From: Aminivibrio sp.
GTDB taxonomy: Bacteria; Synergistota; Synergistia; Synergistales; Aminobacteriaceae
Assembly (NCBI RefSeq): GCF_016756745.1
Contig: NZ_JAESIH010000051.1
Coordinates: 62,001 to 126,000, forward strand
Direction: 5' to 3'
Length of the DNA: 64,000 bases
Shown: piece by piece, positions 1-64,000 of the stretch
How positions within the stretch are numbered: the first letter of the stretch is position 1
Layout of the letters: every line of letters starts with the position of its first letter
Position numbers and translations under genes: made by a program
The notes under the pieces: model-generated
The model's database searches: none
The model's input: the letters and a program-made list of their open reading frames with translations, nothing else
Told to the model about the DNA's origin: nothing

Positions 1-16
1 AGAGGATTTTTTCAAC

Positions 17-1120
17 ATGACAAAGGACAATTCGATTTTCAGAGCGCTTGCCCTCGGGCAGAGCATCTGGTGCGACTTTCTCAGCAGGGATCTTCTTCGT
101 TCCGGCAGGCTGGACAAAATGATCGAAGAAGGTGTGCGGGGAGTGACGACCAATCCCTCCATATTTGAGAATGCCATAGGAAAGACCTCCGATTATGACG
201 GGGACATTCTTTCCATGGTAAGGCAGGGAAAAAACAGGGAAGAAATCTATACATCTCTTACCGTGGCCGACGTTCGGGAGGCTGCCGACCGGTTCTTCCC
301 GATATACGCCGGGAGCGGCGGCAAGGATGGTTTCGTAAGCCTTGAAGTCAGCCCTCTTCTCGCCCACGACGCGGAAGGAACGGTGTCGGAGGCGCAGACC
401 CTTGCCCGGCTCACGGAAAAGAAAAACGTCATGATCAAGATTCCGGCGACCCCGGAGGGCATGAAGGCGATCCGCCGCTGCATTGCCCTGGGCATCAACG
501 TGAACGCTACGCTCATTTTTTCGGTACGGCAGTATCGTGAAGTGGCTGAGGCTTTCATTGCAGGCCTTGAGGATCGGGCATCGGAGGGAAAGCCGCTTTC
601 GGGCATTGCCTCCGTAGCTTCACTTTTCGTGAGTCGTGTGGATACGGCAGTGGACAAGCTTCTCGCTTCCAAAGACACAGGAGGAGCCCTCGCCGGCAAA
701 ATTGCCGTGGACAACGCACGGGCAGCCTACATGGACTTTGAGATCATCTTGTCCGGCCCCCGCTGGCGCTCTCTTGAAGAAAAGGGAGCCCAGGTTCAGC
801 GGCTTCTCTGGGCAAGCACGGGAACAAAGAATCCTGACTATTCGCCGACCATGTACGTGGATTCCCTCATCGGCCCCCATACCGTCAACACAATTCCGCC
901 CGCGACCCTTGAGGCCTTTCTCGCCGGAGGGACCGTCGGCCTGACCGTCACGTCAGACAGGGAAGGGATGAAACGCAGACTCGATAAGCTTGCAGCCCTC
1001 GGCATCTCCCTCGATGAAGTGACCGACAGGCTGCTCGAAGAGGGGCTGGATGCTTTTGAAAAAGCCTATATCCTTCTGCTCGAGGTGATAGAGAAAAAAG
1101 GGCAGTCACTGGCCGGCTGA
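17..1120 (+). CDS. tal: Transaldolase
   Basis: This 367-residue protein should interconvert sedoheptulose 7-phosphate plus glyceraldehyde 3-phosphate with erythrose 4-phosphate plus fructose 6-phosphate in the cytoplasmic pentose phosphate pathway. The N-terminal region has the transaldolase signature GVTTNPSIFENAI near residues 41-53. The Schiff-base lysine lies in VMIKIPATPEG near residue 140. The length fits the longer TalB/actinobacterial-type branch rather than the short 220-residue MipB/TalC type. The start is chosen because AGAGGA lies about 10 bases upstream. The gene begins almost at the window edge, so its upstream operon partner is not visible. The consensus promoter of tRNA-Ala follows 33 bases after the stop. 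Confidence 0.93.
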   Translation: MTKDNSIFRALALGQSIWCDFLSRDLLRSGRLDKMIEEGVRGVTTNPSIFENAIGKTSDYDGDILSMVRQGKNREEIYTSLTVADVREAADRFFPIYAGSGGKDGFVSLEVSPLLAHDAEGTVSEAQTLARLTEKKNVMIKIPATPEGMKAIRRCIALGINVNATLIFSVRQYREVAEAFIAGLEDRASEGKPLSGIASVASLFVSRVDTAVDKLLASKDTGGALAGKIAVDNARAAYMDFEIILSGPRWRSLEEKGAQVQRLLWASTGTKNPDYSPTMYVDSLIGPHTVNTIPPATLEAFLAGGTVGLTVTSDREGMKRRLDKLAALGISLDEVTDRLLEEGLDAFEKAYILLLEVIEKKGQSLAG

Positions 1121-1153
1121 TTTTTTCTCTGTTTATTTTTCATTCCGGTCGGG

Positions 1154-1182
1154 TTGACAGAATCGGCGAGGCTCCTTATAAT
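1154..1182 (+). promoter_or_regulatory. Consensus sigma-70 promoter of tRNA-Ala
   Basis: TTGACA at 1154-1159 and TATAAT at 1177-1182 are both perfect matches to the housekeeping consensus with the ideal 17-base spacer. Transcription should start near 1189, about 11 bases before the mature tRNA 5' end. Confidence 0.92.
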
Positions 1183-1199
1183 ACTCCCGTTGTGCGTAA

Positions 1200-1275
<76 letters not shown>

Positions 1276-1302
1276 AGGACAAAGAAACAGGTAGAGCATA
1301 AA

Positions 1303-1354
1303 GATTCCGATGGAGACGCCCGGCATTTCAATGTCGGGCGTCTTCATCGGAATC
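1303..1354 (+). other. Long imperfect hairpin after tRNA-Ala
   Basis: Arms at 1303-1326 and 1331-1354 are inverted repeats of 24 bases with only two differences, both giving G-U pairs in RNA. The hairpin starts 28 bases after the tRNA. No T-tract follows, so it may be a processing or protection hairpin or a weak terminator rather than a classic intrinsic terminator. Confidence 0.6.
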
Positions 1355-1414
1355 AGGAAGATGCCCGGCATACTCCAGACTGAAGGACAATCCCCGGCGA
1401 TGCAGCGGAACGGA

Positions 1415-1704
1415 CCCCTAAATCCGCTAATCTTTCAGGCAGAGGGAGTGTCGCCGGGCATACGGTGAATTCGCCCTCCCCAGGGGCGAAGAGATCTCGC
1501 TCCGCGCTTTTTGCTGATGAATCCCCCGGGGGGAGGGCGCCTGAGGGGAAAAGAAACCGGCACGGACGTCGGTTTCACAGGCAGACAACAGGCGAACTCA
1601 GGGAGCCGCGGGACTCGCCCGGGCAGTTGTCACGAACGACAATCTGCACCCCCTGCCCAAGTAGTCCCCGTGACGCTCCCCGCCGGGGTGCGGATTTAGG
1701 GGAC
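1415..1704 (+). repeat. Family-1 interspersed repeat, copy A (full length)
   Basis: This roughly 290-base GC-rich element starts with CCCCTAAATCCGC and ends with GCGGATTTAGGGG, so the termini are inverted repeats. Inside are several self-complementary segments, for example the inverted repeat around TTGTC-ACGAAC-GACAA. Near-identical copies occur at 2461, 13884 and 31720, with shortened copies at 22803 and 60242. The imperfect symmetry extends outward into the flanks here (GCGGAACGGA before, CCGCCCCGC after). A 62-codon reading frame inside is judged not to be a gene. Confidence 0.85.
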
Positions 1705-1735
1705 CGCCCCGCAGTCTTCCAACCCTGTGCATTTA

Positions 1736-1744
1736 TGATATAAT
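1736..1744 (+). promoter_or_regulatory. Extended -10 promoter of the speD leader RNA
   Basis: TGA-TATAAT at 1736-1744 is an extended -10 element with a perfect TATAAT. No good -35 is seen at the right distance, which extended -10 promoters tolerate. It lies just downstream of repeat copy A and would start an RNA near 1751. Confidence 0.6.
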
Positions 1745-1749
1745 TCCTC

Positions 1750-1913
1750 AGGAATTCAAATACGGATGCTCGTCGGAGCAGTGCAGAGGTTACCACCTCT
1801 GCCGAATTTTGATAAAACAGGCGGGAACGGGGAAGTTGCAGGATGGCGGCATCGCCGCCGCCATTGTTTTGATGATCAGGCCGGCCGGTGAGATTATCGG
1901 CCGGCCTTTTTCT
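1750..1913 (+). ncRNA. Structured leader or small RNA upstream of speD
   Basis: Between an extended -10 promoter and a strong terminator lies about 160 bases of hairpin-rich sequence. Visible helices are GCTC-GTCG-GAGC near 1768, GCAGAGGT-TACC-ACCTCTGC at 1783-1802 and GGCGGC-ATC-GCCGCC near 1846. The terminator at 1878-1913 ends it, 42 bases before the speD start. This layout fits either an attenuated leader that controls speD or an independent small RNA. I do not recognise it as a known riboswitch class: no SAM-box, T-box, TPP or guanidine core motifs were found by eye. Confidence 0.45.
1878..1913 (+). terminator. Intrinsic terminator or attenuator before speD
   Basis: A perfect 10-base stem (AGGCCGGCCG with CGGCCGGCCT, loop GTGAGATTAT) is followed by TTTTTCTT. 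Because speD begins 42 bases later without another obvious promoter, read-through of this hairpin may set speD expression. Confidence 0.8.
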
Positions 1914-1954
1914 TCCCTTGGAAAAAAATATCTGCCTGGAAGAGGAGGGGGAAA

Positions 1955-2365
1955 ATGGCACCGCAGGGGTTTCATTTCATAGTGGAGGCTTCAGGGTGCG
2001 GACCTGTCATTTCTCAGGTTGACAGGCTGCAGGAAATTCTGGTGGAAGCGGCGAAAAGGGCCAAAACCCAAGTGTGGTCAGTTTCTTTTCACCGTTTTCC
2101 CCCCGATGGCGTGAGCGGCGTCGTGGTAATCAGCGAATCCCATCTCTCCATCCATACATGGCCCGAAGTGGGGTACATGGCCCTCGATATTTATACCTGC
2201 GGCGAAGAAAGCAAACCTCAGGTTGCAGTGGACTACGTTCTGGAACAGATAGGCGCAAAACAGACTCATATAACGGAAATAACGAGAGGGCTTGACGACG
2301 GGGACATGGAATATTACCACTCCTTTGTCACCTGGCAGGAAGTGCTCAAGCGCAACGGAAACTGA
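1955..2365 (+). CDS. speD: S-adenosylmethionine decarboxylase proenzyme (class 1B type)
   Basis: This 136-residue protein should decarboxylate S-adenosylmethionine to supply aminopropyl groups for spermidine. It belongs to the small prokaryotic family whose proenzyme cleaves itself to make a pyruvoyl group. The cleavage motif SES62HLSIHTWPE is present, so Ser62 would become the pyruvoyl residue, and the later DIYTCG motif carries the proton-donor cysteine. The start is supported by GAGGAGGGGG just upstream. Partners speE and speC lie 10 kb away on the other strand. The gene is preceded by a hairpin-rich leader with a terminator and followed by its own terminator. Confidence 0.93.
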   Translation: MAPQGFHFIVEASGCGPVISQVDRLQEILVEAAKRAKTQVWSVSFHRFPPDGVSGVVVISESHLSIHTWPEVGYMALDIYTCGEESKPQVAVDYVLEQIGAKQTHITEITRGLDDGDMEYYHSFVTWQEVLKRNGN

Positions 2366-2371
2366 CAGCGG

Positions 2372-2411
2372 GGCCCGAAAGAGAAATCCGTTCTCTTCCG
2401 GGCCTTTTTCT
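2372..2411 (+). terminator. Intrinsic terminator of speD
   Basis: GGCCCG plus AAGAGAA pairs with TTCTCTT plus CCGGGCC around a short loop, followed by TTTTTCTTTT. It starts seven bases after the speD stop codon. Confidence 0.88.
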
Positions 2412-2460
2412 TTTCCTGGGGGCCATAAAGGGACAGGCACAATGGAAAGATGGCGGCATT

Positions 2461-2745
2461 CCCCTAAATCCGCAGGCTTTTCAGCCAGAGAGAGTTGTCG
2501 CCGGGCATAGGGTGAATTCGCCCTCCCCGGGGGCGAAAAGGATCTCGCTCTGCGCTCTTTGCTGATGAATCCCCTGGGGAGGGCGCCTGAGGGGAGAGAA
2601 ACCGACACGGATGTCGGTTTCACTGGCAGGCAGCCGGCGAACGCAGGGAGCCGCGGTGGTCGACCGGGCAGTTGTCACGCACGACAATCTGCATCCCCCG
2701 CCCAAGGGAGTATCGGTGACGCTCCCGCCGGGGTGCGGATTTAGG
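2461..2745 (+). repeat. Family-1 interspersed repeat, copy B (full length)
   Basis: This copy begins CCCCTAAATCCGC and ends GCGGATTTAGG, in the same orientation as copy A and roughly 80-90% alike by eye. It fills most of the non-coding stretch between speD and the amidohydrolase operon. It lies just downstream of the speD terminator and ends immediately before a possible promoter at 2755. Confidence 0.85.
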
Positions 2746-2754
2746 AGACAGGTG

Positions 2755-2783
2755 TTGAAAACGTACCGTCCTTATGTTACTTT
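2755..2783 (+). promoter_or_regulatory. Possible promoter of the amidohydrolase-AbgT operon
   Basis: TTGAAA at 2755-2760 and TACTTT at 2778-2783 are separated by 17 bases. The -35 matches well and the -10 only moderately. The gene starts about 165 bases downstream; the rest of that interval shows no clear feature. Confidence 0.35.
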
Positions 2784-2948
2784 ATTTTCCAACTGAGCGG
2801 CAGCAACCGCCGCCATCAACGGCAGCCCCGGCGGCCAAGCGGACCAAGAGCCTGCGTTTTTTCTCATCGATCCTCATCCCTTTTCTTTCTCCCGATGTTC
2901 CTTCTCGGGGAGACTGCACCTGAAAATCATTCTTTTGGAGGAACTGTC

Positions 2949-4151
2949 ATGAATCAGCAGTTAAAACCTGTCGTCGCCCGTTATTTGGAAAGAATACTTG
3001 ACCTGCGCTGCCGGATTCACCGGGAGCCTGAGCTCAGTAACCAGGAAAGCGGAACCGCCGCTCTCGTGGCCGGGGTCCTCCGGGAGACGGGCATGGATGT
3101 GATCGCTGGTTTAGGAGGAAACGGAGTTGTCGGCATCCTCAAGGGAGCGGAGGATGGTCCCTGCGTAGCGCTCCGGGCTGACATGGACGCCCTTCCTATG
3201 GAGGAAAAAACAGGTCACCCCTGCGCTTCCTCAAAAAAAGGAGTAATGCACGCCTGCGGCCATGATGTGCACACAGCATCGCTTCTCGGCGCCGCCCTCG
3301 TCCTCTCCGAGTTGAAAGAACGCATCCGCGGGACTGTCAAGTTCATTTTCCAGCCCGCCGAGGAGGCAAACCCCACGGGAGGGGCCCCCGGCATGATTTC
3401 CGCGGGAGTCCTGGAAAACCCGGCTGTGGATGCGATCTTCGGCATGCATGTATGGCCCTCCCTTGTGACGGGAACAGTGGGGACGAAAGAAGGTCCGCTT
3501 ATGGGGGCTTCCGACAGACTCTTCCTCACCGTGAAGGGAAAGGGAGCTCACGGATCCGAGCCGGAAAACGGTGTGGACGCCATCGCCATCGCCGCCCAGG
3601 TGATCACAGCCCTCCAGACTGTTGTGTCGAGAAACGTCAGCCCCCTCGATGCCGCCGTGGTGTCCATCGGGACCATCCGGGGAGGCAACAGATATAACGT
3701 CATCGCTGATGAAGTCGTCCTCGAGGGGACGGTCAGGACGATCAGCCCCGAAACCCAGGGAAAGATGCCCTCCCGCATAGAATCCATCGCTGCGGGCGTG
3801 GCCCGGGGAATGGGAGGAGACTGCGAAATGGAGTACGTGAAGGGGTACCCCCCGCTCATGAACGATCCGGCCCTGACGAGGCTTGTTTTTTCCACGCTCT
3901 CGGAGATAATCGGTGAGGAGAAGATTGTTCGGGTGGAGAAGCCCGCCCTCGGGGGAGAGGATTTCGCCTTTTTCAGCCGGAAGATCCCGGCCCAGTTCAT
4001 GTGGCTGGGATGCAGGCCCGAGGGAGTGGCGAAGGAAGACATGGCTCCTCTGCACAACAACCGGTTCCTTCCCGACGAGAAGGCTATTCCCCTCGGCGTG
4101 GAAATCCTTGCCGCCTGCGCTCTTGATTTTCTTGCGGCGAAACGAGACTGA
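2949..4151 (+). CDS. M20D-family amidohydrolase (N-acyl amino acid / hippurate hydrolase type)
   Basis: This 400-residue cytoplasmic enzyme should hydrolyse N-acylated amino acids or related amides using metal ions. The family metal motif MHACGHDVHT lies near residue 100, and FQPAEE follows at about residue 137. The distal zinc histidine region (LHNNRFLP) is near the C terminus. The ATG at 2949 is preferred over an upstream ATG at 2895 because GGAGG precedes it by about 9 bases. It is the first of three genes running to an AbgT transporter, with 12 bases to the next gene. This context suggests that imported acyl- or benzoyl-amino acids are the substrates; the exact substrate is not visible from sequence. 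Confidence 0.88.
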   Translation: MNQQLKPVVARYLERILDLRCRIHREPELSNQESGTAALVAGVLRETGMDVIAGLGGNGVVGILKGAEDGPCVALRADMDALPMEEKTGHPCASSKKGVMHACGHDVHTASLLGAALVLSELKERIRGTVKFIFQPAEEANPTGGAPGMISAGVLENPAVDAIFGMHVWPSLVTGTVGTKEGPLMGASDRLFLTVKGKGAHGSEPENGVDAIAIAAQVITALQTVVSRNVSPLDAAVVSIGTIRGGNRYNVIADEVVLEGTVRTISPETQGKMPSRIESIAAGVARGMGGDCEMEYVKGYPPLMNDPALTRLVFSTLSEIIGEEKIVRVEKPALGGEDFAFFSRKIPAQFMWLGCRPEGVAKEDMAPLHNNRFLPDEKAIPLGVEILAACALDFLAAKRD

Positions 4152-4163
4152 AAGGGGATCACC

Positions 4164-5453
4164 ATGACGGTTCTTGGTGAAGAAAAACTGCGGAAGTACA
4201 CAGATCTCAGAAGAGATTTCCATGCCCATGCCGAAACAGGCTGGACGGAATTCCGGACTACGGCACGTATAGCGGGTATTCTTGACTCTCTCGGATATGA
4301 CGTTCTTGTGGGCAGGGACGTGCTTGACCTGGACTCCGTCATGGGACGCCCCTCCGACCAGGAAATCGCCCCTTTCGTTGAGCGGGCCCTTGCCCAGGGA
4401 GCCGATCCCGGGTGGATCAAAAAAATGGACGGTTACACGGGAGCGGTGGCCTTGCTCGACACCGGAAAACCGGGACCGGTCCTTGCGTTCCGTTTTGACA
4501 TCGACGCCGTGGATGTGTCCGAGGCGCAGGACGAGAAGCACCGTCCGTTCCGGGAGGGTTTTTCCTCCATGAACGATAATGCCATGCATTCCTGCGGTCA
4601 TGACGCCCATGCCGTCATCGGCCTCGCCCTTGCGGAACTGCTCATGGAAAGAAAGGATTCCCTCACGGGAGTGATCAAGCTCATCTTCCAACCTGCCGAG
4701 GAAGGTGTCCGGGGAGGGAAAGCCATAGCGGCCAAGGGTTTTCTCGATGATGTGGACTTTTTCCTCGGCGCCCATGTAGGAATGGGGGTTCCCACCGGGA
4801 GCATCTCTCCTGCGTGCGGCGATTTTCTCTGCACCACCAAGTTCGACCTGACCTACAAGGGCAAGGCGGCCCATGCCGGAGGGGCTCCGAATGAAGGCCG
4901 GAACGCCCTGCTCGCGGCGGCCTCCGCCGCCCTAGCCCTTGCCGGAATTCCTCCCCACAAGGACGGGGCGACCAGGATCAATGTGGGAGTCCTCCAGGCA
5001 GGGAGCGGCAGGAACGTTATCCCTTCCAGGGCGGTGATGAAAGTGGAAACCCGCGGCCTGACCATGGATCTGAATTCCTACGTGTACGACAGGGCGATGG
5101 AGATCGTTTCCGGAGCTGCCTCCATGTACGGCGTGGAAATGTCCATGGCGAAGATGGGAGAGGCGGTGGATGCCCTGAGCGACGAAGAGCTGGCCGGGAT
5201 CGTCGGGGAAAAGGCCGTGACTATCGGCGGCATCGAACGACTTGTCCCCCCCATCAGCCTCGGCGGCAGCGAAGATGTTTCCTGGATGATGAGGGCTGTC
5301 CGGAAAAGGGGAGGCAAAGCGGTGTATTTCGTCCTCGGCACCGACATCGCTGCCGGACACCACAACGAGTATTTTGACATCGATGAAAAAGTGCTGGACT
5401 ACGGCCCCGCACTTTTCGCGGAACTGGCCCTTTCTCTTGCGGCCGGAAAATGA
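4164..5453 (+). CDS. M20D amidohydrolase, AbgA-like p-aminobenzoyl-glutamate hydrolase subunit
   Basis: This 429-residue protein has the M20 metal motif MHSCGHDAH near residue 143 and FQPAEEG near residue 176. It carries an extra segment around residues 55-95 (the GRPSDQEIAPF region) as found in AbgA-type proteins. E. coli AbgA and AbgB form a hydrolase that splits p-aminobenzoyl-glutamate. Here the upstream 400-residue paralogue and the downstream AbgT-type transporter give a comparable arrangement. It starts 12 bases after the previous gene, preceded by GGGGATCACC. Substrate specificity is inferred from context only. Confidence 0.85.
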   Translation: MTVLGEEKLRKYTDLRRDFHAHAETGWTEFRTTARIAGILDSLGYDVLVGRDVLDLDSVMGRPSDQEIAPFVERALAQGADPGWIKKMDGYTGAVALLDTGKPGPVLAFRFDIDAVDVSEAQDEKHRPFREGFSSMNDNAMHSCGHDAHAVIGLALAELLMERKDSLTGVIKLIFQPAEEGVRGGKAIAAKGFLDDVDFFLGAHVGMGVPTGSISPACGDFLCTTKFDLTYKGKAAHAGGAPNEGRNALLAAASAALALAGIPPHKDGATRINVGVLQAGSGRNVIPSRAVMKVETRGLTMDLNSYVYDRAMEIVSGAASMYGVEMSMAKMGEAVDALSDEELAGIVGEKAVTIGGIERLVPPISLGGSEDVSWMMRAVRKRGGKAVYFVLGTDIAAGHHNEYFDIDEKVLDYGPALFAELALSLAAGK

Positions 5454-5545
5454 AAGCCTGAAGGAGGTGGGGAGAGAACGGGATATACAAACGAATCATG
5501 AAGGAAAGACAGACTGCCCCATAATTTTGCAAAGGAGGTAATTTC

Positions 5546-7114
5546 ATGGCTGAAACAGTGCCCCCCCAGAAGAGGACTCTGTTCGAGAAATTCATCAAGG
5601 GGATCGAGATCGTCGGAAACATGCTCCCTCATCCCTTCTGGCTTTTCGTCTATCTTTCGATCATCGTCCTCGGACTGTCCTATTATCTTTCCGAGGCCGG
5701 AGTCTCCGTGACCTACATGGCGGCGAAGGCCGGAGAAGCTCCGAAGGAAACCACCGTCACAGTTCTGAACCTTCTCTCTTTCGCTGAAATGAGGAAGTTC
5801 ATGGCCGGCTTCGTTAGAACCTATGTCAATTTCGCACCCCTTGGCCTGATCATCGTCATGACCCTCGGAATCGGCCTCGTGGAGCAGTCCGGGATGATTT
5901 CCGCCCTGATGCGGAAAACCATTCTCGGCGCCCCCTCCTACATGGTAACCGCAGTTCTGGCCCTGGTGGGTATCAACGCCAACCTCGCCTCCGACGCCGG
6001 AATCATCTTCACCCCGGTCATCGGCGGCGCAGTCTTCAAGGCCCTGGGCCGAAATCCCTGGGTCGGCATCATCGCCGGCTTCGCGGCGGCGTCAGGAGGT
6101 TTCACGGCGAACTTCTTCATTGCGGGAACTGACGCCCTCCTCGCCGGAATCACCCAGTCGGCGGCCCAGGGAATGAACGTTCCCGGACCGACCCACCCCC
6201 TTATCAACTGGTACTTCATGGCTGTGGCCACCCTTGTCGTCATGTTCGTCACCACGTGGGTGACTGAGAAATTCACCGTCCGGGTTCTCGGCGATAGCGC
6301 CCACGACAAGGATTCCGACGAGCTGCTGAAGCACGCGGTCACCCCCGAGGAGAACCGGGGACTCCGCTTCGCAGCCTTCATGGCGGTCCTCGTCATCGGC
6401 GTCCTGCTGTACCTCACCCTTCCCGAAGGCTCCTTCTTCCGGGCCGATGACGGAACCATCGTCCCCCGCTCGCCTTTCCTGAGCGGCATAGTGGCCATCC
6501 TCTTCTTCATGTTTTTCTTCATCGGCATCGCCTACGGCTTCGGCGCCGGGACCATCAAGAAAATGGACGACGTGCCAAAGCTCATGCAGAAGGGGCTTGC
6601 CGGAGGATTGAGCTTCATGGTGGTGGTTCTTCCCGCAGCCATTTTCGTCCAGTTCTTCAACGCCAGCAGACTTACCACCATCCTTGCGGTCAACGGCGCC
6701 CACTGGCTCGAAAGGATGAACCTCGGCGGCATTCCGCTGCTCATCATGTTCATCCTCCTCTGCACCTTCATCAACCTGTTCATCACCAGCGGTTCGGCCA
6801 AATGGCTCATCCTGGCGCCCATCTTCGTTCCCATGTTCTCCATCGTGGGCTTCTCGCCGGCTCTTACCCAGTTGGCGTACCGAATCGGCGACTCTTCGTC
6901 CAATATCATCTCCCCCCTGTCGTACTACGTGCCGGTTATTATCGGGCTTCTTGAGCAGTACCGCTCCGACCCGGACACGAAGATAGGCATCGGAACAGTT
7001 ATCTCCCTGGAGATGCCCTATACCATCGCCTACCTCATCTGCTTCACCGCACTGCTCATTGTGTGGTATCTGCTGGGCATCCCCCTGGGCCCAGGCACTT
7101 CCGCGCTGCTGTAG
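5546..7114 (+). CDS. abgT: AbgT-family transporter (p-aminobenzoyl-glutamate type)
   Basis: This 522-residue inner-membrane protein has many hydrophobic segments and the features of the AbgT family. These include NPWVGIIAGFAAASGGFTAN around residues 170-190, GTDALLAGIT and, near the C terminus, GDSSSNIISPLSYYVP. AbgT members either import p-aminobenzoyl-glutamate or export sulfonamides. Linkage to two M20 amidohydrolases favours uptake of acylated amino acids for cleavage inside the cell. The start is set by the strong AAAGGAGG site eight bases before ATG. It ends the operon and is followed by a terminator. Confidence 0.9.
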   Translation: MAETVPPQKRTLFEKFIKGIEIVGNMLPHPFWLFVYLSIIVLGLSYYLSEAGVSVTYMAAKAGEAPKETTVTVLNLLSFAEMRKFMAGFVRTYVNFAPLGLIIVMTLGIGLVEQSGMISALMRKTILGAPSYMVTAVLALVGINANLASDAGIIFTPVIGGAVFKALGRNPWVGIIAGFAAASGGFTANFFIAGTDALLAGITQSAAQGMNVPGPTHPLINWYFMAVATLVVMFVTTWVTEKFTVRVLGDSAHDKDSDELLKHAVTPEENRGLRFAAFMAVLVIGVLLYLTLPEGSFFRADDGTIVPRSPFLSGIVAILFFMFFFIGIAYGFGAGTIKKMDDVPKLMQKGLAGGLSFMVVVLPAAIFVQFFNASRLTTILAVNGAHWLERMNLGGIPLLIMFILLCTFINLFITSGSAKWLILAPIFVPMFSIVGFSPALTQLAYRIGDSSSNIISPLSYYVPVIIGLLEQYRSDPDTKIGIGTVISLEMPYTIAYLICFTALLIVWYLLGIPLGPGTSALL

Positions 7115-7130
7115 CAGAAAAGGCCCATCC

Positions 7131-7159
7131 GGACCCCGGTTTTCCGGGGTCCTTTTTTT
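7131..7159 (+). terminator. Intrinsic terminator of the amidohydrolase-AbgT operon
   Basis: GGACCCCGG pairs perfectly with CCGGGGTCC around a TTTT loop and is followed by seven T residues. The remaining bases up to 7410 hold no gene that I can support; GTACTC (7263) and GAGTAC (7289) form a small inverted repeat of unknown meaning. Confidence 0.92.
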
Positions 7160-7409
7160 CTATCCCCCCGCGGCGGCGGTTTGCGGGGAAACCATACATC
7201 ACCTTTCCTTCCGGACCCCGGCGCTCGTTTATCCCCGATGAAAATAATCCTTTTCGCCTGAAGTACTCTGGACCTGAGAAAAAAGTTGGAGTACACTTTT
7301 CTCCGTGTTTCTCCCGCTGTTATGTATTCCCTTTCTTTCAGTGACGGTTGGGGGAAAAAGGGAAGCAGCGGTGTGGGACAATTCTTTCGAGGTTTGGGGT
7401 GAAACAGAA

Positions 7410-8528
7410 ATGAAAAACGTACCGGCGGACATGGAAGGCTTTCTTTCTCTTCAGCCCTGGTGGCGCACCGAGGTTCCGACAGAAATAATCCGTTCCCGCG
7501 AAGGAGTCGGGGAGCTTCTTCACAGGCTGGAGAAGGAAAAGAAGAATCCCTTCTTCGTGGTGGACTCTGTTCTGCGGAACCAGCCTGTTTTCGCGCCCCT
7601 TTTCGGGCAGGAAGCCCTGTATCTTTTCGACGCCTCAGCGTCGGAACCCAAGACGGGAGATGTCGACACCGTCGTCTCTATCGTGAAAAGCAGGACAACA
7701 TCCCATGATGTGGTGGTGGGAATCGGCGGGGGAGGAACCATGGACCTTGCGAAGGCTGTGGGCATATGCCTTGCCAATCCAGAACCAGCCCATGTGTACC
7801 AGGGATACGGTCTGGATATGAAAAAAGGGGCGGATATCTGGGTCCTTCCGACGCTCAGCGGGACTGGGGCCGAAATTACGCCTATCGCGGTTCTCCGCGG
7901 TCCCGAGAAGAAGCTGGGCATCAACAATCCCTATACAGCACCCTCAGTGGCTGTCATAGACCCAGGGCTTACTTCGGGGGTCCGGAAATACAACCGTTTT
8001 TTCACCTTGATGGACTGCTACTTCCATCATTATGAGATCATGAAAAGCGCAACCAGCTCCGGAGATGCCGTTTCCGACGCACTTGACGGCCTCTTTCTGT
8101 CCAAGGGGATCCTGACGTCCGGGGTGGAAGAGTTCCGGATGGACAATGCAGTACGGTCGGCCATGGCCTCCATTCTCGGAGGAAGCAGTACTATCGGCGG
8201 GAGAGTCGGGGCTGCCCATGCCATTTCGTATGGGCTGAGCAACTCCGCACCAACCCTTCCTCACAGCGTGGCCGTAACCATCGCCATGCTTTCTCTCGGC
8301 GACATCTATCCCGACGGCTGCGAGGATACGATCACCTTTCTCCGGATAAACGGTATGGAGACCCCGAAAGCGCGAGACTTCGGAATAGGGGCGGACGACG
8401 TGGGAAAAATGACGAAAACGGCCCTCGGCATGGAGAAACTATGGCAGAGCTGTTTCGGCGACAGCTGGAAGGAGAGGGCCACAGAGGAGTATATCCGGGG
8501 AGTCTATGAAAGAATCGTTTCCCGGTAG
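7410..8528 (+). CDS. kdnB: Iron-type alcohol dehydrogenase, probable Kdo 8-oxidase KdnB
   Basis: This 372-residue protein belongs to the iron-containing alcohol dehydrogenase fold. It has the NAD-binding GIGGGGTMDLAK near residue 109 and metal-binding residues in TLMDCYFHHYE, AAHAISYGL and PTLPHSVAV. In Shewanella, KdnB oxidises carbon 8 of Kdo to an aldehyde which KdnA then transaminates. Here the next gene is a DegT-type aminotransferase and the third, facing gene is kdsB. That is the same set, and this context is the main reason for the name. The ATG at 7410 is chosen because homology-like sequence starts there; a longer reading from 7305 looks unlike a protein of this family. The true start remains uncertain. 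Confidence 0.72.
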   Translation: MKNVPADMEGFLSLQPWWRTEVPTEIIRSREGVGELLHRLEKEKKNPFFVVDSVLRNQPVFAPLFGQEALYLFDASASEPKTGDVDTVVSIVKSRTTSHDVVVGIGGGGTMDLAKAVGICLANPEPAHVYQGYGLDMKKGADIWVLPTLSGTGAEITPIAVLRGPEKKLGINNPYTAPSVAVIDPGLTSGVRKYNRFFTLMDCYFHHYEIMKSATSSGDAVSDALDGLFLSKGILTSGVEEFRMDNAVRSAMASILGGSSTIGGRVGAAHAISYGLSNSAPTLPHSVAVTIAMLSLGDIYPDGCEDTITFLRINGMETPKARDFGIGADDVGKMTKTALGMEKLWQSCFGDSWKERATEEYIRGVYERIVSR

Positions 8529-8568
8529 GGCAAGGTACTTCTGGAAGAAAACGACGGGGGGAAGACCG

Positions 8569-9747
8569 ATGGCAGGAACGGAAATTTTCGGGAAAGAAGA
8601 ACTGGCAGCAGTTCAGGATGTCATTGAACGAAAGGTGATCCACCGTTACGGATCTCACGGAGTACGAAACGGCATTTACAGGGTGGAGGAGTTTGAAAAC
8701 AGGGCCGTGGAAATCACCGGAGCCCGCCATGCCCTGGCAGTAGCCAACGGAACGGCCGCCCTCATCGTCGCCCTGAAGGGAATCGGCATTCGGCCGGGGG
8801 ATGAAGTCATCACGTCGCCCTTTGCCTTTATTGCCACAGTCGAGGCGATCGTGGCCTGCAACGCCGTTCCGGTACTCGGCGACATCGACGAAACACTGAG
8901 CCTCGACCCGGCCTCTGCGGAGAGGCTTATCACCGAAAAAACCCGGGCTATCATGCCGGTCCACATGTTCGGAGCCGCAGCGGACATGGAGAGGTTTACC
9001 GAGCTCGGGAAAAAGTACGGCATCCCGATTATCGAGGATGCCTGTGAAGTCGTCGGCGGCACCTACAAGGGAAGGATGCTCGGCAGCCTGGGAACATGCG
9101 GCACCTGGAGCTTCGATCCAAACAAGACTCTCACGGTGGGCGAAGGCGGAATTGTGTTCACGGACAGTGACGAAATCCATTTCAGAATGGACTGCTACCA
9201 TGACCACGGGCATGTCCACAGCAAAGAGCACGACCGGGGCGCCGAGGCTAAGTCGGGGCTTGGAGTGAACTTTCGGCTCAGCGAACTGCAGGGAGCCCTC
9301 GGGCTTGTGGCGCTGCAGAAAATGGACTATGCTCTTGGGCTTCTCCGCTCCACAAAGAAGAGAATCCTTGATGCCGTTTCCGATACGGGAATTGTTCCCC
9401 GCCCTACCCATAACGGTGAGGGGGACACGGCGTCTCATGTGATTTTCATGCTGCCCTCCGCGGAGTCAGCCGTTACGTTCAGGGATGCCGCCATTTCAGC
9501 GGGGTGCGGGTGCTCCATCATCGCTGACAACACATGGCATTTCGCCAAACACTGGAAGGCCCTCGAATCAATGGGGGAGAAGGACTGGTTCGGGACAAAA
9601 ACCCCATCCTATGCTCCTGCGACCATGGCCCAAAGCGACGGACTGCTGGCCCGGGCCGTCATGTTCGGCCTCAATATCATCATGGATGACTCTTCTGTGG
9701 AGAAAATGATCCACGCGATTCGAGCGGGGGCCGGGGCTGCTCTCTGA
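8569..9747 (+). CDS. kdnA: DegT/DnrJ-family aminotransferase, probable KdnA (8-amino-8-deoxy-Kdo synthesis)
   Basis: This 392-residue PLP enzyme has the DegT-family lysine (K186) in SFDPNKTLTVGEGG and the upstream IEDACEVVGG motif with the aspartate that contacts the PLP ring. Together with the dehydrogenase 40 bases upstream it is expected to convert 8-oxo-Kdo to 8-amino-3,8-dideoxy-manno-octulosonate with glutamate as amino donor. The ATG at 8569 is chosen over one at 8506 because GGGGGGAAG precedes it and the earlier ATG overlaps the upstream gene. A role in some other nucleotide-sugar amination cannot be excluded, but linkage to kdnB-like and kdsB genes argues for Kdo8N. Confidence 0.75.
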   Translation: MAGTEIFGKEELAAVQDVIERKVIHRYGSHGVRNGIYRVEEFENRAVEITGARHALAVANGTAALIVALKGIGIRPGDEVITSPFAFIATVEAIVACNAVPVLGDIDETLSLDPASAERLITEKTRAIMPVHMFGAAADMERFTELGKKYGIPIIEDACEVVGGTYKGRMLGSLGTCGTWSFDPNKTLTVGEGGIVFTDSDEIHFRMDCYHDHGHVHSKEHDRGAEAKSGLGVNFRLSELQGALGLVALQKMDYALGLLRSTKKRILDAVSDTGIVPRPTHNGEGDTASHVIFMLPSAESAVTFRDAAISAGCGCSIIADNTWHFAKHWKALESMGEKDWFGTKTPSYAPATMAQSDGLLARAVMFGLNIIMDDSSVEKMIHAIRAGAGAAL

Positions 9748-9768
9748 GATATCTTCTTCGGGGAAAGA

Positions 9769-9806
9769 AAAGCGGGTCTCCGGGAAAATGCCGGGGCCCG
9801 CTTTTT
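9769..9806. terminator. Bidirectional terminator between kdnA and kdsB
   Basis: AAAGCGGG pairs with CCCGCTTT and inner bases CCGG/CCGG extend the stem. TTTTT follows on the plus strand and TTTTCTTT on the minus strand, so it can serve both convergent genes. Confidence 0.85.
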
Positions 9807-9813
9807 GGAGGAG

Positions 9814-10548
9814 CTAAAAGCCGCAGTCGGGGTGGAGTTCCAGGTATCGTTCCAGGGCTTCCGCGTCCTCCGGGGTGTCAATTTCGATGGTGTCCCGCTC
9901 CACGGGAACGCAGGCGATGGAATGTCCCCTTTCAAGGACCCGGAGCATTTCCAGGCTTTCCGTTTTCTCGAGGGGCGTCTGTTCCCAGGAGGAGAATTTG
10001 AGCAGGAAATCCCTTCGCCAGCAATAGGGTCCGATATGCTTGTAATATACAGGGTCTCCGCTTCTCGGGTAGGGAATGGGGGACCGGCTGAAGTAGAGCG
10101 CCCTGCCGCCTGCATCGAACACCATTTTGACAATGTTCGGTGAGAGAACTTCTTCCTCCCGTTCAATCCGCTTCGACAGGAGGGCGAGCATGACGACAGG
10201 ATCATCCATGGCTGCGGTCAGGGAATCTATCATGTCCGGTCCTACAAGGGGATCGTCGACCTGGACATTGAGGACGAGATCGGAAGGTATTTTTCCTGCG
10301 ACCCATGCCACCCTGTCGCCTCCGCTCGGCAGTTCCGGAGGCGTGAGCATGCATTCTCCGCCGGCATTTCGTACTGCTTCCGCAATCCGGTCATCGTCTG
10401 CCGCGACGATGATCCTGTCCACGGAGGAACACATTTTCACCCGGCGCAGTACCCTGACGACAAGGGGAACCCCCCCCACCGGGAGAAGCGGTTTCCCGGG
10501 GAGCCGAGTGCTTGCAAATCTGGCGGGAATGACGGCGAGGGTTTTCAT
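9814..10548 (-). CDS. kdsB: 3-deoxy-manno-octulosonate cytidylyltransferase
   Basis: This 244-residue enzyme activates Kdo (or 8-amino-Kdo) with CTP to the CMP-sugar used to build the lipid A inner core. The N terminus MKTLAVIPARFASTRLPGKPL is the typical CMP-Kdo synthetase nucleotide-binding motif. VQVDDPLVGPDMID and DTPEDAEALE near the end are also characteristic, although the usual wording of the first is VQGDEP. The start at 10548 is set by AAGGAGATGG six bases upstream. It converges with kdnB-kdnA; in Shewanella the KdsB of such a cluster prefers the 8-amino sugar. Its presence implies a diderm cell with LPS-like lipid. Confidence 0.93.
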   Translation of the reverse strand: MKTLAVIPARFASTRLPGKPLLPVGGVPLVVRVLRRVKMCSSVDRIIVAADDDRIAEAVRNAGGECMLTPPELPSGGDRVAWVAGKIPSDLVLNVQVDDPLVGPDMIDSLTAAMDDPVVMLALLSKRIEREEEVLSPNIVKMVFDAGGRALYFSRSPIPYPRSGDPVYYKHIGPYCWRRDFLLKFSSWEQTPLEKTESLEMLRVLERGHSIACVPVERDTIEIDTPEDAEALERYLELHPDCGF

Positions 10549-10626
10549 GATCCATCTCCTTGTGTGGAAGAATAACACCGGGTAACATGATACACGTTTC
10601 TTTCCTTCACCGGAAGGTGAGGGCAG

Positions 10627-10656
10627 AAAAAAACGGCCCCTTCAAGGGCCGTTTTC
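10627..10656 (-). terminator. Intrinsic terminator of the carbamate kinase gene
   Basis: AAACGGCCC pairs with GGGCCGTTT around a short loop. Read on the minus strand the stem is followed by seven T residues. It lies between the end of arcC and the start of kdsB. Confidence 0.88.
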
Positions 10657-10687
10657 GGTATATGCCTAGGGGAAAAGGAGACTCTGG

Positions 10688-11629
10688 TCAGTCCTTGAGG
10701 ATCTGTGTTCCGGCGGACCCTTCCATTGCCTCGAGGGCCTGCTCGAGACTCGCGATGACGGCGCGGTTTCCTCCGTTGCGGACAAAACGAAGGGCTGCCT
10801 TTACCTTCGGCCCCATGGATCCAGCCTTGAAATGCCCTTCTTTTTCAAGGGTTTCCATTTCGTTTACCGTAAGATTCTCCAGCCACTTCTGGTTCGGGGT
10901 GTTGTAGTTTATGGCAACCCTGGGCACATCGGTGAGGATCATCAGGATGTCGGCTTTCACGGCTGCGGCGAGCCGCTCTCCGGCGAGGTCCTTGTCGATG
11001 ACCGCCTCCACTCCCTGGTACGTTCCGTCGGCCTTGCGAATAACGGGAATGCCGCCGCCTCCGGAAGCGATGACGGTGAACCCCTTTTCGATCAGGGAAT
11101 TGATGACGTCCTTTTCCACGATGTATTTGGGATCGGGGGAGGGGACGACCCTTCTCCATCCGCGTCCCGCGTCGTCAATCCAGAATTCTCCGGTTTCAGC
11201 CATGCGTTTTTTCGCCGCCTCTTCCGTGTAGAACGGTCCTACCGGCTTTGTCGGGTGGGCGAAGGCGGGATCTGCAGGATCGACCTCAACCTGGGTCACT
11301 ACACATGCGGGCTCATGGCCGGAAAGGCCTTCTAGGGCAAGGGTGTTGCGGAAGCTCTGGCAGAACATGTATCCGATGAGCCCCTGGCTTTCCGCTCCGC
11401 AGACATCCATGGGCATGGCAGGAACCGAAGTGCTGCCCAATTCATTCTGGATGAGGATTGCGCCGACCTGGGGGCCGTTGCCGTGAGTGACCACCACTTC
11501 ATGGCCCGCCCGGATCATCCTGACGATCTGGTCCACTGTTTTCTGTATATTGTCCCGCTGTTCCGCTGCAGTACCCTTCTGGCCTCTCTGCAGAATGGCG
11601 TTGCCTCCAAGGGCGACCAAAACTCTCAT
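10688..11629 (-). CDS. arcC: Carbamate kinase
   Basis: This 313-residue enzyme transfers phosphate between carbamoyl phosphate and ADP, making ATP in arginine, citrulline or purine degradation. Family motifs are [12 protein letters not shown] at the N terminus, THGNGPQVG near residue 52, and [10 protein letters not shown] near residue 200. A TTG codon three triplets upstream (11638) is closer to the AGGAGG site, so the start could be there; the ATG at 11629 gives the usual N terminus for the family. No arginine deiminase or ornithine carbamoyltransferase gene is visible nearby, so the source of carbamoyl phosphate is unknown. It is followed by a good terminator and is probably monocistronic. 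Confidence 0.93.
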
Positions 11630-11688
11630 CTCTTTCAATTCCCCTCCTGAATGTTAATGTCAAACTTGTACATTTTAAACTAAGCGAC

Positions 11689-12534
11689 TTATTTCAGCAA
11701 GTCTATGACAAAGGGGGGAAGAACGAAACTTGCCCTGTGAATATCGGACGTGTAATATCTGGTTCCTTCAGGGGCGGGGCGAAGGGGCACCGACGGGTCG
11801 GCGGACTTGGAACCCACGGTGTAGGTCCACATGCCGCTGGGATAGGTGGGCATAGCCCCCCAGTACAACCTGACGACGGGGAAGACGGAACTCATTTCCC
11901 GGAAGGCGTCCCGGACGACGTTCCGGTCCGTGAAGGGCGATTCTGTTTGGGCTACGACCATGCCGTCCTTTTTCAGGGCGTTGTGGATATCGCGGTAGAA
12001 GGGGGATTCGAAGAGTCCGACGGCAAATTCCACGGGATCAGTGCTGTCCACGATGACGACGTCGAATTCTTCCCTGGCGGCCTTGATGTACTCCATGGCG
12101 TCCATAGGTTTTACGTCTGCCCTGGGGTCTTCAAGGGCAACGCTGATGGTGGGGAGAAACCGTTTCGAAGCGTTGATGACTACCTCGTCAATATCCACCA
12201 GGGTGGCTTTTTCCACGTTTTTGTGGCGAAGAACTTCCCGCAGGACGCCTCCGTCTCCTCCGCCGACGATGAGGACTCTTCTCGGATCAGGGTGCGAGGA
12301 GAGCGCCACGTGGGCCATCATCTCCGAATAGCAGAATTCATCCCGTTCCGTGATCTGGATTGCTCCGTCGAGGAGCATCATCCGTCCGTATTCTCCGGTG
12401 TCCACGAGCAGGATGTCCTGGTAGGGGCTTTTTACGTTCAGAAGCACATCTGAGACGCGAAGGCTCAGCTTCATGTCCGGGCTCTGTTCTTCCGTGACCC
12501 AGAGCTCGTTAAAGCGTTTCGGGCGGGTATCCAT
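11689..12534 (-). CDS. speE: Spermidine synthase (putrescine aminopropyltransferase)
   Basis: This 281-residue cytoplasmic enzyme should transfer the aminopropyl group of decarboxylated S-adenosylmethionine to putrescine. It has the N-terminal beta domain, the nucleotide-binding motif VLIVGGGDGG near residue 88 and the catalytic region VDSTDPVE near residue 157. The start at 12534 is supported by AAAGGAGA eight bases upstream. It follows the ornithine-decarboxylase-type gene by 97 bases on the same strand, so the two probably form an operon supplying putrescine and then spermidine. The required SpeD is encoded at 1955-2365. No clear terminator follows the gene. Confidence 0.92.
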   Translation of the reverse strand: MDTRPKRFNELWVTEEQSPDMKLSLRVSDVLLNVKSPYQDILLVDTGEYGRMMLLDGAIQITERDEFCYSEMMAHVALSSHPDPRRVLIVGGGDGGVLREVLRHKNVEKATLVDIDEVVINASKRFLPTISVALEDPRADVKPMDAMEYIKAAREEFDVVIVDSTDPVEFAVGLFESPFYRDIHNALKKDGMVVAQTESPFTDRNVVRDAFREMSSVFPVVRLYWGAMPTYPSGMWTYTVGSKSADPSVPLRPAPEGTRYYTSDIHRASFVLPPFVIDLLK

Positions 12535-12630
12535 TGGGCATTCTCCTTTCTCTGGAAGAAGCGGAGGGGACGAACCGTTCAACCTGTTCCCTCCGATGAC
12601 CGGTTTTTATTCAGTATAGAATGTCCTGTT

Positions 12631-13806
12631 TCAATCTTCAAGCACGTAGGCGCGGAGCGGGGGGAAACCGTTGAAGCAGACCGAGGAGTAGCTCTGCGTA
12701 TAGGCTCCGGTGGTGAAGAAGTACAGGCGGTCTCCTTCCTTCAGAGAAGCGGGGAGGACGTACTTTTCATTTTCATACAGAATGTCCATGCTGTCGCATG
12801 TGGGGCCTGCCAGGATCGTTTCCTGGATGGGCCCTGTCTTTTCCGAGTAGATGGGGTATTTGATGGACTCGTCGAGAGTTTCGATGAGACCTCCGAATTT
12901 TCCTGCGTCAAGGTACACCCAGCTGTACTGGTTGGCCTCCGACTTTCTGGAGATGAGCACCACCTCCGTAACGAGGATTCCGGCGTCCCCTGCCATAAAC
13001 CGCCCCGGCTCGAGAAGGATCTCAGGGAGGGTTTCTCCGAAGTCCTCAGTGAGGAACCGGATGATCTCCGCTCCGTAAACGGAGGTCTCCTTCGTGGGAG
13101 AAATGTAGTTCGCCGGGAATCCGCCGCCGAGGTTCACCATTTTCAGATCGATTCCCTTTGCCTTCGCGGAATCGAAGAGATACTTGCAGGTGGAGATGGC
13201 ATGATCCCATTGCCCGATGTCCCTCTGCTGGGAGCCAACGTGGAAGGAGATCCCGTAGGGCATCAGGCCGAGTTTTTGAGCCTGAAGGATGAGCCGGTAA
13301 ATGGTATCGGGGTGGGCGCCGAACTTTCTGGAGAGGGGCCAGTCGGCTCCGCTTCCGTCGGTGAGGATCCTGAAGAAAACTTTCGAGTCGGGAGCGTTCT
13401 TCGCGATCTTTTCCAGATCGCTTTCCGAATCGGTGGCGAAGAGTCGCACTCCCTTTGAATAGGCGTAGGCGATATCCTTCGCCTTTTTTATAGTGTTGCC
13501 GTAGCTGATCTTGTCCGGGGTGGCCCCGAGGGCGAGGATATGATCCAGTTCGTAGACCGACGCTATGTCGAAACAGCTTCCCTTGGACACGAGCATCCGA
13601 ATGACGGAAGCGTTGGGGTTCGCCTTCACGGCGTAGTAAATCTTAGCAAAGGGCAGGGTGCTGATCAGTTCATCGTATTTCTGTTCGACCTTTGCAAGGT
13701 CAATTACAAGAAAGGGTGTTTCCTTATCTTCAGCAAACTTTTTGATGCGGTCGAATCGTTCCCTGGAAATATACCTTTCAAGGTCGAACTGGAACTCGTT
13801 TTCCAC
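12631..13806 (-). CDS. speC: Ornithine/lysine decarboxylase, alanine-racemase-fold PLP enzyme
   Basis: This 391-residue protein belongs to fold-type III PLP decarboxylases of the eukaryotic-like ODC group. The PLP lysine lies in IYYAVKANPNAS near residue 62. HVGSQ is near residue 192, and the catalytic cysteine motif GPTCDSMD is near residue 330. The family decarboxylates ornithine, lysine or both, and members that act on diaminopimelate are related; linkage to speE argues for putrescine production from ornithine. GGTAGAGACG provides a modest ribosome site. Upstream lies repeat copy C, which separates it from the divergent transpeptidase gene. Confidence 0.87.
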   Translation of the reverse strand: MENEFQFDLERYISRERFDRIKKFAEDKETPFLVIDLAKVEQKYDELISTLPFAKIYYAVKANPNASVIRMLVSKGSCFDIASVYELDHILALGATPDKISYGNTIKKAKDIAYAYSKGVRLFATDSESDLEKIAKNAPDSKVFFRILTDGSGADWPLSRKFGAHPDTIYRLILQAQKLGLMPYGISFHVGSQQRDIGQWDHAISTCKYLFDSAKAKGIDLKMVNLGGGFPANYISPTKETSVYGAEIIRFLTEDFGETLPEILLEPGRFMAGDAGILVTEVVLISRKSEANQYSWVYLDAGKFGGLIETLDESIKYPIYSEKTGPIQETILAGPTCDSMDILYENEKYVLPASLKEGDRLYFFTTGAYTQSYSSVCFNGFPPLRAYVLED

Positions 13807-13883
13807 GTCTCTACCTCCTCATGAATTGGATGCGAACCTGATGCAGTTTACGGCCTCGAGACGAGAAATGCAATAGGGAAAGG

Positions 13884-14168
13884 CCTAAACCTAAATCCGC
13901 ACCCCAGAGGGAGCGTCACGGGGGCCGCTTGGGCGGAAAGTGCGGATTGTCGTTCGTGACAACTGCCCGGGCGAGTTCCGCGGCCCCCTGCGTTCGCCGG
14001 CTGCCTGCCTGTGAAACGGACCTCCGTGCCGGTTTCTTTTCCCCTCAGGCGCCCTCCCCCAGGGGATCTCTCCGCAAAGAGCGCGGAGCGAGATCTCTTC
14101 TCCCCCCGGGGGGGATTTACCGTATGCCCGGCGACACTTCCTCTGCCTGAAAAATTTGCTGATTCAGG
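13884..14168 (-). repeat. Family-1 interspersed repeat, copy C (full length, inverted)
   Basis: This copy runs in the opposite orientation to copies A and B. It starts with CCTAAACCTAAATCCGC and its far end (CCTCTGCCTGAAAAATTTGCTG) is degenerate. It lies between the divergent speC and L,D-transpeptidase genes and therefore within both upstream regions. Reading frames within it are not counted as genes. Confidence 0.83.
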
Positions 14169-14292
14169 TAGAGGGAAAAGAGAAGAAAAATCAGGGAATT
14201 TACGTATCCATTTTTCCCTTTCACTCCAGGGTTCCATGGTAGAATCTATGCTGTTTCGACTTTTGAGCGCATTGCGGCAAGGAGGCTCCTCT

Positions 14293-14967
14293 ATGTTGTA
14301 CGAAAAAAGAAAATTTTCTCTTTGGTCAAAGCTGACCGGCCTTGTCCTTCTGGTTATTGTCGGCTTTATCACGGGCTATGTGGGCTATACATACTACCGG
14401 GACCTGACGGCACCGGTCCGTGAAATGCCGCCCGTATCTCCCCCGACCCAGGAACCGGAAGAACCCCTGGTAGTGCCCGAACCACCTGAAGAGTCGAGAC
14501 CGCTGCAAGCGCCGGAACCGCAGCTGTCCCCCCCATCCCTGCCGGATGGTGTGAAGAGCGACCAGCTCTGGCTTCATGTCGTCAAGAGTTCTTATCGTAT
14601 GTACCTCTACAGGGGAAGGAAAGTGGAGCGACTCTTCGATGTGGCTGTCGGGGCCGACGAAGGGCAGAAGCAGCGCGTCGGGGACAACAGAACCCCCACC
14701 GGGGTCTTCACCGTCCAGCAGATTCAGAGGTCTTCCTCCTGGACCTGCGACTTCGGCGACGGGAACGGACCCACACCGGGAGCGTACGGTCCCTGGTTCA
14801 TCCGCCTGAAAACCCCGGGGTGGTCGGGGATAGGTATTCATGGTACCCATGATCCGAACTCCATCGGCACCATGATAACCCAGGGGTGCATACGGATGAG
14901 GAACCACGAACTGGAAGAATTGAAGAAGATGGTTTTCGTCGGCATGAAAGTCGTCATTTCAGAATAG
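14293..14967 (+). CDS. L,D-transpeptidase (YkuD domain), membrane-anchored
   Basis: This 224-residue protein has one N-terminal membrane segment (about residues 13-35), a proline- and glutamate-rich linker (residues 42-88) and a YkuD catalytic domain. The active-site motif shows H183 in GIHGTHD and C199 in TQGCIRMRN, which is the arrangement needed for L,D-transpeptidation. It should act in the periplasm, forming 3-3 peptidoglycan cross-links or attaching proteins to peptidoglycan. The start at 14293 is set by AAGGAGG eight bases upstream. An open frame continues upstream through repeat copy C but is not coding. The next gene follows after 11 bases and is probably co-transcribed. Confidence 0.9.
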   Translation: MLYEKRKFSLWSKLTGLVLLVIVGFITGYVGYTYYRDLTAPVREMPPVSPPTQEPEEPLVVPEPPEESRPLQAPEPQLSPPSLPDGVKSDQLWLHVVKSSYRMYLYRGRKVERLFDVAVGADEGQKQRVGDNRTPTGVFTVQQIQRSSSWTCDFGDGNGPTPGAYGPWFIRLKTPGWSGIGIHGTHDPNSIGTMITQGCIRMRNHELEELKKMVFVGMKVVISE

Positions 14968-14978
14968 GAGCAGGTGCC

Positions 14979-15875
14979 ATGAAATTTGTGAACATAGATC
15001 TCCAGGTGAACAAACGAGGGTTTCGGCGCTTTATTTCCTCCTGGCTGGTCAGGGATGAAAAAGAGGACAGGACCTATCTCGTAGATACGGGGCCGGGCAG
15101 TACCTGGCCTCTTGTCCGCGATGCGGTGGAACGGCACGGGGGAGGGCGGGTCGATGCCGTTCTTCTGACCCATGTGCATCTCGACCATGCCGGGGCGGCT
15201 ACCCTCGCGTTTCGGGAATACGGCGCTCCTGTGTCCGCAGCTCCGAAGGGAATTCCCCACCTGCTCGAGCCTGCGGCGCTGTGGAGGGGGAGCGTCGAAA
15301 CTCTTGGCGAAACCGCATACCTTTACGGAGAACCGGAACCCCTTCCCCGGGAAGCCCTTCTGGCGGATGAAAACCTCCCGGCCGGATTCTCGGCCATCGA
15401 GACCCCGGGACATGCATCCCATCACCGGTCTTTTATTCTTGACGAAGGTGACCTTGGGAAAACCCTTTTCGCCGGGGAAGCTGCGGGAATTTTCCTTGAA
15501 GGGGAGGAGCCTTTTCCTTATCTCCGTCCGGCCACGCCGCCCCGCTTCTTCCCGGAAGTGACCCTCGAATCCATTGAACGGCTGATTCCTCTTGGCTGCA
15601 GGAGGATCTGCTACTCCCACTTCGGAGCGGGGGAAGGGGCAAAGGAAATGCTTTCCTTTGCCCGGGACCAGATCCTTTTCTGGAGAGACATCGTGGTGGA
15701 CCTGTTCAGAAAGGGCGTTTCACCTGATGATGAGGAGACGATTTTTCAGGAGCTTCTGCAGCGGGACCCCTTTCTTGCTGCCTGGAGGAAAATGGAACCC
15801 GACATCCGGGACAGGGAACGGGAGTTCATAGGGAACAGCATCAGGGGATTCGCCGGAGCTTACGGCCCGAAATGA
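14979..15875 (+). CDS. Metallo-beta-lactamase-fold hydrolase
   Basis: This 298-residue protein has the family metal-binding motif HVHLDH at residues 65-70 after VDAVLLT. A later histidine lies in ETPGHASHH near residue 150, and aspartate/histidine ligands follow toward the C terminus. These are the hallmarks of a two-metal hydrolase such as glyoxalase-II- or RNase-Z-like enzymes. The substrate cannot be assigned. The ATG at 14979 is preferred because GGAG precedes it and an earlier in-frame ATG would overlap the upstream gene by about 80 bases. It probably shares a transcript with the L,D-transpeptidase. A family-2 element lies just after its stop. Confidence 0.85.
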   Translation: MKFVNIDLQVNKRGFRRFISSWLVRDEKEDRTYLVDTGPGSTWPLVRDAVERHGGGRVDAVLLTHVHLDHAGAATLAFREYGAPVSAAPKGIPHLLEPAALWRGSVETLGETAYLYGEPEPLPREALLADENLPAGFSAIETPGHASHHRSFILDEGDLGKTLFAGEAAGIFLEGEEPFPYLRPATPPRFFPEVTLESIERLIPLGCRRICYSHFGAGEGAKEMLSFARDQILFWRDIVVDLFRKGVSPDDEETIFQELLQRDPFLAAWRKMEPDIRDREREFIGNSIRGFAGAYGPK

Positions 15876-15890
15876 AAAATCAGGGGGAGC

Positions 15891-16155
15891 GATTCCTCTC
15901 CAAGGCGTTTTCTTAGTGTGTTGATATTCGCAAAAATCCATAACGCAATCCCCTTGAGGAGCGACTTGTAGCGGGTTGTTGGTCACACAAAGGGGAAATC
16001 TCCCGTGGAAGGCAGGGAGGTTACCCCTCGTCTTGTTAGAAGGAACTAACCAGCCGAACCGTTGATTCAACGCAAAAGGTGCCCCTCATATTTTCGAGGA
16101 AGCACCTTCGAATACCACATATCAACCCGTTTAACGAACGCCTTGGATTTCTCCC
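15891..16155. mobile_element. Family-2 miniature element, copy 1, with near-duplicate flanks
   Basis: The element proper is 15901-16145 (245 bases). Its termini are imperfect inverted repeats: CAAGGCGTTTTCTTAG at the left and, read inward from the right, CAAGGCGTTCGTTAAA, each followed by a GTTGATAT block. The flanks GATTCCTCTC (15891-15900) and GATTTCTCCC (16146-16155) match at 8 of 10 bases and look like an aged target duplication. Inside are two hairpins, around 15992-16027 and 16076-16108. No gene fits inside. It sits between convergent genes and splits the arms GGGGGAG (15883-15889) and CTCCCCC (16151-16157) of what was probably an intrinsic terminator with TTTTTT at 16163. Confidence 0.72.
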
Positions 16156-16173
16156 CCCGCTCTTTTTTCTTCC

Positions 16174-16959
16174 CTATTTTATTTCCACCGTTCCGTTTCC
16201 TGCTGCGTACTCATACACTATTCCCTGAAAGGCTTCAGGAAGTACCCGGCTCGCGATCGTCAGGCTGTCCTCGCCGTACACAATGGAGTGGAGCTTCAAC
16301 GGGAAGACGAATTTTCTCAGGTCAAGAATGGGCTGGATCTGTTCAACGGCTTGGTCCGTTATGAACCGGGGAACGTTCACCTTGTTCACCTTGAGGGTGT
16401 AGTCATGAAGCCATACCTGCTGCATTTCCACGATTTTGAACCGGCTGAAGATTTCGATGAGGATGTTCAGCCTGAAGAGAACGGTCACGAGATAGTTCCC
16501 CCTTGCGTAGATACCGTCCGGGCGCATGTCCACCTGGATGTTGTTCCAGTGGTCGTCCTCGCCGAATTCTTTCGAAAGAAGGTTGTCGTTGAGATCCTTC
16601 TCCAGGATTCGGGCGAAGGCGTGAATGTTGAGGATTTCCCTGGCTTCGAGTCCTTTTTTATCCCACTCACCGGGAGGGTTCATCTGGACTCCCATTGCCC
16701 TGACCCGCAGCGTATCCATGCGAACTCCTCCGACGACGCATCCCGTCAGGTCAAGATAGATATCCCTGATGTAGCCGGTAGCGTCCGGCTCCTCGTCGAT
16801 AATCATGGTCATCCTCTCGGGGGTGAACTCCGAGACGAACTGCCTGAGAAGAAGGTTTCCCGAAGTTTCGCCGCCCGCCTTTGCCGGCGTCACGAAGAAA
16901 AGGAGCAGAAGAGCAGTCGTTGTGATCAGAGCGCACCGTATCGGATAAGTTATTTTCAT
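16174..16959 (-). CDS. DUF2993/LmeA-like periplasmic lipid-binding protein
   Basis: This 261-residue protein has a clear N-terminal signal peptide (hydrophobic run through residue 28, ending in PAKAGG). The body resembles the DUF2993/LmeA family of secreted proteins with a tubular lipid-binding fold; the repeated beta patterns and the VRMDTLRVRAMGV segment near residue 80 fit. The assignment rests on overall pattern, not a catalytic motif. The start is supported by GGGAGGAAAG. It lies 28 bases after the ABC-F gene on the same strand and is probably its operon partner. A role in envelope lipid handling is inference. Confidence 0.6.
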   Translation of the reverse strand: MKITYPIRCALITTTALLLLFFVTPAKAGGETSGNLLLRQFVSEFTPERMTMIIDEEPDATGYIRDIYLDLTGCVVGGVRMDTLRVRAMGVQMNPPGEWDKKGLEAREILNIHAFARILEKDLNDNLLSKEFGEDDHWNNIQVDMRPDGIYARGNYLVTVLFRLNILIEIFSRFKIVEMQQVWLHDYTLKVNKVNVPRFITDQAVEQIQPILDLRKFVFPLKLHSIVYGEDSLTIASRVLPEAFQGIVYEYAAGNGTVEIK

Positions 16960-16987
16960 TCCGTTCTTTCCTCCCTGGCGGTTAGAT

Positions 16988-18925
16988 TTACCCTGTTTTT
17001 TCGATCGTTTCGATTTCAGTCATGAGGCTTTCCCATAGTTCGTAGAGAGAATCGAGTTCCTTTGAAGCGTTATTTCTCTGAATGAGCAGGTTCTGGACTT
17101 TTTCCGAATCGGACAGAAAGGCCGGATCGGAGAGAAGGTTGTCCCTTTCCGACTGTTGTTTTTCAAGGAGAGAAATTTTCTCTTCTATCGGCTCAAGTTT
17201 TTCGAGGACCTTTCTTTTCTTCCGGTACAGGAGGTTTCGTCTCTCCGCCTCGAGGCGTTTCCGGTCTTTTTCTGGATCTTCCTTCTCATTTTTCTCCGCC
17301 CGGCTCTCCTCTGCCGCTGAAGTAAGGGCTTTCCTTTTTTCAATAAAATAGGAATAGTTTCCCTGATAGTCGATAAGTTTCCCCGAGGCGATTTCCACCA
17401 CCCTGGTCGCCAGGTTGTCCAGAAAGTAACGGTCATGGGATACGATGACCAGGGTGCCGTCGTATTCCAGGAGGGCTCTTTGGAAAAGGTCCTTGGTCTG
17501 CATATCCAGGTGGTTCGTAGGTTCGTCGAGAACGAGGCAGTTGGCCTCTTCCATCAGGAGCTTCAGCAGGGCAAGCCGGGATTTTTCTCCTCCCGAAAGC
17601 ACCGAAACGGATTTGAAAATGTCATCGCCGCTGAAAAGAAAAGCCCCGAGGAGATTGCGCTTGTCCTGGGCCGTCCATGCTGGATTACGGCCCGAGAGGG
17701 TTTCCCACACAGTCTTGGAATAATCCAGGTTCTCAGACGACTGCTGGGAGAAAAAAGCGATCCGAACATTGTGTCCTGTTCGTACCGTTCCCGAAGTGAG
17801 CTCCTCCGTTCCGCTCAGGATCCTGGAGAGGGTGGATTTACCGGCTCCGTTGACTCCGACCAGAGCAATTTTTTCTCCCCGTTTGATTGTCAGGGATGCG
17901 TCGGAAAAAACGGTCTGATCCCCGTATTTTTTTTCTCCCTTTTCCATGGAGATCACGTCGAGCCCGCTGCGAACGCAGGGAGGTAAGCGAAAGGACACCG
18001 TTTTCGTGTCTTCCTTGATTTCAACCAGGTTTATTTTCTCGAGCCGCTTGATCCTGCTCTGTACTGACGCCGCCTTTGAGGCCTTGTAGCGGAACCGTTC
18101 GATGAATTCCTCCATGCGGGCCAGTTCTTCCTTCTGGAGGCGTTCCTGCCGTCGGAGTTCTTCAAGCCGCCTTTCCCTCTCGTCCAAGTAGTCCGAGAAA
18201 TTGCCCCGGTACAGGGATATCTTACCGAAAGAGAGTTCCGCGATTGATGTGCAAATTTTGTCGAGAAACCTCCGGTCATGGGAGACGGCCACGATCGTCC
18301 CGCGAAAACCCGAAAGCCACCCTTCCAGCCACTCCATGCTCTCCGTGTCAAGGTGGTTCGTCGGTTCGTCCAGCAGCAGGATGTCCGGGCGGATAAGAAG
18401 AAGCCCGGCAAGATGAATCCTCATTTTCCAACCGCCCGAAAAGCTTCCGGTGGTCCTGTCCTTGTCGCCCTGTGAAAAGCCGAGACCTGACAGGATCTTC
18501 CCCGCCATGGCGTCAAAAGCATATCCGCCGAGGGACTCGAACTGTTTCAGAAGAAGGTCGTGGCGACTGAGTTCCCGTGCGTGTTCCGGGGATTCCGAGG
18601 GTAGTCCGGACAGCCGTCCGGTGCAGACTGCAAGCTCGTCCTCCACGGCCGCGAGGCCCGTTCTGGAACGCAAAAAAGAGAGAACGGGCACGTCGGGCAG
18701 TTCCACCAGGTCCTGGGGCAGATAACCCACCCTGAGGCCTTTTGAAACCGTGACCGTTCCGGAGTCCACAGTCGTCTCTCCTGTCATGATCCGGAGCAGC
18801 GTTGTCTTCCCTGCTCCGTTGTTTCCCACGAGACCGGTACGGGACCCCGGAAGAATGGTCCACGAAAGGTCCTGGAAGAGGGATCGCTCTCCCGTCTGTA
18901 TTCTAATATCCGAAATCCGGATCAC
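16988..18925 (-). CDS. ABC-F family ATPase (Uup/EttA type)
   Basis: This 645-residue soluble protein contains two ABC ATPase domains without membrane segments. Walker A motifs are GNNGAGKTT (near residue 36) and GVNGAGKST (near residue 358). Both halves carry the LDEPTNHLD Walker B region. A charged inter-domain linker (about residues 240-300) and a C-terminal coiled coil (about 530-640) match the Uup branch. ABC-F proteins act on the ribosome, and Uup also affects DNA processing. The first signature reads FSGGW rather than LSGGQ. It starts a two-gene minus-strand operon with the LmeA-like gene. Confidence 0.88.
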   Translation of the reverse strand: MIRISDIRIQTGERSLFQDLSWTILPGSRTGLVGNNGAGKTTLLRIMTGETTVDSGTVTVSKGLRVGYLPQDLVELPDVPVLSFLRSRTGLAAVEDELAVCTGRLSGLPSESPEHARELSRHDLLLKQFESLGGYAFDAMAGKILSGLGFSQGDKDRTTGSFSGGWKMRIHLAGLLLIRPDILLLDEPTNHLDTESMEWLEGWLSGFRGTIVAVSHDRRFLDKICTSIAELSFGKISLYRGNFSDYLDERERRLEELRRQERLQKEELARMEEFIERFRYKASKAASVQSRIKRLEKINLVEIKEDTKTVSFRLPPCVRSGLDVISMEKGEKKYGDQTVFSDASLTIKRGEKIALVGVNGAGKSTLSRILSGTEELTSGTVRTGHNVRIAFFSQQSSENLDYSKTVWETLSGRNPAWTAQDKRNLLGAFLFSGDDIFKSVSVLSGGEKSRLALLKLLMEEANCLVLDEPTNHLDMQTKDLFQRALLEYDGTLVIVSHDRYFLDNLATRVVEIASGKLIDYQGNYSYFIEKRKALTSAAEESRAEKNEKEDPEKDRKRLEAERRNLLYRKKRKVLEKLEPIEEKISLLEKQQSERDNLLSDPAFLSDSEKVQNLLIQRNNASKELDSLYELWESLMTEIETIEKTG

Positions 18926-19084
18926 GGCCCCGCCTCCTTCCAGCTTTCTTGATGAACCTGATTATACGGTGAATTTTCCGGGGAAAAAAGAGGAAAATGA
19001 GGATTTCAATGGTATTATTTCTTTTTACGCATCACTCCGGCGGTTTGTATGCCGGGGAAGAACACGGGGAAAAGAGGAGAGACA

Positions 19085-20419
19085 ATGGCAGAGCAGCATT
19101 CCGGAGAATTCAGAGACGGAAGCGGGGATGGGATGAAGAAGGCCCTCTCCTATCGCTGGATTGTGTGGGGGGTTATGGTTTTTGCTTTCATGGTGGTCTT
19201 CTTTCACCGTTTCGCCGCGGCGGTGGTGAAGGACGATGTGACGAGAGACTTTTCCCTCAGCGCAACCTCTTTTGGCGCCATGGCCTCCATGTATTTCTAC
19301 GCGTACATGATCATGCAGATACCGGTAGGGTTCCTCGCCGATTCACTCGGGGCAAGGATCACGGTCTCCCTCGGAATGTTTCTTGCCGGGGCAGGATCGG
19401 TCATCTTCGGATTCGCACCCTCCTTATCCTGGCTTTTCCTGGGGAGATTTCTCGTCGGTATTGGCGTATCCACCGTTTTTGTCTCCATCATGAAGATTCA
19501 GTCCCAGTGGTTCCGCGACAGGGAATTTGCCACTATTTCCGGAGCCACGACTCTGGTGGGCAATGCCGGGGGCATTTTCTCCCAAGGGCCGTTGGCTCTT
19601 CTCATCTCCGTGGTTTCCTGGAGAGCGGGTTTTGTGGCCATAGGTCTCCTCACGCTCGCAATTGCGGCGCTTTGTTTCCGGTTTATCCGGAACAGACCCC
19701 AGGATATGGGACTTCCTCCGGTAAACGAAAGGGAAATCGCCAGGGCAAACCTGCCGCCGGATCCCTTTTCCGTTGTTTCGGGACTGAAAAATGTCCTCTC
19801 GGTCAGAGGCATCTTTCCGACGACACTTTTTTACCTCTTCAACCAGGCCGGATTTTTTGCCCTTATCAGTACTTGGGGCATTCCGTGGCTGGTGAACGCC
19901 TACGGGCTTTCAGTCCAGGAAGCGTCCTCCTATAGTGTGACCCTCATCTTCGGGATAATGGCAGGGGGGGCCATCACCGGCTGGATATCCGACCGTCTGG
20001 GAAGAAGAAAAGCCCCCATGCTGGTCAGCTCGGTGCTCCACATGGTTTTGTGGGCGGTGATTCTCCTGTCGAAAAACGGAACGCCTCCTCTCGGGTGGTT
20101 AAAACCCGTTTTTTTCCTTCTCGGCATAACGAATACAGCCTTTGTCCTCGCATGGTCGGTGGCCAAGGAGCTTACCTCGGAAAAATACACCGGACTGGCC
20201 ATTTCCATACTCAACGCTGCCGGCTTCCTTTCCATAGCGCTCTGCACTTCCGTGATGGGATGGGTTATTGATCTTTTTGCACACCTCACTCCGGCGGGAG
20301 CCTACAGAATGGCCTTCATGCTCCCTCTCGTTTCAGCCGTCCTCTCCTTTCTTTCTGTCCTCTTCATCCCCGAAACCGGATCGGTTAAAAATGAGGGGAC
20401 GCTGAAAAAAACATCCTGA
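19085..20419 (+). CDS. MFS transporter (organic anion or nitrate/nitrite-like permease)
   Basis: This 444-residue inner-membrane protein has about 12 hydrophobic segments and the MFS loop motifs GFLADSLGARI (after segment 2) and GWISDRLGRRK (after segment 8). The substrate is not evident; the pattern resembles the ACS/oxalate-formate group of carboxylate permeases. The ATG at 19085 is chosen because AGAGGAGAG precedes it, in contrast to an ATG 12 codons earlier. It is divergent from the ABC-F operon and appears monocistronic. A weak stem (GGCT/AGCC) with a T-rich tail follows at about 20442-20462. Confidence 0.83.
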   Translation: MAEQHSGEFRDGSGDGMKKALSYRWIVWGVMVFAFMVVFFHRFAAAVVKDDVTRDFSLSATSFGAMASMYFYAYMIMQIPVGFLADSLGARITVSLGMFLAGAGSVIFGFAPSLSWLFLGRFLVGIGVSTVFVSIMKIQSQWFRDREFATISGATTLVGNAGGIFSQGPLALLISVVSWRAGFVAIGLLTLAIAALCFRFIRNRPQDMGLPPVNEREIARANLPPDPFSVVSGLKNVLSVRGIFPTTLFYLFNQAGFFALISTWGIPWLVNAYGLSVQEASSYSVTLIFGIMAGGAITGWISDRLGRRKAPMLVSSVLHMVLWAVILLSKNGTPPLGWLKPVFFLLGITNTAFVLAWSVAKELTSEKYTGLAISILNAAGFLSIALCTSVMGWVIDLFAHLTPAGAYRMAFMLPLVSAVLSFLSVLFIPETGSVKNEGTLKKTS

Positions 20420-20537
20420 GAGGACCATTAAGTTTCGGCTAATGAAAAGCCTTTTTATTTAATTTCTTTTCTCAGGGCAAAAAGACGGAAAAACAGGAAA
20501 AAAGGGTCGAAATCTTTCCCGGAAAGAAAATTTTTCC

Positions 20538-20566
20538 TTGACATCAACGGAAAAATCCTATATTGT
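20538..20566 (+). promoter_or_regulatory. Promoter of the cold-shock gene
   Basis: A perfect TTGACA lies at 20538-20543. The -10 is TATTGT at 20561-20566 with a 17-base spacer, or overlapping TATATT at 20559 with 15 bases. It leaves an untranslated leader of about 45-50 bases before the ATG. Confidence 0.7.
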
Positions 20567-20619
20567 TCAGTAGTGGCTTAGGCCGCGAATTTAATAAAGT
20601 TTTAGGAGGCTGTCTTTGG

Positions 20620-20820
20620 ATGAGTCAGGGAACAGTGAAGTGGTTTAACGATAGCAAAGGGTATGGTTTCATTACAACGGACGAGGGCAAGGACGTTTTC
20701 GTTCATTTCAGCGCCATTGTTGGTGATGGGTTCAAGACCCTCGCCGAGGGGCAGAAGGTTTCTTTCGACGTCGTCGACGGCGAAAAGGGACCTCAGGCTG
20801 CGAACGTTCACAAAGCGTAA
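20620..20820 (+). CDS. csp: Cold-shock domain RNA chaperone
   Basis: This 66-residue protein is a single cold-shock domain. RNP1 KGYGFIT is at residues 13-19 and RNP2 VFVHF at 26-30, both surface motifs that bind single-stranded RNA or DNA. Proteins of this family melt RNA secondary structure and act as transcription anti-terminators. The ATG at 20620 follows TAGGAGG by 10 bases. It faces a DEAD-box RNA helicase gene across a shared terminator, a functionally sensible pairing, since both remodel RNA in the cold. That helicase gene has an attenuator-like leader that such a protein could act on (inference). Confidence 0.96.
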
Positions 20821-20856
20821 CCCTTCCCTCGATTTACATTAAACCAAGGGAAAAAA

Positions 20857-20889
20857 GACCGCCGGTTCTGAAGAGCCGGCGGTCTTTTT
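20857..20889. terminator. Bidirectional terminator between csp and the DEAD-box helicase gene
   Basis: GACCGCCGG pairs with CCGGCGGTC, extended by a few inner bases. TTTTT follows on the plus strand and six T residues on the minus strand. Confidence 0.9.
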
Positions 20890-20904
20890 GCTTTACTTTT
20901 TTCT

Positions 20905-22635
20905 TTATTTGCCTCTGTATTCCGGCTTGCCCTGCCTCCTGGGCCGGTTTGCGCCTGATGGACGCCCCCTTACCTGCTGGGGCTGACTGGACGCGGGAAG
21001 GATGAAATCCCTGCTTTTGCCCTCTTCCAGGAGACCGCACCGTTCCAGGCCGCGGCTATCCTCTTCGAACCGGGAGAGGGCCACGGGAAGCAGTTCCACA
21101 AGGACATGATCGTCCTTCATCCTGATGGCGCCGACCTCCGAACGATCCACGTTCAGCGATGTGCATACGGAGCTCAGAACCCTGCCGACGTCCCATCCGT
21201 CAGACAGCCCCTTGCTCAGGCGGAGCATTGTTCCCTTGGGGCGCCTTCCCTTGAGTGTCCTTGTCCCCGGAGTCCGGTCCTTTTCTCCGGTGAAGCGGCT
21301 CTTTCTGCGGAGTTCCCGTTCCAGTTCGGAGGAGAGGTTGTATCCGGCAGACCGTTTTGAAAACAGTGTCCAGAGCAGCCTTGCGACGAGGTTCTTCCCG
21401 TTGACTCTGGAAAGAAGATCCTCGGCCCACAGGAGGTAATCCTCGTTCTCTCCGGCTTCCGTCACGGTGAGAAGTTTTTCTTCCGCGATCTCTCTCTGCA
21501 CCTTTGAGATGGCGTCAAGATCGGGGACATTCTTCCATTCAACGGTCACCTTTGCCGAACCGAGCATATACTTGAATTTCTCTGCCTCCTGGGGGGAAAG
21601 AAGGAGGATGTCCGTCCCCTCACGTCCGGCCCGGCCTGTCCGTCCGCTCCTGTGCACAAAGGTGTCCCTGTCGTCGGGCAGTCCGATCTGGATGACGTGC
21701 GTCACCCCCTCCACGTCGAGCCCTCGGGCAGCCACGTTCGTCGCGACAAGCAGCGGCAGGTGCCCGTTTTTGAAGGAACCGAGAACGGCATTACGCTCTC
21801 TCTGGGTCATTTCTCCATGGAGCGATCCGGCGCTGAAACCTTCCGCGGAAAGCCGCTGGGCCACGGACATGGTTTCCAGCCGGGTGTGGCAGAAGATCAG
21901 CCCCCGCTTCGGCCGTTCCCAGAGGAGAACGTTCACCAGTCCTTCCATTTTGTGCCTTAAGGGAACGAGGTATGCCCGGTGGACGATATCCTCGTGCTGT
22001 TCCCCGTCCTCCACAAGGGAGATGGACACAGGATCGGAAAGATATTTTTTCGAGAGTTCCCTGACTTCCCTGGGCATGGTTGCGGAGAAAAGCCATGTCC
22101 GCTCCCGCTGAGGAAGGGCGTCGAGAATGCCTTCGAGTTCATCCCGAAATCCCATGTCAAGCATGTGGTCTCCCTCATCCAGGATGACGGAATGGATACC
22201 GTCAGCTCTGAGGGTCCCCCTGTTCACATGGTCAAGGGTTCTTCCCGGCGTACCGACGACGATAACAGCACCGTCCTTGAGAGAACGGATCTGGGTGGAC
22301 ATGTCGAGACCTCCCACAAGAGTGGCGACCGATATATCCATGTACCGTGAAAGCCACTCCGCCTCACGGGCGGTTTGCTGGGCCAGTTCCCGGGTGGGGG
22401 AGAGGACGAGAATCCGGGGTGAGGATTGGGGAAGATTCATTTCCTGGAGAAGAGGCAGCAGAAAAGCAAGAGTTTTTCCGGAGCCTGTCTTTGCCCGGAC
22501 GATAAGGTCCGTCTCAAAATTTTCCATGGCGAGGACTTTTTCCTGTACCGGGGTCGGGATGGAGAATCCTTTCTTTTGCAGGGCGAGAAGCAGTTCTTCC
22601 CGCAGTTCGTAGCTCGCGAAACCATTTTCATTCAT
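20905..22635 (-). CDS. DEAD-box ATP-dependent RNA helicase with DbpA-like RNA-binding domain
   Basis: This 576-residue helicase has the Q motif FSIPTPVQ (residues 24-31), Walker A AKTGSGKT (48-55), PTRELAQQ, SATM and the C-terminal HRSGRTGRAGREG motif. Motif II reads DEGD (153-156), not DEAD; the catalytic D and E are kept. A DbpA-type RNA-binding domain (about residues 470-545) and a basic tail (RRQGKPEYRGK) follow, so it probably works on structured RNA such as ribosomal or cold-stabilised mRNA. It is transcribed from a promoter at 22764-22791 through an early terminator hairpin, which suggests attenuation. It is closest in layout to CsdA/DeaD or CshA types. Confidence 0.92.
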   Translation of the reverse strand: MNENGFASYELREELLLALQKKGFSIPTPVQEKVLAMENFETDLIVRAKTGSGKTLAFLLPLLQEMNLPQSSPRILVLSPTRELAQQTAREAEWLSRYMDISVATLVGGLDMSTQIRSLKDGAVIVVGTPGRTLDHVNRGTLRADGIHSVILDEGDHMLDMGFRDELEGILDALPQRERTWLFSATMPREVRELSKKYLSDPVSISLVEDGEQHEDIVHRAYLVPLRHKMEGLVNVLLWERPKRGLIFCHTRLETMSVAQRLSAEGFSAGSLHGEMTQRERNAVLGSFKNGHLPLLVATNVAARGLDVEGVTHVIQIGLPDDRDTFVHRSGRTGRAGREGTDILLLSPQEAEKFKYMLGSAKVTVEWKNVPDLDAISKVQREIAEEKLLTVTEAGENEDYLLWAEDLLSRVNGKNLVARLLWTLFSKRSAGYNLSSELERELRRKSRFTGEKDRTPGTRTLKGRRPKGTMLRLSKGLSDGWDVGRVLSSVCTSLNVDRSEVGAIRMKDDHVLVELLPVALSRFEEDSRGLERCGLLEEGKSRDFILPASSQPQQVRGRPSGANRPRRQGKPEYRGK

Positions 22636-22701
22636 TAATTAATGTTCCTCCTTGAGATTCGAAAGAAGGGAAGGGCATAGACGCCTCCGTCTTTCGCCCT
22701 C

Positions 22702-22735
22702 AAAAAAGAGTGGACCCCGTTCCGGGGGTCCACTC
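22702..22735 (-). terminator. Attenuator-like terminator in the DEAD-box helicase leader
   Basis: A perfect stem (GAGTGGACCCC with GGGGTCCACTC, short loop) is followed on the minus strand by six T residues. It lies about 20-50 bases after the predicted transcription start and some 70 bases before the ATG. No other minus-strand gene lies upstream, so it must act on the helicase transcript itself or end a very short RNA. Confidence 0.78.
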
Positions 22736-22763
22736 GAAATCTTCCCTCCATTACACCAGATCT

Positions 22764-22791
22764 ATTATCCGGAAGATTTATGATTTGTCAA
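22764..22791 (-). promoter_or_regulatory. Promoter of the DEAD-box helicase gene
   Basis: On the minus strand TTGACA (22791-22786) and GATAAT (22769-22764) are separated by 16 bases. Start of transcription is expected near 22757. Confidence 0.72.
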
Positions 22792-22802
22792 GTTGCTAAT
22801 CA

Positions 22803-22900
22803 CCTAAACCTAAATCCGCAAATTTTTCAGGCAGAGGGAGTGTTGCCGGTGGCCCAAACATTCCCCGGTGACACTCCCTCTGGGGTTCGGATTTAGGGGC
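22803..22900 (+). repeat. Family-1 repeat, copy D (miniature, internally deleted)
   Basis: This 98-base copy keeps only the two ends of the family: CCTAAACCTAAATCCGC at the left and CGGATTTAGGGG at the right. The ends include the subterminal GAGGGAGTGT and ACACTCCCTC blocks, so the whole can fold as one long interrupted hairpin. It separates the divergent promoters of the helicase and TolC-like genes. Confidence 0.82.
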
Positions 22901-22911
22901 CTGACAGTTTC

Positions 22912-22941
22912 TTGACAGGAATGAGGCTGAATATCTATACT
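22912..22941 (+). promoter_or_regulatory. Promoter of the TolC-family gene
   Basis: TTGACA at 22912-22917 and TATACT at 22936-22941 are separated by 18 bases. It begins 12 bases after repeat copy D, giving a leader of about 107 bases before the ATG at 23055. Confidence 0.72.
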
Positions 22942-23054
22942 CAAACAGCGGAGAAAAGGCAAGCAGAAATTGCTTCACGGGTTATCGTTCTTTTTACTTT
23001 CCCACAAGGCCGATGCTGCGGGGAGCATGCGGAAACGTTCGAGGAGGAACATTC

Positions 23055-24344
23055 ATGGGAAAGAGCTTCAAAATAACCATGCTCGCGGCGGCATTCCTGG
23101 TGTGGGTTTTTTCCCCGTCGGCGGTTGCGGCGGAGATGTCCCTCGACGAGTTTCTTCTCGCTGTGCGGGAGAGCAACCCGGTGCTCCAGTCTTCCTACAA
23201 GCGCCTGGAGGCGTTCCGTCATACAGTCCGGTCTTCCGTGGCAGATCAGCGCCCGTCCGTAGGGGTCAGGGGAAACACTACCTGGCTTAGCGATACCTAC
23301 TCCTCACAGGAGCGCAGCACTATGGGTGAGCGTGGAAATTATTCCCTCTCGGCCGCAATCACCCACCGTTTTGACGTGAGCGGAGTCTACGGAGACCAGG
23401 AACGGCAGCTCCTTCTTCAGTACAACGGACTGGTCTCCGACCATCTCGCCCTTGTGAACAACACCCTTGCAGCCGCGGAAAGTCTTTACTGGCAGTCCTT
23501 TATCGCCCGGCAGAACATTTTTCTGCAGAGGGGCATCCTGAACCAGAGGAAAGAAGACCTGAGAATTACAGAGGAGAAGTTCAGGCAGCAACTTATCCCC
23601 CGACTGGACATCATCCGTGCCCAGGCGAAGGTGGAGGAGGCGGAAAGCCTCGTTGTGGAAGCGGAATCGGCCTACAGAGACACCCTGGCCCGGATGGCGA
23701 CCCTTGCCGGCGGGCTGGATTTCGAACCGAAGGAGGAAAGCCTCCTCGTTCCCTCCCTTTCAGTTCAGGCAGGAGTTGAAAAGGCCATGGGCCGGAGGAA
23801 CGACGTCCGGTCGGCCGAAACGGCCCTTGAACGGGCAAGAGTGATGAAGACTCTCGCCGCGAAGGGAATGGCCCCAACTGTGGAAGGATCTGTTGGGTAC
23901 ATGGTACTTACCGACAACGACAATTCATCTCCCACGGAGAAGGAGTTCCTTCTCTCCATGAACGTTTCCATCCCCGTGTATGACGGAGGAAAAACGAAGG
24001 AGGACGTGGCTGACAAGGCAAAGACCATCGAAGCGACGGAGAAGACCCTGGAATCCAGGAAAAACCAGGTCCGGGAAGACGTGGTGCAAGCCCTCAACCA
24101 GTGGGAAAAAGCGGTGGCCTTGGAAAGCAGCAAGAGGAAGCAGCTTGCTCGTTCTGACGAGGAGCTCATTATCACCCAGCTTATGTATAAGGAAGGCATG
24201 GGGGCCCAGATCGACCTCCTGAACGCACAGGTTGAAAACCAGAAGGTCAAGACGGAACATCTCACGGCAATCAAGGAAATGTATCTCGCCCTGGTGAGCC
24301 TGAAGCAGGCCATGAGCGATTATGAACCGGCCCCGGCCGAATAG
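23055..24344 (+). CDS. TolC-family outer-membrane efflux protein
   Basis: This 429-residue protein has a signal peptide (cleavage likely after SAVAA near residue 26) and then the long alternating helices and short strands typical of TolC. The two-fold repeat is visible, with SNPVLQSSYKRLEAFR near residue 40 and RRNDVRSAETALERARVM near residue 250. It should trimerise as an outer-membrane channel with a periplasmic tunnel for export. The start is set by AGGAGGAAC. No membrane-fusion or pump gene is adjacent, so its partners lie elsewhere. A perfect promoter upstream and terminator downstream make it monocistronic. Confidence 0.88.
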   Translation: MGKSFKITMLAAAFLVWVFSPSAVAAEMSLDEFLLAVRESNPVLQSSYKRLEAFRHTVRSSVADQRPSVGVRGNTTWLSDTYSSQERSTMGERGNYSLSAAITHRFDVSGVYGDQERQLLLQYNGLVSDHLALVNNTLAAAESLYWQSFIARQNIFLQRGILNQRKEDLRITEEKFRQQLIPRLDIIRAQAKVEEAESLVVEAESAYRDTLARMATLAGGLDFEPKEESLLVPSLSVQAGVEKAMGRRNDVRSAETALERARVMKTLAAKGMAPTVEGSVGYMVLTDNDNSSPTEKEFLLSMNVSIPVYDGGKTKEDVADKAKTIEATEKTLESRKNQVREDVVQALNQWEKAVALESSKRKQLARSDEELIITQLMYKEGMGAQIDLLNAQVENQKVKTEHLTAIKEMYLALVSLKQAMSDYEPAPAE

Positions 24345-24370
24345 GGCTTTTTTTCACAATAAGGCATTTC

Positions 24371-24412
24371 CCGGGGGACGGTGCTGCCGGAAAGCATCGT
24401 CCCCGGCTTTTT
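24371..24412 (+). terminator. Intrinsic terminator of the TolC-family gene
   Basis: CCGGGGGACGGTGCT pairs with AGCATCGTCCCCGG (with one G-U and a one-base bulge) and is followed by CTTTTT. The htpG gene starts 64 bases later without an obvious promoter in between. Confidence 0.85.
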
Positions 24413-24475
24413 GAACGGAAAAATCCGCGGCCCATCAGTCCGCGAAAAACAACGAAAAGAAGCAGGAGGATAGTC

Positions 24476-26422
24476 ATGGAGCAGGAACGTTTTTCTTTTC
24501 AGGCCGAGGCGAAGCAACTTCTCGACCTCATGATCCATTCGGTGTATTCCAACAGGGATATTTTTCTTCGGGAACTGATTTCCAACGCTTCCGACGCCCT
24601 CGACAAGCGCCGCCTTGAACTTCTCGCCCACCCGGAGTTTGCCGACAGGGAAGGGGAGTCGGGCCTTTCTGCCCCATCGATCCGGATTTCCCGGGGCGCA
24701 GAGGGACGGACTCTCTTTGTCTCTGACAACGGGGTCGGGATGAACAGGGAAGAACTTACGAACTACATCGGTACCATCGCCAGGTCCGGAACCGGGGAAT
24801 TTCTCGCGGCCATGAAGGCCGGCAGAGAGTCGGTGGGGGCCGAAAGTCTTATCGGCCGGTTCGGAGTGGGGTTTTATTCCGCCTTCATGGTAGCCGACCG
24901 TGTGGAAGTGGTGACCCGTCGTCTCGGAGAAGGGAAAGGTTGGCGTTTTTCTTCCCCCGGTGACGGCACTTATACTCTTGAGGAGGCTGAACGGAACGAG
25001 CCCGGGACCACAGTGATCCTTCACCTCAAAACGCCCGACCGGGAAAAGGGCGAACGGGATTACGCCGACGAGTGGACCCTTCGGGACATCGTGAAAAGGT
25101 ACTCCGATTTCATCTCCTATCCCATCGTGATGTCCGTTTCAAAGACGCCTGAAGGCGGAGAAGAGGCTGAGGACCTGGTCCTGAACTCAGGAAAGGCCCT
25201 CTGGCGCCGTCCGGAAAAAGACGTGACCGACCAAGAATACGAAGAATTTTACAAACATATCGCCTCCGACTGGGAGCCGCCCCTCGGCAGGGTTGTTTTC
25301 TCCGTGGAGGGAGGAACTGAATTCCGGGGAATCCTGTTTTTCCCGTCGAAAGCTCCCTTCGATCTTCATTACGCGCCACGGAGCGAGGGCGTGAGCCTCT
25401 ATATCCGCAACGTGTTCATCATGAACGACTGCCGGGACCTGGTTCCGTCCTGGCTTCGCTTTCTAAGAGGCGTGGTGGATTCCGAGGACCTTCCGCTCAA
25501 CATCTCAAGGGAAATCCTCCAGGAGGATCCCCTCGTCCGGATCATCAGGAAGAGCCTTGTCCGGCGGGTCCTTGCCGCGCTGAAAAAAATGATGGCCGAC
25601 GACAGGGAGAAATACGTTCGCCTCTGGAAGGAGTTCGGGCCGGTTATCAAGGAAGGCCTTGCTTCCTTCGACGGCACCGAAAAGGAAAACCGGGAGGCCA
25701 TCCTAGAAATCTGTCTCTTCCCTTCCGCTTCCTCGGGGGATGGTTTTCTTTCCCTCGGCGAATACGTTGAGGCAATGAAAGAGGGACAGCAGGAGATTTA
25801 CTATATAACGGGAAAGAAGCTCCAGGTGCTCAGGAACTCCCCCCTTCTCGAACGGTGCCGGGAGAAAGGCTATGACGTGCTGCTTCTCGCCGACCCGGTT
25901 GACGAGGTGATCGCTCCCACCCTCCCGCACTTCAGGGGGAAGGAATTCCGGTCTCTCGAACGGGAGGATGCCCTGCCTCCCGAGGAAAGGGGGAAAGACG
26001 CTCCCCGGCCGGAAGGACTCGCCTCATTTTTGAAGGAGGTCCTCTCGGAAACGGTAAAGGACGTGAAAATTTCCTCACGCCTCACGGATTCACCGGCCTG
26101 CCTGGTAAGCGATGACGACGGGACATCTTTCAACATGGAGCGCATCCTCCGGTCCATGGGCAGGGAGGTCCCTCTCATGAAACGCATTATGGAAATCAAC
26201 CCGGATCACCCGGTGATTGTGAAAATGGACAGGCTGCTCGCTACGGGAGGATCGGAAGAAAAAGTGAGGGAATACGCCTTCCTCCTCCATGACCAGTGTG
26301 TTCTCGCGGAAGGAGGGCAGATAGCGGATCCTGCCCGTTTCGCCGGAAGGCTTTCCGCCCTTCTTGTCGAAAATTTGGATGCTACCGGAAGAGATTCCTC
26401 TCCCTCCGGTGAAGCACAATGA
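24476..26422 (+). CDS. htpG: Chaperone HtpG (bacterial Hsp90)
   Basis: This 648-residue cytoplasmic chaperone has the GHKL ATPase motifs of Hsp90. The first is NASDALDKRR with the catalytic glutamate just before it (near residue 34). DNGVGMNREEL follows near residue 83, and GRFGVGFYSAFMV near residue 124. The middle domain includes NISREILQED near residue 340 with the conserved arginine, and the dimerisation domain fills the C terminus. Length is close to E. coli HtpG (624). CAGGAGG precedes the ATG. No CIRCE operator was seen upstream. Its last four bases overlap the start of the EamA transporter gene, so translation may be coupled. Confidence 0.96.
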   Translation: MEQERFSFQAEAKQLLDLMIHSVYSNRDIFLRELISNASDALDKRRLELLAHPEFADREGESGLSAPSIRISRGAEGRTLFVSDNGVGMNREELTNYIGTIARSGTGEFLAAMKAGRESVGAESLIGRFGVGFYSAFMVADRVEVVTRRLGEGKGWRFSSPGDGTYTLEEAERNEPGTTVILHLKTPDREKGERDYADEWTLRDIVKRYSDFISYPIVMSVSKTPEGGEEAEDLVLNSGKALWRRPEKDVTDQEYEEFYKHIASDWEPPLGRVVFSVEGGTEFRGILFFPSKAPFDLHYAPRSEGVSLYIRNVFIMNDCRDLVPSWLRFLRGVVDSEDLPLNISREILQEDPLVRIIRKSLVRRVLAALKKMMADDREKYVRLWKEFGPVIKEGLASFDGTEKENREAILEICLFPSASSGDGFLSLGEYVEAMKEGQQEIYYITGKKLQVLRNSPLLERCREKGYDVLLLADPVDEVIAPTLPHFRGKEFRSLEREDALPPEERGKDAPRPEGLASFLKEVLSETVKDVKISSRLTDSPACLVSDDDGTSFNMERILRSMGREVPLMKRIMEINPDHPVIVKMDRLLATGGSEEKVREYAFLLHDQCVLAEGGQIADPARFAGRLSALLVENLDATGRDSSPSGEAQ

Positions 26423-27324
26423 CACCCACCGCCAAGGCACGGCTCAAGGCCTTCATTGCAGTTGTTGCGTGGGGAGGTTCGCTGCCTTCCATCAAGGTTG
26501 CGGTCGCGGAAGTCTCCTTCACGACTCTGATCTGGCTCCGTTTCGGGACAGGAGTGGCGGCGCTGCTCCTGTCCCTTCTTCTCAGGGGAAGGATTCGCTT
26601 TCTTCCCCTGAAGGAAGCGGCTGTCTTCGCCGGGCTGGGTTTTCTCGGGGTCTTTTTTCACAACGCTCTCCAGGCATTTGCCCTGAAAACCGTCTCGGCG
26701 GGCATGTCGGGGCTCATCGTGGCCGCGAACCCCATCGCCATAGCCCTCCTGGGGGCCCTTATTCTCGGCGAGAGGCTCGACGGGAGAAAGAAAGGCGGGA
26801 TCCTTCTAGCTGCTTTCGGTGTGCTGGTCATTCTCTCCAAAGGCGACCCCGGCGTCTTCCTGAGGAGAGGCTACAGCCGGGGAGAGTTGCTCATGGTGGT
26901 CAGTGTCTTTTCTTGGGGGCTTTTTTCCGTCTTTTCCCGGAAGGCTCTCAGGAAAACCTCCCCTGAACTCGGGATGGCTTATGCCCTTTCTTTCGGATGG
27001 CTGTTCGCCACCCTTCCCTTTCTCTTTTTCGGAGGGGTTTCGGAAATCCGGTCCATTTCTCCGGGAGCCTGGGCCAATATCCTGTTTCTCGGGGTGTGCT
27101 GCTCCGCCCTTGCCTATCTTTTCTGGTACGATGCCCTCCGGGAGCTTCCCGCATCCGAGGCGGGAAGCTTCCTCTACATCAATCCCGTGGTGGCCGTGCT
27201 TCTCTCAGCGGCCTTTCTCGGCGAGACCGTCACCCTTTCCATGATTGCCGGAGGTGTTCTTGTTTTCACCGGAGTATGGTTCGTCAACACGAAAAAAATA
27301 GCATCCCCTGCAGGGGAAAAATGA
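26419..27324 (+). CDS. EamA/DMT-family transporter
   Basis: This 301-residue inner-membrane protein has about ten hydrophobic segments arranged as two EamA repeats. The first is about residues 7-140 with PIAIALLGALILGERL, the second about 150-290 with NPVVAVLLSAAFLGETVT. This family exports amino acids, metabolites or nucleotide sugars; the substrate cannot be told. ATGA overlap with htpG suggests translational coupling. The pepA gene starts 22 bases after the stop, so the three genes probably form one transcript. Confidence 0.87.
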   Translation: MTPTAKARLKAFIAVVAWGGSLPSIKVAVAEVSFTTLIWLRFGTGVAALLLSLLLRGRIRFLPLKEAAVFAGLGFLGVFFHNALQAFALKTVSAGMSGLIVAANPIAIALLGALILGERLDGRKKGGILLAAFGVLVILSKGDPGVFLRRGYSRGELLMVVSVFSWGLFSVFSRKALRKTSPELGMAYALSFGWLFATLPFLFFGGVSEIRSISPGAWANILFLGVCCSALAYLFWYDALRELPASEAGSFLYINPVVAVLLSAAFLGETVTLSMIAGGVLVFTGVWFVNTKKIASPAGEK

Positions 27325-27346
27325 GTATTCAAGGAGTGTGAATTCA

Positions 27347-28810
27347 ATGAAGACAACAGCATCTCCCCTTTCCGGCGGAATCGTGTCCGGGAGCGGGGCC
27401 GCGGCTTTGTATGTATTTTCGGGAGAACCTCTCCCGGAGGGCATCCTTTCACCCGAAGACGCGGCGGCGGCTGCGGCCCTGCTCGATGATCCCTCGTTCG
27501 GAGCGAAAAAAGGAAAGATCGCGAAGACCCTCCTTCCGGGTTCTTCCCTTTCGCTGCTCTACCTTGTCGGCCTTGGTGAAAGAAAGGATTTCGGGGAGGA
27601 CGGCGTACGTTCCAGGACGGCGGAACTTGTCCGGAGGGCGAAAGGGGACGGGGTATCCCGCATTTCCGCCCTCCTGCCGGTTCCTTCAGACCGGAACGTG
27701 AGCTGTGCCGTGGCGGAGGGAGTGGAGCTAGGAAGCTATTCCTTCGAAAAATACAAGACCCGGAAGGAGGAAGACAGGCTTCCCGAACCGGATGAATTTA
27801 TCCTGTACTGCGGCGACGAGGAAGGGCTCTCCCTGGGAAAAATGCTCGCGTGCGCCCAGAACATGGCCCGCGACCTGGCCAACGAGCCGGGGAACAGGTC
27901 CAACCCCGTGACGCTGGCAGAGTATGCCCTTGCAGAAGCCCGGGATTTCGGCCTTGAGGCGGAAGTCTGGGACGAAAGGAAAATTCTTGAAGAGGGGATG
28001 GAGGGGCTTTATTCCGTGGGAATGGCATCCTCGACGCCCCCGAGGCTGGTCCGTCTCTCTTGGAAACCCGAAGGAAAACATCTCCGGAAAGTGGTCTTCG
28101 TCGGGAAGGGCATCACCTTTGACAGCGGGGGACTGAACATCAAGCCCGGCGACTTCATCCGGTCCATGAAGAGCGACAAATCCGGGGCGTGCAATGTTTT
28201 TGCCCTGCTCCGCGCTGCGGCGAAAATGAAGCTTCCCATGGAGGTTCACGGAATAGTGCCCCTCGCGGAGAACATGCCGGGCGGCAAGGCGTTCCGTCCC
28301 GACGATATTCTCCGGATGAGGAACGGCAAAACCGTGGAAATCGACAACACCGACGCCGAGGGGCGGCTTATCCTCGCCGACGCCCTGAGTTACGCTTCGG
28401 AACTCCGCCCCGATGTCATCATCGACATGGCAACCCTTACCGGAGCCTGTGCTGTGGCCCTGGGAACGTCCATTGCCGGCCTCTTTACCCCTGACGATGG
28501 TCTTGCCAAGGACCTTCTCGAAGCAGGAAAGACGAGGGGAGAACGACTGTGGCGGCTTCCTGAGGATGATGAGAGGATAGCGGAATCCATGAAGTCCCCC
28601 GTGGCGGACCTTGTGAATTCAGGAAGCAGATACGGCGGGGCCATCTTTGCTGCACGGTTTCTTCGAGAGTTCGTCGGGGAGGGGATCTCCTGGGCCCATC
28701 TCGACATTGCGGGTGTAGACTTCAACAAGGACGAGTATTCTGTCTACGGCAAGGGAGCCAGCGGTTTCGGCGTCAGGACCTGCCTGCAGTACCTTTTGTC
28801 CATCCTGTAG
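27347..28810 (+). CDS. pepA: Leucyl aminopeptidase (M17, cytosol aminopeptidase)
   Basis: This 487-residue enzyme removes N-terminal amino acids from peptides in the cytoplasm using two metal ions. The catalytic domain carries VGKGITFDSGGLNIKP near residue 253, KSDKSGA near residue 275 and the signature NTDAEGRL at residues 334-341. The N-terminal macro-like domain (residues 1-165) is also present. The ATG at 27347 is preferred to a GTG at 27338, which lies too close to AAGGAG. The role suits a peptide- and amino-acid-fermenting organism. It ends 40 bases before the convergent mnmE. Confidence 0.95.
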   Translation: MKTTASPLSGGIVSGSGAAALYVFSGEPLPEGILSPEDAAAAAALLDDPSFGAKKGKIAKTLLPGSSLSLLYLVGLGERKDFGEDGVRSRTAELVRRAKGDGVSRISALLPVPSDRNVSCAVAEGVELGSYSFEKYKTRKEEDRLPEPDEFILYCGDEEGLSLGKMLACAQNMARDLANEPGNRSNPVTLAEYALAEARDFGLEAEVWDERKILEEGMEGLYSVGMASSTPPRLVRLSWKPEGKHLRKVVFVGKGITFDSGGLNIKPGDFIRSMKSDKSGACNVFALLRAAAKMKLPMEVHGIVPLAENMPGGKAFRPDDILRMRNGKTVEIDNTDAEGRLILADALSYASELRPDVIIDMATLTGACAVALGTSIAGLFTPDDGLAKDLLEAGKTRGERLWRLPEDDERIAESMKSPVADLVNSGSRYGGAIFAARFLREFVGEGISWAHLDIAGVDFNKDEYSVYGKGASGFGVRTCLQYLLSIL

Positions 28811-28818
28811 CTCCAGAA

Positions 28819-28846
28819 CGGGGAGGAGCCTCAGAACTCCTCCCCG
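28819..28846. terminator. Hairpin between pepA and mnmE
   Basis: CGGGGAGGAG pairs perfectly with CTCCTCCCCG around an eight-base loop. It lacks a T-tract on either strand, so it may terminate weakly or protect 3' ends of the two convergent transcripts. Confidence 0.6.
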
Positions 28847-28850
28847 CGGC

Positions 28851-30260
28851 TTATTTTCCCACGCAGAACTGGCTGAAAATGTAGTCGAGCAGGGTATCGT
28901 CGCCGGAAATGCCGAGAAGACGTTCCATGGCGGACCGGGCCTCGCTGACGCAGGATCCGGCGATGTCCTGTCCCAGCCCTGCTTCAAGGGCCGCGGAGGC
29001 ATCCTTGAGAAAACCGATGGCGGCACGGATCTCGTTCACCTGCCTGGCGGACGTGTTCAGCCCCGAATCCAGAGCCCCTCCGCCTGCAATGGAGGAGACC
29101 ACGGCATCCTTCAGATTGTCCAGTCCGGTTCCCTTCTTTGCAGATATGGAAAGTATGGGACTTTCGGGCAGAAGCTCGGAAATCGCCTCTTCTGTGGTTC
29201 TTCCGGTATCATCCTTTCCGGGAGGAAGGTCCGATTTGTTCACTGCCACCACGTGGACGAGATCCCGCAGCCGTTCCGCCATGTCAAAGTCGAAGGGGGC
29301 CGGAGGAGCGCTTCCGTCGACCACCCAGATGCGCACGTCAGCATTCGTGAAGGCCTCCTCGGCCAGGGAGATCCCGATGGCCTCCACCTCGTCTGAGGGT
29401 ACTCCCATTCCGGCCGTGTCAACCAGGCGAAGGGGTATGCCGCGGTATGTGAGCACTTCCTCGATGAGGTCCCTTGTGGTGCCGGGAATGGCCGTGACAA
29501 TCGCCCTCGACTCCCTGAGAAGAGCGTTGAGAAGGGAAGATTTCCCCACGTTCGGCCTGCCCACGATGGCCACCCTGATCCCTTCCCGGAGAAGAAACCC
29601 CGTGGCGCATCGGTCCAGCAGGTCCTCCAGACTTTGGCGGATTGTCTGGAGGGAATGGTCCGTATCCTCGTCGCTTCCGTAGGGGAGGTCTTCCTCAGGA
29701 AAGTCGAGGGAAACTTCCATTTTCCCCGAGAGAGCCAGCAGCTCGTCGTAGATGTCCTTCGCAAAGGAAGCAAGTTCTCCCTTCAACGTCCGGGCTGCGG
29801 CCCGGAGAGCCTCGTCGCTCCGGGAGCGGATGATCCCCAGGACAGCTTCCGCCTGGGTCAGGTCGATCCTGCCGGACAGGAACGCCCGTTTCGTGAACTC
29901 TCCGGGCTCGGCGAGGCGGGCTCCCCGGCAGAGGAGAATCTCCAGGCATTTCTGAGCTACCAGGGTGCCGCCGTGGGTGTGGATTTCCACAACTTCTTCC
30001 CCCGTGTAGCTTTTCGGGGGGGCAAACCACACGGCGAGTACTTGGTCGATGGCGACACCCTTTTCGTCGAGAAGATAGCCGTTCCGGAGGTATCTGGAGG
30101 GAATTTCCGCAAGAGGGACGGCAAGAGAAAGCTGCCTGTCGGCAAGAACCCTCGCTTCCGGTCCAGACAGGCGGACAATGGCTATGCCCGCTTCACCCCA
30201 GGCTGTAGCAATGGCGGCAATAGTATCTCTTTCACCGATGTGCGGACTCATCGAACCCAT
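28851..30260 (-). CDS. mnmE: tRNA uridine-5-carboxymethylaminomethyl modification GTPase
   Basis: This 469-residue protein works with MnmG to modify the wobble uridine of tRNAs. The N-terminal tetrahydrofolate-binding domain starts with DTIAAIATAWGEAGIAIVR. The G domain inserted in the helical domain has GRPNVGKSSLLN near residue 232, DTAGM near residue 280 and NKSD near residue 346. The C terminus ends in the diagnostic FCVGK motif (CxGK) required for modification. GGAGGGGGAG precedes the ATG. The partner mnmG is not in the window. Confidence 0.96.
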   Translation of the reverse strand: MGSMSPHIGERDTIAAIATAWGEAGIAIVRLSGPEARVLADRQLSLAVPLAEIPSRYLRNGYLLDEKGVAIDQVLAVWFAPPKSYTGEEVVEIHTHGGTLVAQKCLEILLCRGARLAEPGEFTKRAFLSGRIDLTQAEAVLGIIRSRSDEALRAAARTLKGELASFAKDIYDELLALSGKMEVSLDFPEEDLPYGSDEDTDHSLQTIRQSLEDLLDRCATGFLLREGIRVAIVGRPNVGKSSLLNALLRESRAIVTAIPGTTRDLIEEVLTYRGIPLRLVDTAGMGVPSDEVEAIGISLAEEAFTNADVRIWVVDGSAPPAPFDFDMAERLRDLVHVVAVNKSDLPPGKDDTGRTTEEAISELLPESPILSISAKKGTGLDNLKDAVVSSIAGGGALDSGLNTSARQVNEIRAAIGFLKDASAALEAGLGQDIAGSCVSEARSAMERLLGISGDDTLLDYIFSQFCVGK

Positions 30261-30312
30261 CGTTCTCTCCCCCTCCGGCTTCTTTTCCGCTCACTTTGGT
30301 ATATTACATCAA

Positions 30313-30379
30313 ATTTCCCCCGGACGCAGAAAAAATCCCCCCTTTTTCGGGGGGGATTTTTTCTGCGTCCGGGGGAAAT
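30313..30379 (-). terminator. Very long perfect inverted repeat acting as terminator
   Basis: Arms of 30 bases (30313-30342 and 30350-30379) are exactly complementary around a seven-base loop. The inner part is a classic terminator for the minus-strand aminotransferase gene: a run of A, then TCCCCCC, loop, GGGGGGA, then six T residues. Symmetry then continues outward for another 17 bases. It begins two bases after that gene's stop codon. Confidence 0.9.
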
Positions 30380-30380
30380 C

Positions 30381-31604
30381 TCAGTGTACGGCTGGAATGG
30401 CCAGTTCGTTGACCGCCTCGGCGAGGCGCTTCACGCCCTCCTCGATGATTTCCGGGGACGGGAAGGTGTAGCACAGCCGCGCATTGTGGATGCCGGCGCC
30501 TGCGGTAGGGCAGAAAGGGTCACCGGGAACAAAGGCCACTTTCTTCTCGATGGCCCTTTTGAAAAGATCATTAGTGTTTACCGTGGGGAATTTCAGCCAG
30601 TAAAAAAAGCCCCCTTCCGGCTTGACCCAGGTGACTCCCAGGGGCGCGAGGTGTTTCTCGAAGCTCTTTTCCATGGCGTCCCGTTTCACCTTGTAGTTGT
30701 CGATGATCACTGGGAGATGGCGGTCAAGGTGGCCGTTGATGCAGTACTCCGCTACCAGGGCCTGGGTGATGGTGCTGGAGCACAGATCGGTCCCCTGTTT
30801 GAACACTGTGAGATTCCGGATGATTTCCTTCGCCCCCGTTACCCATCCTACGCGGGTTCCTGGTGACAGGATCTTCGAGAAGGACCCGGCATAGATTACG
30901 CCTCCCTGGTCGTGGAACGAGAATATGGACGGCAGATGGTCGCCTTCGTACCTGACATACCCATATGGATCGTCCTCGAAAATGGGGATATTGTATTGTT
31001 TGGAAATATCCACAAGTTTTTTTCGCCGTTCCACGGACATGGTCGATCCGCCGGGGTTGTGGAAATTCACGATAGTGTAGATGAACTTGATCTTCTTCCC
31101 TTCTGAGCGGGCTTTTTCGATGATGCCGGGGAGAAGGTCCACCTGCATCCCGTTGCGGTCAGTGGGAACACCGAGGAAGCTGCCGCCGTGGTTGAAGAAC
31201 ACGGTGAGAGCGGCAAGGTAGGATGGGTCTTCGGTAATAACGTAATCCCCCTTGTCGATCATGGACCATGCGAAAAGGTCAAGGGCCTGCTGGGAGCCGG
31301 TGGTAATCAGCATTTCTTCAGGTGCGACCTTCCGCCCCATCCGGGGGGCAGTCCATGCTGCAAGGAATTCCTTGAGTGGGGGATATCCTTCGGTGGTACC
31401 GTACTGAAGAAGTTCCTTACCCTGATCCTTGAGGATGTGGGCCCCCTCGTAGAACTGGTCCACCGGGAAAACTTCGGGGGCAGGCATGCCTCCCGCGAAG
31501 GAGATCATGCCGGGCTGCTTGATCACTGCCAGCATTTCCCGGATCGGTGACGGCCGGTTGTTCTTCGCCACGGAACTGAAGTTGTCCTGCCAAATCCCGC
31601 TCAT
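30381..31604 (-). CDS. Class I/II PLP aminotransferase (2-aminoadipate/branched-chain type, LysN-like)
   Basis: This 407-residue protein resembles the aminotransferases related to LysN and the MocR catalytic domain, without a DNA-binding domain. MISFAGGMPAPEVFP near residue 34, LQYGTTEGYPPLKE near residue 66 and TTGSQQALDL near residue 102 are typical. The PLP lysine is in AGSFSKILSPGTRVGW near residue 245. Likely substrates are 2-aminoadipate, leucine or aromatic amino acids with 2-oxoglutarate, which suits amino acid fermentation. AAGGGAGG precedes the ATG. It has its own extended -10 promoter and a striking terminator. Confidence 0.9.
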   Translation of the reverse strand: MSGIWQDNFSSVAKNNRPSPIREMLAVIKQPGMISFAGGMPAPEVFPVDQFYEGAHILKDQGKELLQYGTTEGYPPLKEFLAAWTAPRMGRKVAPEEMLITTGSQQALDLFAWSMIDKGDYVITEDPSYLAALTVFFNHGGSFLGVPTDRNGMQVDLLPGIIEKARSEGKKIKFIYTIVNFHNPGGSTMSVERRKKLVDISKQYNIPIFEDDPYGYVRYEGDHLPSIFSFHDQGGVIYAGSFSKILSPGTRVGWVTGAKEIIRNLTVFKQGTDLCSSTITQALVAEYCINGHLDRHLPVIIDNYKVKRDAMEKSFEKHLAPLGVTWVKPEGGFFYWLKFPTVNTNDLFKRAIEKKVAFVPGDPFCPTAGAGIHNARLCYTFPSPEIIEEGVKRLAEAVNELAIPAVH

Positions 31605-31690
31605 TTCTTCGCCTCCCTTAATTTGTCCGCTTCTTCACTAATTATTCGGATTTTACGCCATAGAAACAAAAAAACCGATAATACAACTAT

Positions 31691-31699
31691 ATTATAGCA
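31691..31699 (-). promoter_or_regulatory. Extended -10 promoter of the LysN-like aminotransferase
   Basis: On the minus strand TGC-TATAAT spans 31699-31691, a perfect extended -10. A -35 match is poor. It lies 21 bases from the end of repeat copy E and gives a leader of about 80 bases. Confidence 0.62.
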
Positions 31700-31719
31700 C
31701 GAAGAAGGGAAGCGGCGTA

Positions 31720-32002
31720 ACCTAAATCCGCTCATTTTTCAGGCAGAGGGAGTGTCGCCGGGCATACGGTGAATTCGCCCTCCCCAGGGGAGAAGAGATC
31801 TCGCTCCGCGCTCTTTGCGGAGAGGCCCCTGGGGAAGGGCGCCTGAGGCGAGAGAAACCGACACGGATGTCGGTTTCACAGGCAGGCAGCCGGCGAACGC
31901 GGGGAGCCGCGGGACTCGCTTGGGCAGTTGTCACGAACGACAATTCGCCCCCCCGCCCAATCGGTCCCTGTGACACTCCCCGCTGGGGTGCGGATTTAGG
32001 GA
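31720..32002 (+). repeat. Family-1 interspersed repeat, copy E (full length)
   Basis: It begins CCTAAATCCGC and ends GCGGATTTAGGG, in the same orientation as copies A and B. The perfect internal hairpin AACCGACA-CGGA-TGTCGGTT is visible near 31856. It occupies most of the 470-base gap between the aminotransferase promoter and the M48 protease gene; the remaining 70 bases (32003-32072) show no feature that I can name. Confidence 0.85.
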
Positions 32003-32072
32003 AGCGAAAGGCTGTTGTGTTGCACAGGTTCCGGTTTCTGAAACAGCGACAATTATTGGATCGTTTATTTCG

Positions 32073-32705
32073 TCATTTTCGTGGTTCTATCGCCGATGCG
32101 TTATTTCTCAGGTGAAGAAGCCGCCTGTCCGTAGGGGGGTGGGAGTTGAATCCGTTCGGAGAGGTCTTGTACCCTGCGGCCTTTATTTTTTCCATTGCCC
32201 GGACGAGTCCCCACGGGCTGTAACCGGCGGCGAAGGCTGTCTGGATGCCGTAGTCGTCCGCGGCCACTTCCTGTTCCCTGCTGAAGCCCGATTCCGCCAG
32301 GGCCATGCCGACGCCTCCGACAATCTCACGGGCAGCATTTCCTTCAAAGGCACGGGAAAGAAGTCCCCAGAGGAGGCTGCGCCCTACGGAACTGTTGTAA
32401 TGTCCAAGCTGTATGTGCCCAACCTCGTGGGCGAGAATGCCCGCTATTTCGTCCTCGTGGTCGAGTATGGCCATCAGCCCGGTAGTGACATGGACCGAAT
32501 GATTGCCTGGCGAAAACTCCACCCATGCGTTAGGTTCCTTTTTGTTCTCGAAGTTGACCGGTTCATGCTCGATTCCTGCCGCTGCTGAAATGGTCTTCCA
32601 GGCGCGGTTTACCGCGGCCTGGTCAATGGCGGCTTCCAGCGTTCCGGTGAAAAGAAGGGCCAGAAGAGAAACGGCGGGAAGGAGCTTCCATATTATTTTT
32701 TTCAC
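32073..32705 (-). CDS. M48-family metalloprotease, exported (LoiP/YcaL type)
   Basis: This 210-residue protein has a signal peptide (residues 1-25) and a zinc-protease motif HEVGH at residues 93-97. The third ligand lies in REQEVAADDYG, with E146 and D150. This is the compact M48 architecture of periplasmic LoiP/YfgC-like proteases involved in envelope protein quality control. It has no extra TPR domain. No lipobox cysteine is present, so it is probably soluble or loosely membrane-bound. It is divergent from the threonine-synthase-like gene and has a plausible promoter at 32726-32754. Confidence 0.9.
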   Translation of the reverse strand: MKKIIWKLLPAVSLLALLFTGTLEAAIDQAAVNRAWKTISAAAGIEHEPVNFENKKEPNAWVEFSPGNHSVHVTTGLMAILDHEDEIAGILAHEVGHIQLGHYNSSVGRSLLWGLLSRAFEGNAAREIVGGVGMALAESGFSREQEVAADDYGIQTAFAAGYSPWGLVRAMEKIKAAGYKTSPNGFNSHPPTDRRLLHLRNNASAIEPRK

Positions 32706-32725
32706 ATCCTTCTCCTCCTTTTTCC

Positions 32726-32754
32726 TTGATAAAATTCCCGAGATTGTCTTTCAA
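32726..32754 (-). promoter_or_regulatory. Promoter of the M48 protease gene
   Basis: On the minus strand TTGAAA (32754-32749) and TATCAA (32731-32726) have a 17-base spacer. The AAGGAGGAGAAGG ribosome site follows directly downstream. Confidence 0.5.
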
Positions 32755-32812
32755 ACTTTGTTTCTTTTTCATTCTCGCCTATTTTTTTCATGCAGGGAAG
32801 GGGAGAATTACG

Positions 32813-32818
32813 TATAAT
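32813..32818 (+). promoter_or_regulatory. -10 element very close to the thrC-like start
   Basis: A perfect TATAAT ends only eight bases before the ATG at 32827. If used, transcription would begin at or next to the start codon and give a leaderless mRNA. No matching -35 was found. Confidence 0.35.
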
Positions 32819-32826
32819 ATCCTATT

Positions 32827-33987
32827 ATGACGAATGGCGGCAAAATGATGCTTCGATGCTCTCTCTGCGGTGCGACGGTTCCGGAAGACAGTCTCAGGTG
32901 GCGCTGTAGCTGCGGAGCTCCTCTTGATGCGGACTTCGGCGGCATATTCCCCATGAACGGAAGCCGGATACGTTCCGGTGAGCAGGGGATGTGGCGCTAC
33001 GGATCTTCTCTTCCCCTGGAAAGACCGGAGGAGAAGGTGTCCTTCGGTGAGGGATGGACCCCCCTTGTCCGGGAAGAATGGAACGGCCTGAATCTCTTCC
33101 TCAAACTTGACTTTGTCTGTCCTACCGGCTCCTACAAGGACCGGGGGATGGCCTACCTGGTGAGCAGACTCCGGGAACTGGGAGTCCGGGAAGTCATCGA
33201 GGACTCATCCGGAAACGCGGGAGCCTCCATGGCGGCCTACTGTGCCAGGGCAGGCATTGCATGCCGCGTGTTCGTCCCAGACTACACATCAGAAGGGAAG
33301 TGTGTCCAGGTCTCCTCCTACGGTGCACTCCTGGAGCGGATTCCCGGAACCAGGGAAGATACCGCGAGAGCTGCGGAAAAGGCGGCTGAGACCGTATTTT
33401 ACGCCGGCCACAACTGGAGTCCGTGGTTTGCCCACGGGATCAAGACCTTCGCTTTCGAACTGTGGGAGCAGCTCGGATTCACCGCCCCGGAAGCAGTTCT
33501 GCTTCCCGCGGGCCAGGGGAGCCTTGTTCTCGGATGTGCCCTGGCATTTGACGAACTCCATGCAAGCGGGGAAATAGATACCCCGCCGAGAATATTCGCC
33601 CTTCAGCCCAGGAACTGCGCACCCCTGGAGGATGCGTTCAGGAAAGGGAGGTCTTCTCCGGAAAGAGTGGAGAAGAGGGAAACCATCGCGGAAGGCATAA
33701 GCTCCGCGGAACCTGTTCGGGGGAGAGAAGTCCTCAAAGCGGTGAAAAAAACAGGCGGCGACATCCTTTCCTTTTCCGACAGGGAAATCTGGGACGGCTG
33801 CGTGGAACTCGCCCGAAGAGGCTATTTCGTTGAACCCACCAGCGCCATCGTCGCGGCGGCGGCCGAACGACTTTCCCGTGAGGGCGGGGTCGGCAGGAAA
33901 GGCCCGGTGGCGGCGGTTCTCACCGGATCGGGGCTCAAGGGAAGCAGCAAGATTCTTTCTCTTTTTTCCTCCCCGCCGGAGGACTGA
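32827..33987 (+). CDS. thrC: Threonine-synthase-like PLP enzyme
   Basis: This 386-residue enzyme has an N-terminal zinc-ribbon-like pair CSLCG...CSCG (residues 10-31) and the fold-type II PLP lysine K104 in TGSYKDRG. SSGNAGAS near residue 128 and a glycine-rich phosphate loop also fit. Threonine synthase converts O-phosphohomoserine to threonine; paralogues of the same family act on diaminopropionate or cysteate. The length and zinc ribbon fit archaeal-type threonine synthase. The start is uncertain: ATG 32827 lacks a ribosome site, and ATGs at 32845 and 32848 are only weakly supported by GGCGG. No hom or thrB gene is adjacent. Confidence 0.78.
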   Translation: MTNGGKMMLRCSLCGATVPEDSLRWRCSCGAPLDADFGGIFPMNGSRIRSGEQGMWRYGSSLPLERPEEKVSFGEGWTPLVREEWNGLNLFLKLDFVCPTGSYKDRGMAYLVSRLRELGVREVIEDSSGNAGASMAAYCARAGIACRVFVPDYTSEGKCVQVSSYGALLERIPGTREDTARAAEKAAETVFYAGHNWSPWFAHGIKTFAFELWEQLGFTAPEAVLLPAGQGSLVLGCALAFDELHASGEIDTPPRIFALQPRNCAPLEDAFRKGRSSPERVEKRETIAEGISSAEPVRGREVLKAVKKTGGDILSFSDREIWDGCVELARRGYFVEPTSAIVAAAAERLSREGGVGRKGPVAAVLTGSGLKGSSKILSLFSSPPED

Positions 33988-34028
33988 ATGGAAAGGCGGA
34001 ATTCCCCTTTTTCGGGAGCGGATCTGTC

Positions 34029-35267
34029 ATGGGTAGGGTGAGTGTGAATAACCTCAGGGAGGGGATGATCCTCGAAGAAGACCTGTGTGCTCCCAACGGG
34101 AGATTTATCTTGGGCAGGGGGGCCGTTCTGAAAGAAAACCAAATCCGGATGTTCAAGATATGGGGTGTCACCGGGGCATCCGTGGAAGGGGCCGAGGACG
34201 GCGAAATAGTGATGGAGGAGCATCTGCGGGAAGAGGCGCTCCGTTCGGCCGCCGCCTACGTGGATTCCTATTTTCCCCCTTCGGATGGCGAAACGCCGGC
34301 ACCGGCGGGAATTCGTTCTTTCTGCACCAGGAAATTTGCCGGGGGAATCGCTGCGGGCAAAACGCCCGACCCTCTTCCCCAAATACAGCAGCTTCCGCGC
34401 CCGCCGGAGGGGCACTTCGGCCGGACCTTCTCCGCCTCCGGTCTCGCAAAAAACGAGGTGAGGCTCGTTTCGTTCCCGGACATCTACTTTAAAATACAGG
34501 AAGTCATCAACTCTCCGATCAGCTCCGCCACTTCCATCGCAAAAGTGGTGGGCAAGGATCCCAGCCTTACGGCACGTCTCCTCCGGCTTGTGAACAGCTC
34601 TTTTTACGGTTTCCCGAACCCGATACTCTCCATTCCGAGGGCCATCGCCATCATCGGGTCGAACGAGCTGACAGCCCTCGCCCTTGCCGTGTCCACCATG
34701 ACGGTGTTCCGCCATGTGCCGCCCGTGTATGTGGACATGAAAGCCCTCTGGAAGCACTCTATCGCATGCGGTGTTTTTTCCCGCCTGCTGGCATATTCGA
34801 AGAGGGTGCGGAACGAGGAACGGTTCTTCCTCGCCGGTCTTCTCCACGACCTTGGAAGGATCATCCTTTATACGAAGACGCCGACCGAGATGACCTATGC
34901 CCTCGAGCTTTCTTTTTTTGAGCGGATTCCCCTCTGGCGGGCGGAAAAAAGGGTCTTCGGCTTCGACCACGCCGCTGTTGGCAAAGTTCTTCTCGAGGAA
35001 TGGAATATCCCTGAAAGCATCCGGAAGCTCTGCGATTTCCACCACTCGCCCCTTGAAGAAAACGCGCCGGAAGAGGCGGCCTTTGTTCATGCAGCGGATT
35101 ACATCGCCAACGGACTCCGTACGGGAACCAGCGGATCGGTCTATCTTTCCGCCGTTGCCCCTGAGATTTGGGAGTATCTCGGGCGTGACGAAGGTGATCT
35201 TGAATCGGTCCTTGTCCAGGGAGAACGGCAGATCCGGGAAATCATGCATATCTTCCTTGTGGCCTGA
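34029..35267 (+). CDS. HDOD-domain signalling protein
   Basis: This 412-residue protein has an N-terminal region of about 45 residues with the pattern LREGMILEEDLCAPNGRFILGRG often found before HD-type signalling domains. A low-complexity linker (residues 85-140) follows. The HDOD domain spans roughly residues 150-350, with FYGFPNPILSIPRAIAIIG near 195-213 and AGLLHDLGRIILY near 278-290. HDOD proteins are non-enzymatic regulators that work with two-component and cyclic-di-GMP pathways. It starts 41 bases after the threonine-synthase-like gene and ends seven bases before the hybrid kinase gene, so it is part of a signalling operon. Confidence 0.88.
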   Translation: MGRVSVNNLREGMILEEDLCAPNGRFILGRGAVLKENQIRMFKIWGVTGASVEGAEDGEIVMEEHLREEALRSAAAYVDSYFPPSDGETPAPAGIRSFCTRKFAGGIAAGKTPDPLPQIQQLPRPPEGHFGRTFSASGLAKNEVRLVSFPDIYFKIQEVINSPISSATSIAKVVGKDPSLTARLLRLVNSSFYGFPNPILSIPRAIAIIGSNELTALALAVSTMTVFRHVPPVYVDMKALWKHSIACGVFSRLLAYSKRVRNEERFFLAGLLHDLGRIILYTKTPTEMTYALELSFFERIPLWRAEKRVFGFDHAAVGKVLLEEWNIPESIRKLCDFHHSPLEENAPEEAAFVHAADYIANGLRTGTSGSVYLSAVAPEIWEYLGRDEGDLESVLVQGERQIREIMHIFLVA

Positions 35268-35274
35268 GGCGGGA

Positions 35275-37413
35275 ATGATGAGCGGAGACTCCATGGAAAA
35301 GATGAAAGAAAAACTGGCCATACTCTCCAAGGAACGGGAGGCCGCAAAGCGCCTCCTCGAATCAGCCGTGGATTCCCTCGGCTTTTCCGTGGTGGTGGAC
35401 GAAGAATTTTCCTTTCATACCCTGTTCGAGGAATGCGCCCGAAAGGTGCGTACCTTCATTTCTTTCGAATCTCTGGCCTTCATCGTCTTTTCCCAGGACG
35501 GTCTCGACATGTCCCTGGAGTTCTGCGATCCTCCATCCGGAAAGCCCTTCCTCGAGCAGGAAATGCTCCCCCTCATTGAAGACAGAACCTTTGCCTGGGC
35601 TGTGGACAGGAACAGGCCGGTCATCGTTACAGCCACCGACGGCAGGGGACAGATCCTCCTTCATTCCATGACCACCCAGAACAGGACTGTAGGGATGTTC
35701 ATGGGATACCTTGGAGAAGACGACGCCGACATTCTCGACCTGTCCTTCGCGTTCCTCACCGTGGTTCTGAGCACGGCAGCCGGACTGCTCCAGAACGCCG
35801 AACTCTATACGGTGATCCGGGGCCTGAACAGCGAGCTCAGCAAAAAAATCGAACGGCTCGAGGAATCTGAGCGAAACCTTGCCGAGGCCATGCGGGCCAG
35901 GGATACCTTTCTCGCCAACGTCAGTCATGAAATACGAACCCCCCTGAACGGTATTCTCGGCATGGCCACCCTGCTCGAGGACTCTTCCCTTGACTCCCGG
36001 CAGGCCGATATGGTACGGATCCTGAGGGATGAATCCTCCTCCCTGCTGCGGCTTATCAACGATCTCCTCGACTTTTCCAGGATAGAAGCCGGGAGACTCT
36101 CCTTCGAGGATGCTCCTTTCGATTTTACTGAATTCTGGAACAGTATCCGGGGCAGTTTTCTTCCGAGAGCGCGGCAGAAAAATCTCAGGTTCAGGATGGA
36201 ACTCACGGGAGAGGTTCCAGAAACTGTCTCCGGAGATTCACTCAGAATCCGCCAGGTTTTCGGCAATGTCATCGGGAATGCCCTGAAGTTCACATCGAAG
36301 GGCGAGGTTTCCGTCCTCGGCGAAATCCTTCCCGGGGATGAAGGGTGGGTCGTTCTCCGTGTGGACGTTCGAGACACGGGAATCGGCATTTCCGCTGAGC
36401 AGGCGGCCAGGCTCTTCCGCCCCTTTGTCCAGGGGGATCCCTCCACCACCAGAAAATACGGCGGGACGGGGCTCGGCCTCGTGATCTCCAGGCGTCTGCT
36501 TGAAGGCATGGGCGGTTCAATATCCATCGAGCCTGGGAATGCGCGGGGAGCTCATCTCCGGTTCTGTCTTCCCCTGAAGCTTCTGCCCGGAAAGTCCCGG
36601 GAGAAAGACGACGATGGGACAGCTATCCGTTTCCCTCCAGGATATTCTGTGCTGGTGGTGGAGGACAACGAAACAAGCAGGATGGTGGCGGTTTCGCTGC
36701 TCGAGAAAATAGGCGTTCCGAAGATAGAAACTGCGGAAGACGGCGCCGCGGCCATTGAAAAACTCTCTTTGAAAAGGTACGATTTTGTGTTCATGGATAT
36801 CCAGATGCCGGTGATGGATGGATTGGAAACCGTGGCCGCCATCAGGGATGCGTCGTCTCCCGTTCTGGACCACCAGGTACCTGTAGCCGCCATGACGGCC
36901 AACATACTCCCTGCCGATAGGGAGAAGTACCTCAGGTTTGGCATGACGGACTACATAACCAAACCTGTTCTCCCCGAGGATCTCGCCGGGCTTCTCCTGA
37001 AAAGCCTGGGGGCGAATAACGTACGAACTGCAAACCGTGACGGCGGAAATGGAAAGAACGTCTTCAGAAGGGATATTCTCCTCGCCCGCATGGGCGGGGA
37101 TGAAAAGCTCTGCGAAAAGACCATACAGCTGTTCGTGGGCGACTCCCTGAAGCTTGTCGGGGAACTTGCCGCCCTTCTTGAGTCCGGTGATCTCGATGAA
37201 GCCAGGATGAAGGCCCATAACCTGCGGGGTGCCGCGGCAAACGTGGAATCCGGGGAAATCATGGCTGCGGCCGCTGCGGTGGAAGAGGCGGCAGCAGCGG
37301 GCAAAATCTCGGATGCCCGCGCCCTGGTGCCGGGCATTTTTGCGGCCCGGAGAAGGTTTCTCGCAGAAATATTTCACGGCGAAGACGGATATTCGAAAAG
37401 CGCCGGAGAATGA
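35275..37413 (+). CDS. Hybrid sensor histidine kinase (GAF-like/HisKA/HATPase/REC/Hpt)
   Basis: This 712-residue protein has no membrane segment, so it probably senses a cytoplasmic signal. Order of domains: coiled coil and GAF-like sensor (about 1-190), HisKA with phospho-acceptor H218 in NVSHEIRTPLNG, and HATPase (about 320-435, with DTGIGIS and GGTGLGLVISRRL). A receiver domain with D508 in FVFMDIQMPVMDG follows, then an Hpt domain with H648 in AHNLRGAA. All residues for an internal phosphorelay are present. The start at ATGATG (35275/35278) follows GAGG; a frame open much further upstream overlaps the HDOD gene and is not used. The next gene is the likely relay target. Confidence 0.92.
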   Translation: MMSGDSMEKMKEKLAILSKEREAAKRLLESAVDSLGFSVVVDEEFSFHTLFEECARKVRTFISFESLAFIVFSQDGLDMSLEFCDPPSGKPFLEQEMLPLIEDRTFAWAVDRNRPVIVTATDGRGQILLHSMTTQNRTVGMFMGYLGEDDADILDLSFAFLTVVLSTAAGLLQNAELYTVIRGLNSELSKKIERLEESERNLAEAMRARDTFLANVSHEIRTPLNGILGMATLLEDSSLDSRQADMVRILRDESSSLLRLINDLLDFSRIEAGRLSFEDAPFDFTEFWNSIRGSFLPRARQKNLRFRMELTGEVPETVSGDSLRIRQVFGNVIGNALKFTSKGEVSVLGEILPGDEGWVVLRVDVRDTGIGISAEQAARLFRPFVQGDPSTTRKYGGTGLGLVISRRLLEGMGGSISIEPGNARGAHLRFCLPLKLLPGKSREKDDDGTAIRFPPGYSVLVVEDNETSRMVAVSLLEKIGVPKIETAEDGAAAIEKLSLKRYDFVFMDIQMPVMDGLETVAAIRDASSPVLDHQVPVAAMTANILPADREKYLRFGMTDYITKPVLPEDLAGLLLKSLGANNVRTANRDGGNGKNVFRRDILLARMGGDEKLCEKTIQLFVGDSLKLVGELAALLESGDLDEARMKAHNLRGAAANVESGEIMAAAAAVEEAAAAGKISDARALVPGIFAARRRFLAEIFHGEDGYSKSAGE

Positions 37414-37430
37414 AAGGAAGAATTACACCT

Positions 37431-38336
37431 ATGAAAATACTTATCGCCGAAGATGAAGCGACCTCTTTGTTCATGCTCCGCTCACTGCTCGAAAAATGGG
37501 GGTACGAGGCTGTGTCCCTTTCCGACGGCGTGGAGGCCCTTTCGGTATTAAACGGAGAATCTCCCCCCCTCCTTGCGATCCTTGACTGGATGCTTCCCGG
37601 CCTGAACGGACCGGAGATCTGCAGGAGGCTCCGAATGGAAGAGGGGTCACGAAAGGGGAAGCCCTACCAGTACATCATCATGCTGACCGTCAAGGGAGAG
37701 AAGGAAAACGTCATCGCCGGCCTCGACGCAGGGGCGGACGATTATGTGACCAAGCCCTTCGATTCCCAGGAACTGCAGATGCGGATAAAGGTCGGAGAAC
37801 GAATTCTCCTCCTCCAGGAACAGCTCCGGAAGGCAGCCATGTATGATTCGCTCACGGGCCTCCTCAACAGGAAAGCCGTCATAGACGGCCTCGAAGGGGA
37901 AATTGCCCGTTCGGAGAGATCAGGGGAGTCTTTTGCCATCGCCCTTCTTGACCTCGATCATTTCAAGGAGGTCAACGACAGCTACGGTCACGCGACGGGC
38001 GACTCGGTCCTTGCCGAGGCGGCCCGGCGTATCCGGTCGGCAGTGAGAAGCTATGATATCGTTGGCCGGTATGGGGGAGAAGAGTTCCTTCTTGTTTTTC
38101 CCGGCCTGAAGGGCGACGATGCTCTCAAGATCTGCGAAAGGGTCTGTTCGGTGATAGAAAAAAAACCTTTTTTCCCCGCGCCGCTGCAAGGGAGCGGCAC
38201 TCCCTTTACCGTAACCGCGAGTCTCGGTATATGTGAATGGGGCCCTCCCTCCAGCGGGCCGGATGAGATGCTCATGGGGGCGGACCAGGCGCTCTACAGG
38301 GCGAAGAAAAAGGGACGCAACACCGTTTGCCTCTGA
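37431..38336 (+). CDS. Response regulator with GGDEF (diguanylate cyclase) output
   Basis: This 301-residue protein has a receiver domain (residues 1-125) with phospho-acceptor D52 in LAILDWMLPG and the conserved lysine in VTKPFDSQ. A GGDEF domain follows. The active site is RYGGEEF (GGEEF at 215-219), which is catalytically competent. The inhibitory I-site RxxD (R206-D209, RSYD) lies at the proper distance, so product inhibition by cyclic di-GMP is expected. It should make cyclic di-GMP when phosphorylated, most simply through the Hpt domain of the upstream kinase, 17 bases away. The ATG at 37431 gives the normal receiver N terminus. Confidence 0.95.
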   Translation: MKILIAEDEATSLFMLRSLLEKWGYEAVSLSDGVEALSVLNGESPPLLAILDWMLPGLNGPEICRRLRMEEGSRKGKPYQYIIMLTVKGEKENVIAGLDAGADDYVTKPFDSQELQMRIKVGERILLLQEQLRKAAMYDSLTGLLNRKAVIDGLEGEIARSERSGESFAIALLDLDHFKEVNDSYGHATGDSVLAEAARRIRSAVRSYDIVGRYGGEEFLLVFPGLKGDDALKICERVCSVIEKKPFFPAPLQGSGTPFTVTASLGICEWGPPSSGPDEMLMGADQALYRAKKKGRNTVCL

Positions 38337-38411
38337 TTAGGGTTTTTTACCGGAGATTTCTTTCCGTCGTTCCCCTATAATGCCGAGAATACCGTGAAAG
38401 GAGGGATGCCT

Positions 38412-40517
38412 GTGCCCAGATTGCCGAAAGCGCCTGTTGTTTTCTGTGTTTTATCCATCATTTTTTTCCTTTTTGCTTTCCCGGCAGGAGGAGCCGCCTC
38501 CGGCATGGACGAACTCTTTACCGCCCGGGACTGGCGCGGGGTGGATGCCCTGCTGGCTCAAAAAGGCGACACGCTCTCACCGAGAGAACGTTCTCTTGCG
38601 GCAAACTCTCTCTGGTTTCGCGGAAAATGGGCCGAGTCGCTTGAACTTCTTCAACGGACAGCCTCTTACTGGCCTGCGTCAGTAAAGCCCTACGGCACCC
38701 TCATGACCATTCTTGGGATGGAGAGGACCGGCAGAAAGGACGAGGCGAGGCAGACTGCCTCCAGGTTCCTCTCCGAGGCGCCGGCGGACATAGCCTATTA
38801 CGTCGCCTATGCCCTCTACCGCCTCACCGATGAAGAGGACGCCGCGGGAAGAAGAAAGTATCTTCAGCGCATGTACAGCCTCGCTGAAAACACCGCCCAG
38901 CAGTCGACAGCCCTTACGCTTCTCCTGGGACTTCCCGGAGACAAGACTGCCTATGCCCTGAACCTTCTCGGTATCCATCCGAGAAACAACGCCGCCCTCA
39001 AAATCCTGGAAGCCCAGCCGAAGCCATGGAAGGCTGACGTGAATTTCGCCGTTGGGTATGCCGCCTACCTTCGGGGACAGCACAGGAAAGCGGTGCCCCT
39101 TCTCAAGGCGGTTCCACTCGAGTCCCGCAATGGAAGAAAAGCGAGATACTACAGGGCCTTTTCCCTCTACAGCCTGCAGAAATACGGCGAGGCTCTCGAA
39201 CTGTGGAGCTACCTCGCCCGGAACGGCACGAGCTATGCCGAGTCCGCCATACGGAGAATATCCATCCTTGCAGGAAGAGCCCAGAAAGAACGGGCCCTCA
39301 GGGTGCTCAGGGAAGTCGCCGCCTCCAGGGAGGGGGCCATACGGGCGAGGGCCCTGTACTCCCTCTCGACCCACGCTTCGGGAAAAGAAAAGCGCGAACT
39401 GGAGGAAAAAGTCATCGCCCTCATACCGGAGTCGGCCTTCACCACCCGGATTCTCTACAACCGGGGATGGGACAGGTGGAACAGGGGCGACATCAAGGGA
39501 GCCGTGCAGGAATGGGAAAAGTGCATCGTTTCCGGGATGGACGGAAACTGGCGCCCAAGGGTTCTTTACTGGATCGCCCGGGGCTACGGGCGGCTGAACA
39601 TACCGGAAAAGGAGGCCGCTTTCCTTGAAAAGATACGGAAGAATCATCCTCTATCCATCTACGCTTTTCTCAGCGGCAGGGACAAACTGTCCATAGTCCC
39701 TGACGTTCCCCGGTCACTGGCCCAGGACAACCCTTCGGACCTCGAGCAGTGGGGGTTCATTACCTATGCGCGGCGGCATCTGCTCTCGATGGGCGACCCC
39801 AAATCCCTCTTCCGCGCAGCCCGGCTCTCAGAGTGGAGCGGCGATCACCTCGGTGCCTATTCCGCAGTTAGCCGGATTGCCGGCGAAATCACCCGGGGGC
39901 CTTCTTTCTTCAGGAAGGGAATGGAATATCTCTATCCCCGGCCCTTTTTGGACGAGGTGAGAAAGGCTGCGGAACGGTTCAAGGTGGAGGAAAACATCAT
40001 ATGGGCCATAATGCGGCAGGAAAGCGCCTTCAACCCCAATGCCACAAGCTGGGTGGGCGCCGCCGGTCTTATGCAGCTCATGCCCGCCACGGCCCGGAGT
40101 GAGGCGAATGCCCTTGAAATGAAGAACTATAACCTTTACAACGCTGGTCAGAACATCATCCTCGGAACGGCCCATATCGCCCGTCTTCTGAAATCCTTCG
40201 GGAACGTGGAGCAGGCTGTAGCCGCATACAACGGAGGAAGCGGCTCGGCCCGGCGGTGGCTGGCCGGAAGGAAGGATGTCCCTCTGGACGAATGGATAGA
40301 ATCGGTCCGTTTTGAGGAAACCAACGACTATGTCAGGAAAGTGATGGCCAATCTTTACATTTACAGGGCGCTGTACGGTACCCCCAGGACGGAAGGTGTG
40401 GCTCCTGGAGCACCCGGGGACGTCCCGGACGACGCCCAGGAAACCTCCGCCGACGGTCCCGACCCGGAGGACAGGGATGATGAAGCTCCTCTTCCGCTGG
40501 ACGACGGAGGGAAATAA
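38412..40517 (+). CDS. Soluble-type lytic transglycosylase (Slt70-like)
   Basis: This 701-residue exported protein has a signal peptide (hydrophobic residues 8-28). A long superhelical repeat region of TPR-like helices spans roughly residues 35-500. The C-terminal SLT domain carries the catalytic glutamate E537 in MRQESAFNP, then GAAGLMQLMPATA and AYNGGSG. It should cleave peptidoglycan glycan strands to 1,6-anhydromuropeptides in the periplasm. The C-terminal 35 residues are acidic and proline-rich. GTG at 38412 is preferred because AGGAGG lies seven bases upstream; ATG 38406 and GTG 38394 are in frame but badly spaced. A family-2 element splits its terminator. Confidence 0.9.
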   Translation: MPRLPKAPVVFCVLSIIFFLFAFPAGGAASGMDELFTARDWRGVDALLAQKGDTLSPRERSLAANSLWFRGKWAESLELLQRTASYWPASVKPYGTLMTILGMERTGRKDEARQTASRFLSEAPADIAYYVAYALYRLTDEEDAAGRRKYLQRMYSLAENTAQQSTALTLLLGLPGDKTAYALNLLGIHPRNNAALKILEAQPKPWKADVNFAVGYAAYLRGQHRKAVPLLKAVPLESRNGRKARYYRAFSLYSLQKYGEALELWSYLARNGTSYAESAIRRISILAGRAQKERALRVLREVAASREGAIRARALYSLSTHASGKEKRELEEKVIALIPESAFTTRILYNRGWDRWNRGDIKGAVQEWEKCIVSGMDGNWRPRVLYWIARGYGRLNIPEKEAAFLEKIRKNHPLSIYAFLSGRDKLSIVPDVPRSLAQDNPSDLEQWGFITYARRHLLSMGDPKSLFRAARLSEWSGDHLGAYSAVSRIAGEITRGPSFFRKGMEYLYPRPFLDEVRKAAERFKVEENIIWAIMRQESAFNPNATSWVGAAGLMQLMPATARSEANALEMKNYNLYNAGQNIILGTAHIARLLKSFGNVEQAVAAYNGGSGSARRWLAGRKDVPLDEWIESVRFEETNDYVRKVMANLYIYRALYGTPRTEGVAPGAPGDVPDDAQETSADGPDPEDRDDEAPLPLDDGGK

Positions 40518-40529
40518 ACCAGGGGGCCG

Positions 40530-40726
40530 CCTGGAAAGCAAGGCGTTTACTTAACGTGTTGGTAAAAATAAAAAGAAGCCACTGATTGCAGTTTTTATCA
40601 GGGGCTTCTTTTTCTAAGAATATATTTTCTTTGCACAACAATTCTCCCCAGGGCAGTTCTGAAGGAGAGTTACATCATTAAAAACGATTAATATCAACAC
40701 GCCAAGAGAACGCCTTGCCTGGAAAG
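40530..40726. mobile_element. Family-2 miniature element, copy 2, with exact 9-bp target duplication
   Basis: The element is 40539-40717 (179 bases) and is bounded by the direct repeat CCTGGAAAG (40530-40538 and 40718-40726). Its termini are imperfect inverted repeats, CAAGGCGTTTACTTAACG and, read from the right end, CAAGGCGTTCTCTTGGCG, each followed by GTGTTG. They match those of copy 1 at 15901-16145. There is no room for a transposase, so it would need one in trans. It carries a 17-base hairpin with flanking A and T tracts that can stop transcription from both sides. Confidence 0.85.
40570..40613. terminator. Bidirectional terminator inside family-2 element copy 2
   Basis: AAAAAGAAGCCACTGAT (40570-40586) pairs with ATCAGGGGCTTCTTTTT (40597-40613) with one mismatch. 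The outer A/T pairs supply T-tracts in both directions. It replaces the terminator destroyed by the insertion. Confidence 0.85.
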
Positions 40727-40743
40727 AACGGCCCCCTCTTTTT

Positions 40744-42888
40744 TCACTTGGTTCCCTCGTTCTGCCTGCAGATGGAAGGCAGCTCTTTGAGTTCCTTCAG
40801 AGCGGACTCGAAATGATGCCATTCCATGAGGAGTTCTCCGTCTCCTCCGGTTTTCAGGTGGTCTCTCACGGCGAGCATGGCGGCTTTTCTGCATACGAAG
40901 GCGATATCGCCTCCCGTTCTGCCGTCGGTAAGCCGGGCTAGTGTTGCGATGCGGACATCGGAAGAAAGAGGTTTTTTTCGCAGGTGGATTTCGAAAATTC
41001 TCTCCCTGGCCTCGGCATCAGGGCGGGGAAGCTCAAGAATCAGGTCGAACCGGCCGCCCGAAAGCAGAGAGGGGTCGACAAGGTCAAGACGGTTTGTCGT
41101 GGCCAGAATTACCACTCCCTTGAGTTCCTCAATGCCGCTCATTTCAGCGAGAAACTGGCTGATCACCCGTTCCGTGAAGCTCGCCCCGCTGCCGCTTCCC
41201 TTGCCCCGCACAGGCACCAGCGACTCGATCTCGTCAAAATACAGTATGGACGGGGAAGCCTGTTTTGCGGTCCTGAAAACGTCCCTTATGGCCCGCTCGC
41301 TTTCTCCCACGTATTTTGACATGAGCGAGGGCCCCTTCACGGAGATGAAATTCACTCCGCTTTCCCGGGCCAGGGCCTTCGCCAGAAGGGTTTTCCCGGT
41401 TCCGGAAACGCCGTGGAGCATGATTCCCTTGGGCGGTGTGATGTCGAACTTCTCGAAAATATCACCGTGCTGCAGAGGCCACTGGACCGCGTCACGAAGC
41501 TCTTCCTTGATCTCCTCCAGCCCGCCGATATCCCTCCAGGTGACATCGGGAATCTCCACGAAGACTTCCCGTATGGCCGAGGGTTCCACTTCCTTGAAGG
41601 CCTCGAGAAAATGGTCCATGCGCACATCCATGGCAAGAAGGCGGTCGTAGGGGATGTCCTCCATTTCCATGTCGATCTCCGGAAGCAGCTCCCGGAGGCT
41701 TGCCATTGCCGCCTCCTTTGCGAGGGCTTCCAGATCCGCCCCCACGTAGCCGTGGGTCATTTCAGCCACCTTCCTGAGGTCCACGTCGGCAGCCAGAGGC
41801 ATTCCCCGCGTGTGGATGGTCAGGATTTCATGCCTGCCCTTCTTGTCGGGGATGGGAATGGAGATTTCCCGGTCGAACCGTCCTGGTCTGCGGAGCGCCG
41901 GATCGAGAGTGTTTGGTATATTCGTTGCCCCGATGACCACAATCTGTCCCCTGGACTCCAGGCCGTCCATAAGGGCCAGGAGCTGAGCGACGACCCGGCG
42001 TTCGACCTGCTTCTCCCCGCCCATATCCTCCCGTTTCGGGGCTATGGCGTCTATTTCGTCGATGAAGATGATGGAGGGGGCATGGGCCTGGGCATCCTCG
42101 AAGACGTTCCGCAGCCTTTCTTCGCTCTCTCCGTAGAATTTTCCGATGACCTCCGGTCCCGAGATATGGGTGAAGTAAACATCGGTCTCGGCGGCCACAG
42201 CCCTGGCGATCACCGTCTTTCCCGTTCCCGGGGGGCCGTAGAGGAGAACCCCTTTGGGAGGCTGGACCCCCAGCCGATCGAAGACCTGGGGGAAACGGAG
42301 GGGAAGCTCGATCATCTCCCTGATCCGTTGGATCTGGGGGCCGAGGCCGCCTATGTCCTCGTAGGAAACCCTGGCCTTCTTCTCTATTTCGGGCTGCTTT
42401 TCCACGTTCACATAGGTGGACTTGCTGATGATGACCGTCCCGTCGGGAGTCGTGTCCGTGACCCTGAAGTCGCATATTCTCGTTCCGAAGAGGTTGGTCC
42501 GCACCCGGTCGTCCTTTCTGACGGCCATTCCCTCAAGCAGGGACCGTATATACACCGCGTCCCGCTCTTTTTCGAGAAGGGCGGTGGACGTAAGGGGCTT
42601 CAGTGTGATGCTGCCGGCAAAATGGTGATCGGCCTTCCGGACGAGGACTTTGTCGTCGATTCCAACCTGGGCGTTATCCCTGGTGATGCCGTCAATCTGG
42701 AGGAACCCCCGGCCTCCTCCCTCGGACATCTCGGAATCGCACGAAAGAAGCCGCGCTGCGGTGATCTTTTTCCCCTCTATTTCGATGATCTGGCCTTCAG
42801 ACAGTCCCAGATCCCGAATATCCTCCGGTGCCATCCGGGCGATGCAGCGGCCTACGTCCTTCGGCATGGCTTCCCTGACTTTGAGCAT
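40744..42888 (-). CDS. Cdc48/VAT-type AAA+ ATPase with two ATPase domains
   Basis: This 714-residue protein has the archaeal VAT/Cdc48 architecture. An N-terminal double-psi-barrel-like domain (about residues 1-90) is followed by a second N subdomain (about 90-170). D1 has Walker A GPPGTGKT at 218-225 and IIFIDEIDAIAPKR; D2 has Walker A GVSGTGKT near residue 490 and ILYFDEIESLVPVRG. Arginine fingers (ALRRPGRFDRE in D1) are present. Such hexamers unfold substrate proteins. The D2 Walker A with V-S instead of P-P is unusual. The family is standard in Archaea and patchy in Bacteria, so horizontal acquisition is plausible. The gene seems to be monocistronic. Confidence 0.9.
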   Translation of the reverse strand: MLKVREAMPKDVGRCIARMAPEDIRDLGLSEGQIIEIEGKKITAARLLSCDSEMSEGGGRGFLQIDGITRDNAQVGIDDKVLVRKADHHFAGSITLKPLTSTALLEKERDAVYIRSLLEGMAVRKDDRVRTNLFGTRICDFRVTDTTPDGTVIISKSTYVNVEKQPEIEKKARVSYEDIGGLGPQIQRIREMIELPLRFPQVFDRLGVQPPKGVLLYGPPGTGKTVIARAVAAETDVYFTHISGPEVIGKFYGESEERLRNVFEDAQAHAPSIIFIDEIDAIAPKREDMGGEKQVERRVVAQLLALMDGLESRGQIVVIGATNIPNTLDPALRRPGRFDREISIPIPDKKGRHEILTIHTRGMPLAADVDLRKVAEMTHGYVGADLEALAKEAAMASLRELLPEIDMEMEDIPYDRLLAMDVRMDHFLEAFKEVEPSAIREVFVEIPDVTWRDIGGLEEIKEELRDAVQWPLQHGDIFEKFDITPPKGIMLHGVSGTGKTLLAKALARESGVNFISVKGPSLMSKYVGESERAIRDVFRTAKQASPSILYFDEIESLVPVRGKGSGSGASFTERVISQFLAEMSGIEELKGVVILATTNRLDLVDPSLLSGGRFDLILELPRPDAEARERIFEIHLRKKPLSSDVRIATLARLTDGRTGGDIAFVCRKAAMLAVRDHLKTGGDGELLMEWHHFESALKELKELPSICRQNEGTK

Positions 42889-42958
42889 GTTTCATCCTCT
42901 CTTTCCTGTAGATCGTCAAATAGAGCGACGGAACTTTTTCCCTCCGGAATGCTACCAT

Positions 42959-42988
42959 AAAAAAACCCTCCCCGACAAACGGGGAGGG
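42959..42988 (-). terminator. Intrinsic terminator of the aspartate-aminotransferase-like gene
   Basis: CCCTCCCC pairs with GGGGAGGG around GACAAAC, and on the minus strand seven T residues follow. It lies between the aminotransferase stop and the Cdc48-like start. Confidence 0.9.
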
Positions 42989-43017
42989 ACCTGTCTCCAA
43001 ACCGTTGCAGGTTCGCC

Positions 43018-44229
43018 TCAGCGGGCCACTGCGGCCTTTATGCGGCCGGGGTATGCCTCCAGGCCGACCTTGAGGATGTTCATCGCCTTGACGAGATCTT
43101 CGTTTTTCAGGACATAGGCCAGCCGGAATTCCTGCTTTCCGAGTCCGGGGGTGGCATAGAAGCCTTCCCCAGCGGCCGCCATAAGAGTTTCCCCGTTCAC
43201 GTCGAAGTTCTGCAGCATCCAGATGATGAACTTCTCCGCATCGTCCACGGGCAGCTTCACCATCACGTAAAAGGCTCCCTTGGGTTCGGCGCACACCACT
43301 CCCGGCATTTCCTTCAGGGCCTTGTACAGAGTGTTCCGCCTGGACTGGTACTCCCTGTTCACTTCCTCGAGGTAGGACTTGGGTGTGCTGTACAGGGCGG
43401 TAGCGCCGACCTGCTCGAGGGTGGGGACGCACAGTCTTCCCTGGGCGAGTTTCAGAACCTGGGCCATGAAATCCCTGTTTCTGCAGGCGATGCAGCCGAT
43501 GCGGGCACCGCAGGCGCTGTAGCGCTTTGACACTGAATCCACGATGATAACCCGGTCGGCGATCTCGGGAAGATGCCCGAAGCTCGTGTACTGCAGCCCG
43601 TCGTAGACAAACTCCCTGTACACTTCGTCGGCGACGATGAAAAGGTCATGCTTCAGGGCCAGGGCGGCGAGCATGTCCATTTCCCCTCTCGTGTAGATGG
43701 TTCCGGTGGGGTTGCCGGGGTTGGCGACGAGAACGGCCCGGGTCTTCGGAGTGACGAGAGCTTCGATTTCCTCTCTCTGGGGAAGATGAAACCCTTCTTC
43801 TGCCTTCGTGGTAATGGGGCGTACTTTCACGTTCACGGAACCGGCAAAAGCGTTATAATTGGCATAGAAAGGCTCGGGTATGAGAACTTCGTCACCGGGA
43901 TCGCACATGGTCATGAAGGCGAACAAGAGGGCTTCGCTTCCGCCGTTTGTGACGATGATGTCCTCCCGTTCGAAGGGAATGTTGAAGTTCTTATAGTAGC
44001 CGCTCATGGCGTCACGGAGATCATTGTTTCCCTGGGATGTGGCATAGGCTATCACGTCCTGGGAAAAGCCCCTGATGGCCTCGAGGAAGGACGGAGGGGT
44101 CACGATGTCAGGCTGGCCGATATTGAGGGGATAGATCTTTTTGCCCTTCGCCCGGGCTTCCTCCGCATAGGGAAGAAGGCGGCGGACAGGCGACGACTGA
44201 AGCGCGCGAACTCGTTCGGAAAACTTCAC
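43018..44229 (-). CDS. Class I aminotransferase (aspartate/alanine type)
   Basis: This 403-residue cytoplasmic enzyme has the fold-type I aminotransferase pattern. LNIGQPDIVTPPSFLEA is near residue 36 and VTNGGSEALLFAF near residue 98. VANPGNPTG lies near residue 170, and the PLP lysine is in VDSVSKRYSACGARIG near residue 230. The C-terminal arginine is in EFRLAYV. It fits the AspC/PatA-like subgroup; the exact amino donor cannot be told. It probably feeds amino groups to glutamate for the dehydrogenases encoded nearby. No strong Shine-Dalgarno beyond GGGGG is visible. It is divergent from apgM. Confidence 0.88.
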   Translation of the reverse strand: MKFSERVRALQSSPVRRLLPYAEEARAKGKKIYPLNIGQPDIVTPPSFLEAIRGFSQDVIAYATSQGNNDLRDAMSGYYKNFNIPFEREDIIVTNGGSEALLFAFMTMCDPGDEVLIPEPFYANYNAFAGSVNVKVRPITTKAEEGFHLPQREEIEALVTPKTRAVLVANPGNPTGTIYTRGEMDMLAALALKHDLFIVADEVYREFVYDGLQYTSFGHLPEIADRVIIVDSVSKRYSACGARIGCIACRNRDFMAQVLKLAQGRLCVPTLEQVGATALYSTPKSYLEEVNREYQSRRNTLYKALKEMPGVVCAEPKGAFYVMVKLPVDDAEKFIIWMLQNFDVNGETLMAAAGEGFYATPGLGKQEFRLAYVLKNEDLVKAMNILKVGLEAYPGRIKAAVAR

Positions 44230-44366
44230 CTGTATTACCCCCTTGATTTAAACTGGATGGATCTTTTGAGAAAATGATATCATAAAATCCAGTGGTTTTT
44301 GCAGAAAAAAACGTGTACTCACTACAAATTTGTTCCTGGAAATTACCCGGAGGTGGAATCTGACTC

Positions 44367-45575
44367 ATGAAAAGAATGGAACTTCTGCGGAGACTTGCCC
44401 GCGACAACGGGGGAAAAATGATCCTTCTCGTTATGGACGGCATCGGAGGACTTCCCGGTCCGGACGGAAAAACCGAGCTGGAAGCCGCCCGCACACCGAA
44501 CCTCGATGCTCTGGCGGCAAAGAGCGAGCTCGGTCTTATCGACATAGTGGACACGGGAATAACCCCGGGAAGCGGTCCGGGTCATCTTTCCCTGTTCGGC
44601 TACGATCCTCTCGAGTATTCCATCGGCAGGGGCATTCTCGAGGCCATGGGCGTCGGTGCTCTGGTGGCCCCGGGAGACATCTGCGCCCGGGGTAATTTCT
44701 GCACCCGCTCAGAAGACGACGTCATCCTTGACAGGAGAGCCGGTCGGATAGCCACGGAAAAAAGCGCTCTCGTGGTGGAGAAGCTGGCGGCCTCCATCAG
44801 AGAGATCGATGGTGTAAAGGTCACGTTATACCCAGGAAGGGAGCACCGGTTTGTCGTCGTCTTCTCCGGCCCCGGCCTGACTCAGCAGGTTGCCGATGCC
44901 GACCCCCAGCAGGAAGGGGCCCCCATGCGCTGGGCGGCTTCTCTTGGTCCTGACGGGGAACGGATGGCTGCCGTGGCCAATGCCTTCATCAGAAAGGTCT
45001 CGGAGGTTCTCCGGGGTAATGCCCCGGCGAACGGCTGCCTGCTGCGTGGATTCTCCTCAGCTCCCGATCTGCCGCTGATGGGGGACCTCTACCGTATGAA
45101 GCCCGTTGCCGTCGCAACTTACCCCATGTACAGGGGACTGGCAAAACTCGTCGGGATGGATGTCGTCGACGCCGGCGAAACTCTGGACCGGCTCTTCGAT
45201 GCCGTTGGCCGTCTCTGGAACGACTATGACTACTTCTACGTCCACGTGAAATACACGGACAGCAGGGGAGAGGACGGAGACTTCGACGGCAAGCGGAAAG
45301 TGGTGGAAACGGTGGACGGCCTTCTGCCGAAACTCCTTGCCCTTTCCCCCGAAGTAATCGTGGTGACGGGGGACCACAGCACTCCCAGCGTTATGAGCGC
45401 CCACTCCTGGCATCCCGTACCCTTCCTTCTCTCCAGCCCCTACGTCCGTTCAGGGGATTCAAAGGCTTTCAGCGAAAGGGAATGCCGCCTCGGCTCGGGC
45501 GGAAGAATGGAGGCCAGGAAGTTGCTCGGACTGATGCTCGCCCATGCCGGACGTCTTGAAAAATACGGCGCCTAA
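44367..45575 (+). CDS. apgM: Cofactor-independent phosphoglycerate mutase, ApgM type
   Basis: This 402-residue enzyme should interconvert 3- and 2-phosphoglycerate with bound metal ions. It belongs to the alkaline phosphatase superfamily. LLVMDGIGGLP near residue 27 carries the first metal aspartate. DTGITPGSGPGHLSLFGYDP near residue 63 has the catalytic serine, and VTGDHSTPS near residue 332 carries later metal ligands. This short form is typical of Archaea and several anaerobic bacteria, unlike the 510-residue GpmI. GGAGGTGG precedes the ATG. It heads an operon with a YhaM-like nuclease, an RluA synthase and a small selenoprotein gene. Confidence 0.93.
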   Translation: MKRMELLRRLARDNGGKMILLVMDGIGGLPGPDGKTELEAARTPNLDALAAKSELGLIDIVDTGITPGSGPGHLSLFGYDPLEYSIGRGILEAMGVGALVAPGDICARGNFCTRSEDDVILDRRAGRIATEKSALVVEKLAASIREIDGVKVTLYPGREHRFVVVFSGPGLTQQVADADPQQEGAPMRWAASLGPDGERMAAVANAFIRKVSEVLRGNAPANGCLLRGFSSAPDLPLMGDLYRMKPVAVATYPMYRGLAKLVGMDVVDAGETLDRLFDAVGRLWNDYDYFYVHVKYTDSRGEDGDFDGKRKVVETVDGLLPKLLALSPEVIVVTGDHSTPSVMSAHSWHPVPFLLSSPYVRSGDSKAFSERECRLGSGGRMEARKLLGLMLAHAGRLEKYGA

Positions 45576-45585
45576 GGTTGCTTTC

Positions 45586-46644
45586 ATGTCAATACGGGGT
45601 GATGGCGCGGAAGAGCAGCGGTTGAGCAAGACCGGAGACATCCGGCGTATGGCCAAGGACGACCGGTTCAAGGTCCTCGGTGTTGTTTCGAGAGCTTCCG
45701 TGAGAAAGGACAAGAACGGAAAGAATTACTGGGACATTGCCCTTATGGACGACGAGGGAATCATCGAAGGTAAAATTTGGGGAAATTCCAGGTGGTGGGA
45801 CAAAAGCGGGGACGAGCAGATTGAAGTCCGCGATCCTGCCGATTCGTCCCTTTTCGGGGAGCTTGTGGGCAAAACCCTGGGACTGGCGGGACAAGTAAGC
45901 GAATTCAAAGGGCAGCCCCAGTACAATTTCACCGGGGTCTATTTCATGAACCAGGAGAAATTTCCTCCGCACCAGTTTGTTCAGCGTTCGCCAATTGACA
46001 GGGACATCCTGGAGAAGGAGTTTTTCGATCTTCTGGAGAGCTGCGGCGGACAGGTAGAGGCATTTCTCCGCTACGTTTTTTTCGAGAGAAAACTCTGGGA
46101 CCGGTTCAAGGACTGCCCCGCAGCAGTGGCCCATCACCACGCCTACGTCGGGGGGCTGCTGGAGCATACCCTTGCGGTGGCGAGAACGGCCAGGGCCCTG
46201 GCAGGAACCTACTCCGAAGCGGGGTATGAAATCAATGTTCCCGTTGCCGTTGCGGGGGCACTGCTGCACGACCTTGGAAAAATGGATTCCTACAGACTCG
46301 TTCCTGCTCCCGAGATGACGGTGGTCGGCACGGTCATTGACCATATCGTCCTTGGATACAGCACCTTCGCCGACCTTGCCGGGGATTTCGGCCTGGAGGA
46401 ACGGATTTTTCTCGCCATCGGCCACATTCTGGTAAGCCACCACGGCTGCCGGGAATTCGGATCCCCCGTTCTGCCCGCCACTCCCGAGGCTATGGTGGTG
46501 AGCGCCGCAGACGAGCTCGACTTCAGGCTCTTCTGCTGGAAGAATTCCGTCGAAAAGATGGAGGAAGGGAAGGAAATTTCCGATTACAACGTATCCGCCC
46601 AGAGGCGGTTCTGGAAATGGGAGCAGGGGAACAATGGCGCATAA
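45586..46644 (+). CDS. YhaM-like 3'-5' exoribonuclease (OB + HD domain)
   Basis: This protein of about 352 residues has an N-terminal OB-fold (about residues 20-115, beginning FKVLGVVSRASVRKDKNGKNYWD). An HD phosphohydrolase domain follows, with HHHAYVGGLLEHT near residue 184 and ALLHDLGKMDSY near residue 227. This is the YhaM architecture, whose members degrade RNA or single-stranded DNA from the 3' end. Start choice is uncertain: ATG 45544 would overlap apgM by 32 bases, ATG 45586 is preceded by AAGG, and ATG 45649 is also possible. It overlaps the RluA-type gene by 11 bases, which suggests coupling. Confidence 0.85.
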   Translation: MSIRGDGAEEQRLSKTGDIRRMAKDDRFKVLGVVSRASVRKDKNGKNYWDIALMDDEGIIEGKIWGNSRWWDKSGDEQIEVRDPADSSLFGELVGKTLGLAGQVSEFKGQPQYNFTGVYFMNQEKFPPHQFVQRSPIDRDILEKEFFDLLESCGGQVEAFLRYVFFERKLWDRFKDCPAAVAHHHAYVGGLLEHTLAVARTARALAGTYSEAGYEINVPVAVAGALLHDLGKMDSYRLVPAPEMTVVGTVIDHIVLGYSTFADLAGDFGLEERIFLAIGHILVSHHGCREFGSPVLPATPEAMVVSAADELDFRLFCWKNSVEKMEEGKEISDYNVSAQRRFWKWEQGNNGA

Positions 46645-47560
46645 ACTGACTGTTTCTTCATCCGACGGCGGACGCAGGCTCGACAAGGTGATCCGGTCCA
46701 TCTGGCCGGGGCTTCCGCTGAGCGTGGTCATGAAGGGGATCCGTACAGGCTCCGTGCGGCTCGATGGGAAAAAGGCCTCCTGCGATGTCCGGGTATCTGC
46801 CGGCCAGGAGATTTACGTCCCGTGGGAGAGTCCCAGGGAGGCGGCGGGGGAGTACCGCTACCGGAGGACGGTGCCGGTTCTCTTCAGGGACAGCCGCATA
46901 TGGGCGGTGAACAAGCCAGAAAACCTTCTCGTCCAGCCGGACAGGAAGGACCAGGACAACGTCCTCGACCGGGTGAAGTACATGCTTCATCTCGAAGGGC
47001 TCGAGGAAAGGGCCTATGCCGTGCACCGCCTTGACAGGAACACCACGGGCGTTCTGCTGGTGGCCCTTTCCGGGGTCAGCCTCCGGATTCTCCAGGATGC
47101 CTTCCGGGAGAGAAAAATACGGAAGACCTACCTCGCCGTGGTGGCGAGCTTTCCGCCGAAGGAAGGGGAGATACGGGCGCCTCTCCTGAAAGATCCTTCT
47201 TCGAACACCGTCCGGGTCGATCCCGCCGGCAAGGATGCCTTGACCAGGTACCGCCTTCTCGCCGGGGGAAACGACGCGTCTCTTGTCGAGATCGATCTTG
47301 TGACCGGGCGATCCCATCAGGCGAGGGTCCACATGGCGTCCATCGGATACCCCGTTCTCGGCGACATCAGGTACGGAAGCGAGGAAATCAACGGAAAATG
47401 GAGAAAACGCGGAATCCGGCGTCCTCTGCTTCACAGCTACAGGATTCTTTTCGGTGATCTCGGAGGCGAAATGGAGGATTTGTCCGGCATGAGAATTACC
47501 GCTCCTCCTGCCGGGGACATGGAGTCTCTTTGCGCCTCCCGGGGGTGGCGCCTTCCATGA
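46634..47560 (+). CDS. RluA-family pseudouridine synthase
   Basis: This 308-residue enzyme has an N-terminal S4-like RNA-binding domain (residues 1-60) and the RluA catalytic domain. NKPENLLVQP is near residue 95. The catalytic aspartate lies in AVHRLDRNTTGVLL near residue 134, and VTGRSHQARVHMA follows near residue 222. It should isomerise uridines in 23S rRNA; which site (RluC or RluD-like) cannot be told. The gene starts within the end of the previous gene. The selenoprotein gene starts 46 bases after its stop, so all four genes from apgM probably share a transcript. Confidence 0.9.
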   Translation: MAHKLTVSSSDGGRRLDKVIRSIWPGLPLSVVMKGIRTGSVRLDGKKASCDVRVSAGQEIYVPWESPREAAGEYRYRRTVPVLFRDSRIWAVNKPENLLVQPDRKDQDNVLDRVKYMLHLEGLEERAYAVHRLDRNTTGVLLVALSGVSLRILQDAFRERKIRKTYLAVVASFPPKEGEIRAPLLKDPSSNTVRVDPAGKDALTRYRLLAGGNDASLVEIDLVTGRSHQARVHMASIGYPVLGDIRYGSEEINGKWRKRGIRRPLLHSYRILFGDLGGEMEDLSGMRITAPPAGDMESLCASRGWRLP

Positions 47561-47606
47561 AGAAAAAGAGTGCCGGACTGAAGGTCCGGAGAGGAGGAGG
47601 ATGAAC

Positions 47607-47933
47607 ATGGAACTGAAAATCGTCGCGGAACGAAGCGTTATGGAAAAACTCCGGAAAATGGGCGAAGGGTTCGTCATCCAGCGGACACTCGGGCTCGGGT
47701 GAGGAGCAAGGAGAGTCTTCAGGGTTGAAGACGGGCCCCCTCCGTCGGAGGGCGAATACCGGAAGATCGAGCAGGATGGTGTGACCCTTCAGGTTCCAGC
47801 CTCCATGAAATTCAGGAAGGACATGGTGGAAATAGTCCGGCGGGGGTTTCTGTGGTCGGCTTATCTTATGGTGACGAGCGTCGAATCGGGCGGCGGTGCC
47901 TTTTGTGCTGATTGCTCCGATTGCGGTGAATGA
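47607..47933 (+). CDS. Small putative selenoprotein, HesB/IscA-like, with in-frame TGA (Sec32)
   Basis: An open frame of 108 codons runs from ATG 47607 (GGAGGAGG six bases upstream) to TGA 47931-47933 and contains one internal TGA at 47700-47702. Twelve bases after it, GTCTTC-AGGGTT-GAAGAC (47715-47732) forms a six-base stem with a G-rich apical loop, as in bacterial SECIS elements such as fdhF (loop AGGUCU). Sec32 sits in TLGLG-U-GARRVF, where HesB/IscA proteins have their first cysteine. The C terminus FCADCSDCGE (C100, C103, C106) replaces the usual CGCG. Ordinary gene finding would split or miss it. Redox or metal-carrier function is inference. Confidence 0.72.
47715..47732 (+). promoter_or_regulatory. 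Candidate bacterial SECIS element
   Basis: A perfect 6-bp stem (GTCTTC/GAAGAC) with loop AGGGTT lies 13 bases downstream of the in-frame TGA codon, inside the coding sequence, matching the position and loop guanines known for bacterial selenocysteine insertion elements. Confidence 0.68.
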
Positions 47934-48012
47934 ATTGTAAGATTTTGTTTTAGGTATTTGGAACTATTTTGACCTTTTTCTTCTCTTTTCTTGCTGCTTT
48001 AAGGAAAAAAAA

Positions 48013-48021
48013 TGCTATGAT
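48013..48021 (+). promoter_or_regulatory. Extended -10 promoter of the first glutamate dehydrogenase gene
   Basis: TGC-TATGAT at 48013-48021 is an extended -10. The -35 region is weak. The AGGAGG ribosome site lies about 35 bases downstream, just before ATG 48072. Confidence 0.45.
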
Positions 48022-48071
48022 ATGGACGGTCTTAAACGGCGGATGCCGTAAAAATTCAGGAGGTGTGTTTA

Positions 48072-49349
48072 ATGGCCGTAGTAAAGCGTACTTCCTCAAA
48101 CGTTCTCCTTGACACAGCACTCAAGAATTTCTATGCAGCAGCTGAGGAGATGGGTCTCGAAGAGGGGCTCATCGACATCCTCAGCCACTCCGAGCGCCGG
48201 ACATGCGTTTCTATCCCCGTGGAAATGGATGACGGAACGATAAGGGTTTTCGACGGGTACAGGGTTCTCCATTCTTCCGCCATCGGACCGGGCAAGGGCG
48301 GAGTCCGTTTCCACCCCGAAGTGAATCTCGACGAATGCGAAGCCCTTGGTATGATGATGACCTGGAAATGCTCCCTCGCCGGAATTCCCTACGGCGGAGG
48401 CAAGGGCGGCGTTTCCTGCGAACCCCTTGAGCTTTCCAAGAAGGAAAAAGAGCGGATCGCCAGGACTTGGGCAGCCCGGATGGCTCCCGTCATCGGAGCC
48501 TGGACCGACGTTCCCGCCCCTGACGTGAACACCGGCGGACCGGAAATGGTCTGGTTCATGGACACCATCAGCAAGATGAAGAACAAGCTCGAGCCCGCCA
48601 TCTTCACCGGCAAGCCCATTCCCCTGTGGGGATCCAAGGGCCGCACGGCTGCGACCGGCTACGGCGTTGCAACCTGCGCAATCGAACTTCTCAAGAACCT
48701 TGGGAAGTCTCCTGAAGGAGCCACCGTCGCCATCCAGGGATTCGGCAACGTGGGAACCTATGCAGCCCTTACCATGATCGATGCCGGGTCGAAGGTCATC
48801 GGAATCAGCGATATCACCGGAACCTATTATGCACCAAACGGTCTCGACATCAAGAAAGCCTTCGACCATGTGAGCAATCACCCGAAACATCTTCTTGAAG
48901 GTTTTACCTGCGACGGCTGCCAGAAGATCGATCTTCCCGAAGTTCTGTTCCTCGACTGCGACATCCTCATCCCCGCCGCCCTTGAGGGTGTCATCAACGG
49001 GAAGAATGCCGACAAGGTCAAGGCGAAGTACATTGTCGAAGCCGCCAACGGCCCCATCACTCCTGAAGGCGACGCAATTCTCGACGAGAAGGGAATTCTC
49101 GTCGTTCCCGACTTCCTCGCCAATTCCGGCGGAGTCATCGGCTCCTACTTCGAGTGGGCACAGGACCTCGGCGGCTTCTTCTGGTCGGAGGAAGAGTACA
49201 ACGATCGGCTGATCCGCATCATGAAGGATAACTTCCAGAGGGTTTGGACCTATGCGAAGGAAAAGAACGTCAAGATGCGCCGCGCAGCCTTCATGGCAGC
49301 TATCCAGAGAGTGGCCGATGCGGTGCGGATGAGAGGCGTGTTCCTGTAA
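48072..49349 (+). CDS. gdhA: Glutamate dehydrogenase (Glu/Leu/Phe/Val dehydrogenase family), copy 1
   Basis: This 425-residue enzyme should oxidatively deaminate glutamate to 2-oxoglutarate and ammonia with NAD(P). GPGKGGVRFHPEV near residue 76 and the catalytic lysine in PYGGGKGGV near residue 107 are family hallmarks. PAPDVNTGG near residue 157 and the Rossmann motif GFGNVGTYAA near residue 223 also fit. ATG 48072 follows AGGAGG by about 7 bases. A terminator separates it from the second copy. In an amino acid fermenter this enzyme would be the main route for releasing ammonia collected by the transaminases. Confidence 0.93.
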   Translation: MAVVKRTSSNVLLDTALKNFYAAAEEMGLEEGLIDILSHSERRTCVSIPVEMDDGTIRVFDGYRVLHSSAIGPGKGGVRFHPEVNLDECEALGMMMTWKCSLAGIPYGGGKGGVSCEPLELSKKEKERIARTWAARMAPVIGAWTDVPAPDVNTGGPEMVWFMDTISKMKNKLEPAIFTGKPIPLWGSKGRTAATGYGVATCAIELLKNLGKSPEGATVAIQGFGNVGTYAALTMIDAGSKVIGISDITGTYYAPNGLDIKKAFDHVSNHPKHLLEGFTCDGCQKIDLPEVLFLDCDILIPAALEGVINGKNADKVKAKYIVEAANGPITPEGDAILDEKGILVVPDFLANSGGVIGSYFEWAQDLGGFFWSEEEYNDRLIRIMKDNFQRVWTYAKEKNVKMRRAAFMAAIQRVADAVRMRGVFL

Positions 49350-49375
49350 AAATAAAAATAAGCAGTACGATCGGG

Positions 49376-49400
49376 GGCCGGAGAAATCCGGCCTTTTTTT
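49376..49400 (+). terminator. Intrinsic terminator of glutamate dehydrogenase copy 1
   Basis: GGCCGGA pairs with TCCGGCC around a GAAA loop and is followed by seven T residues. Confidence 0.92.
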
Positions 49401-49537
49401 GATCTCTTCATTAGACAGAAAAGAGAAATAAGTAGGCAAAATAAGCGCCGAGTGTGTTAAAATTTCAAAAGAACGGCACAATGCGGCGGCCTCTGTTTTT
49501 CATGGGGAAGTAGATCTCCGAGGAGGTGAAGGAACGG

Positions 49538-50779
49538 ATGAACCCGAGAGACATGTTTCTTCAGCAGCTTGAACAGGCGGTACCCTTTCTGACGGTGGAG
49601 CCCGAATATCTTGAAATGCTCAGGTATCCGAAAGAAGTGCTCGAGCTGTCTCTTCCGGTGCGGCTCGACGGAGGGGGGGTGAAGATTTTCAGCGCATGGC
49701 GGAGCCACCACAACAACGCTCTCGGTCCCTACAAGGGCGGTGTTCGTTACCACGCGGAGGTAAACCGGGACGAGGTCGTCGCTCTTTCCTCGTGGATGAG
49801 CATAAAGTGCGCCATCGCCGGCCTTCCCTACGGCGGAGGCAAGGGCGGCATATCGGTGGATGTCCGTGAACTGTCGCGGAACGAGCTTGAGAATCTGAGC
49901 AGGGCCTATGCTTTCGGCATCTCCAGGTTTGTCGGGACTGACTATGATATTCCTGCCCCTGATGTGTACACAAATCCCCAGGTAATGGCCTGGTTTCTCG
50001 ATACTTTCGAAAAGGTGAAGGGACGGAGCGAGCCTTCAGCCTTCACAGGGAAACCTGTCGTCATTGGGGGATCCCTCGGCCGAACCGACTCCACGGGCAA
50101 GGGAGGGATCTTCATCCTCAGGGAAGCTCTCAGGTCTCTGGGACTCCTGGGAAAACCTCTCACCGTGGGAATACAGGGATACGGTAACGTGGGTTCCCGG
50201 GCCCACCGTTTCGTCGAGGAAGATCTCGGCCTCACCGTAGTGGCTGTCTCTGACTCAGGTACGGCGGTTTACAATCCTGCGGGACTCAAATACTCGGAAG
50301 TAGGTAAATTCAAGGAAGAAACCCGTTCTCTGAAAGGTTTTCCCGGCGGAGAGGAGTTTTTCCCTGACCTGATTTTCGAAAAGAAAATGGACATCCTTAT
50401 TCTGGCTGCTCTCGGCGGCGCGGTTGACGAAAAAAACGCCGACGCGGTCAAGGCGAAGGTAATTCTCGAGCTGGCCAACGGCCCCATAACGCCTGCCGGC
50501 GAGGCCATTCTCGCCGACAAGGGTGTGCTGATAGTCCCGGATGTCCTCGCCAACGCCGGAGGAGTCATTGTCAGCTGTTTTGAATGGATCCAGGGACGCT
50601 CGGGAGACATGTGGTCCGAAGAATACGTTTTTTCAAAGCTGGATGAGAGGATGGTCCGCTCCTTCAGGGAAATCTGGTCCATTCGGGAAGACCGGAAGAT
50701 CAGCTTCCGCCAGGCCGCCTATGTCAAGGCGGTCGGCAGAATTGTGGATGCCATGAGGTTGCGGGGGATCTGGCCCTAG
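49538..50779 (+). CDS. Glutamate dehydrogenase family, copy 2 (divergent paralogue)
   Basis: This 413-residue paralogue keeps GPYKGGVRYHAEV near residue 71, the catalytic lysine in PYGGGKGGI near residue 103 and PAPDVYTN near residue 145. The nucleotide-binding GYGNVGSRA lies near residue 213. It differs from copy 1 through most of its length, so the duplication is old. It may use a different coenzyme or a different amino acid such as leucine, valine or phenylalanine. ATG 49538 is preferred to GTG 49526 because GAGGAGG is directly against the GTG. It has its own upstream region with no clear promoter that I can name. Confidence 0.88.
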   Translation: MNPRDMFLQQLEQAVPFLTVEPEYLEMLRYPKEVLELSLPVRLDGGGVKIFSAWRSHHNNALGPYKGGVRYHAEVNRDEVVALSSWMSIKCAIAGLPYGGGKGGISVDVRELSRNELENLSRAYAFGISRFVGTDYDIPAPDVYTNPQVMAWFLDTFEKVKGRSEPSAFTGKPVVIGGSLGRTDSTGKGGIFILREALRSLGLLGKPLTVGIQGYGNVGSRAHRFVEEDLGLTVVAVSDSGTAVYNPAGLKYSEVGKFKEETRSLKGFPGGEEFFPDLIFEKKMDILILAALGGAVDEKNADAVKAKVILELANGPITPAGEAILADKGVLIVPDVLANAGGVIVSCFEWIQGRSGDMWSEEYVFSKLDERMVRSFREIWSIREDRKISFRQAAYVKAVGRIVDAMRLRGIWP

Positions 50780-50793
50780 AGGGGGAACGGTGC

Positions 50794-50823
50794 GGGGGAA
50801 AGGAACAACGTGTCCTTTCCCCC
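50794..50823 (+). terminator. Hairpin after glutamate dehydrogenase copy 2
   Basis: GGGGGAAAGGA pairs exactly with TCCTTTCCCCC around a short loop, 15 bases after the stop. No T-tract follows, so strength is uncertain. The rest of the interval to 51003 holds no supportable gene. Confidence 0.6.
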
Positions 50824-51002
50824 GGATTTCAGCCGCGGAACACTCTTTCAGTCGAGCTTGCGCCGGGATTCGCAAAGAATTGTCCGATCCCGTTGTGTAT
50901 CATGTCTCCGTAGGGGGAAGTTGCTCGAGAAGGGCCGCCTTGTCGGGAGACGGTATATTGTGGACCTGAAGTATCGTCATCACCGCGGTGACGTGTCGGG
51001 CT

Positions 51003-51040
51003 AAAAAAAGCGCTCCGTCCTCTCCTGCGGGACGGAGCGC
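51003..51040 (-). terminator. Intrinsic terminator of the PEP/pyruvate-binding gene
   Basis: GCGCTCCGTCC pairs exactly with GGACGGAGCGC; on the minus strand seven T residues follow. It lies eight bases after the stop codon of the gene. Confidence 0.92.
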
Positions 51041-51047
51041 AAAAAAT

Positions 51048-52793
51048 TCACTCCGATGAAGGATCGTTGGAGATGACGACGCCGACCTCGTTTTCCCCGT
51101 CGAGCAGGACGGAGAAATTTCCGGTATAGTGCCGGACTGCCGGGTGCCTTTTCTGTTCGTAAAACGAGGCGGCCAGCCATTCCCGGTTGTAGACGTTTCC
51201 CTTCATTCCGTCGAAGACGGGAAGATAGAGTGTTCCGTCTACGTCCAGGTCGAGGAAGAAATGAGTGCCGTAAGAAAGCTCGGGCGTATAGTCGCTTTCA
51301 AGGATTCCTACCTCCACGAGGCAGCCGCAGTTGCAGATTTCATTATACCTGACGGGCACGCCGAGCTTGGGGTTGGTGCTTCCCCATCTCCCAGGACCGA
51401 CAAGAATATAGTTCGTTCCCGCGAGCTTGTGGTTTATCCGGCCGATCTCCCTGGCAACCTCGTAAAACGCGGTGTCCTTTCCGTAGACAGTAGGGTCCAC
51501 GTACACGAGATGATGGACGTTTTCCAGCTTCCCGTTGCTCACCATCCTGTTCCCCTTGAGGATGACGTTTTCCTCCCTGACCTCCGGAATGGTGACCCTG
51601 GCCATCTCTTCGTAGGAGGCAAGCGGCCTGAGCTGCAGCAGGGTGAGTTTTTCCCTTTCCGTGTCGTAGACGAACTCCATGTCCGCAGGCATACCCATCC
51701 GTTCTTCGAGGAAGGAACAGAGTTCTTTCACCAGGCTGAAAAAACGGGGGTGCCGTCTCGGGAAGTTCGAGAAGGAAAAGAGCGGTTTCCCTTTGCTGAC
51801 CTGGTCTGACCCCGCCCAGTAGAGGAGGTTCTCCGCGTAAATTTCGATGAAAGCCGATGCCAGCTTGTGCTCCCTGAGCAGGAATGGGAGGTGCTCGGAG
51901 AGAGCGCCGGTCGTGAATCGTCCGGAAGCCATGTCGATATAGTCAAACTCGCTCTGGCTGGTCATGGCGATGTCGGCGGGCAGGTTTCCCTGGGGCCGGA
52001 GCATCGGGTGGGAGAGATAGGATACATTGGCCTTGAGCCTGTCGACAGTTCTCGTTCCCAGGCCGAAACAGAACCGCATGACCCCGTCCTCTTTCCTGAT
52101 GCGGGTGGAAGGTCGGCGGTAGACTTTCGAAAAGGCGGTACCCGCGATTTCCGGGTAGAACATTGAATTGTGCTCTCTGCCGATGACGGGCTGGATCACC
52201 ACTGCCATGGATTCGTCGGAATCGGTGAGACCGTGTTTCTTCCGGTAGGCCCTTGCCGCCGGGTTGTAAAGGGATGCCCAGACTTCCTTTACGGCGTTGA
52301 CAAGGAGGGCGGTCCGCTCATCCCGGGGTCCCCGGTTGGCTGAAAAACGGGTGCTGTACTTCCCGGCGAAGGAAAGCTTCCTCGAGTCCTCAAGGATGGA
52401 ACTGGACCTTATGGCGAGGGGGAAGTCGCCTATGGCTTCCATGGCGTCTTCCAGGTCGCTGATAAGGGACGGACGGACATTACCGTTCCGGAAGGCCGAG
52501 GCAATCTTCTCGAAAAGCTCCTGGGCAAATTCGTCTTCCGTGTTCTCCTCCTGTCCTGAGAGACTCTCCTTCAGAAGCGTTTCTATCCCGTTGTCCGAAA
52601 CGAAATCGTCGAACCCCTCGGTGGTGAGTACATAGTTCAGTTCCGGGAGTTCAACACAGGACTCCAGAGGCGCCCCTTCCAGGGTATTGAAGGCGAAGGC
52701 GAGACCCCTGGCCTTGCCTCCAACCTCACCGTCCCCGATGAGCCTCCTGTATTTGCGAAAAACGGGTTTCGGGTCAAAATCGGAATAAATCAC
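51048..52793 (-). CDS. Orphan PEP/pyruvate-binding (PPDK N-terminal-like) protein
   Basis: This 581-residue protein resembles the ATP-grasp N-terminal domain of PEP synthase and pyruvate phosphate dikinase. VGGKARGLAFAF near residue 25, PLAIRSSSILEDS near residue 129 and MEFVYDTEREKLTLLQLRP near residue 382 are characteristic. The mobile phosphohistidine domain and the PEP/pyruvate TIM barrel of the full enzymes are missing. About 180 extra residues follow, including VGPGRWGS near residue 470. It therefore cannot be a complete dikinase. Its role is unknown; it may phosphorylate or pyrophosphorylate another acceptor. It starts with GTG after GGGAGG, 36 bases after asnS. Confidence 0.78.
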   Translation of the reverse strand: MIYSDFDPKPVFRKYRRLIGDGEVGGKARGLAFAFNTLEGAPLESCVELPELNYVLTTEGFDDFVSDNGIETLLKESLSGQEENTEDEFAQELFEKIASAFRNGNVRPSLISDLEDAMEAIGDFPLAIRSSSILEDSRKLSFAGKYSTRFSANRGPRDERTALLVNAVKEVWASLYNPAARAYRKKHGLTDSDESMAVVIQPVIGREHNSMFYPEIAGTAFSKVYRRPSTRIRKEDGVMRFCFGLGTRTVDRLKANVSYLSHPMLRPQGNLPADIAMTSQSEFDYIDMASGRFTTGALSEHLPFLLREHKLASAFIEIYAENLLYWAGSDQVSKGKPLFSFSNFPRRHPRFFSLVKELCSFLEERMGMPADMEFVYDTEREKLTLLQLRPLASYEEMARVTIPEVREENVILKGNRMVSNGKLENVHHLVYVDPTVYGKDTAFYEVAREIGRINHKLAGTNYILVGPGRWGSTNPKLGVPVRYNEICNCGCLVEVGILESDYTPELSYGTHFFLDLDVDGTLYLPVFDGMKGNVYNREWLAASFYEQKRHPAVRHYTGNFSVLLDGENEVGVVISNDPSSE

Positions 52794-52829
52794 GTATAGT
52801 GCCTCCCTGCGAAACGGAAATAGGATCCA

Positions 52830-54131
52830 TCAGGGCTTGAGACGGTAAATCGTCCGCGGCCATGGAATGGCTTCCCTGATATGCTGCAGTCCGGCAATCC
52901 ATGCCACCACCCGTTCGATCCCCATGCCGAAACCGCTGTGGACGAACGTTCCGTAGCGCCGAAGATCAAGGTACCAGTCGTAAGGCTCTTCGGGAAGTCC
53001 CTGTTCCCTGATCCTGGCCACGAGCCTGTCGTAACTGTCCTCTCTCTGGGAGCCTCCGATGATTTCGCCGTACCCCTCGGGAGCGAGGAGGTCGTCGCAG
53101 AGCACCAGGTCCGGATTCTCCGGATGCTCTTTCATGTAGAAGGCCTTGACGCTCTTGGGATAGCATTCGATAAATACGGGCCGTTCAAACTGCTGGGTGA
53201 GAATGGTTTCGTCGTCGTTCCCGAGGTCTTCACCGTAGGGGGTATCGCTTCCCAGCTTCCTCAGCATCTCTATGGCCTCGCCGTACTGGAGATGGTAGAA
53301 CGGAGCCTTGATGTTCTCCAGTTTCGAGACGTCCCGTTCGAGGACGGCGAGTTCCTTTCCGCAGTGTTCGAGCACAGAGGCTACGATGTGGCAGATGAGC
53401 CTTTCCTGGAGGTTCATGTTGTCCTTGTGGTCGAAAAAGGCCACCTCGGGTTCGAGCATCCAGAATTCGGTAAGATGGCGGCGGGTCTTTGACTTCTCTG
53501 CCCTGAACGTGGGGCCGAAGCAGTAGACCTTCCCGAAAGCGGCGGCGGCGGCTTCGGCGTAAAGCTGTCCCGTCTGGGCAAGATAGGCTTTCGAGTCGAA
53601 GTAGTCGATTTCGAAAAGTCCGGAAACTCCCTCTCCTGCTGCGCCGCTGATGATCGGGCTGTCCACGAGAAGGTAGCCGTCGTTGTGGAGGAACTCCCGC
53701 GCGGACCATATAACCCTTTCGCGGATCCTCATGATGGCTTGCTGTCTGCTGCTGCGAAGCCAGAGATGGCGATGGTCGAGAAGAAAATCGATTCCGTGGT
53801 CCTTTTTTCCGATGGGGTACTCGTCAGCGGGATTCTGGATGACCGAGACGGACGCTACGGAAAGCTCCACCCCCGACGGAGCCCGTTCATCCTTTCTGAC
53901 GGTTCCGGTCACTTCCACCGACGCTTCGAGCCGCAGGGATTTTGTTGCTGAGAAGTCTTCTTCGGAGACCTCATTCTTCACCATGACACCCTGGACTGTT
54001 CCTGTTCCGTCCCTGAGCTGCAGAAAGTGGATTTTGCCCGAGCTTCTCATGTTGTACAGCCAACCGCGGACAGTGACGTCCGCTCCTTCCCGGGAGGGGA
54101 GGTCCTTGATATAGGTCCATGGTGCCGTCAT
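52830..54131 (-). CDS. asnS: Asparaginyl-tRNA synthetase
   Basis: This 433-residue class II synthetase charges tRNA-Asn. It has an N-terminal OB-fold anticodon-binding domain (VTVRGWLYNMRSSGKIHFLQLRDG near residues 19-42). Motif 2 is FRAEKSKTRRHLTEFWMLEPE near residue 214 and motif 3 is GFGMGIERVVAW near residue 405. The start at 54131 is set by GGAGG ten bases upstream; a frame that continues far upstream on this strand is antisense to the next gene and is not coding. It is co-directional with the PEP/pyruvate-binding gene. Having asnS means that direct charging rather than only the amidotransferase route is available. Confidence 0.95.
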   Translation of the reverse strand: MTAPWTYIKDLPSREGADVTVRGWLYNMRSSGKIHFLQLRDGTGTVQGVMVKNEVSEEDFSATKSLRLEASVEVTGTVRKDERAPSGVELSVASVSVIQNPADEYPIGKKDHGIDFLLDHRHLWLRSSRQQAIMRIRERVIWSAREFLHNDGYLLVDSPIISGAAGEGVSGLFEIDYFDSKAYLAQTGQLYAEAAAAAFGKVYCFGPTFRAEKSKTRRHLTEFWMLEPEVAFFDHKDNMNLQERLICHIVASVLEHCGKELAVLERDVSKLENIKAPFYHLQYGEAIEMLRKLGSDTPYGEDLGNDDETILTQQFERPVFIECYPKSVKAFYMKEHPENPDLVLCDDLLAPEGYGEIIGGSQREDSYDRLVARIREQGLPEEPYDWYLDLRRYGTFVHSGFGMGIERVVAWIAGLQHIREAIPWPRTIYRLKP

Positions 54132-54193
54132 GCGCAATCTACCTCCAGACATTGAGACGAGTATAATTTTCGAGCGGCAGAGTTCATGGCGTA

Positions 54194-54212
54194 TATGATA
54201 CACTAAATCATA
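54194..54212. promoter_or_regulatory. Inverted repeat in the divergent asnS / CbiA-like promoter region
   Basis: TATGAT (54194-54199) and ATCATA (54207-54212) form an inverted repeat with a seven-base spacer, about 25 bases before the GTG of the plus-strand gene. It could be a small operator or simply contain the -10 of that gene. Confidence 0.3.
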
Positions 54213-54236
54213 CCGTAAAAAAAAGGAGAAGCAGCC

Positions 54237-55616
54237 GTGATTATTCCCCGTCTTGTTATCGCCGACGAAAGAAGGGAAGGAGCAGTTCCGCCGGGCGTCA
54301 TTCTCGCTGCGGCGCTCAAGAACGCGGGACATCCCCTGAAAATTTTCTGCGCCGGTCCCGACGAGTATCTCGTGCGCATGGTTGCCCTGGCGACAGGTGA
54401 GGACGTCACGGTACTCGATCCGTACTCCTGCGGAAGCACCAGGGTATTCAAGACGCTCTTCCAGTTTGCCTCGAAAAGTGACCGGCTGAACATCATCCTC
54501 GCCCCTCTGGGGAAGAGAGGGGACGATGACGCCTTTATCCTGTCCCCTCAGGGCCCCGAATTGAGCCGCCTCCTTGAATGCCCCCTGGTGCCGGTGGTAT
54601 TTGCCGATTCGTCGGCCACTATAACCGCCGGCATTCTCGAAAAGGCTGTCTCCGGAATTGCCGCCCTCGGAGATATTCCCGTTCTCGCCGTTCTTTTCGC
54701 TTCCGTGCTCAATCCGAGGGAATACCAGCTGTTGGAGATAGAAGGGGGAAGAAGAGTCCCTCTTTTCAGCATGGGCTACATACCGAAACTCCTTGAAAGA
54801 AGCCGGTCCGCCCTTCTCGAGCTTTGCCTGGACACCATGGCCGAAAGGGCAGCGTTCCCTGTCAAGGCTGCGGCCGCACAGCTGGCATCTCTTCCCGGAC
54901 AGGTTGACTGGAACGCCTTTTGGGGATTCGCTAGGCTGAACCAGGAGTGGACCGATCTGCCGGAACCTTTCCGCGGAAAGGCAGCCGGACTTACCGTCGG
55001 AGTGGTCACCCACAGCGGGCTCGCTCTTGAGGGTGACAATGCGGGACTGCTGTTTTCCTACCTCGGCTGCTCGGTGAGAAAGATTTTTCTCGAAGAGGCG
55101 AAACCCGCCCTTGACGTCAACGCGGTCTACGTTCCTCACGGCCCAGGTTTTCTCTGTGCTGAACAGCTTCTCGGCAAACAGGGGGCCAGGGAATGGTTCA
55201 GCGGTCTTTTCAAGTCCAGGAAAGCCGTATTTGTCAACGGAGGAGCAGCCCCCCTTCTCGGCGAATCCTTCTCTCTCCCGAACGGGAAGCAATACGAGGG
55301 GATGAACCTCTTCCGCTACAGGGGAAAGTACGGCATGCCTTCCAGTGACCTGAAAAAAGTGGAAGTCTCCTCTCTTGAAGGGGATATCCTTTTGAATCTG
55401 GGTGAAAAACTCAGGGGGTACCTTTCCCCTTATGCCTCGGTGGTCAACCCCGGGGACTCTGCAAAATCCCTCTGGTCAGTTAAAGAGCCGGGGAGCGAAA
55501 AAGAAAAAGGGCGTTCCGGCTGGAACCTGGGGTGCGGTGTGGTTACCGACCTGTGCATCGAACTATGGAGCAACATGGAAGGAATTTACCGGTGGCTCGT
55601 GATGAGAAAGAAATAA
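54237..55616 (+). CDS. Degenerate cobyrinate a,c-diamide synthase-like protein
   Basis: This 459-residue protein has the two-part layout of CobB/CbiA. An N-terminal nucleotide-binding-like half starts PRLVIADERREGAVPPGVILAAALK and a C-terminal glutamine-amidotransferase-like half contains VNGGAAPLLGES near residue 340. The N-terminal P-loop lacks a GxxxxGKT pattern, and the C-terminal half has no nucleophile cysteine at the expected place, so neither amidation nor ATP use is assured. No other cobalamin genes are near. GTG 54237 follows AAGGAG by eight bases. It converges, almost touching (3 bases), with a HAD-phosphatase gene. True function unknown. Confidence 0.5.
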   Translation: MIIPRLVIADERREGAVPPGVILAAALKNAGHPLKIFCAGPDEYLVRMVALATGEDVTVLDPYSCGSTRVFKTLFQFASKSDRLNIILAPLGKRGDDDAFILSPQGPELSRLLECPLVPVVFADSSATITAGILEKAVSGIAALGDIPVLAVLFASVLNPREYQLLEIEGGRRVPLFSMGYIPKLLERSRSALLELCLDTMAERAAFPVKAAAAQLASLPGQVDWNAFWGFARLNQEWTDLPEPFRGKAAGLTVGVVTHSGLALEGDNAGLLFSYLGCSVRKIFLEEAKPALDVNAVYVPHGPGFLCAEQLLGKQGAREWFSGLFKSRKAVFVNGGAAPLLGESFSLPNGKQYEGMNLFRYRGKYGMPSSDLKKVEVSSLEGDILLNLGEKLRGYLSPYASVVNPGDSAKSLWSVKEPGSEKEKGRSGWNLGCGVVTDLCIELWSNMEGIYRWLVMRKK

Positions 55617-55619
55617 AAA

Positions 55620-56456
55620 CTATTCCAGAAGTCCCTTTTCCCGGAGCGCTTCCTCCGGAGTTTTGTAAACTCTCGGCTCATCCGAGAGAAATTTTCCTAT
55701 GGCTGCGAAATTTCCTCTGCCGAAGGCCAGGAGCGTCTGCCTGTCGCTTTCGGCATCGCCGAGAAAGAGGGGAGAGGAGGCTCCGGCCCTTTCGCAGAGA
55801 ATTGACAGCCCCAGGGGAGAAGGTTTCATGATGCCGTCATCAGGGGTAATTATCATCTCCCGGGGAAAATCCTGCCAGCCGATGAGCTTGAGGGCAAGGG
55901 CCAGTTCGGATAGAGGCCTCCCCGTATAGATAGCCGTAATGAGGGGAAGATCCCCCCACTGAAAAGAAACCAGGGGAACGTCCTCTTCCCAGAGGCCTTT
56001 GCGCCTGGTGGTGTACAGGGGGGTCTCGCCCATGGCCTCATATTCGTCGCACCCGAAATACATTTCTTCACAGACCCTTCGCACTGCGGCCCTGGATACC
56101 CTTTCCCCGAAAGAGTTCCTGACCCACCCTTCGATATCGCCGTCCCTGCACTCCCCGATCAGGACGCGCCACGCCCGGGGGGACGGAAGGCTTTCAGCCA
56201 GGGACGGGGAGTCGGCCGAGGCAGCGCAGTTGATGGCGGCCCAGGCGATATCATAGTCATCGTTGAAGGCCGGATGGGTTTTTGTTGCGGCAAAATGCTC
56301 GTAGGTGAATCCGTCGCAGTCGGGAATGCGCCCCAGGACCCTGATCCAGGCCCAGAGAAGACTGCGGGCGACAACCCGCGGGTAGGACCGTGAAGCGTCC
56401 ACAAGGACGCCGTCCACATCGAACACTATGAGATCGTTTTGTGCCATTTCGGTCAC
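55620..56456 (-). CDS. HAD-superfamily hydrolase
   Basis: This 278-residue protein has HAD motif I VFDVDGVLVD near residue 11, a long cap insertion (about residues 25-180) and motif II ITAIYTGRP. The motif III lysine lies in IMKPSP and motif IV in LFLGDAESDRQTL. It should be a cytoplasmic phosphatase; the substrate is unknown, and sugar- or histidinol-phosphate-like compounds are possible. The GTG at 56456 follows GAGGTG by about six bases. An ATG three codons further in is an alternative. It is convergent with the CbiA-like gene and divergent from the MocR-like gene. Confidence 0.82.
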   Translation of the reverse strand: MTEMAQNDLIVFDVDGVLVDASRSYPRVVARSLLWAWIRVLGRIPDCDGFTYEHFAATKTHPAFNDDYDIAWAAINCAASADSPSLAESLPSPRAWRVLIGECRDGDIEGWVRNSFGERVSRAAVRRVCEEMYFGCDEYEAMGETPLYTTRRKGLWEEDVPLVSFQWGDLPLITAIYTGRPLSELALALKLIGWQDFPREMIITPDDGIMKPSPLGLSILCERAGASSPLFLGDAESDRQTLLAFGRGNFAAIGKFLSDEPRVYKTPEEALREKGLLE

Positions 56457-56536
56457 GGATACACCTCATTTTCATCATACCTATGCTGTCCGTTTACCAT
56501 TGTACCAGAGGAAGACGGCATCAGCCCGGAGGAAAA

Positions 56537-57895
56537 ATGCTGCTGGAAATACCGCTGGACTCCAAATACGGCACCTTGTACCGGCAAATTGCCGAACATC
56601 TTGAAAAAATGATCCTGGCGGGGAGCATCCCCTGCGGAACCAGGCTTCCGGGAACCAGGGAGCTTGCCCGCATGCTCGGCGTAAGCCGGTCCACCGTCGT
56701 GGAAGCCTACATGCTCCTAGAGAAAAGGGAAATTGTTCAGTTGAAAGGAAGAAGCGGTGCTTTCGCTGCGGCGGATTCCCTTCCGCACCCGGTGAGCTGC
56801 CGGGAGGGAGGAGATGTTTTCCATTTTGACTCAGAACGGCCGACCACGGACCTGATTCCTTACGGCGCCCTTGCGAAGATCAGCCGGGATGCCCTGCTCG
56901 AAGACGGTGGGAAGATTCTTGGAGGCAGTCCTCCTGAAGGCCTTGAAGAGCTGCGGTTCGCCCTGCTCGAGCATTCCGTTCTCAGGGGAATACCTGCAAG
57001 GCCGGGAGAGATGGCAGTTACGTCAGGAGGGAAGGATGCTCTCTCCACTGTTCTGCGGGCTCTCCGCACCGGAGGGTATGGGAGGGTGTTTGCCGAAAGG
57101 CTGACTTACACGGATATGAAAGAAATAGCCGCCAACGAGGGATTGCCGTTCCGACCGGTCCCCCTTCTTGTGGAGGAAGGGCTCGCCTCCCTGAAAAAAT
57201 TGACATCCAGGGATATCCTGTATCTTATCCCGAGCTTCCAGAACCCTACGGGAATGACTCTCCCTCCGGAAATCCGCAGGGAAATACTCGAACTCAGGCA
57301 GAAAAAAGGCTTTCTCATCATAGAGGACGACAGTTACGGGGAACTCCGCTACGGCGAAAAGAGCGTTCCCGCGCTGAAAGCCCTGGACGAAGGCGAAGGA
57401 GTGGTGTACATCGGCTCCTTCAGCCAGGTCCTGTTTCCGGGAATGCGGTTCGGCTACATTCTGCTCCCCTCCGGACTGTGGAACAGTTACGTGCGGACGG
57501 CGTCCTTCCGCCAGGGGCAGACCTCGTCTCTCGTCCAGCTCGTCATGTTGAAATTCATACGACAGGGAAAACTCGCGGAAGCCGTTGAAAAGGCACGGGC
57601 GGTGCTTTCGGCGAGGATGGAGTCTCTTCTTCTCGGTCTCGGTTCAGCCTTTCCGGGCATGCCTGTGCACAAGCCGGAAGGCGGGGTTTTCCTGTGGTTT
57701 CCCACCGGCAAAACGGACGGTAGGGAAGCTGCCGGACTTGCTTTCCGCGCAGGAGTGCTCGTCACTGACGGAAACCTCTACTCCCTGGGAAATAAACGGC
57801 AGAGAGCGGTAAGATTTTCCGTTTCCTCCGTTCCTGCTCAAAAGATGGACGAGGCCTGCGCAAGGTTGGAGAAATGCTGGACGTCCCTTTTCTAG
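56537..57895 (+). CDS. MocR-like regulator (GntR HTH + aminotransferase fold) lacking the PLP lysine
   Basis: This 452-residue protein fuses a GntR-type winged helix (about residues 10-75, with GTRLPGTRELARMLGVSRSTVVEAY) to a fold-type I aminotransferase domain. MocR regulators normally bind PLP through a lysine in GT/SFSK. Here the motif reads GSFSQVLFPGMRFGY, with Gln297 in place of lysine, while IPSFQNPTG and EDDSYGELRY are kept. It cannot form the usual Schiff base, so it may bind another ligand or PMP non-covalently. GGAGGAAAA precedes ATG 56537. The target genes are not evident; the neighbour upstream is the divergent HAD hydrolase. Confidence 0.87.
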   Translation: MLLEIPLDSKYGTLYRQIAEHLEKMILAGSIPCGTRLPGTRELARMLGVSRSTVVEAYMLLEKREIVQLKGRSGAFAAADSLPHPVSCREGGDVFHFDSERPTTDLIPYGALAKISRDALLEDGGKILGGSPPEGLEELRFALLEHSVLRGIPARPGEMAVTSGGKDALSTVLRALRTGGYGRVFAERLTYTDMKEIAANEGLPFRPVPLLVEEGLASLKKLTSRDILYLIPSFQNPTGMTLPPEIRREILELRQKKGFLIIEDDSYGELRYGEKSVPALKALDEGEGVVYIGSFSQVLFPGMRFGYILLPSGLWNSYVRTASFRQGQTSSLVQLVMLKFIRQGKLAEAVEKARAVLSARMESLLLGLGSAFPGMPVHKPEGGVFLWFPTGKTDGREAAGLAFRAGVLVTDGNLYSLGNKRQRAVRFSVSSVPAQKMDEACARLEKCWTSLF

Positions 57896-58113
57896 ACGTT
57901 TTTCGTCGTGCCTTTTTCTTCTTCCTTCTTGAGCGTCAGGAGGAATTTTCGCCACAGGAAGAGTGCGGCTGCTGCGGATAAGGTGCCCGCGCCGAGACCG
58001 ATAAGAATGTAATCGGGCCGGCCCCTGCTGAAAAAATAGCCGCCGAGCCCAGCGAGAGCATATCCGTACAAAACCACGGTTCCCATGGATAAAAGAAGTA
58101 CGATGAATCTCAT
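57892..58113 (-). CDS. Small two-helix membrane protein
   Basis: This 73-residue protein has two hydrophobic helices (about residues 3-28 and 36-54) and a basic/acidic tail (KKEEEKGTTKN). No family was recognised. Its reality is supported by GGAGGG six bases before the ATG and by composition typical of a membrane protein. Its last four bases overlap the end of the MocR-like gene in convergent orientation. Confidence 0.6.
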   Translation of the reverse strand: MRFIVLLLSMGTVVLYGYALAGLGGYFFSRGRPDYILIGLGAGTLSAAAALFLWRKFLLTLKKEEEKGTTKNV

Positions 58114-58293
58114 AATCAGCCCTCCGGGAATGCACCGGGCAAAAAGGTACGGGGAAATGCATTTTTCCCCCGTCCGTATCTTGTCGGTTCACCATAAATA
58201 TGATAAAGTATCTCAAAATCTACAATACTGACTGTTATACAATGGATCTGGAAAACATCCGACTTCATGAAAAAACAGGGAGGTCCTTCAAAC

Positions 58294-58950
58294 ATGAGAG
58301 AACCGCGTCTTTATACAACATCGGCGGATTATGCCTACCAGGAACTGCGCCACCGCATTATAACAAAGCAGCTCAAACCGGGACAGAGACTTCCGGAAGT
58401 GAACATCGCAGTTCAGATGGGCGTAAGCAGGACCCCGGTGAGGGAGGCGCTTCGCCGACTGGCGAGCGAAGGACTGGTTATCATCATACCGAACAGCGGC
58501 GCCAGGCTTGCCGCTCCCACGGCGAGAGAGATCGAGGACACGTTTCTTGTGCGGGAACAGCTTGAATGCCTCGCCATTCGCCTCGCGGCGGAACGAATCG
58601 GCGACAGGCATCTCCGGAGGCTGGAAGAGGCTCTTGTTGAAGAGGCCAGGGCTATCGAGGAGCGGGATCTGGAAACGTACCTCGAGGTTAACGAAGCCTT
58701 CCACAAAGCCGTCGCCGATGCGAGCGGAAACAGAGTCCTCGCGGAATACGTGGAAAATATCCTCGCGAGAACAAATGCATACGTCGTTTTTTATGATCCT
58801 TTCTATCAGAATGAGACTACTCCCACTGTCGATTCTCACAAGGAAATATTGGTGGCCCTCAGGGCGCATGACAGCGAAAAATCCGTCAAACTCATGAAAC
58901 GCCACCTTAAGGAGTCCATTTCCGGACTCAGCCGTATCGTGAAGGATTGA
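58294..58950 (+). CDS. GntR-family regulator with FCD ligand domain
   Basis: This 218-residue protein has an N-terminal winged helix (about residues 8-72, with LPEVNIAVQMGVSRTPVREALRRLASEGLV) and an all-helical FCD domain (about 80-210). The FCD metal-binding pattern is visible in VNEAFHKAVADASGN and VDSHKEILVALRAHD. Such regulators sense small carboxylates or sugars and act as dimers, mostly as repressors. ATG 58294 is chosen with GGGAGG ten bases upstream. TGTTATACAA at 58232 resembles the TTGTATACAA operator half of FadR-type regulators and may be a self-regulatory site. A terminator follows. Confidence 0.9.
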   Translation: MREPRLYTTSADYAYQELRHRIITKQLKPGQRLPEVNIAVQMGVSRTPVREALRRLASEGLVIIIPNSGARLAAPTAREIEDTFLVREQLECLAIRLAAERIGDRHLRRLEEALVEEARAIEERDLETYLEVNEAFHKAVADASGNRVLAEYVENILARTNAYVVFYDPFYQNETTPTVDSHKEILVALRAHDSEKSVKLMKRHLKESISGLSRIVKD

Positions 58951-58978
58951 GCCGGGAGTCTCTTCATGCTCTTCCCGG

Positions 58979-59003
58979 GCGGGGTTTCCCCCGCTCTTTT
59001 TTT
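58979..59003 (+). terminator. Intrinsic terminator of the GntR regulator gene
   Basis: GCGGGG pairs with CCCCGC around TTTC and is followed by TCTTTTTTT. Confidence 0.85.
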
Positions 59004-59105
59004 GGGTGCGCCACAAAATGACCTGATTCTGTGAAGATACACTCAGAATCGTATTCCACGCGAGGAAAATTTTCTTCGCGAACGTTCAAGGAGGCACGCT
59101 TTTTT

Positions 59106-60239
59106 ATGACCGCAAAAATCCCCACCCTGGATTTGAAGAGAAATTACGGAAGAATTAAAGACGAAATTCTGGAGGCCATCAACTCGGTTTTGGAAAGTCA
59201 GCATTTTATTCTGGGCCCTGACGTGGCCGCTTTTGAGAAAGAATGCGAAAGCTACCTCGGCGGCGTTTCGGCCATCGGATGCGCTTCGGGAACGGACGCC
59301 CTTCTCCTGGCACTGAAGGCACTCGACATAGGAGAGGGGGACGAGGTTATCACGACACCCTACAGTTTTTTTGCCACAGCAAGCTGCATCACCCGTCTCG
59401 GAGCGGTTCCGGTTTTTGTCGACGTGGATCCCGGGACCTTCAACATTGATCCTGTCAAGGCCCTTGAAGCTGTCACCCCGAAAACGAAGGTGTTTCTGCC
59501 GGTTCATCTCTTCGGCCAGATGACCCCTCTCGAGTCGGTGCATGACGCCTTTGCCGCCAGGGGTATAGCGATCGTGGAAGACGCCGCGCAGGCATTCGGG
59601 TCATGGAGAAAGGAAGGAAATAGTATCCGCCGGGCAGGAGCCTGGGGCAAAATAGGCTGCTACTCCTTCTTTCCCACGAAGAACCTCGGAGGATACGGGG
59701 ACGGCGGCATGAACGTCACCCCTGACGGAGAGATCGCCGCCCGCCTCAGAAAACTCAGGGTTCACGGCGCCGGAACGACCTACTATCACGATGAAGTAGG
59801 GCTGAACAGCAGGCTTGATTCCCTTCAGGCCGCAATATTGAGGGTCAAACTCCGTCATATCGAGGAGTGGAACGAGGAGCGCCGTACCGTGGCGGGGAGA
59901 TATTTCGCCCTCTTCGCCGAAAAGGGGCTGCTCGACACGGTGGTCCCCCCGCAGGAACTCGAGGGGAACTATCATATTTATCACCAGTATGTGGTCAAGG
60001 TGCCCCGAAGGGACGAACTGCTGGCATTTCTGGAAGGGGAGGGAATCACCGGCAGGGTTTATTACCCCGTCAGCCTCCATCTACAGAAATGCTTCTCTTT
60101 CCTGGGGTACTCGGAAGGTGATTTTCCCGTGTCCGAACAGCTCAGCAGGGAAACCCTGGCTCTTCCCGTTTTCCCGGAACTCACCATGGACGAGCAGGTA
60201 CGGATAGTCTCGGCTATCGGACGGTTCTACGACAAATAA
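59106..60239 (+). CDS. DegT/DnrJ/EryC1/StrS sugar aminotransferase
   Basis: This 377-residue PLP enzyme has the PLP lysine K192 in SFFPTKNLGGYGDGG and the preceding IVEDAAQAFGS with the ring-contacting aspartate. GTDALLLALKAL near residue 62 is also typical. These enzymes aminate 3- or 4-keto nucleotide sugars for LPS O-antigen, glycoprotein glycans or antibiotics. The FdtB/WlbE-like motif set suggests a 3-keto substrate, but this is not certain. It is distinct from the kdnA homologue at 8569. AAGGAGG precedes the ATG by about 12 bases. No other sugar-pathway gene is adjacent. Confidence 0.88.
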   Translation: MTAKIPTLDLKRNYGRIKDEILEAINSVLESQHFILGPDVAAFEKECESYLGGVSAIGCASGTDALLLALKALDIGEGDEVITTPYSFFATASCITRLGAVPVFVDVDPGTFNIDPVKALEAVTPKTKVFLPVHLFGQMTPLESVHDAFAARGIAIVEDAAQAFGSWRKEGNSIRRAGAWGKIGCYSFFPTKNLGGYGDGGMNVTPDGEIAARLRKLRVHGAGTTYYHDEVGLNSRLDSLQAAILRVKLRHIEEWNEERRTVAGRYFALFAEKGLLDTVVPPQELEGNYHIYHQYVVKVPRRDELLAFLEGEGITGRVYYPVSLHLQKCFSFLGYSEGDFPVSEQLSRETLALPVFPELTMDEQVRIVSAIGRFYDK

Positions 60240-60241
60240 AC

Positions 60242-60340
60242 CCTCAATCCGCGGGCAGAGGGATCTTTCAGGCCCCGGCGGCGCGAATTCACCTTATGCC
60301 CGGAGGTACTCCCTCTGCCTGAAAAAACTGCGGATGCAGG
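60242..60340 (-). repeat. Family-1 repeat, copy F (shortened and degenerate)
   Basis: The right half (60285-60340) is the reverse complement of the left end of copies A and E, including GAATTCACC, ATGCCCGG and CTCCCTCTGCCTGAAAAAA. Both termini have drifted (CCTCAATCCGC and GCGGATGCAGG). Most of the interior is missing. It lies between the sugar aminotransferase and the peptidase gene. Confidence 0.72.
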
Positions 60341-60455
60341 ACAACTGACCAATATTGACCTAAATGCCGGAACCGTGTAAAATACCGATGGAGGAGCGTT
60401 GAAAGAGGAGTAATCTTTCTTCCATTGATAATGTCTTTCGACGGAGGTGGGACCC

Positions 60456-61151
60456 ATGTTTCCATTTTTCTTTGACCCGACGATGATACTGTTGATTCCA
60501 GCCCTTCTCCTTGCCGTTTGGGCTCAGATGAGGGTGAAATCGGTTTTTATGCGCTACAGCGCCATTGGTTCCCGGCGGGGCGTTACTGCGGCTATGGCCG
60601 CCAGGCTGATTCTTGACCGTTTTGGTCTGCAGGATGTTCCGGTGAACCAGGTGAGAGGAAATCTCACCGACCATTATGATCCCCGGAACAGGAGCCTGAG
60701 CCTCTCCGACTCGGTTTACGGCAGCACGAGCATAGCTGCCATCGGCGTTGCGGCCCACGAAGTCGGTCATGCTATCCAGGACAGTGTGGATTATTCGCCG
60801 CTGAAAATACGAAATGCCATTGTTCCCGTGGTGGGGATCGGTTCTTCCATGGCTTTCCCCCTTTTCTTCATCGGCATTCTGTTTTACAGCCCAATGCTCA
60901 TGGACCTGGGGGTGTTCCTTTTTCTGGGGGTCATTCTCTTCCACATCGTCACGCTGCCGGTGGAATTCGACGCAAGCAACCGCGCTCTGAAAGTTCTTGC
61001 CGATACGGGGATTCTCTCCACCGATGAAATCGGCGGCGCCGCATCCGTGCTCAGGGCTGCTTCCTGGACGTACATAGCCGCGACCCTCATGGCTTTTGCC
61101 CAGCTCATACGCCTTCTCTTCCTTCGCGGAATGTTCGGCAGCAGGGACTGA
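60456..61151 (+). CDS. YugP-type zinc membrane metallopeptidase
   Basis: This 231-residue inner-membrane protein has an N-terminal membrane segment and the zinc motif HEVGH at residues 101-105 within GVAAHEVGHAIQDS. Two or three further membrane segments follow, together with VEFDASNRAL near residue 170, where the glutamate is the likely third ligand. This matches the YugP/neutral zinc peptidase family of unknown substrate. ATG 60456 follows GGAGGTGGG. The gene is probably monocistronic, because a terminator follows 44 bases after the stop. Confidence 0.9.
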   Translation: MFPFFFDPTMILLIPALLLAVWAQMRVKSVFMRYSAIGSRRGVTAAMAARLILDRFGLQDVPVNQVRGNLTDHYDPRNRSLSLSDSVYGSTSIAAIGVAAHEVGHAIQDSVDYSPLKIRNAIVPVVGIGSSMAFPLFFIGILFYSPMLMDLGVFLFLGVILFHIVTLPVEFDASNRALKVLADTGILSTDEIGGAASVLRAASWTYIAATLMAFAQLIRLLFLRGMFGSRD

Positions 61152-61194
61152 ACCCCTGCGGCGGAGCTGGGATACCGTTTCAGCGTCAGCGAAT

Positions 61195-61230
61195 AATGGA
61201 GCGGCTTCGGAAGTCGCTCCATTTCTTTTC
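61195..61230 (+). terminator. Intrinsic terminator after the YugP-type gene
   Basis: AATGGAGCG plus GCTTC pairs with the inverted GAAGT plus CGCTCCATT, followed by TTTCTTTTC. It lies just before the ribosome site of the next gene, so it may also act as an attenuator. Confidence 0.72.
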
Positions 61231-61252
61231 CGGTGAAGAAAGGAAAAACCGA

Positions 61253-61930
61253 ATGCCTCTTCTTGTTTTTGTCCTTTTCCTTTTCCTGTTTCCATTGCTG
61301 GTTTTTGCCGTCCTTCTCCTGCTTGCCCTTCTTCTGCCCATAGGGTTTACCGCGGCATATCTGCCGGGAATTCTTTTCTCTCCGGCGAAGCTGGCCGGAA
61401 TTCTCTTCAGCCGAAGAGTGAGGGCAAACCACGGTCTTGCCCACGGGACGATCGCGGTGCTCGAAGAGCGATATGGTCCCCTTGACATCGAAGGGCTTCC
61501 CGATGAAGACGGATTTTCCCTCAGGGGAGGTCTCGACCCCGAGGAGGTGCTTGGGGCGGCGAGGAATGCCCTTCTTCGAATGCAGTCGGGCGAGATGTTT
61601 CCTCTCTTCAGGAAGAGGTGTCCTGCCGCTTCGGCCCTTGTTTTTTTCGGTGTCCTTGTCTGCCTGGTGCCGCTTGCGGTCCTTGGAGGTTTCAGCGCCA
61701 TCACTGCGGCAGCGATTCTAATGTGTGTTCTTTTTTCCGCCCGTTTTTTCTCCCCCTGGATTCAGCGCCTGCTTACAGTTCCCCTGCAACCGGGGGATTT
61801 TGAAATTATCGGCGCTGAACCCCGAGATGAAAGGAGGAGGTTTCTCGGAATCGAAATGCTTGTGCCGTCGGCCGTGTTCATACGGACCCGTACAAGAGGA
61901 GAACCCCTTGTCGCGGAGGTGGTGTCATGA
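61253..61930 (+). CDS. Membrane protein, DUF6391-like
   Basis: This 225-residue protein has a long hydrophobic N terminus (residues 1-45) and a second pair of membrane segments (about residues 125-170). A conserved-looking NHGLAHGTIAVLEER near residue 60 resembles the DUF6391 pattern, in which the two histidines may bind metal. No enzymatic role is known. ATG 61253 follows GAAAGG; an earlier start would run through the terminator hairpin. Its last four bases overlap rsmB (ATGA type), so the two genes are probably coupled. Confidence 0.68.
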   Translation: MPLLVFVLFLFLFPLLVFAVLLLLALLLPIGFTAAYLPGILFSPAKLAGILFSRRVRANHGLAHGTIAVLEERYGPLDIEGLPDEDGFSLRGGLDPEEVLGAARNALLRMQSGEMFPLFRKRCPAASALVFFGVLVCLVPLAVLGGFSAITAAAILMCVLFSARFFSPWIQRLLTVPLQPGDFEIIGAEPRDERRRFLGIEMLVPSAVFIRTRTRGEPLVAEVVS

Positions 61931-63264
61931 GGGGTATCGAAGCCGCCCTGTTCGTGTGGCGGGAAGTCCGGGCCGGGAAGTTTGCTTCCGAATCTATACG
62001 TCGCATCGCCGATTCACTGTCGCCGGGAGATCTTACCCTGGTCTCCTCCCTTGTGTATTCCGCTCTTAGAAGGCAGTTCCTCTGGAAAGAAATCTACAGC
62101 AGATTTCTCAGAACATCACCTTCCGGATTGTCCCAGTCTGCCGGCGATGCCCTGTGTATTGGTACGGCGGGCATTCTCGAGCTGAGAACCTTTGCCCCCA
62201 GGGTTCTGGTAAACGGCCTTGTCCAGGAACTGAAAAAGCAGGGTGACGACCGCGGCTCCCGTATCGTGAACGCTGTTTTGCGGCGAGTGGCCGAGGAAGG
62301 CCGGGACCAGATGAGAAAAATTGAGGTTTCCGGAGGACTGAAAGAGCAGTCTCTTATTTCCGGCATCCCGTCATGGGTTGCTTCTTCGTGGCGGAATGTC
62401 TGGGGAGACGATGGAAAGAAACTCCTCAAAATGATGCGGATACGCCCCTATTCGTCCTTCAGGATAACTGGAGAGAGTGACAGAGAGAGGATTCTCGGGC
62501 TCGCGCGGGAGAAGGGGATCCGGTGCTGGCAGTCTCCTCTGCTTTCCTCCTCCGTGCGACTGGCCGGGACCGTTTTTCCTCCTGAATTTCCAGGGTACGG
62601 AGAAGGCCTAGCCACGCCCCAGACTGAGTCCTCCATGATGGTTGCGGAAGTGATGAGAAAGATGCATAAAGGGGGGCCTCTTCTTGAAATGTGTGCGGGG
62701 AGAGGAGTGAAGACAGGGCATATATCCTCTCTTTTCCCGGAAACGCCCATGGAAAGTATCGAACTGTCTCCTGCCAGGGCGAAAGCGGCGGAAAGAGAGT
62801 TAGCCAGGACGGGAATGCGTGGAAAGGTCCGGTTAATCACCGGTGATGCTCTTCATACCTCCCCTTCTTTTGTTCCCTCCATGATTTCTCTTGATGCCCC
62901 CTGTTCGGGAAGCGGGACCTGGAACCGCCATCCGGAGGCAAAATGGCGCCTGACCCCGGAAAAGCTCGATTCCCTGGCATCCCTGCAGATAAATCTGCTG
63001 AAAAGGGCCGTATCCCTCCTTGCGCCGGGAGGCATTGTGGTCTACTCTACTTGTAGCCTGCTGAAAAACGAAAATGAAAACGTGGTCGCCCATGTCCTCT
63101 CGGAAGAGCCCGGGCTGGTGGAACTTTCCTTTCCCTTCGGCGGAGCGCTTTTCAGGAAAGGGCGGCCCTGGGGGACATACATGTGGCCGGAACTGCCATG
63201 GATCGATGGATTCTACATGGCCGTGATCATGAAAAAATCGGGAGGGAAAACTGTTGATGGGTAG
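61927..63264 (+). CDS. rsmB: 16S rRNA (cytosine 967-C5)-methyltransferase-like protein RsmB
   Basis: This 445-residue protein has an N-terminal NusB-like RNA-binding domain (about residues 1-140) and a C-terminal SAM-dependent RNA m5C methyltransferase domain. Motif IV DAPCSGSGTW near residue 322 and motif VI with the catalytic cysteine YSTCSLLKNEN near residue 375 are both present. A SAM-binding motif, LEMCAGRGVKTGHISSL, lies near residue 255. This set matches RsmB/Sun, although the rest is somewhat divergent. It overlaps the upstream membrane-protein gene by four bases and the PASTA gene by eight. In many bacteria rsmB lies with fmt, prpC, prkC and rsgA, and the PASTA neighbour fits that pattern. 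Confidence 0.9.
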   Translation: MRGIEAALFVWREVRAGKFASESIRRIADSLSPGDLTLVSSLVYSALRRQFLWKEIYSRFLRTSPSGLSQSAGDALCIGTAGILELRTFAPRVLVNGLVQELKKQGDDRGSRIVNAVLRRVAEEGRDQMRKIEVSGGLKEQSLISGIPSWVASSWRNVWGDDGKKLLKMMRIRPYSSFRITGESDRERILGLAREKGIRCWQSPLLSSSVRLAGTVFPPEFPGYGEGLATPQTESSMMVAEVMRKMHKGGPLLEMCAGRGVKTGHISSLFPETPMESIELSPARAKAAERELARTGMRGKVRLITGDALHTSPSFVPSMISLDAPCSGSGTWNRHPEAKWRLTPEKLDSLASLQINLLKRAVSLLAPGGIVVYSTCSLLKNENENVVAHVLSEEPGLVELSFPFGGALFRKGRPWGTYMWPELPWIDGFYMAVIMKKSGGKTVDG

Positions 63265-64000
63265 AATCTTCCGCTGGGCCGTGGTCCTGGTGATTCTTGT
63301 CATTCTCATATCGGGCAGCGTGGCTTTTTACACCGTGTTTTTCGGGGGGAAAGACCTCGTTATACCCCCCTTGCGGGAAATGTCCGTACTTGACGCGGTT
63401 GACGAGGCTGAGCGGATCGGTCTCGAAGTGAAAATAGAACAGGTTGAATCCTCCATACCTGCGGGAACAGTTCTTGCCCAGTGGCCGGAAGCAGGAACAA
63501 AAGTCCGAAGGGATAAAAGCATAATTCTGAAAATAAGCCAAGGCGGGAATAAAAAGGCCGTTCCCGACCTCAGGGGGCTTGAGAACACCCAGGCACTGAA
63601 AAAAATCCAGGAGCTCGGCTTTACCGCAGGAGATACTGTAAGAATCCATGATGACAACAGGCCGGCTGGAACGGTCATTGCGCAGAACCCCGCCGTTCCC
63701 GCCGTGGTTGACGATTCCAGGAAAATCGATCTTCTCGTCAGCCTCGGACCTGTTCCAAAAGACGGCCGCATTCCTGTTCCTGACATCGCACAAAGGGACG
63801 AGGAGACGGGAAAGGATCTCCTTGCCCAGAGCGGTCTGAAGTTCGGGGGAACGGAATACGTCTCGACCCAAAACACGCCGGAAGGAATGATCATGTCTAC
63901 GAAACCCGGGGCGGGAACCATGGTGAGACCGGGTGATACCGTGCAGATCGTGGTTGCCGCGAACAGAAGAAAAGAAGAACCGCAAAAGCCTGAAACCCCG
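63257..64000 (+). CDS. PASTA-domain membrane protein (3' end cut by window)
   Basis: The visible 248 residues have an N-terminal membrane anchor (about residues 6-28) and then three PASTA repeats (about 35-97, 98-168 and 170-238). Each holds the VP.L/I and G..V..Q.P.AG patterns, for example GTVLAQWPEAGTKV and GMIMSTKPGAGTMV. No kinase domain precedes them, unlike PrkC-type kinases. PASTA repeats bind peptidoglycan fragments in the periplasm. GGAGGG lies before ATG 63257. The frame stays open to the last base, so the C terminus (lysine, glutamate and proline-rich at the edge) is unknown. Confidence 0.85.
   Translation, partial: MGRIFRWAVVLVILVILISGSVAFYTVFFGGKDLVIPPLREMSVLDAVDEAERIGLEVKIEQVESSIPAGTVLAQWPEAGTKVRRDKSIILKISQGGNKKAVPDLRGLENTQALKKIQELGFTAGDTVRIHDDNRPAGTVIAQNPAVPAVVDDSRKIDLLVSLGPVPKDGRIPVPDIAQRDEETGKDLLAQSGLKFGGTEYVSTQNTPEGMIMSTKPGAGTMVRPGDTVQIVVAANRRKEEPQKPETP

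Follow-up and report, generated by a model that had tools for sequence, protein, structure and literature searches.

Does the frame at 47607–47933 of the window, the whole 64-kb stretch of Aminivibrio DNA analysed here, encode a selenoprotein, and if so, of what kind? The first-pass annotation had proposed a hidden selenoprotein gene with a SECIS-like hairpin downstream of its in-frame TGA, and had assigned the product to the HesB/IscA proteins. We conclude that the locus is very probably a genuine 108-residue selenoprotein with an A-type-carrier fold, a judgement that leaves the choice of chemistry aside.

An interrupted frame

On the forward strand, 47607–47933 is open except for one TGA, at codon 32, and its translation ends in FCADCSDCGE before a TGA stop at 47931–47933, all as first described. 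The elements of the gene are as follows.

47607–47933, forward strand: putative selenoprotein gene, 108 amino acids plus TGA stop (sequence; starts of orthologues)
47591–47600, forward strand: Shine-Dalgarno region, GAGGAGGAGG (the sequence itself; comparable GGAGG sites upstream of orthologues)
47700–47702, forward strand: in-frame TGA predicted to be read as selenocysteine, Sec32 (same TGA in strong homologues, 42 of 151 Synergistota genomes)
47715–47732, forward strand: predicted bacterial SECIS hairpin, GTCTTC-AGGGTT-GAAGAC (bSECIS constraints; family-wide covariation)
47904–47930, forward strand: C-terminal tail CADCSDCGE (CxxCxxC), whose cysteines may serve as partners or ligands (retained within the genus and in family f3)

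Translation could also begin at an upstream ATG, at 47601; we prefer 47607 because it is better spaced from AGGAGG and agrees with the starts of orthologues. The closest of these, from the same genus, are 84 and 81% identical to the window protein. The gene was missed in annotation because it contains an internal stop codon that appears to be read as selenocysteine. A Pfam scan of the window protein returned no match, PDB sequence searches with the single protein and with a profile returned nothing credible, and an Rfam scan of 44–52 kb of the window returned no match.

A frame with a single TGA is not by itself unusual, and the 64-kb window holds 275 single-TGA-interrupted stretches of comparable size. 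Nor is the window hairpin unusually stable: in an RNA-fold check, as the first-pass annotation had suggested, the region showed no gain in stability over shuffled sequence (z −0.53), and stability of the window hairpin alone was therefore rejected as evidence for a SECIS element. These two observations are what speaks for the plainest alternative, in which the TGA is an ordinary stop that closes a short gene of 31 codons, with decaying sequence behind it. Because neither the TGA nor the hairpin beats chance in the window sequence alone, the evidence for both is conservation.

Conservation of the in-frame UGA

Homologues were found in 30 of 61 genomes (the window genome and 60 relatives), in 29 of them with at least one in-frame TGA in the matched stretch; the remaining genome, G038, has a homologue without one. 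A profile search found a family member in 58 of 151 Synergistota genomes, and in 42 of these 58 a strong homologue has TGA at the codon-32 position. The codon is thus kept in close and distant relatives, and homologues have Sec or Cys at residue 32, two of the outcomes on which the first-pass annotation had staked its proposal. The sense codons that occur there specify Cys or, rarely, Ser, and never Trp. Cys (TGT/TGC) is found in G038, in the second of two tandem copies in G111 and among a set of N-terminally extended members, and Ser (AGC) in a single genus, represented by G082 and G083. On a maximum-likelihood tree, whose few columns limit its resolution, Sec occupies 48 of 55 rows, with three label changes for Cys and one for Ser; the replacements are few and clustered. 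One genome (G045), with a chromosome of about 1.97 Mb, has four UGA-containing paralogues (L092, L112, L113 and L114).

Downstream of the TGA, substitutions between the window gene and its two closest orthologues fell at codon positions 1/2/3 in counts of 9/4/31 and 8/6/30. Because they are mostly third-position changes, the downstream part appears to be under protein-level selection, and the same bias is present on both sides of the TGA. Homology and purifying selection that run past the TGA in 42 genomes argue against an ordinary stop, as does Cys in its place in some homologues. Some relatives (e.g. L006 and L008) have extra in-frame TGAs near the C-terminus, which we take to be ordinary stops because orthologues end there. 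A scan of the genome collection with a narrow alignment returned five loci, all in Synergistota; it did not reach other phyla, Moorella included.

A conserved position behind rluA

The apgM, yhaM-like and rluA genes that had been named upstream of the frame are each recognised by Pfam models, and together with the downstream gene they define its neighbourhood.

44367–45575, forward strand: apgM-type phosphoglycerate mutase (PF10143/PF01676; neighbourhood cluster C3)
45544–46644, forward strand: HD-domain protein, yhaM-like, conserved upstream neighbour (PF01966)
46634–47560, forward strand: rluA-type pseudouridine synthase, upstream neighbour, ending in TGA (PF00849)
48063–49349, forward strand: Glu/Leu/Phe/Val dehydrogenase, conserved downstream neighbour (PF00208/PF02812)

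Between rluA and the selenoprotein gene lie 46 nt, and a longer gap precedes the dehydrogenase. Eight families (f1, f2, f3, f6, f7, f8, f9 and f10) contribute 31 distinct loci at which the gene stands behind rluA, usually in the order yhaM-like HD gene, rluA, selenoprotein gene, glutamate-type dehydrogenase; in families f4 and f5 it is found at other locations. No iscU or suf gene was recognised in this conserved neighbourhood, which gives no direct hint of Fe-S assembly.

The Ser variants occupy the same position. These orthologues (L110 in G083 and L111 in G082) lie behind rluA and have a Cys-rich tail, and selA is still present in both genomes. Also behind rluA, tandem TGA (Sec) and TGT (Cys) copies in G111 (L101 and L081; G111:C1:2136707–2137460, reverse strand) form a natural Sec-to-Cys pair. 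The window itself has two adjacent Glu/Leu/Phe/Val dehydrogenase genes, at 48063–49349 and 49526–50779, a pair that recurs in several relatives.

A SECIS hairpin maintained by covariation

The SECIS-like hairpin of the first-pass annotation is upheld by its geometry and by covariation across the family. The bSECIS model specifies a spacing of 16–37 nt, a loop of 3–9 nt, a stem of 4–16 bp and G at the first two loop positions (PMC13188914). With an extra A-U pair, the window hairpin presents a GGGT loop at 47722–47725, 19 nt after the UGA, and satisfies all of these constraints. In most homologues the stem is formed by nucleotides 16–21 and 25–30 after the UGA around a 3-nt GUN loop.

Over 39 homologues, 5.59 of the 6 stem pairs are kept, against 4.37 ± 0.14 (maximum 4.82 in 2000 trials) under a null of synonymous recoding, in which codons were chosen at random from the family's own synonymous codons. 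Among 34 distinct sequences, 93.6% of stem cells pair, as against 37–64% when the strands are slid; four stem pairs differ in both members, and none of 500 shuffles reached the observed covariation score of 0.320 (versus 0.182). The Ala codon before Leu illustrates the pattern: it is mostly GCT where the partner is AGC and GCC where the partner is GGC, a synonymous switch that preserves the stem. Non-Sec homologues mostly retain 1–4 of the 6 pairs; an exception is the tandem Cys copy in G111, with 5. A 5′ arm placed 3 nt further upstream characterises the window genus and its sister genus, and this form of the stem keeps 5.12 versus 4.78 pairs over eight sequences, a difference that is not significant alone.

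Selenocysteine machinery and the reading of TGA

The genes that the first-pass annotation had listed for confirmation (selA, selB, selD and that for tRNA-Sec) are all present in the window genome, where the tRNA-Sec has a UCA anticodon and selA directly precedes selB. The selD gene (L143, G000:C82:1228–2163, forward strand) has an in-frame TGA of its own, and SelD is itself a predicted selenoprotein. Across the phylum, selA occurs in 40 of the 42 UGA-bearing genomes compared with 113 of 151 overall (hypergeometric P about 1e-4). It went undetected in two UGA-bearing MAGs, G028 and G141, whose incomplete assemblies may be the explanation.

That TGA might be read as Trp, or be generally suppressed, in this lineage has a negligible probability. 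We found no point in its support, and against it stand the use of TGA as a normal stop in the window genome, where it terminates both rluA and the selenoprotein gene, the replacement of position 32 by Cys or Ser and never by Trp, and the presence of tRNA-Sec (UCA) and SelB. The machinery and the covariation of the hairpin likewise weigh against a TGA that merely ends a 31-codon gene, and we regard that reading as very improbable. A selenoprotein gene is the reading we retain, in agreement with the original proposal: the TGA is kept in 42 of 151 genomes, the SECIS stem covaries and the genome has the Sec machinery. SelB and tRNA-Sec would decode the UGA at 47700–47702 as selenocysteine by way of the hairpin at 47715–47732, and translation would then stop at the TGA at 47931–47933. 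From these sequence features we infer that Sec is incorporated in the cell.

A predicted A-type-carrier fold outside the defined family

An AlphaFold2 model of the window protein has a mean pLDDT of 79, with a low-confidence tail. In a Foldseek search with this model, the top nine PDB matches, among them SufA, IscA, HI1723, AQ_1857 and YneR, were all A-type carriers or their relatives, with probabilities of 0.97–1.00; the next match, an unrelated one, scored 0.23. TM-scores to the carriers are modest, at 0.4–0.5. By hhalign, the family aligned to E. coli IscA/SufA/ErpA with a score of 35.5 (E about 1e-5), whereas none of 40 column-shuffled controls exceeded 13.6 and reversed ones gave about 10.5. 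The Pfam model PF01521 did not match the window protein, and no member reached its gathering score of 26.3 bits, the nearest case being one relative at 25.0 bits.

The fold, the controlled profile alignment and this near-threshold match agree with the HesB/IscA relatedness first suggested, and show that the family is homologous to A-type carriers, yet outside the defined PF01521 family. The alignment sets Sec32 opposite IscA Cys35, so that the predicted selenocysteine sits at the first ligand cysteine, where the first-pass annotation had placed the TGA region. No PF01521 protein turned up in any of the 151 Synergistota genomes.

A second branch with apparent signal peptides

The window genome has a second copy of the gene (L130, G000:C55:84665–84925, reverse strand), with an in-frame TGA and the same SECIS-like hairpin. 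Its hydrophobic N-terminus, judged by eye, reads as an apparent signal peptide, and neither NCBIfam nor Pfam has a family that names it. Relatives of this copy in G001, G021, G036 and G043 have flanking genes in common, which resemble helicase/nuclease and indolepyruvate-oxidoreductase genes (names again by eye). The AlphaFold model of L130 has a pLDDT of 90, and its first matches are HI1723, IscA and SufA, at a lower probability of 0.60–0.89. Signal-peptide-bearing relatives score below the cut-off of the NCBIfam family NF041239 or do not match it. They keep the Sec.

Cysteine partners and possible chemistry

Among the reactive residues of the family, Sec/Cys32 alone is near-invariant. The three-cysteine tail, which had been read as part of a selenol-plus-cysteine centre, is present in the window protein but is not fixed: CxxCxxC occurs in the window genus and in f3, CxxCxC in genus g5, and other members have CC, CGC, a single Cys or no Cys. 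Set against the three ligand cysteines of IscA (C35 and the C-terminal CGCG), the family has Sec at the first position and a tail that varies among relatives.

Sec32 and the tail cysteines together would form a soft-metal or Fe-S centre, making the protein a modified A-type carrier. For the window clade we consider a metal or Fe-S centre the most likely role, with about an even chance of being correct. The CxxCxxC tail, which the Ser variants retain with changes, speaks for metal binding; tail cysteines that are not universal, and exported relatives that often have Sec only, speak against a fixed centre.

The same residues could instead serve a selenol-thiol oxidoreductase, in which Sec32 would be linked as a selenenylsulfide to a cysteine of the tail or, in members with a vicinal U-C pair, to the adjacent cysteine. 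This reading, to which we give a substantial probability somewhat short of even, accords with position 32 as the sole near-invariant reactive residue and with the retention of Sec in signal-peptide-bearing relatives; a variable tail and Sec-only exported forms also favour redox chemistry. All five vicinal U-C members lack tail cysteines and 38 of the 43 others have at least one, as if one partner cysteine were needed, a pattern that fits a single partner supplied from either place. Once corrected for relatedness, however, the association amounts to only 1–3 independent contrasts on the tree; moreover, certain exported members lack a further cysteine nearby, and the fold is not known among thiol-oxidoreductases. 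A vicinal Sec-Cys pair without C-terminal cysteines was noted for L021, L022, L100, L112, L113 and L142.

A third reading makes the selenoprotein a stand-in for the missing PF01521 proteins, taking over the duty of IscA/ErpA. The family does have the same fold in a phylum where PF01521 was found in no genome, but only 58 of 151 genomes carry a member and most do without; A-type carriers are absent altogether from many phyla (PMC2682760); no iscU/suf neighbour was recognised in the conserved context; and cytosolic Fe-S assembly would be out of reach for exported relatives. We judge such a role unlikely. A phylum-wide replacement of IscA was set aside, as most Synergistota genomes are without a family member.

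Returning to the family as a whole, we tentatively suggest, at well under even odds, that the IscA-fold selenoproteins of Synergistota, a phylum that lacks ordinary A-type carriers, may do something chemically other than carry Fe-S clusters; they would comprise a cytosolic branch fixed behind rluA and an exported one, with selenocysteine as the near-invariant centre and a cysteine partner that shifts between the C-terminal tail and the neighbouring residue. A selenoprotein family that was listed but unexplained can now be given a probable fold, its reactive position is defined, and its operon conservation is shown across a selenoprotein-rich phylum. Natural Sec, Cys and Ser versions, among them adjacent Sec and Cys copies in a single genome, make the benefit of selenium directly testable. 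Genes of the window clade lie below the current family cut-off and could drop out of standard annotation.

Comparison with known families

Like IscA, SufA and ErpA (PF01521), the window protein has the predicted A-type fold, with Sec32 aligned on Cys35. Unlike them, it has Sec for Cys, its tail is CxxCxxC instead of the CGCG of IscA, and no Fe-S assembly neighbours were recognised for its family.

The first-pass annotation had counted the protein among the known HesB-like selenoproteins. The described HesB-like selenoprotein exists in its Sec form in Methanococcus maripaludis, as shown by 75Se labelling; its function is unclear, and a mutant had no nitrogen-fixation defect (PMC11097638). The window protein resembles this family (TIGR01911) in being small, HesB-related and a predicted selenoprotein, but it lacks the listed motif UxGP, and TIGR01911 matched neither the window protein nor any of the 61 genomes searched. 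We therefore rejected this assignment; NF041239 is nearer.

NF041239, the 'CC/Se motif family (seleno)protein' (Moor_selen_rel), is predicted in Moorella with the motif CxxU and no function given, according to a 2026 review (PMC13188914). It is the sole NCBIfam family matched meaningfully: it matches all 23 aligned Synergistota members, several of which, in other families, pass its cut-off of 40 bits (40.0–47.7 bits), and gives the window protein 21.2 bits. Length and region are the same as in the Synergistota members. The review's CxxU differs from the GLGU (GxGU) of the window protein, which has no Cys at −3 and whose partner Cys would lie in the C-terminal tail. The window protein is a divergent branch of NF041239, or near it, though under its cut-off. 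The selenoprotein status of the wider family is already recorded (PMC13188914); what is added here is the relationship to the IscA fold, a position in the operon that is conserved, a second branch whose members appear to have a signal peptide, and a Sec/Cys architecture that varies.
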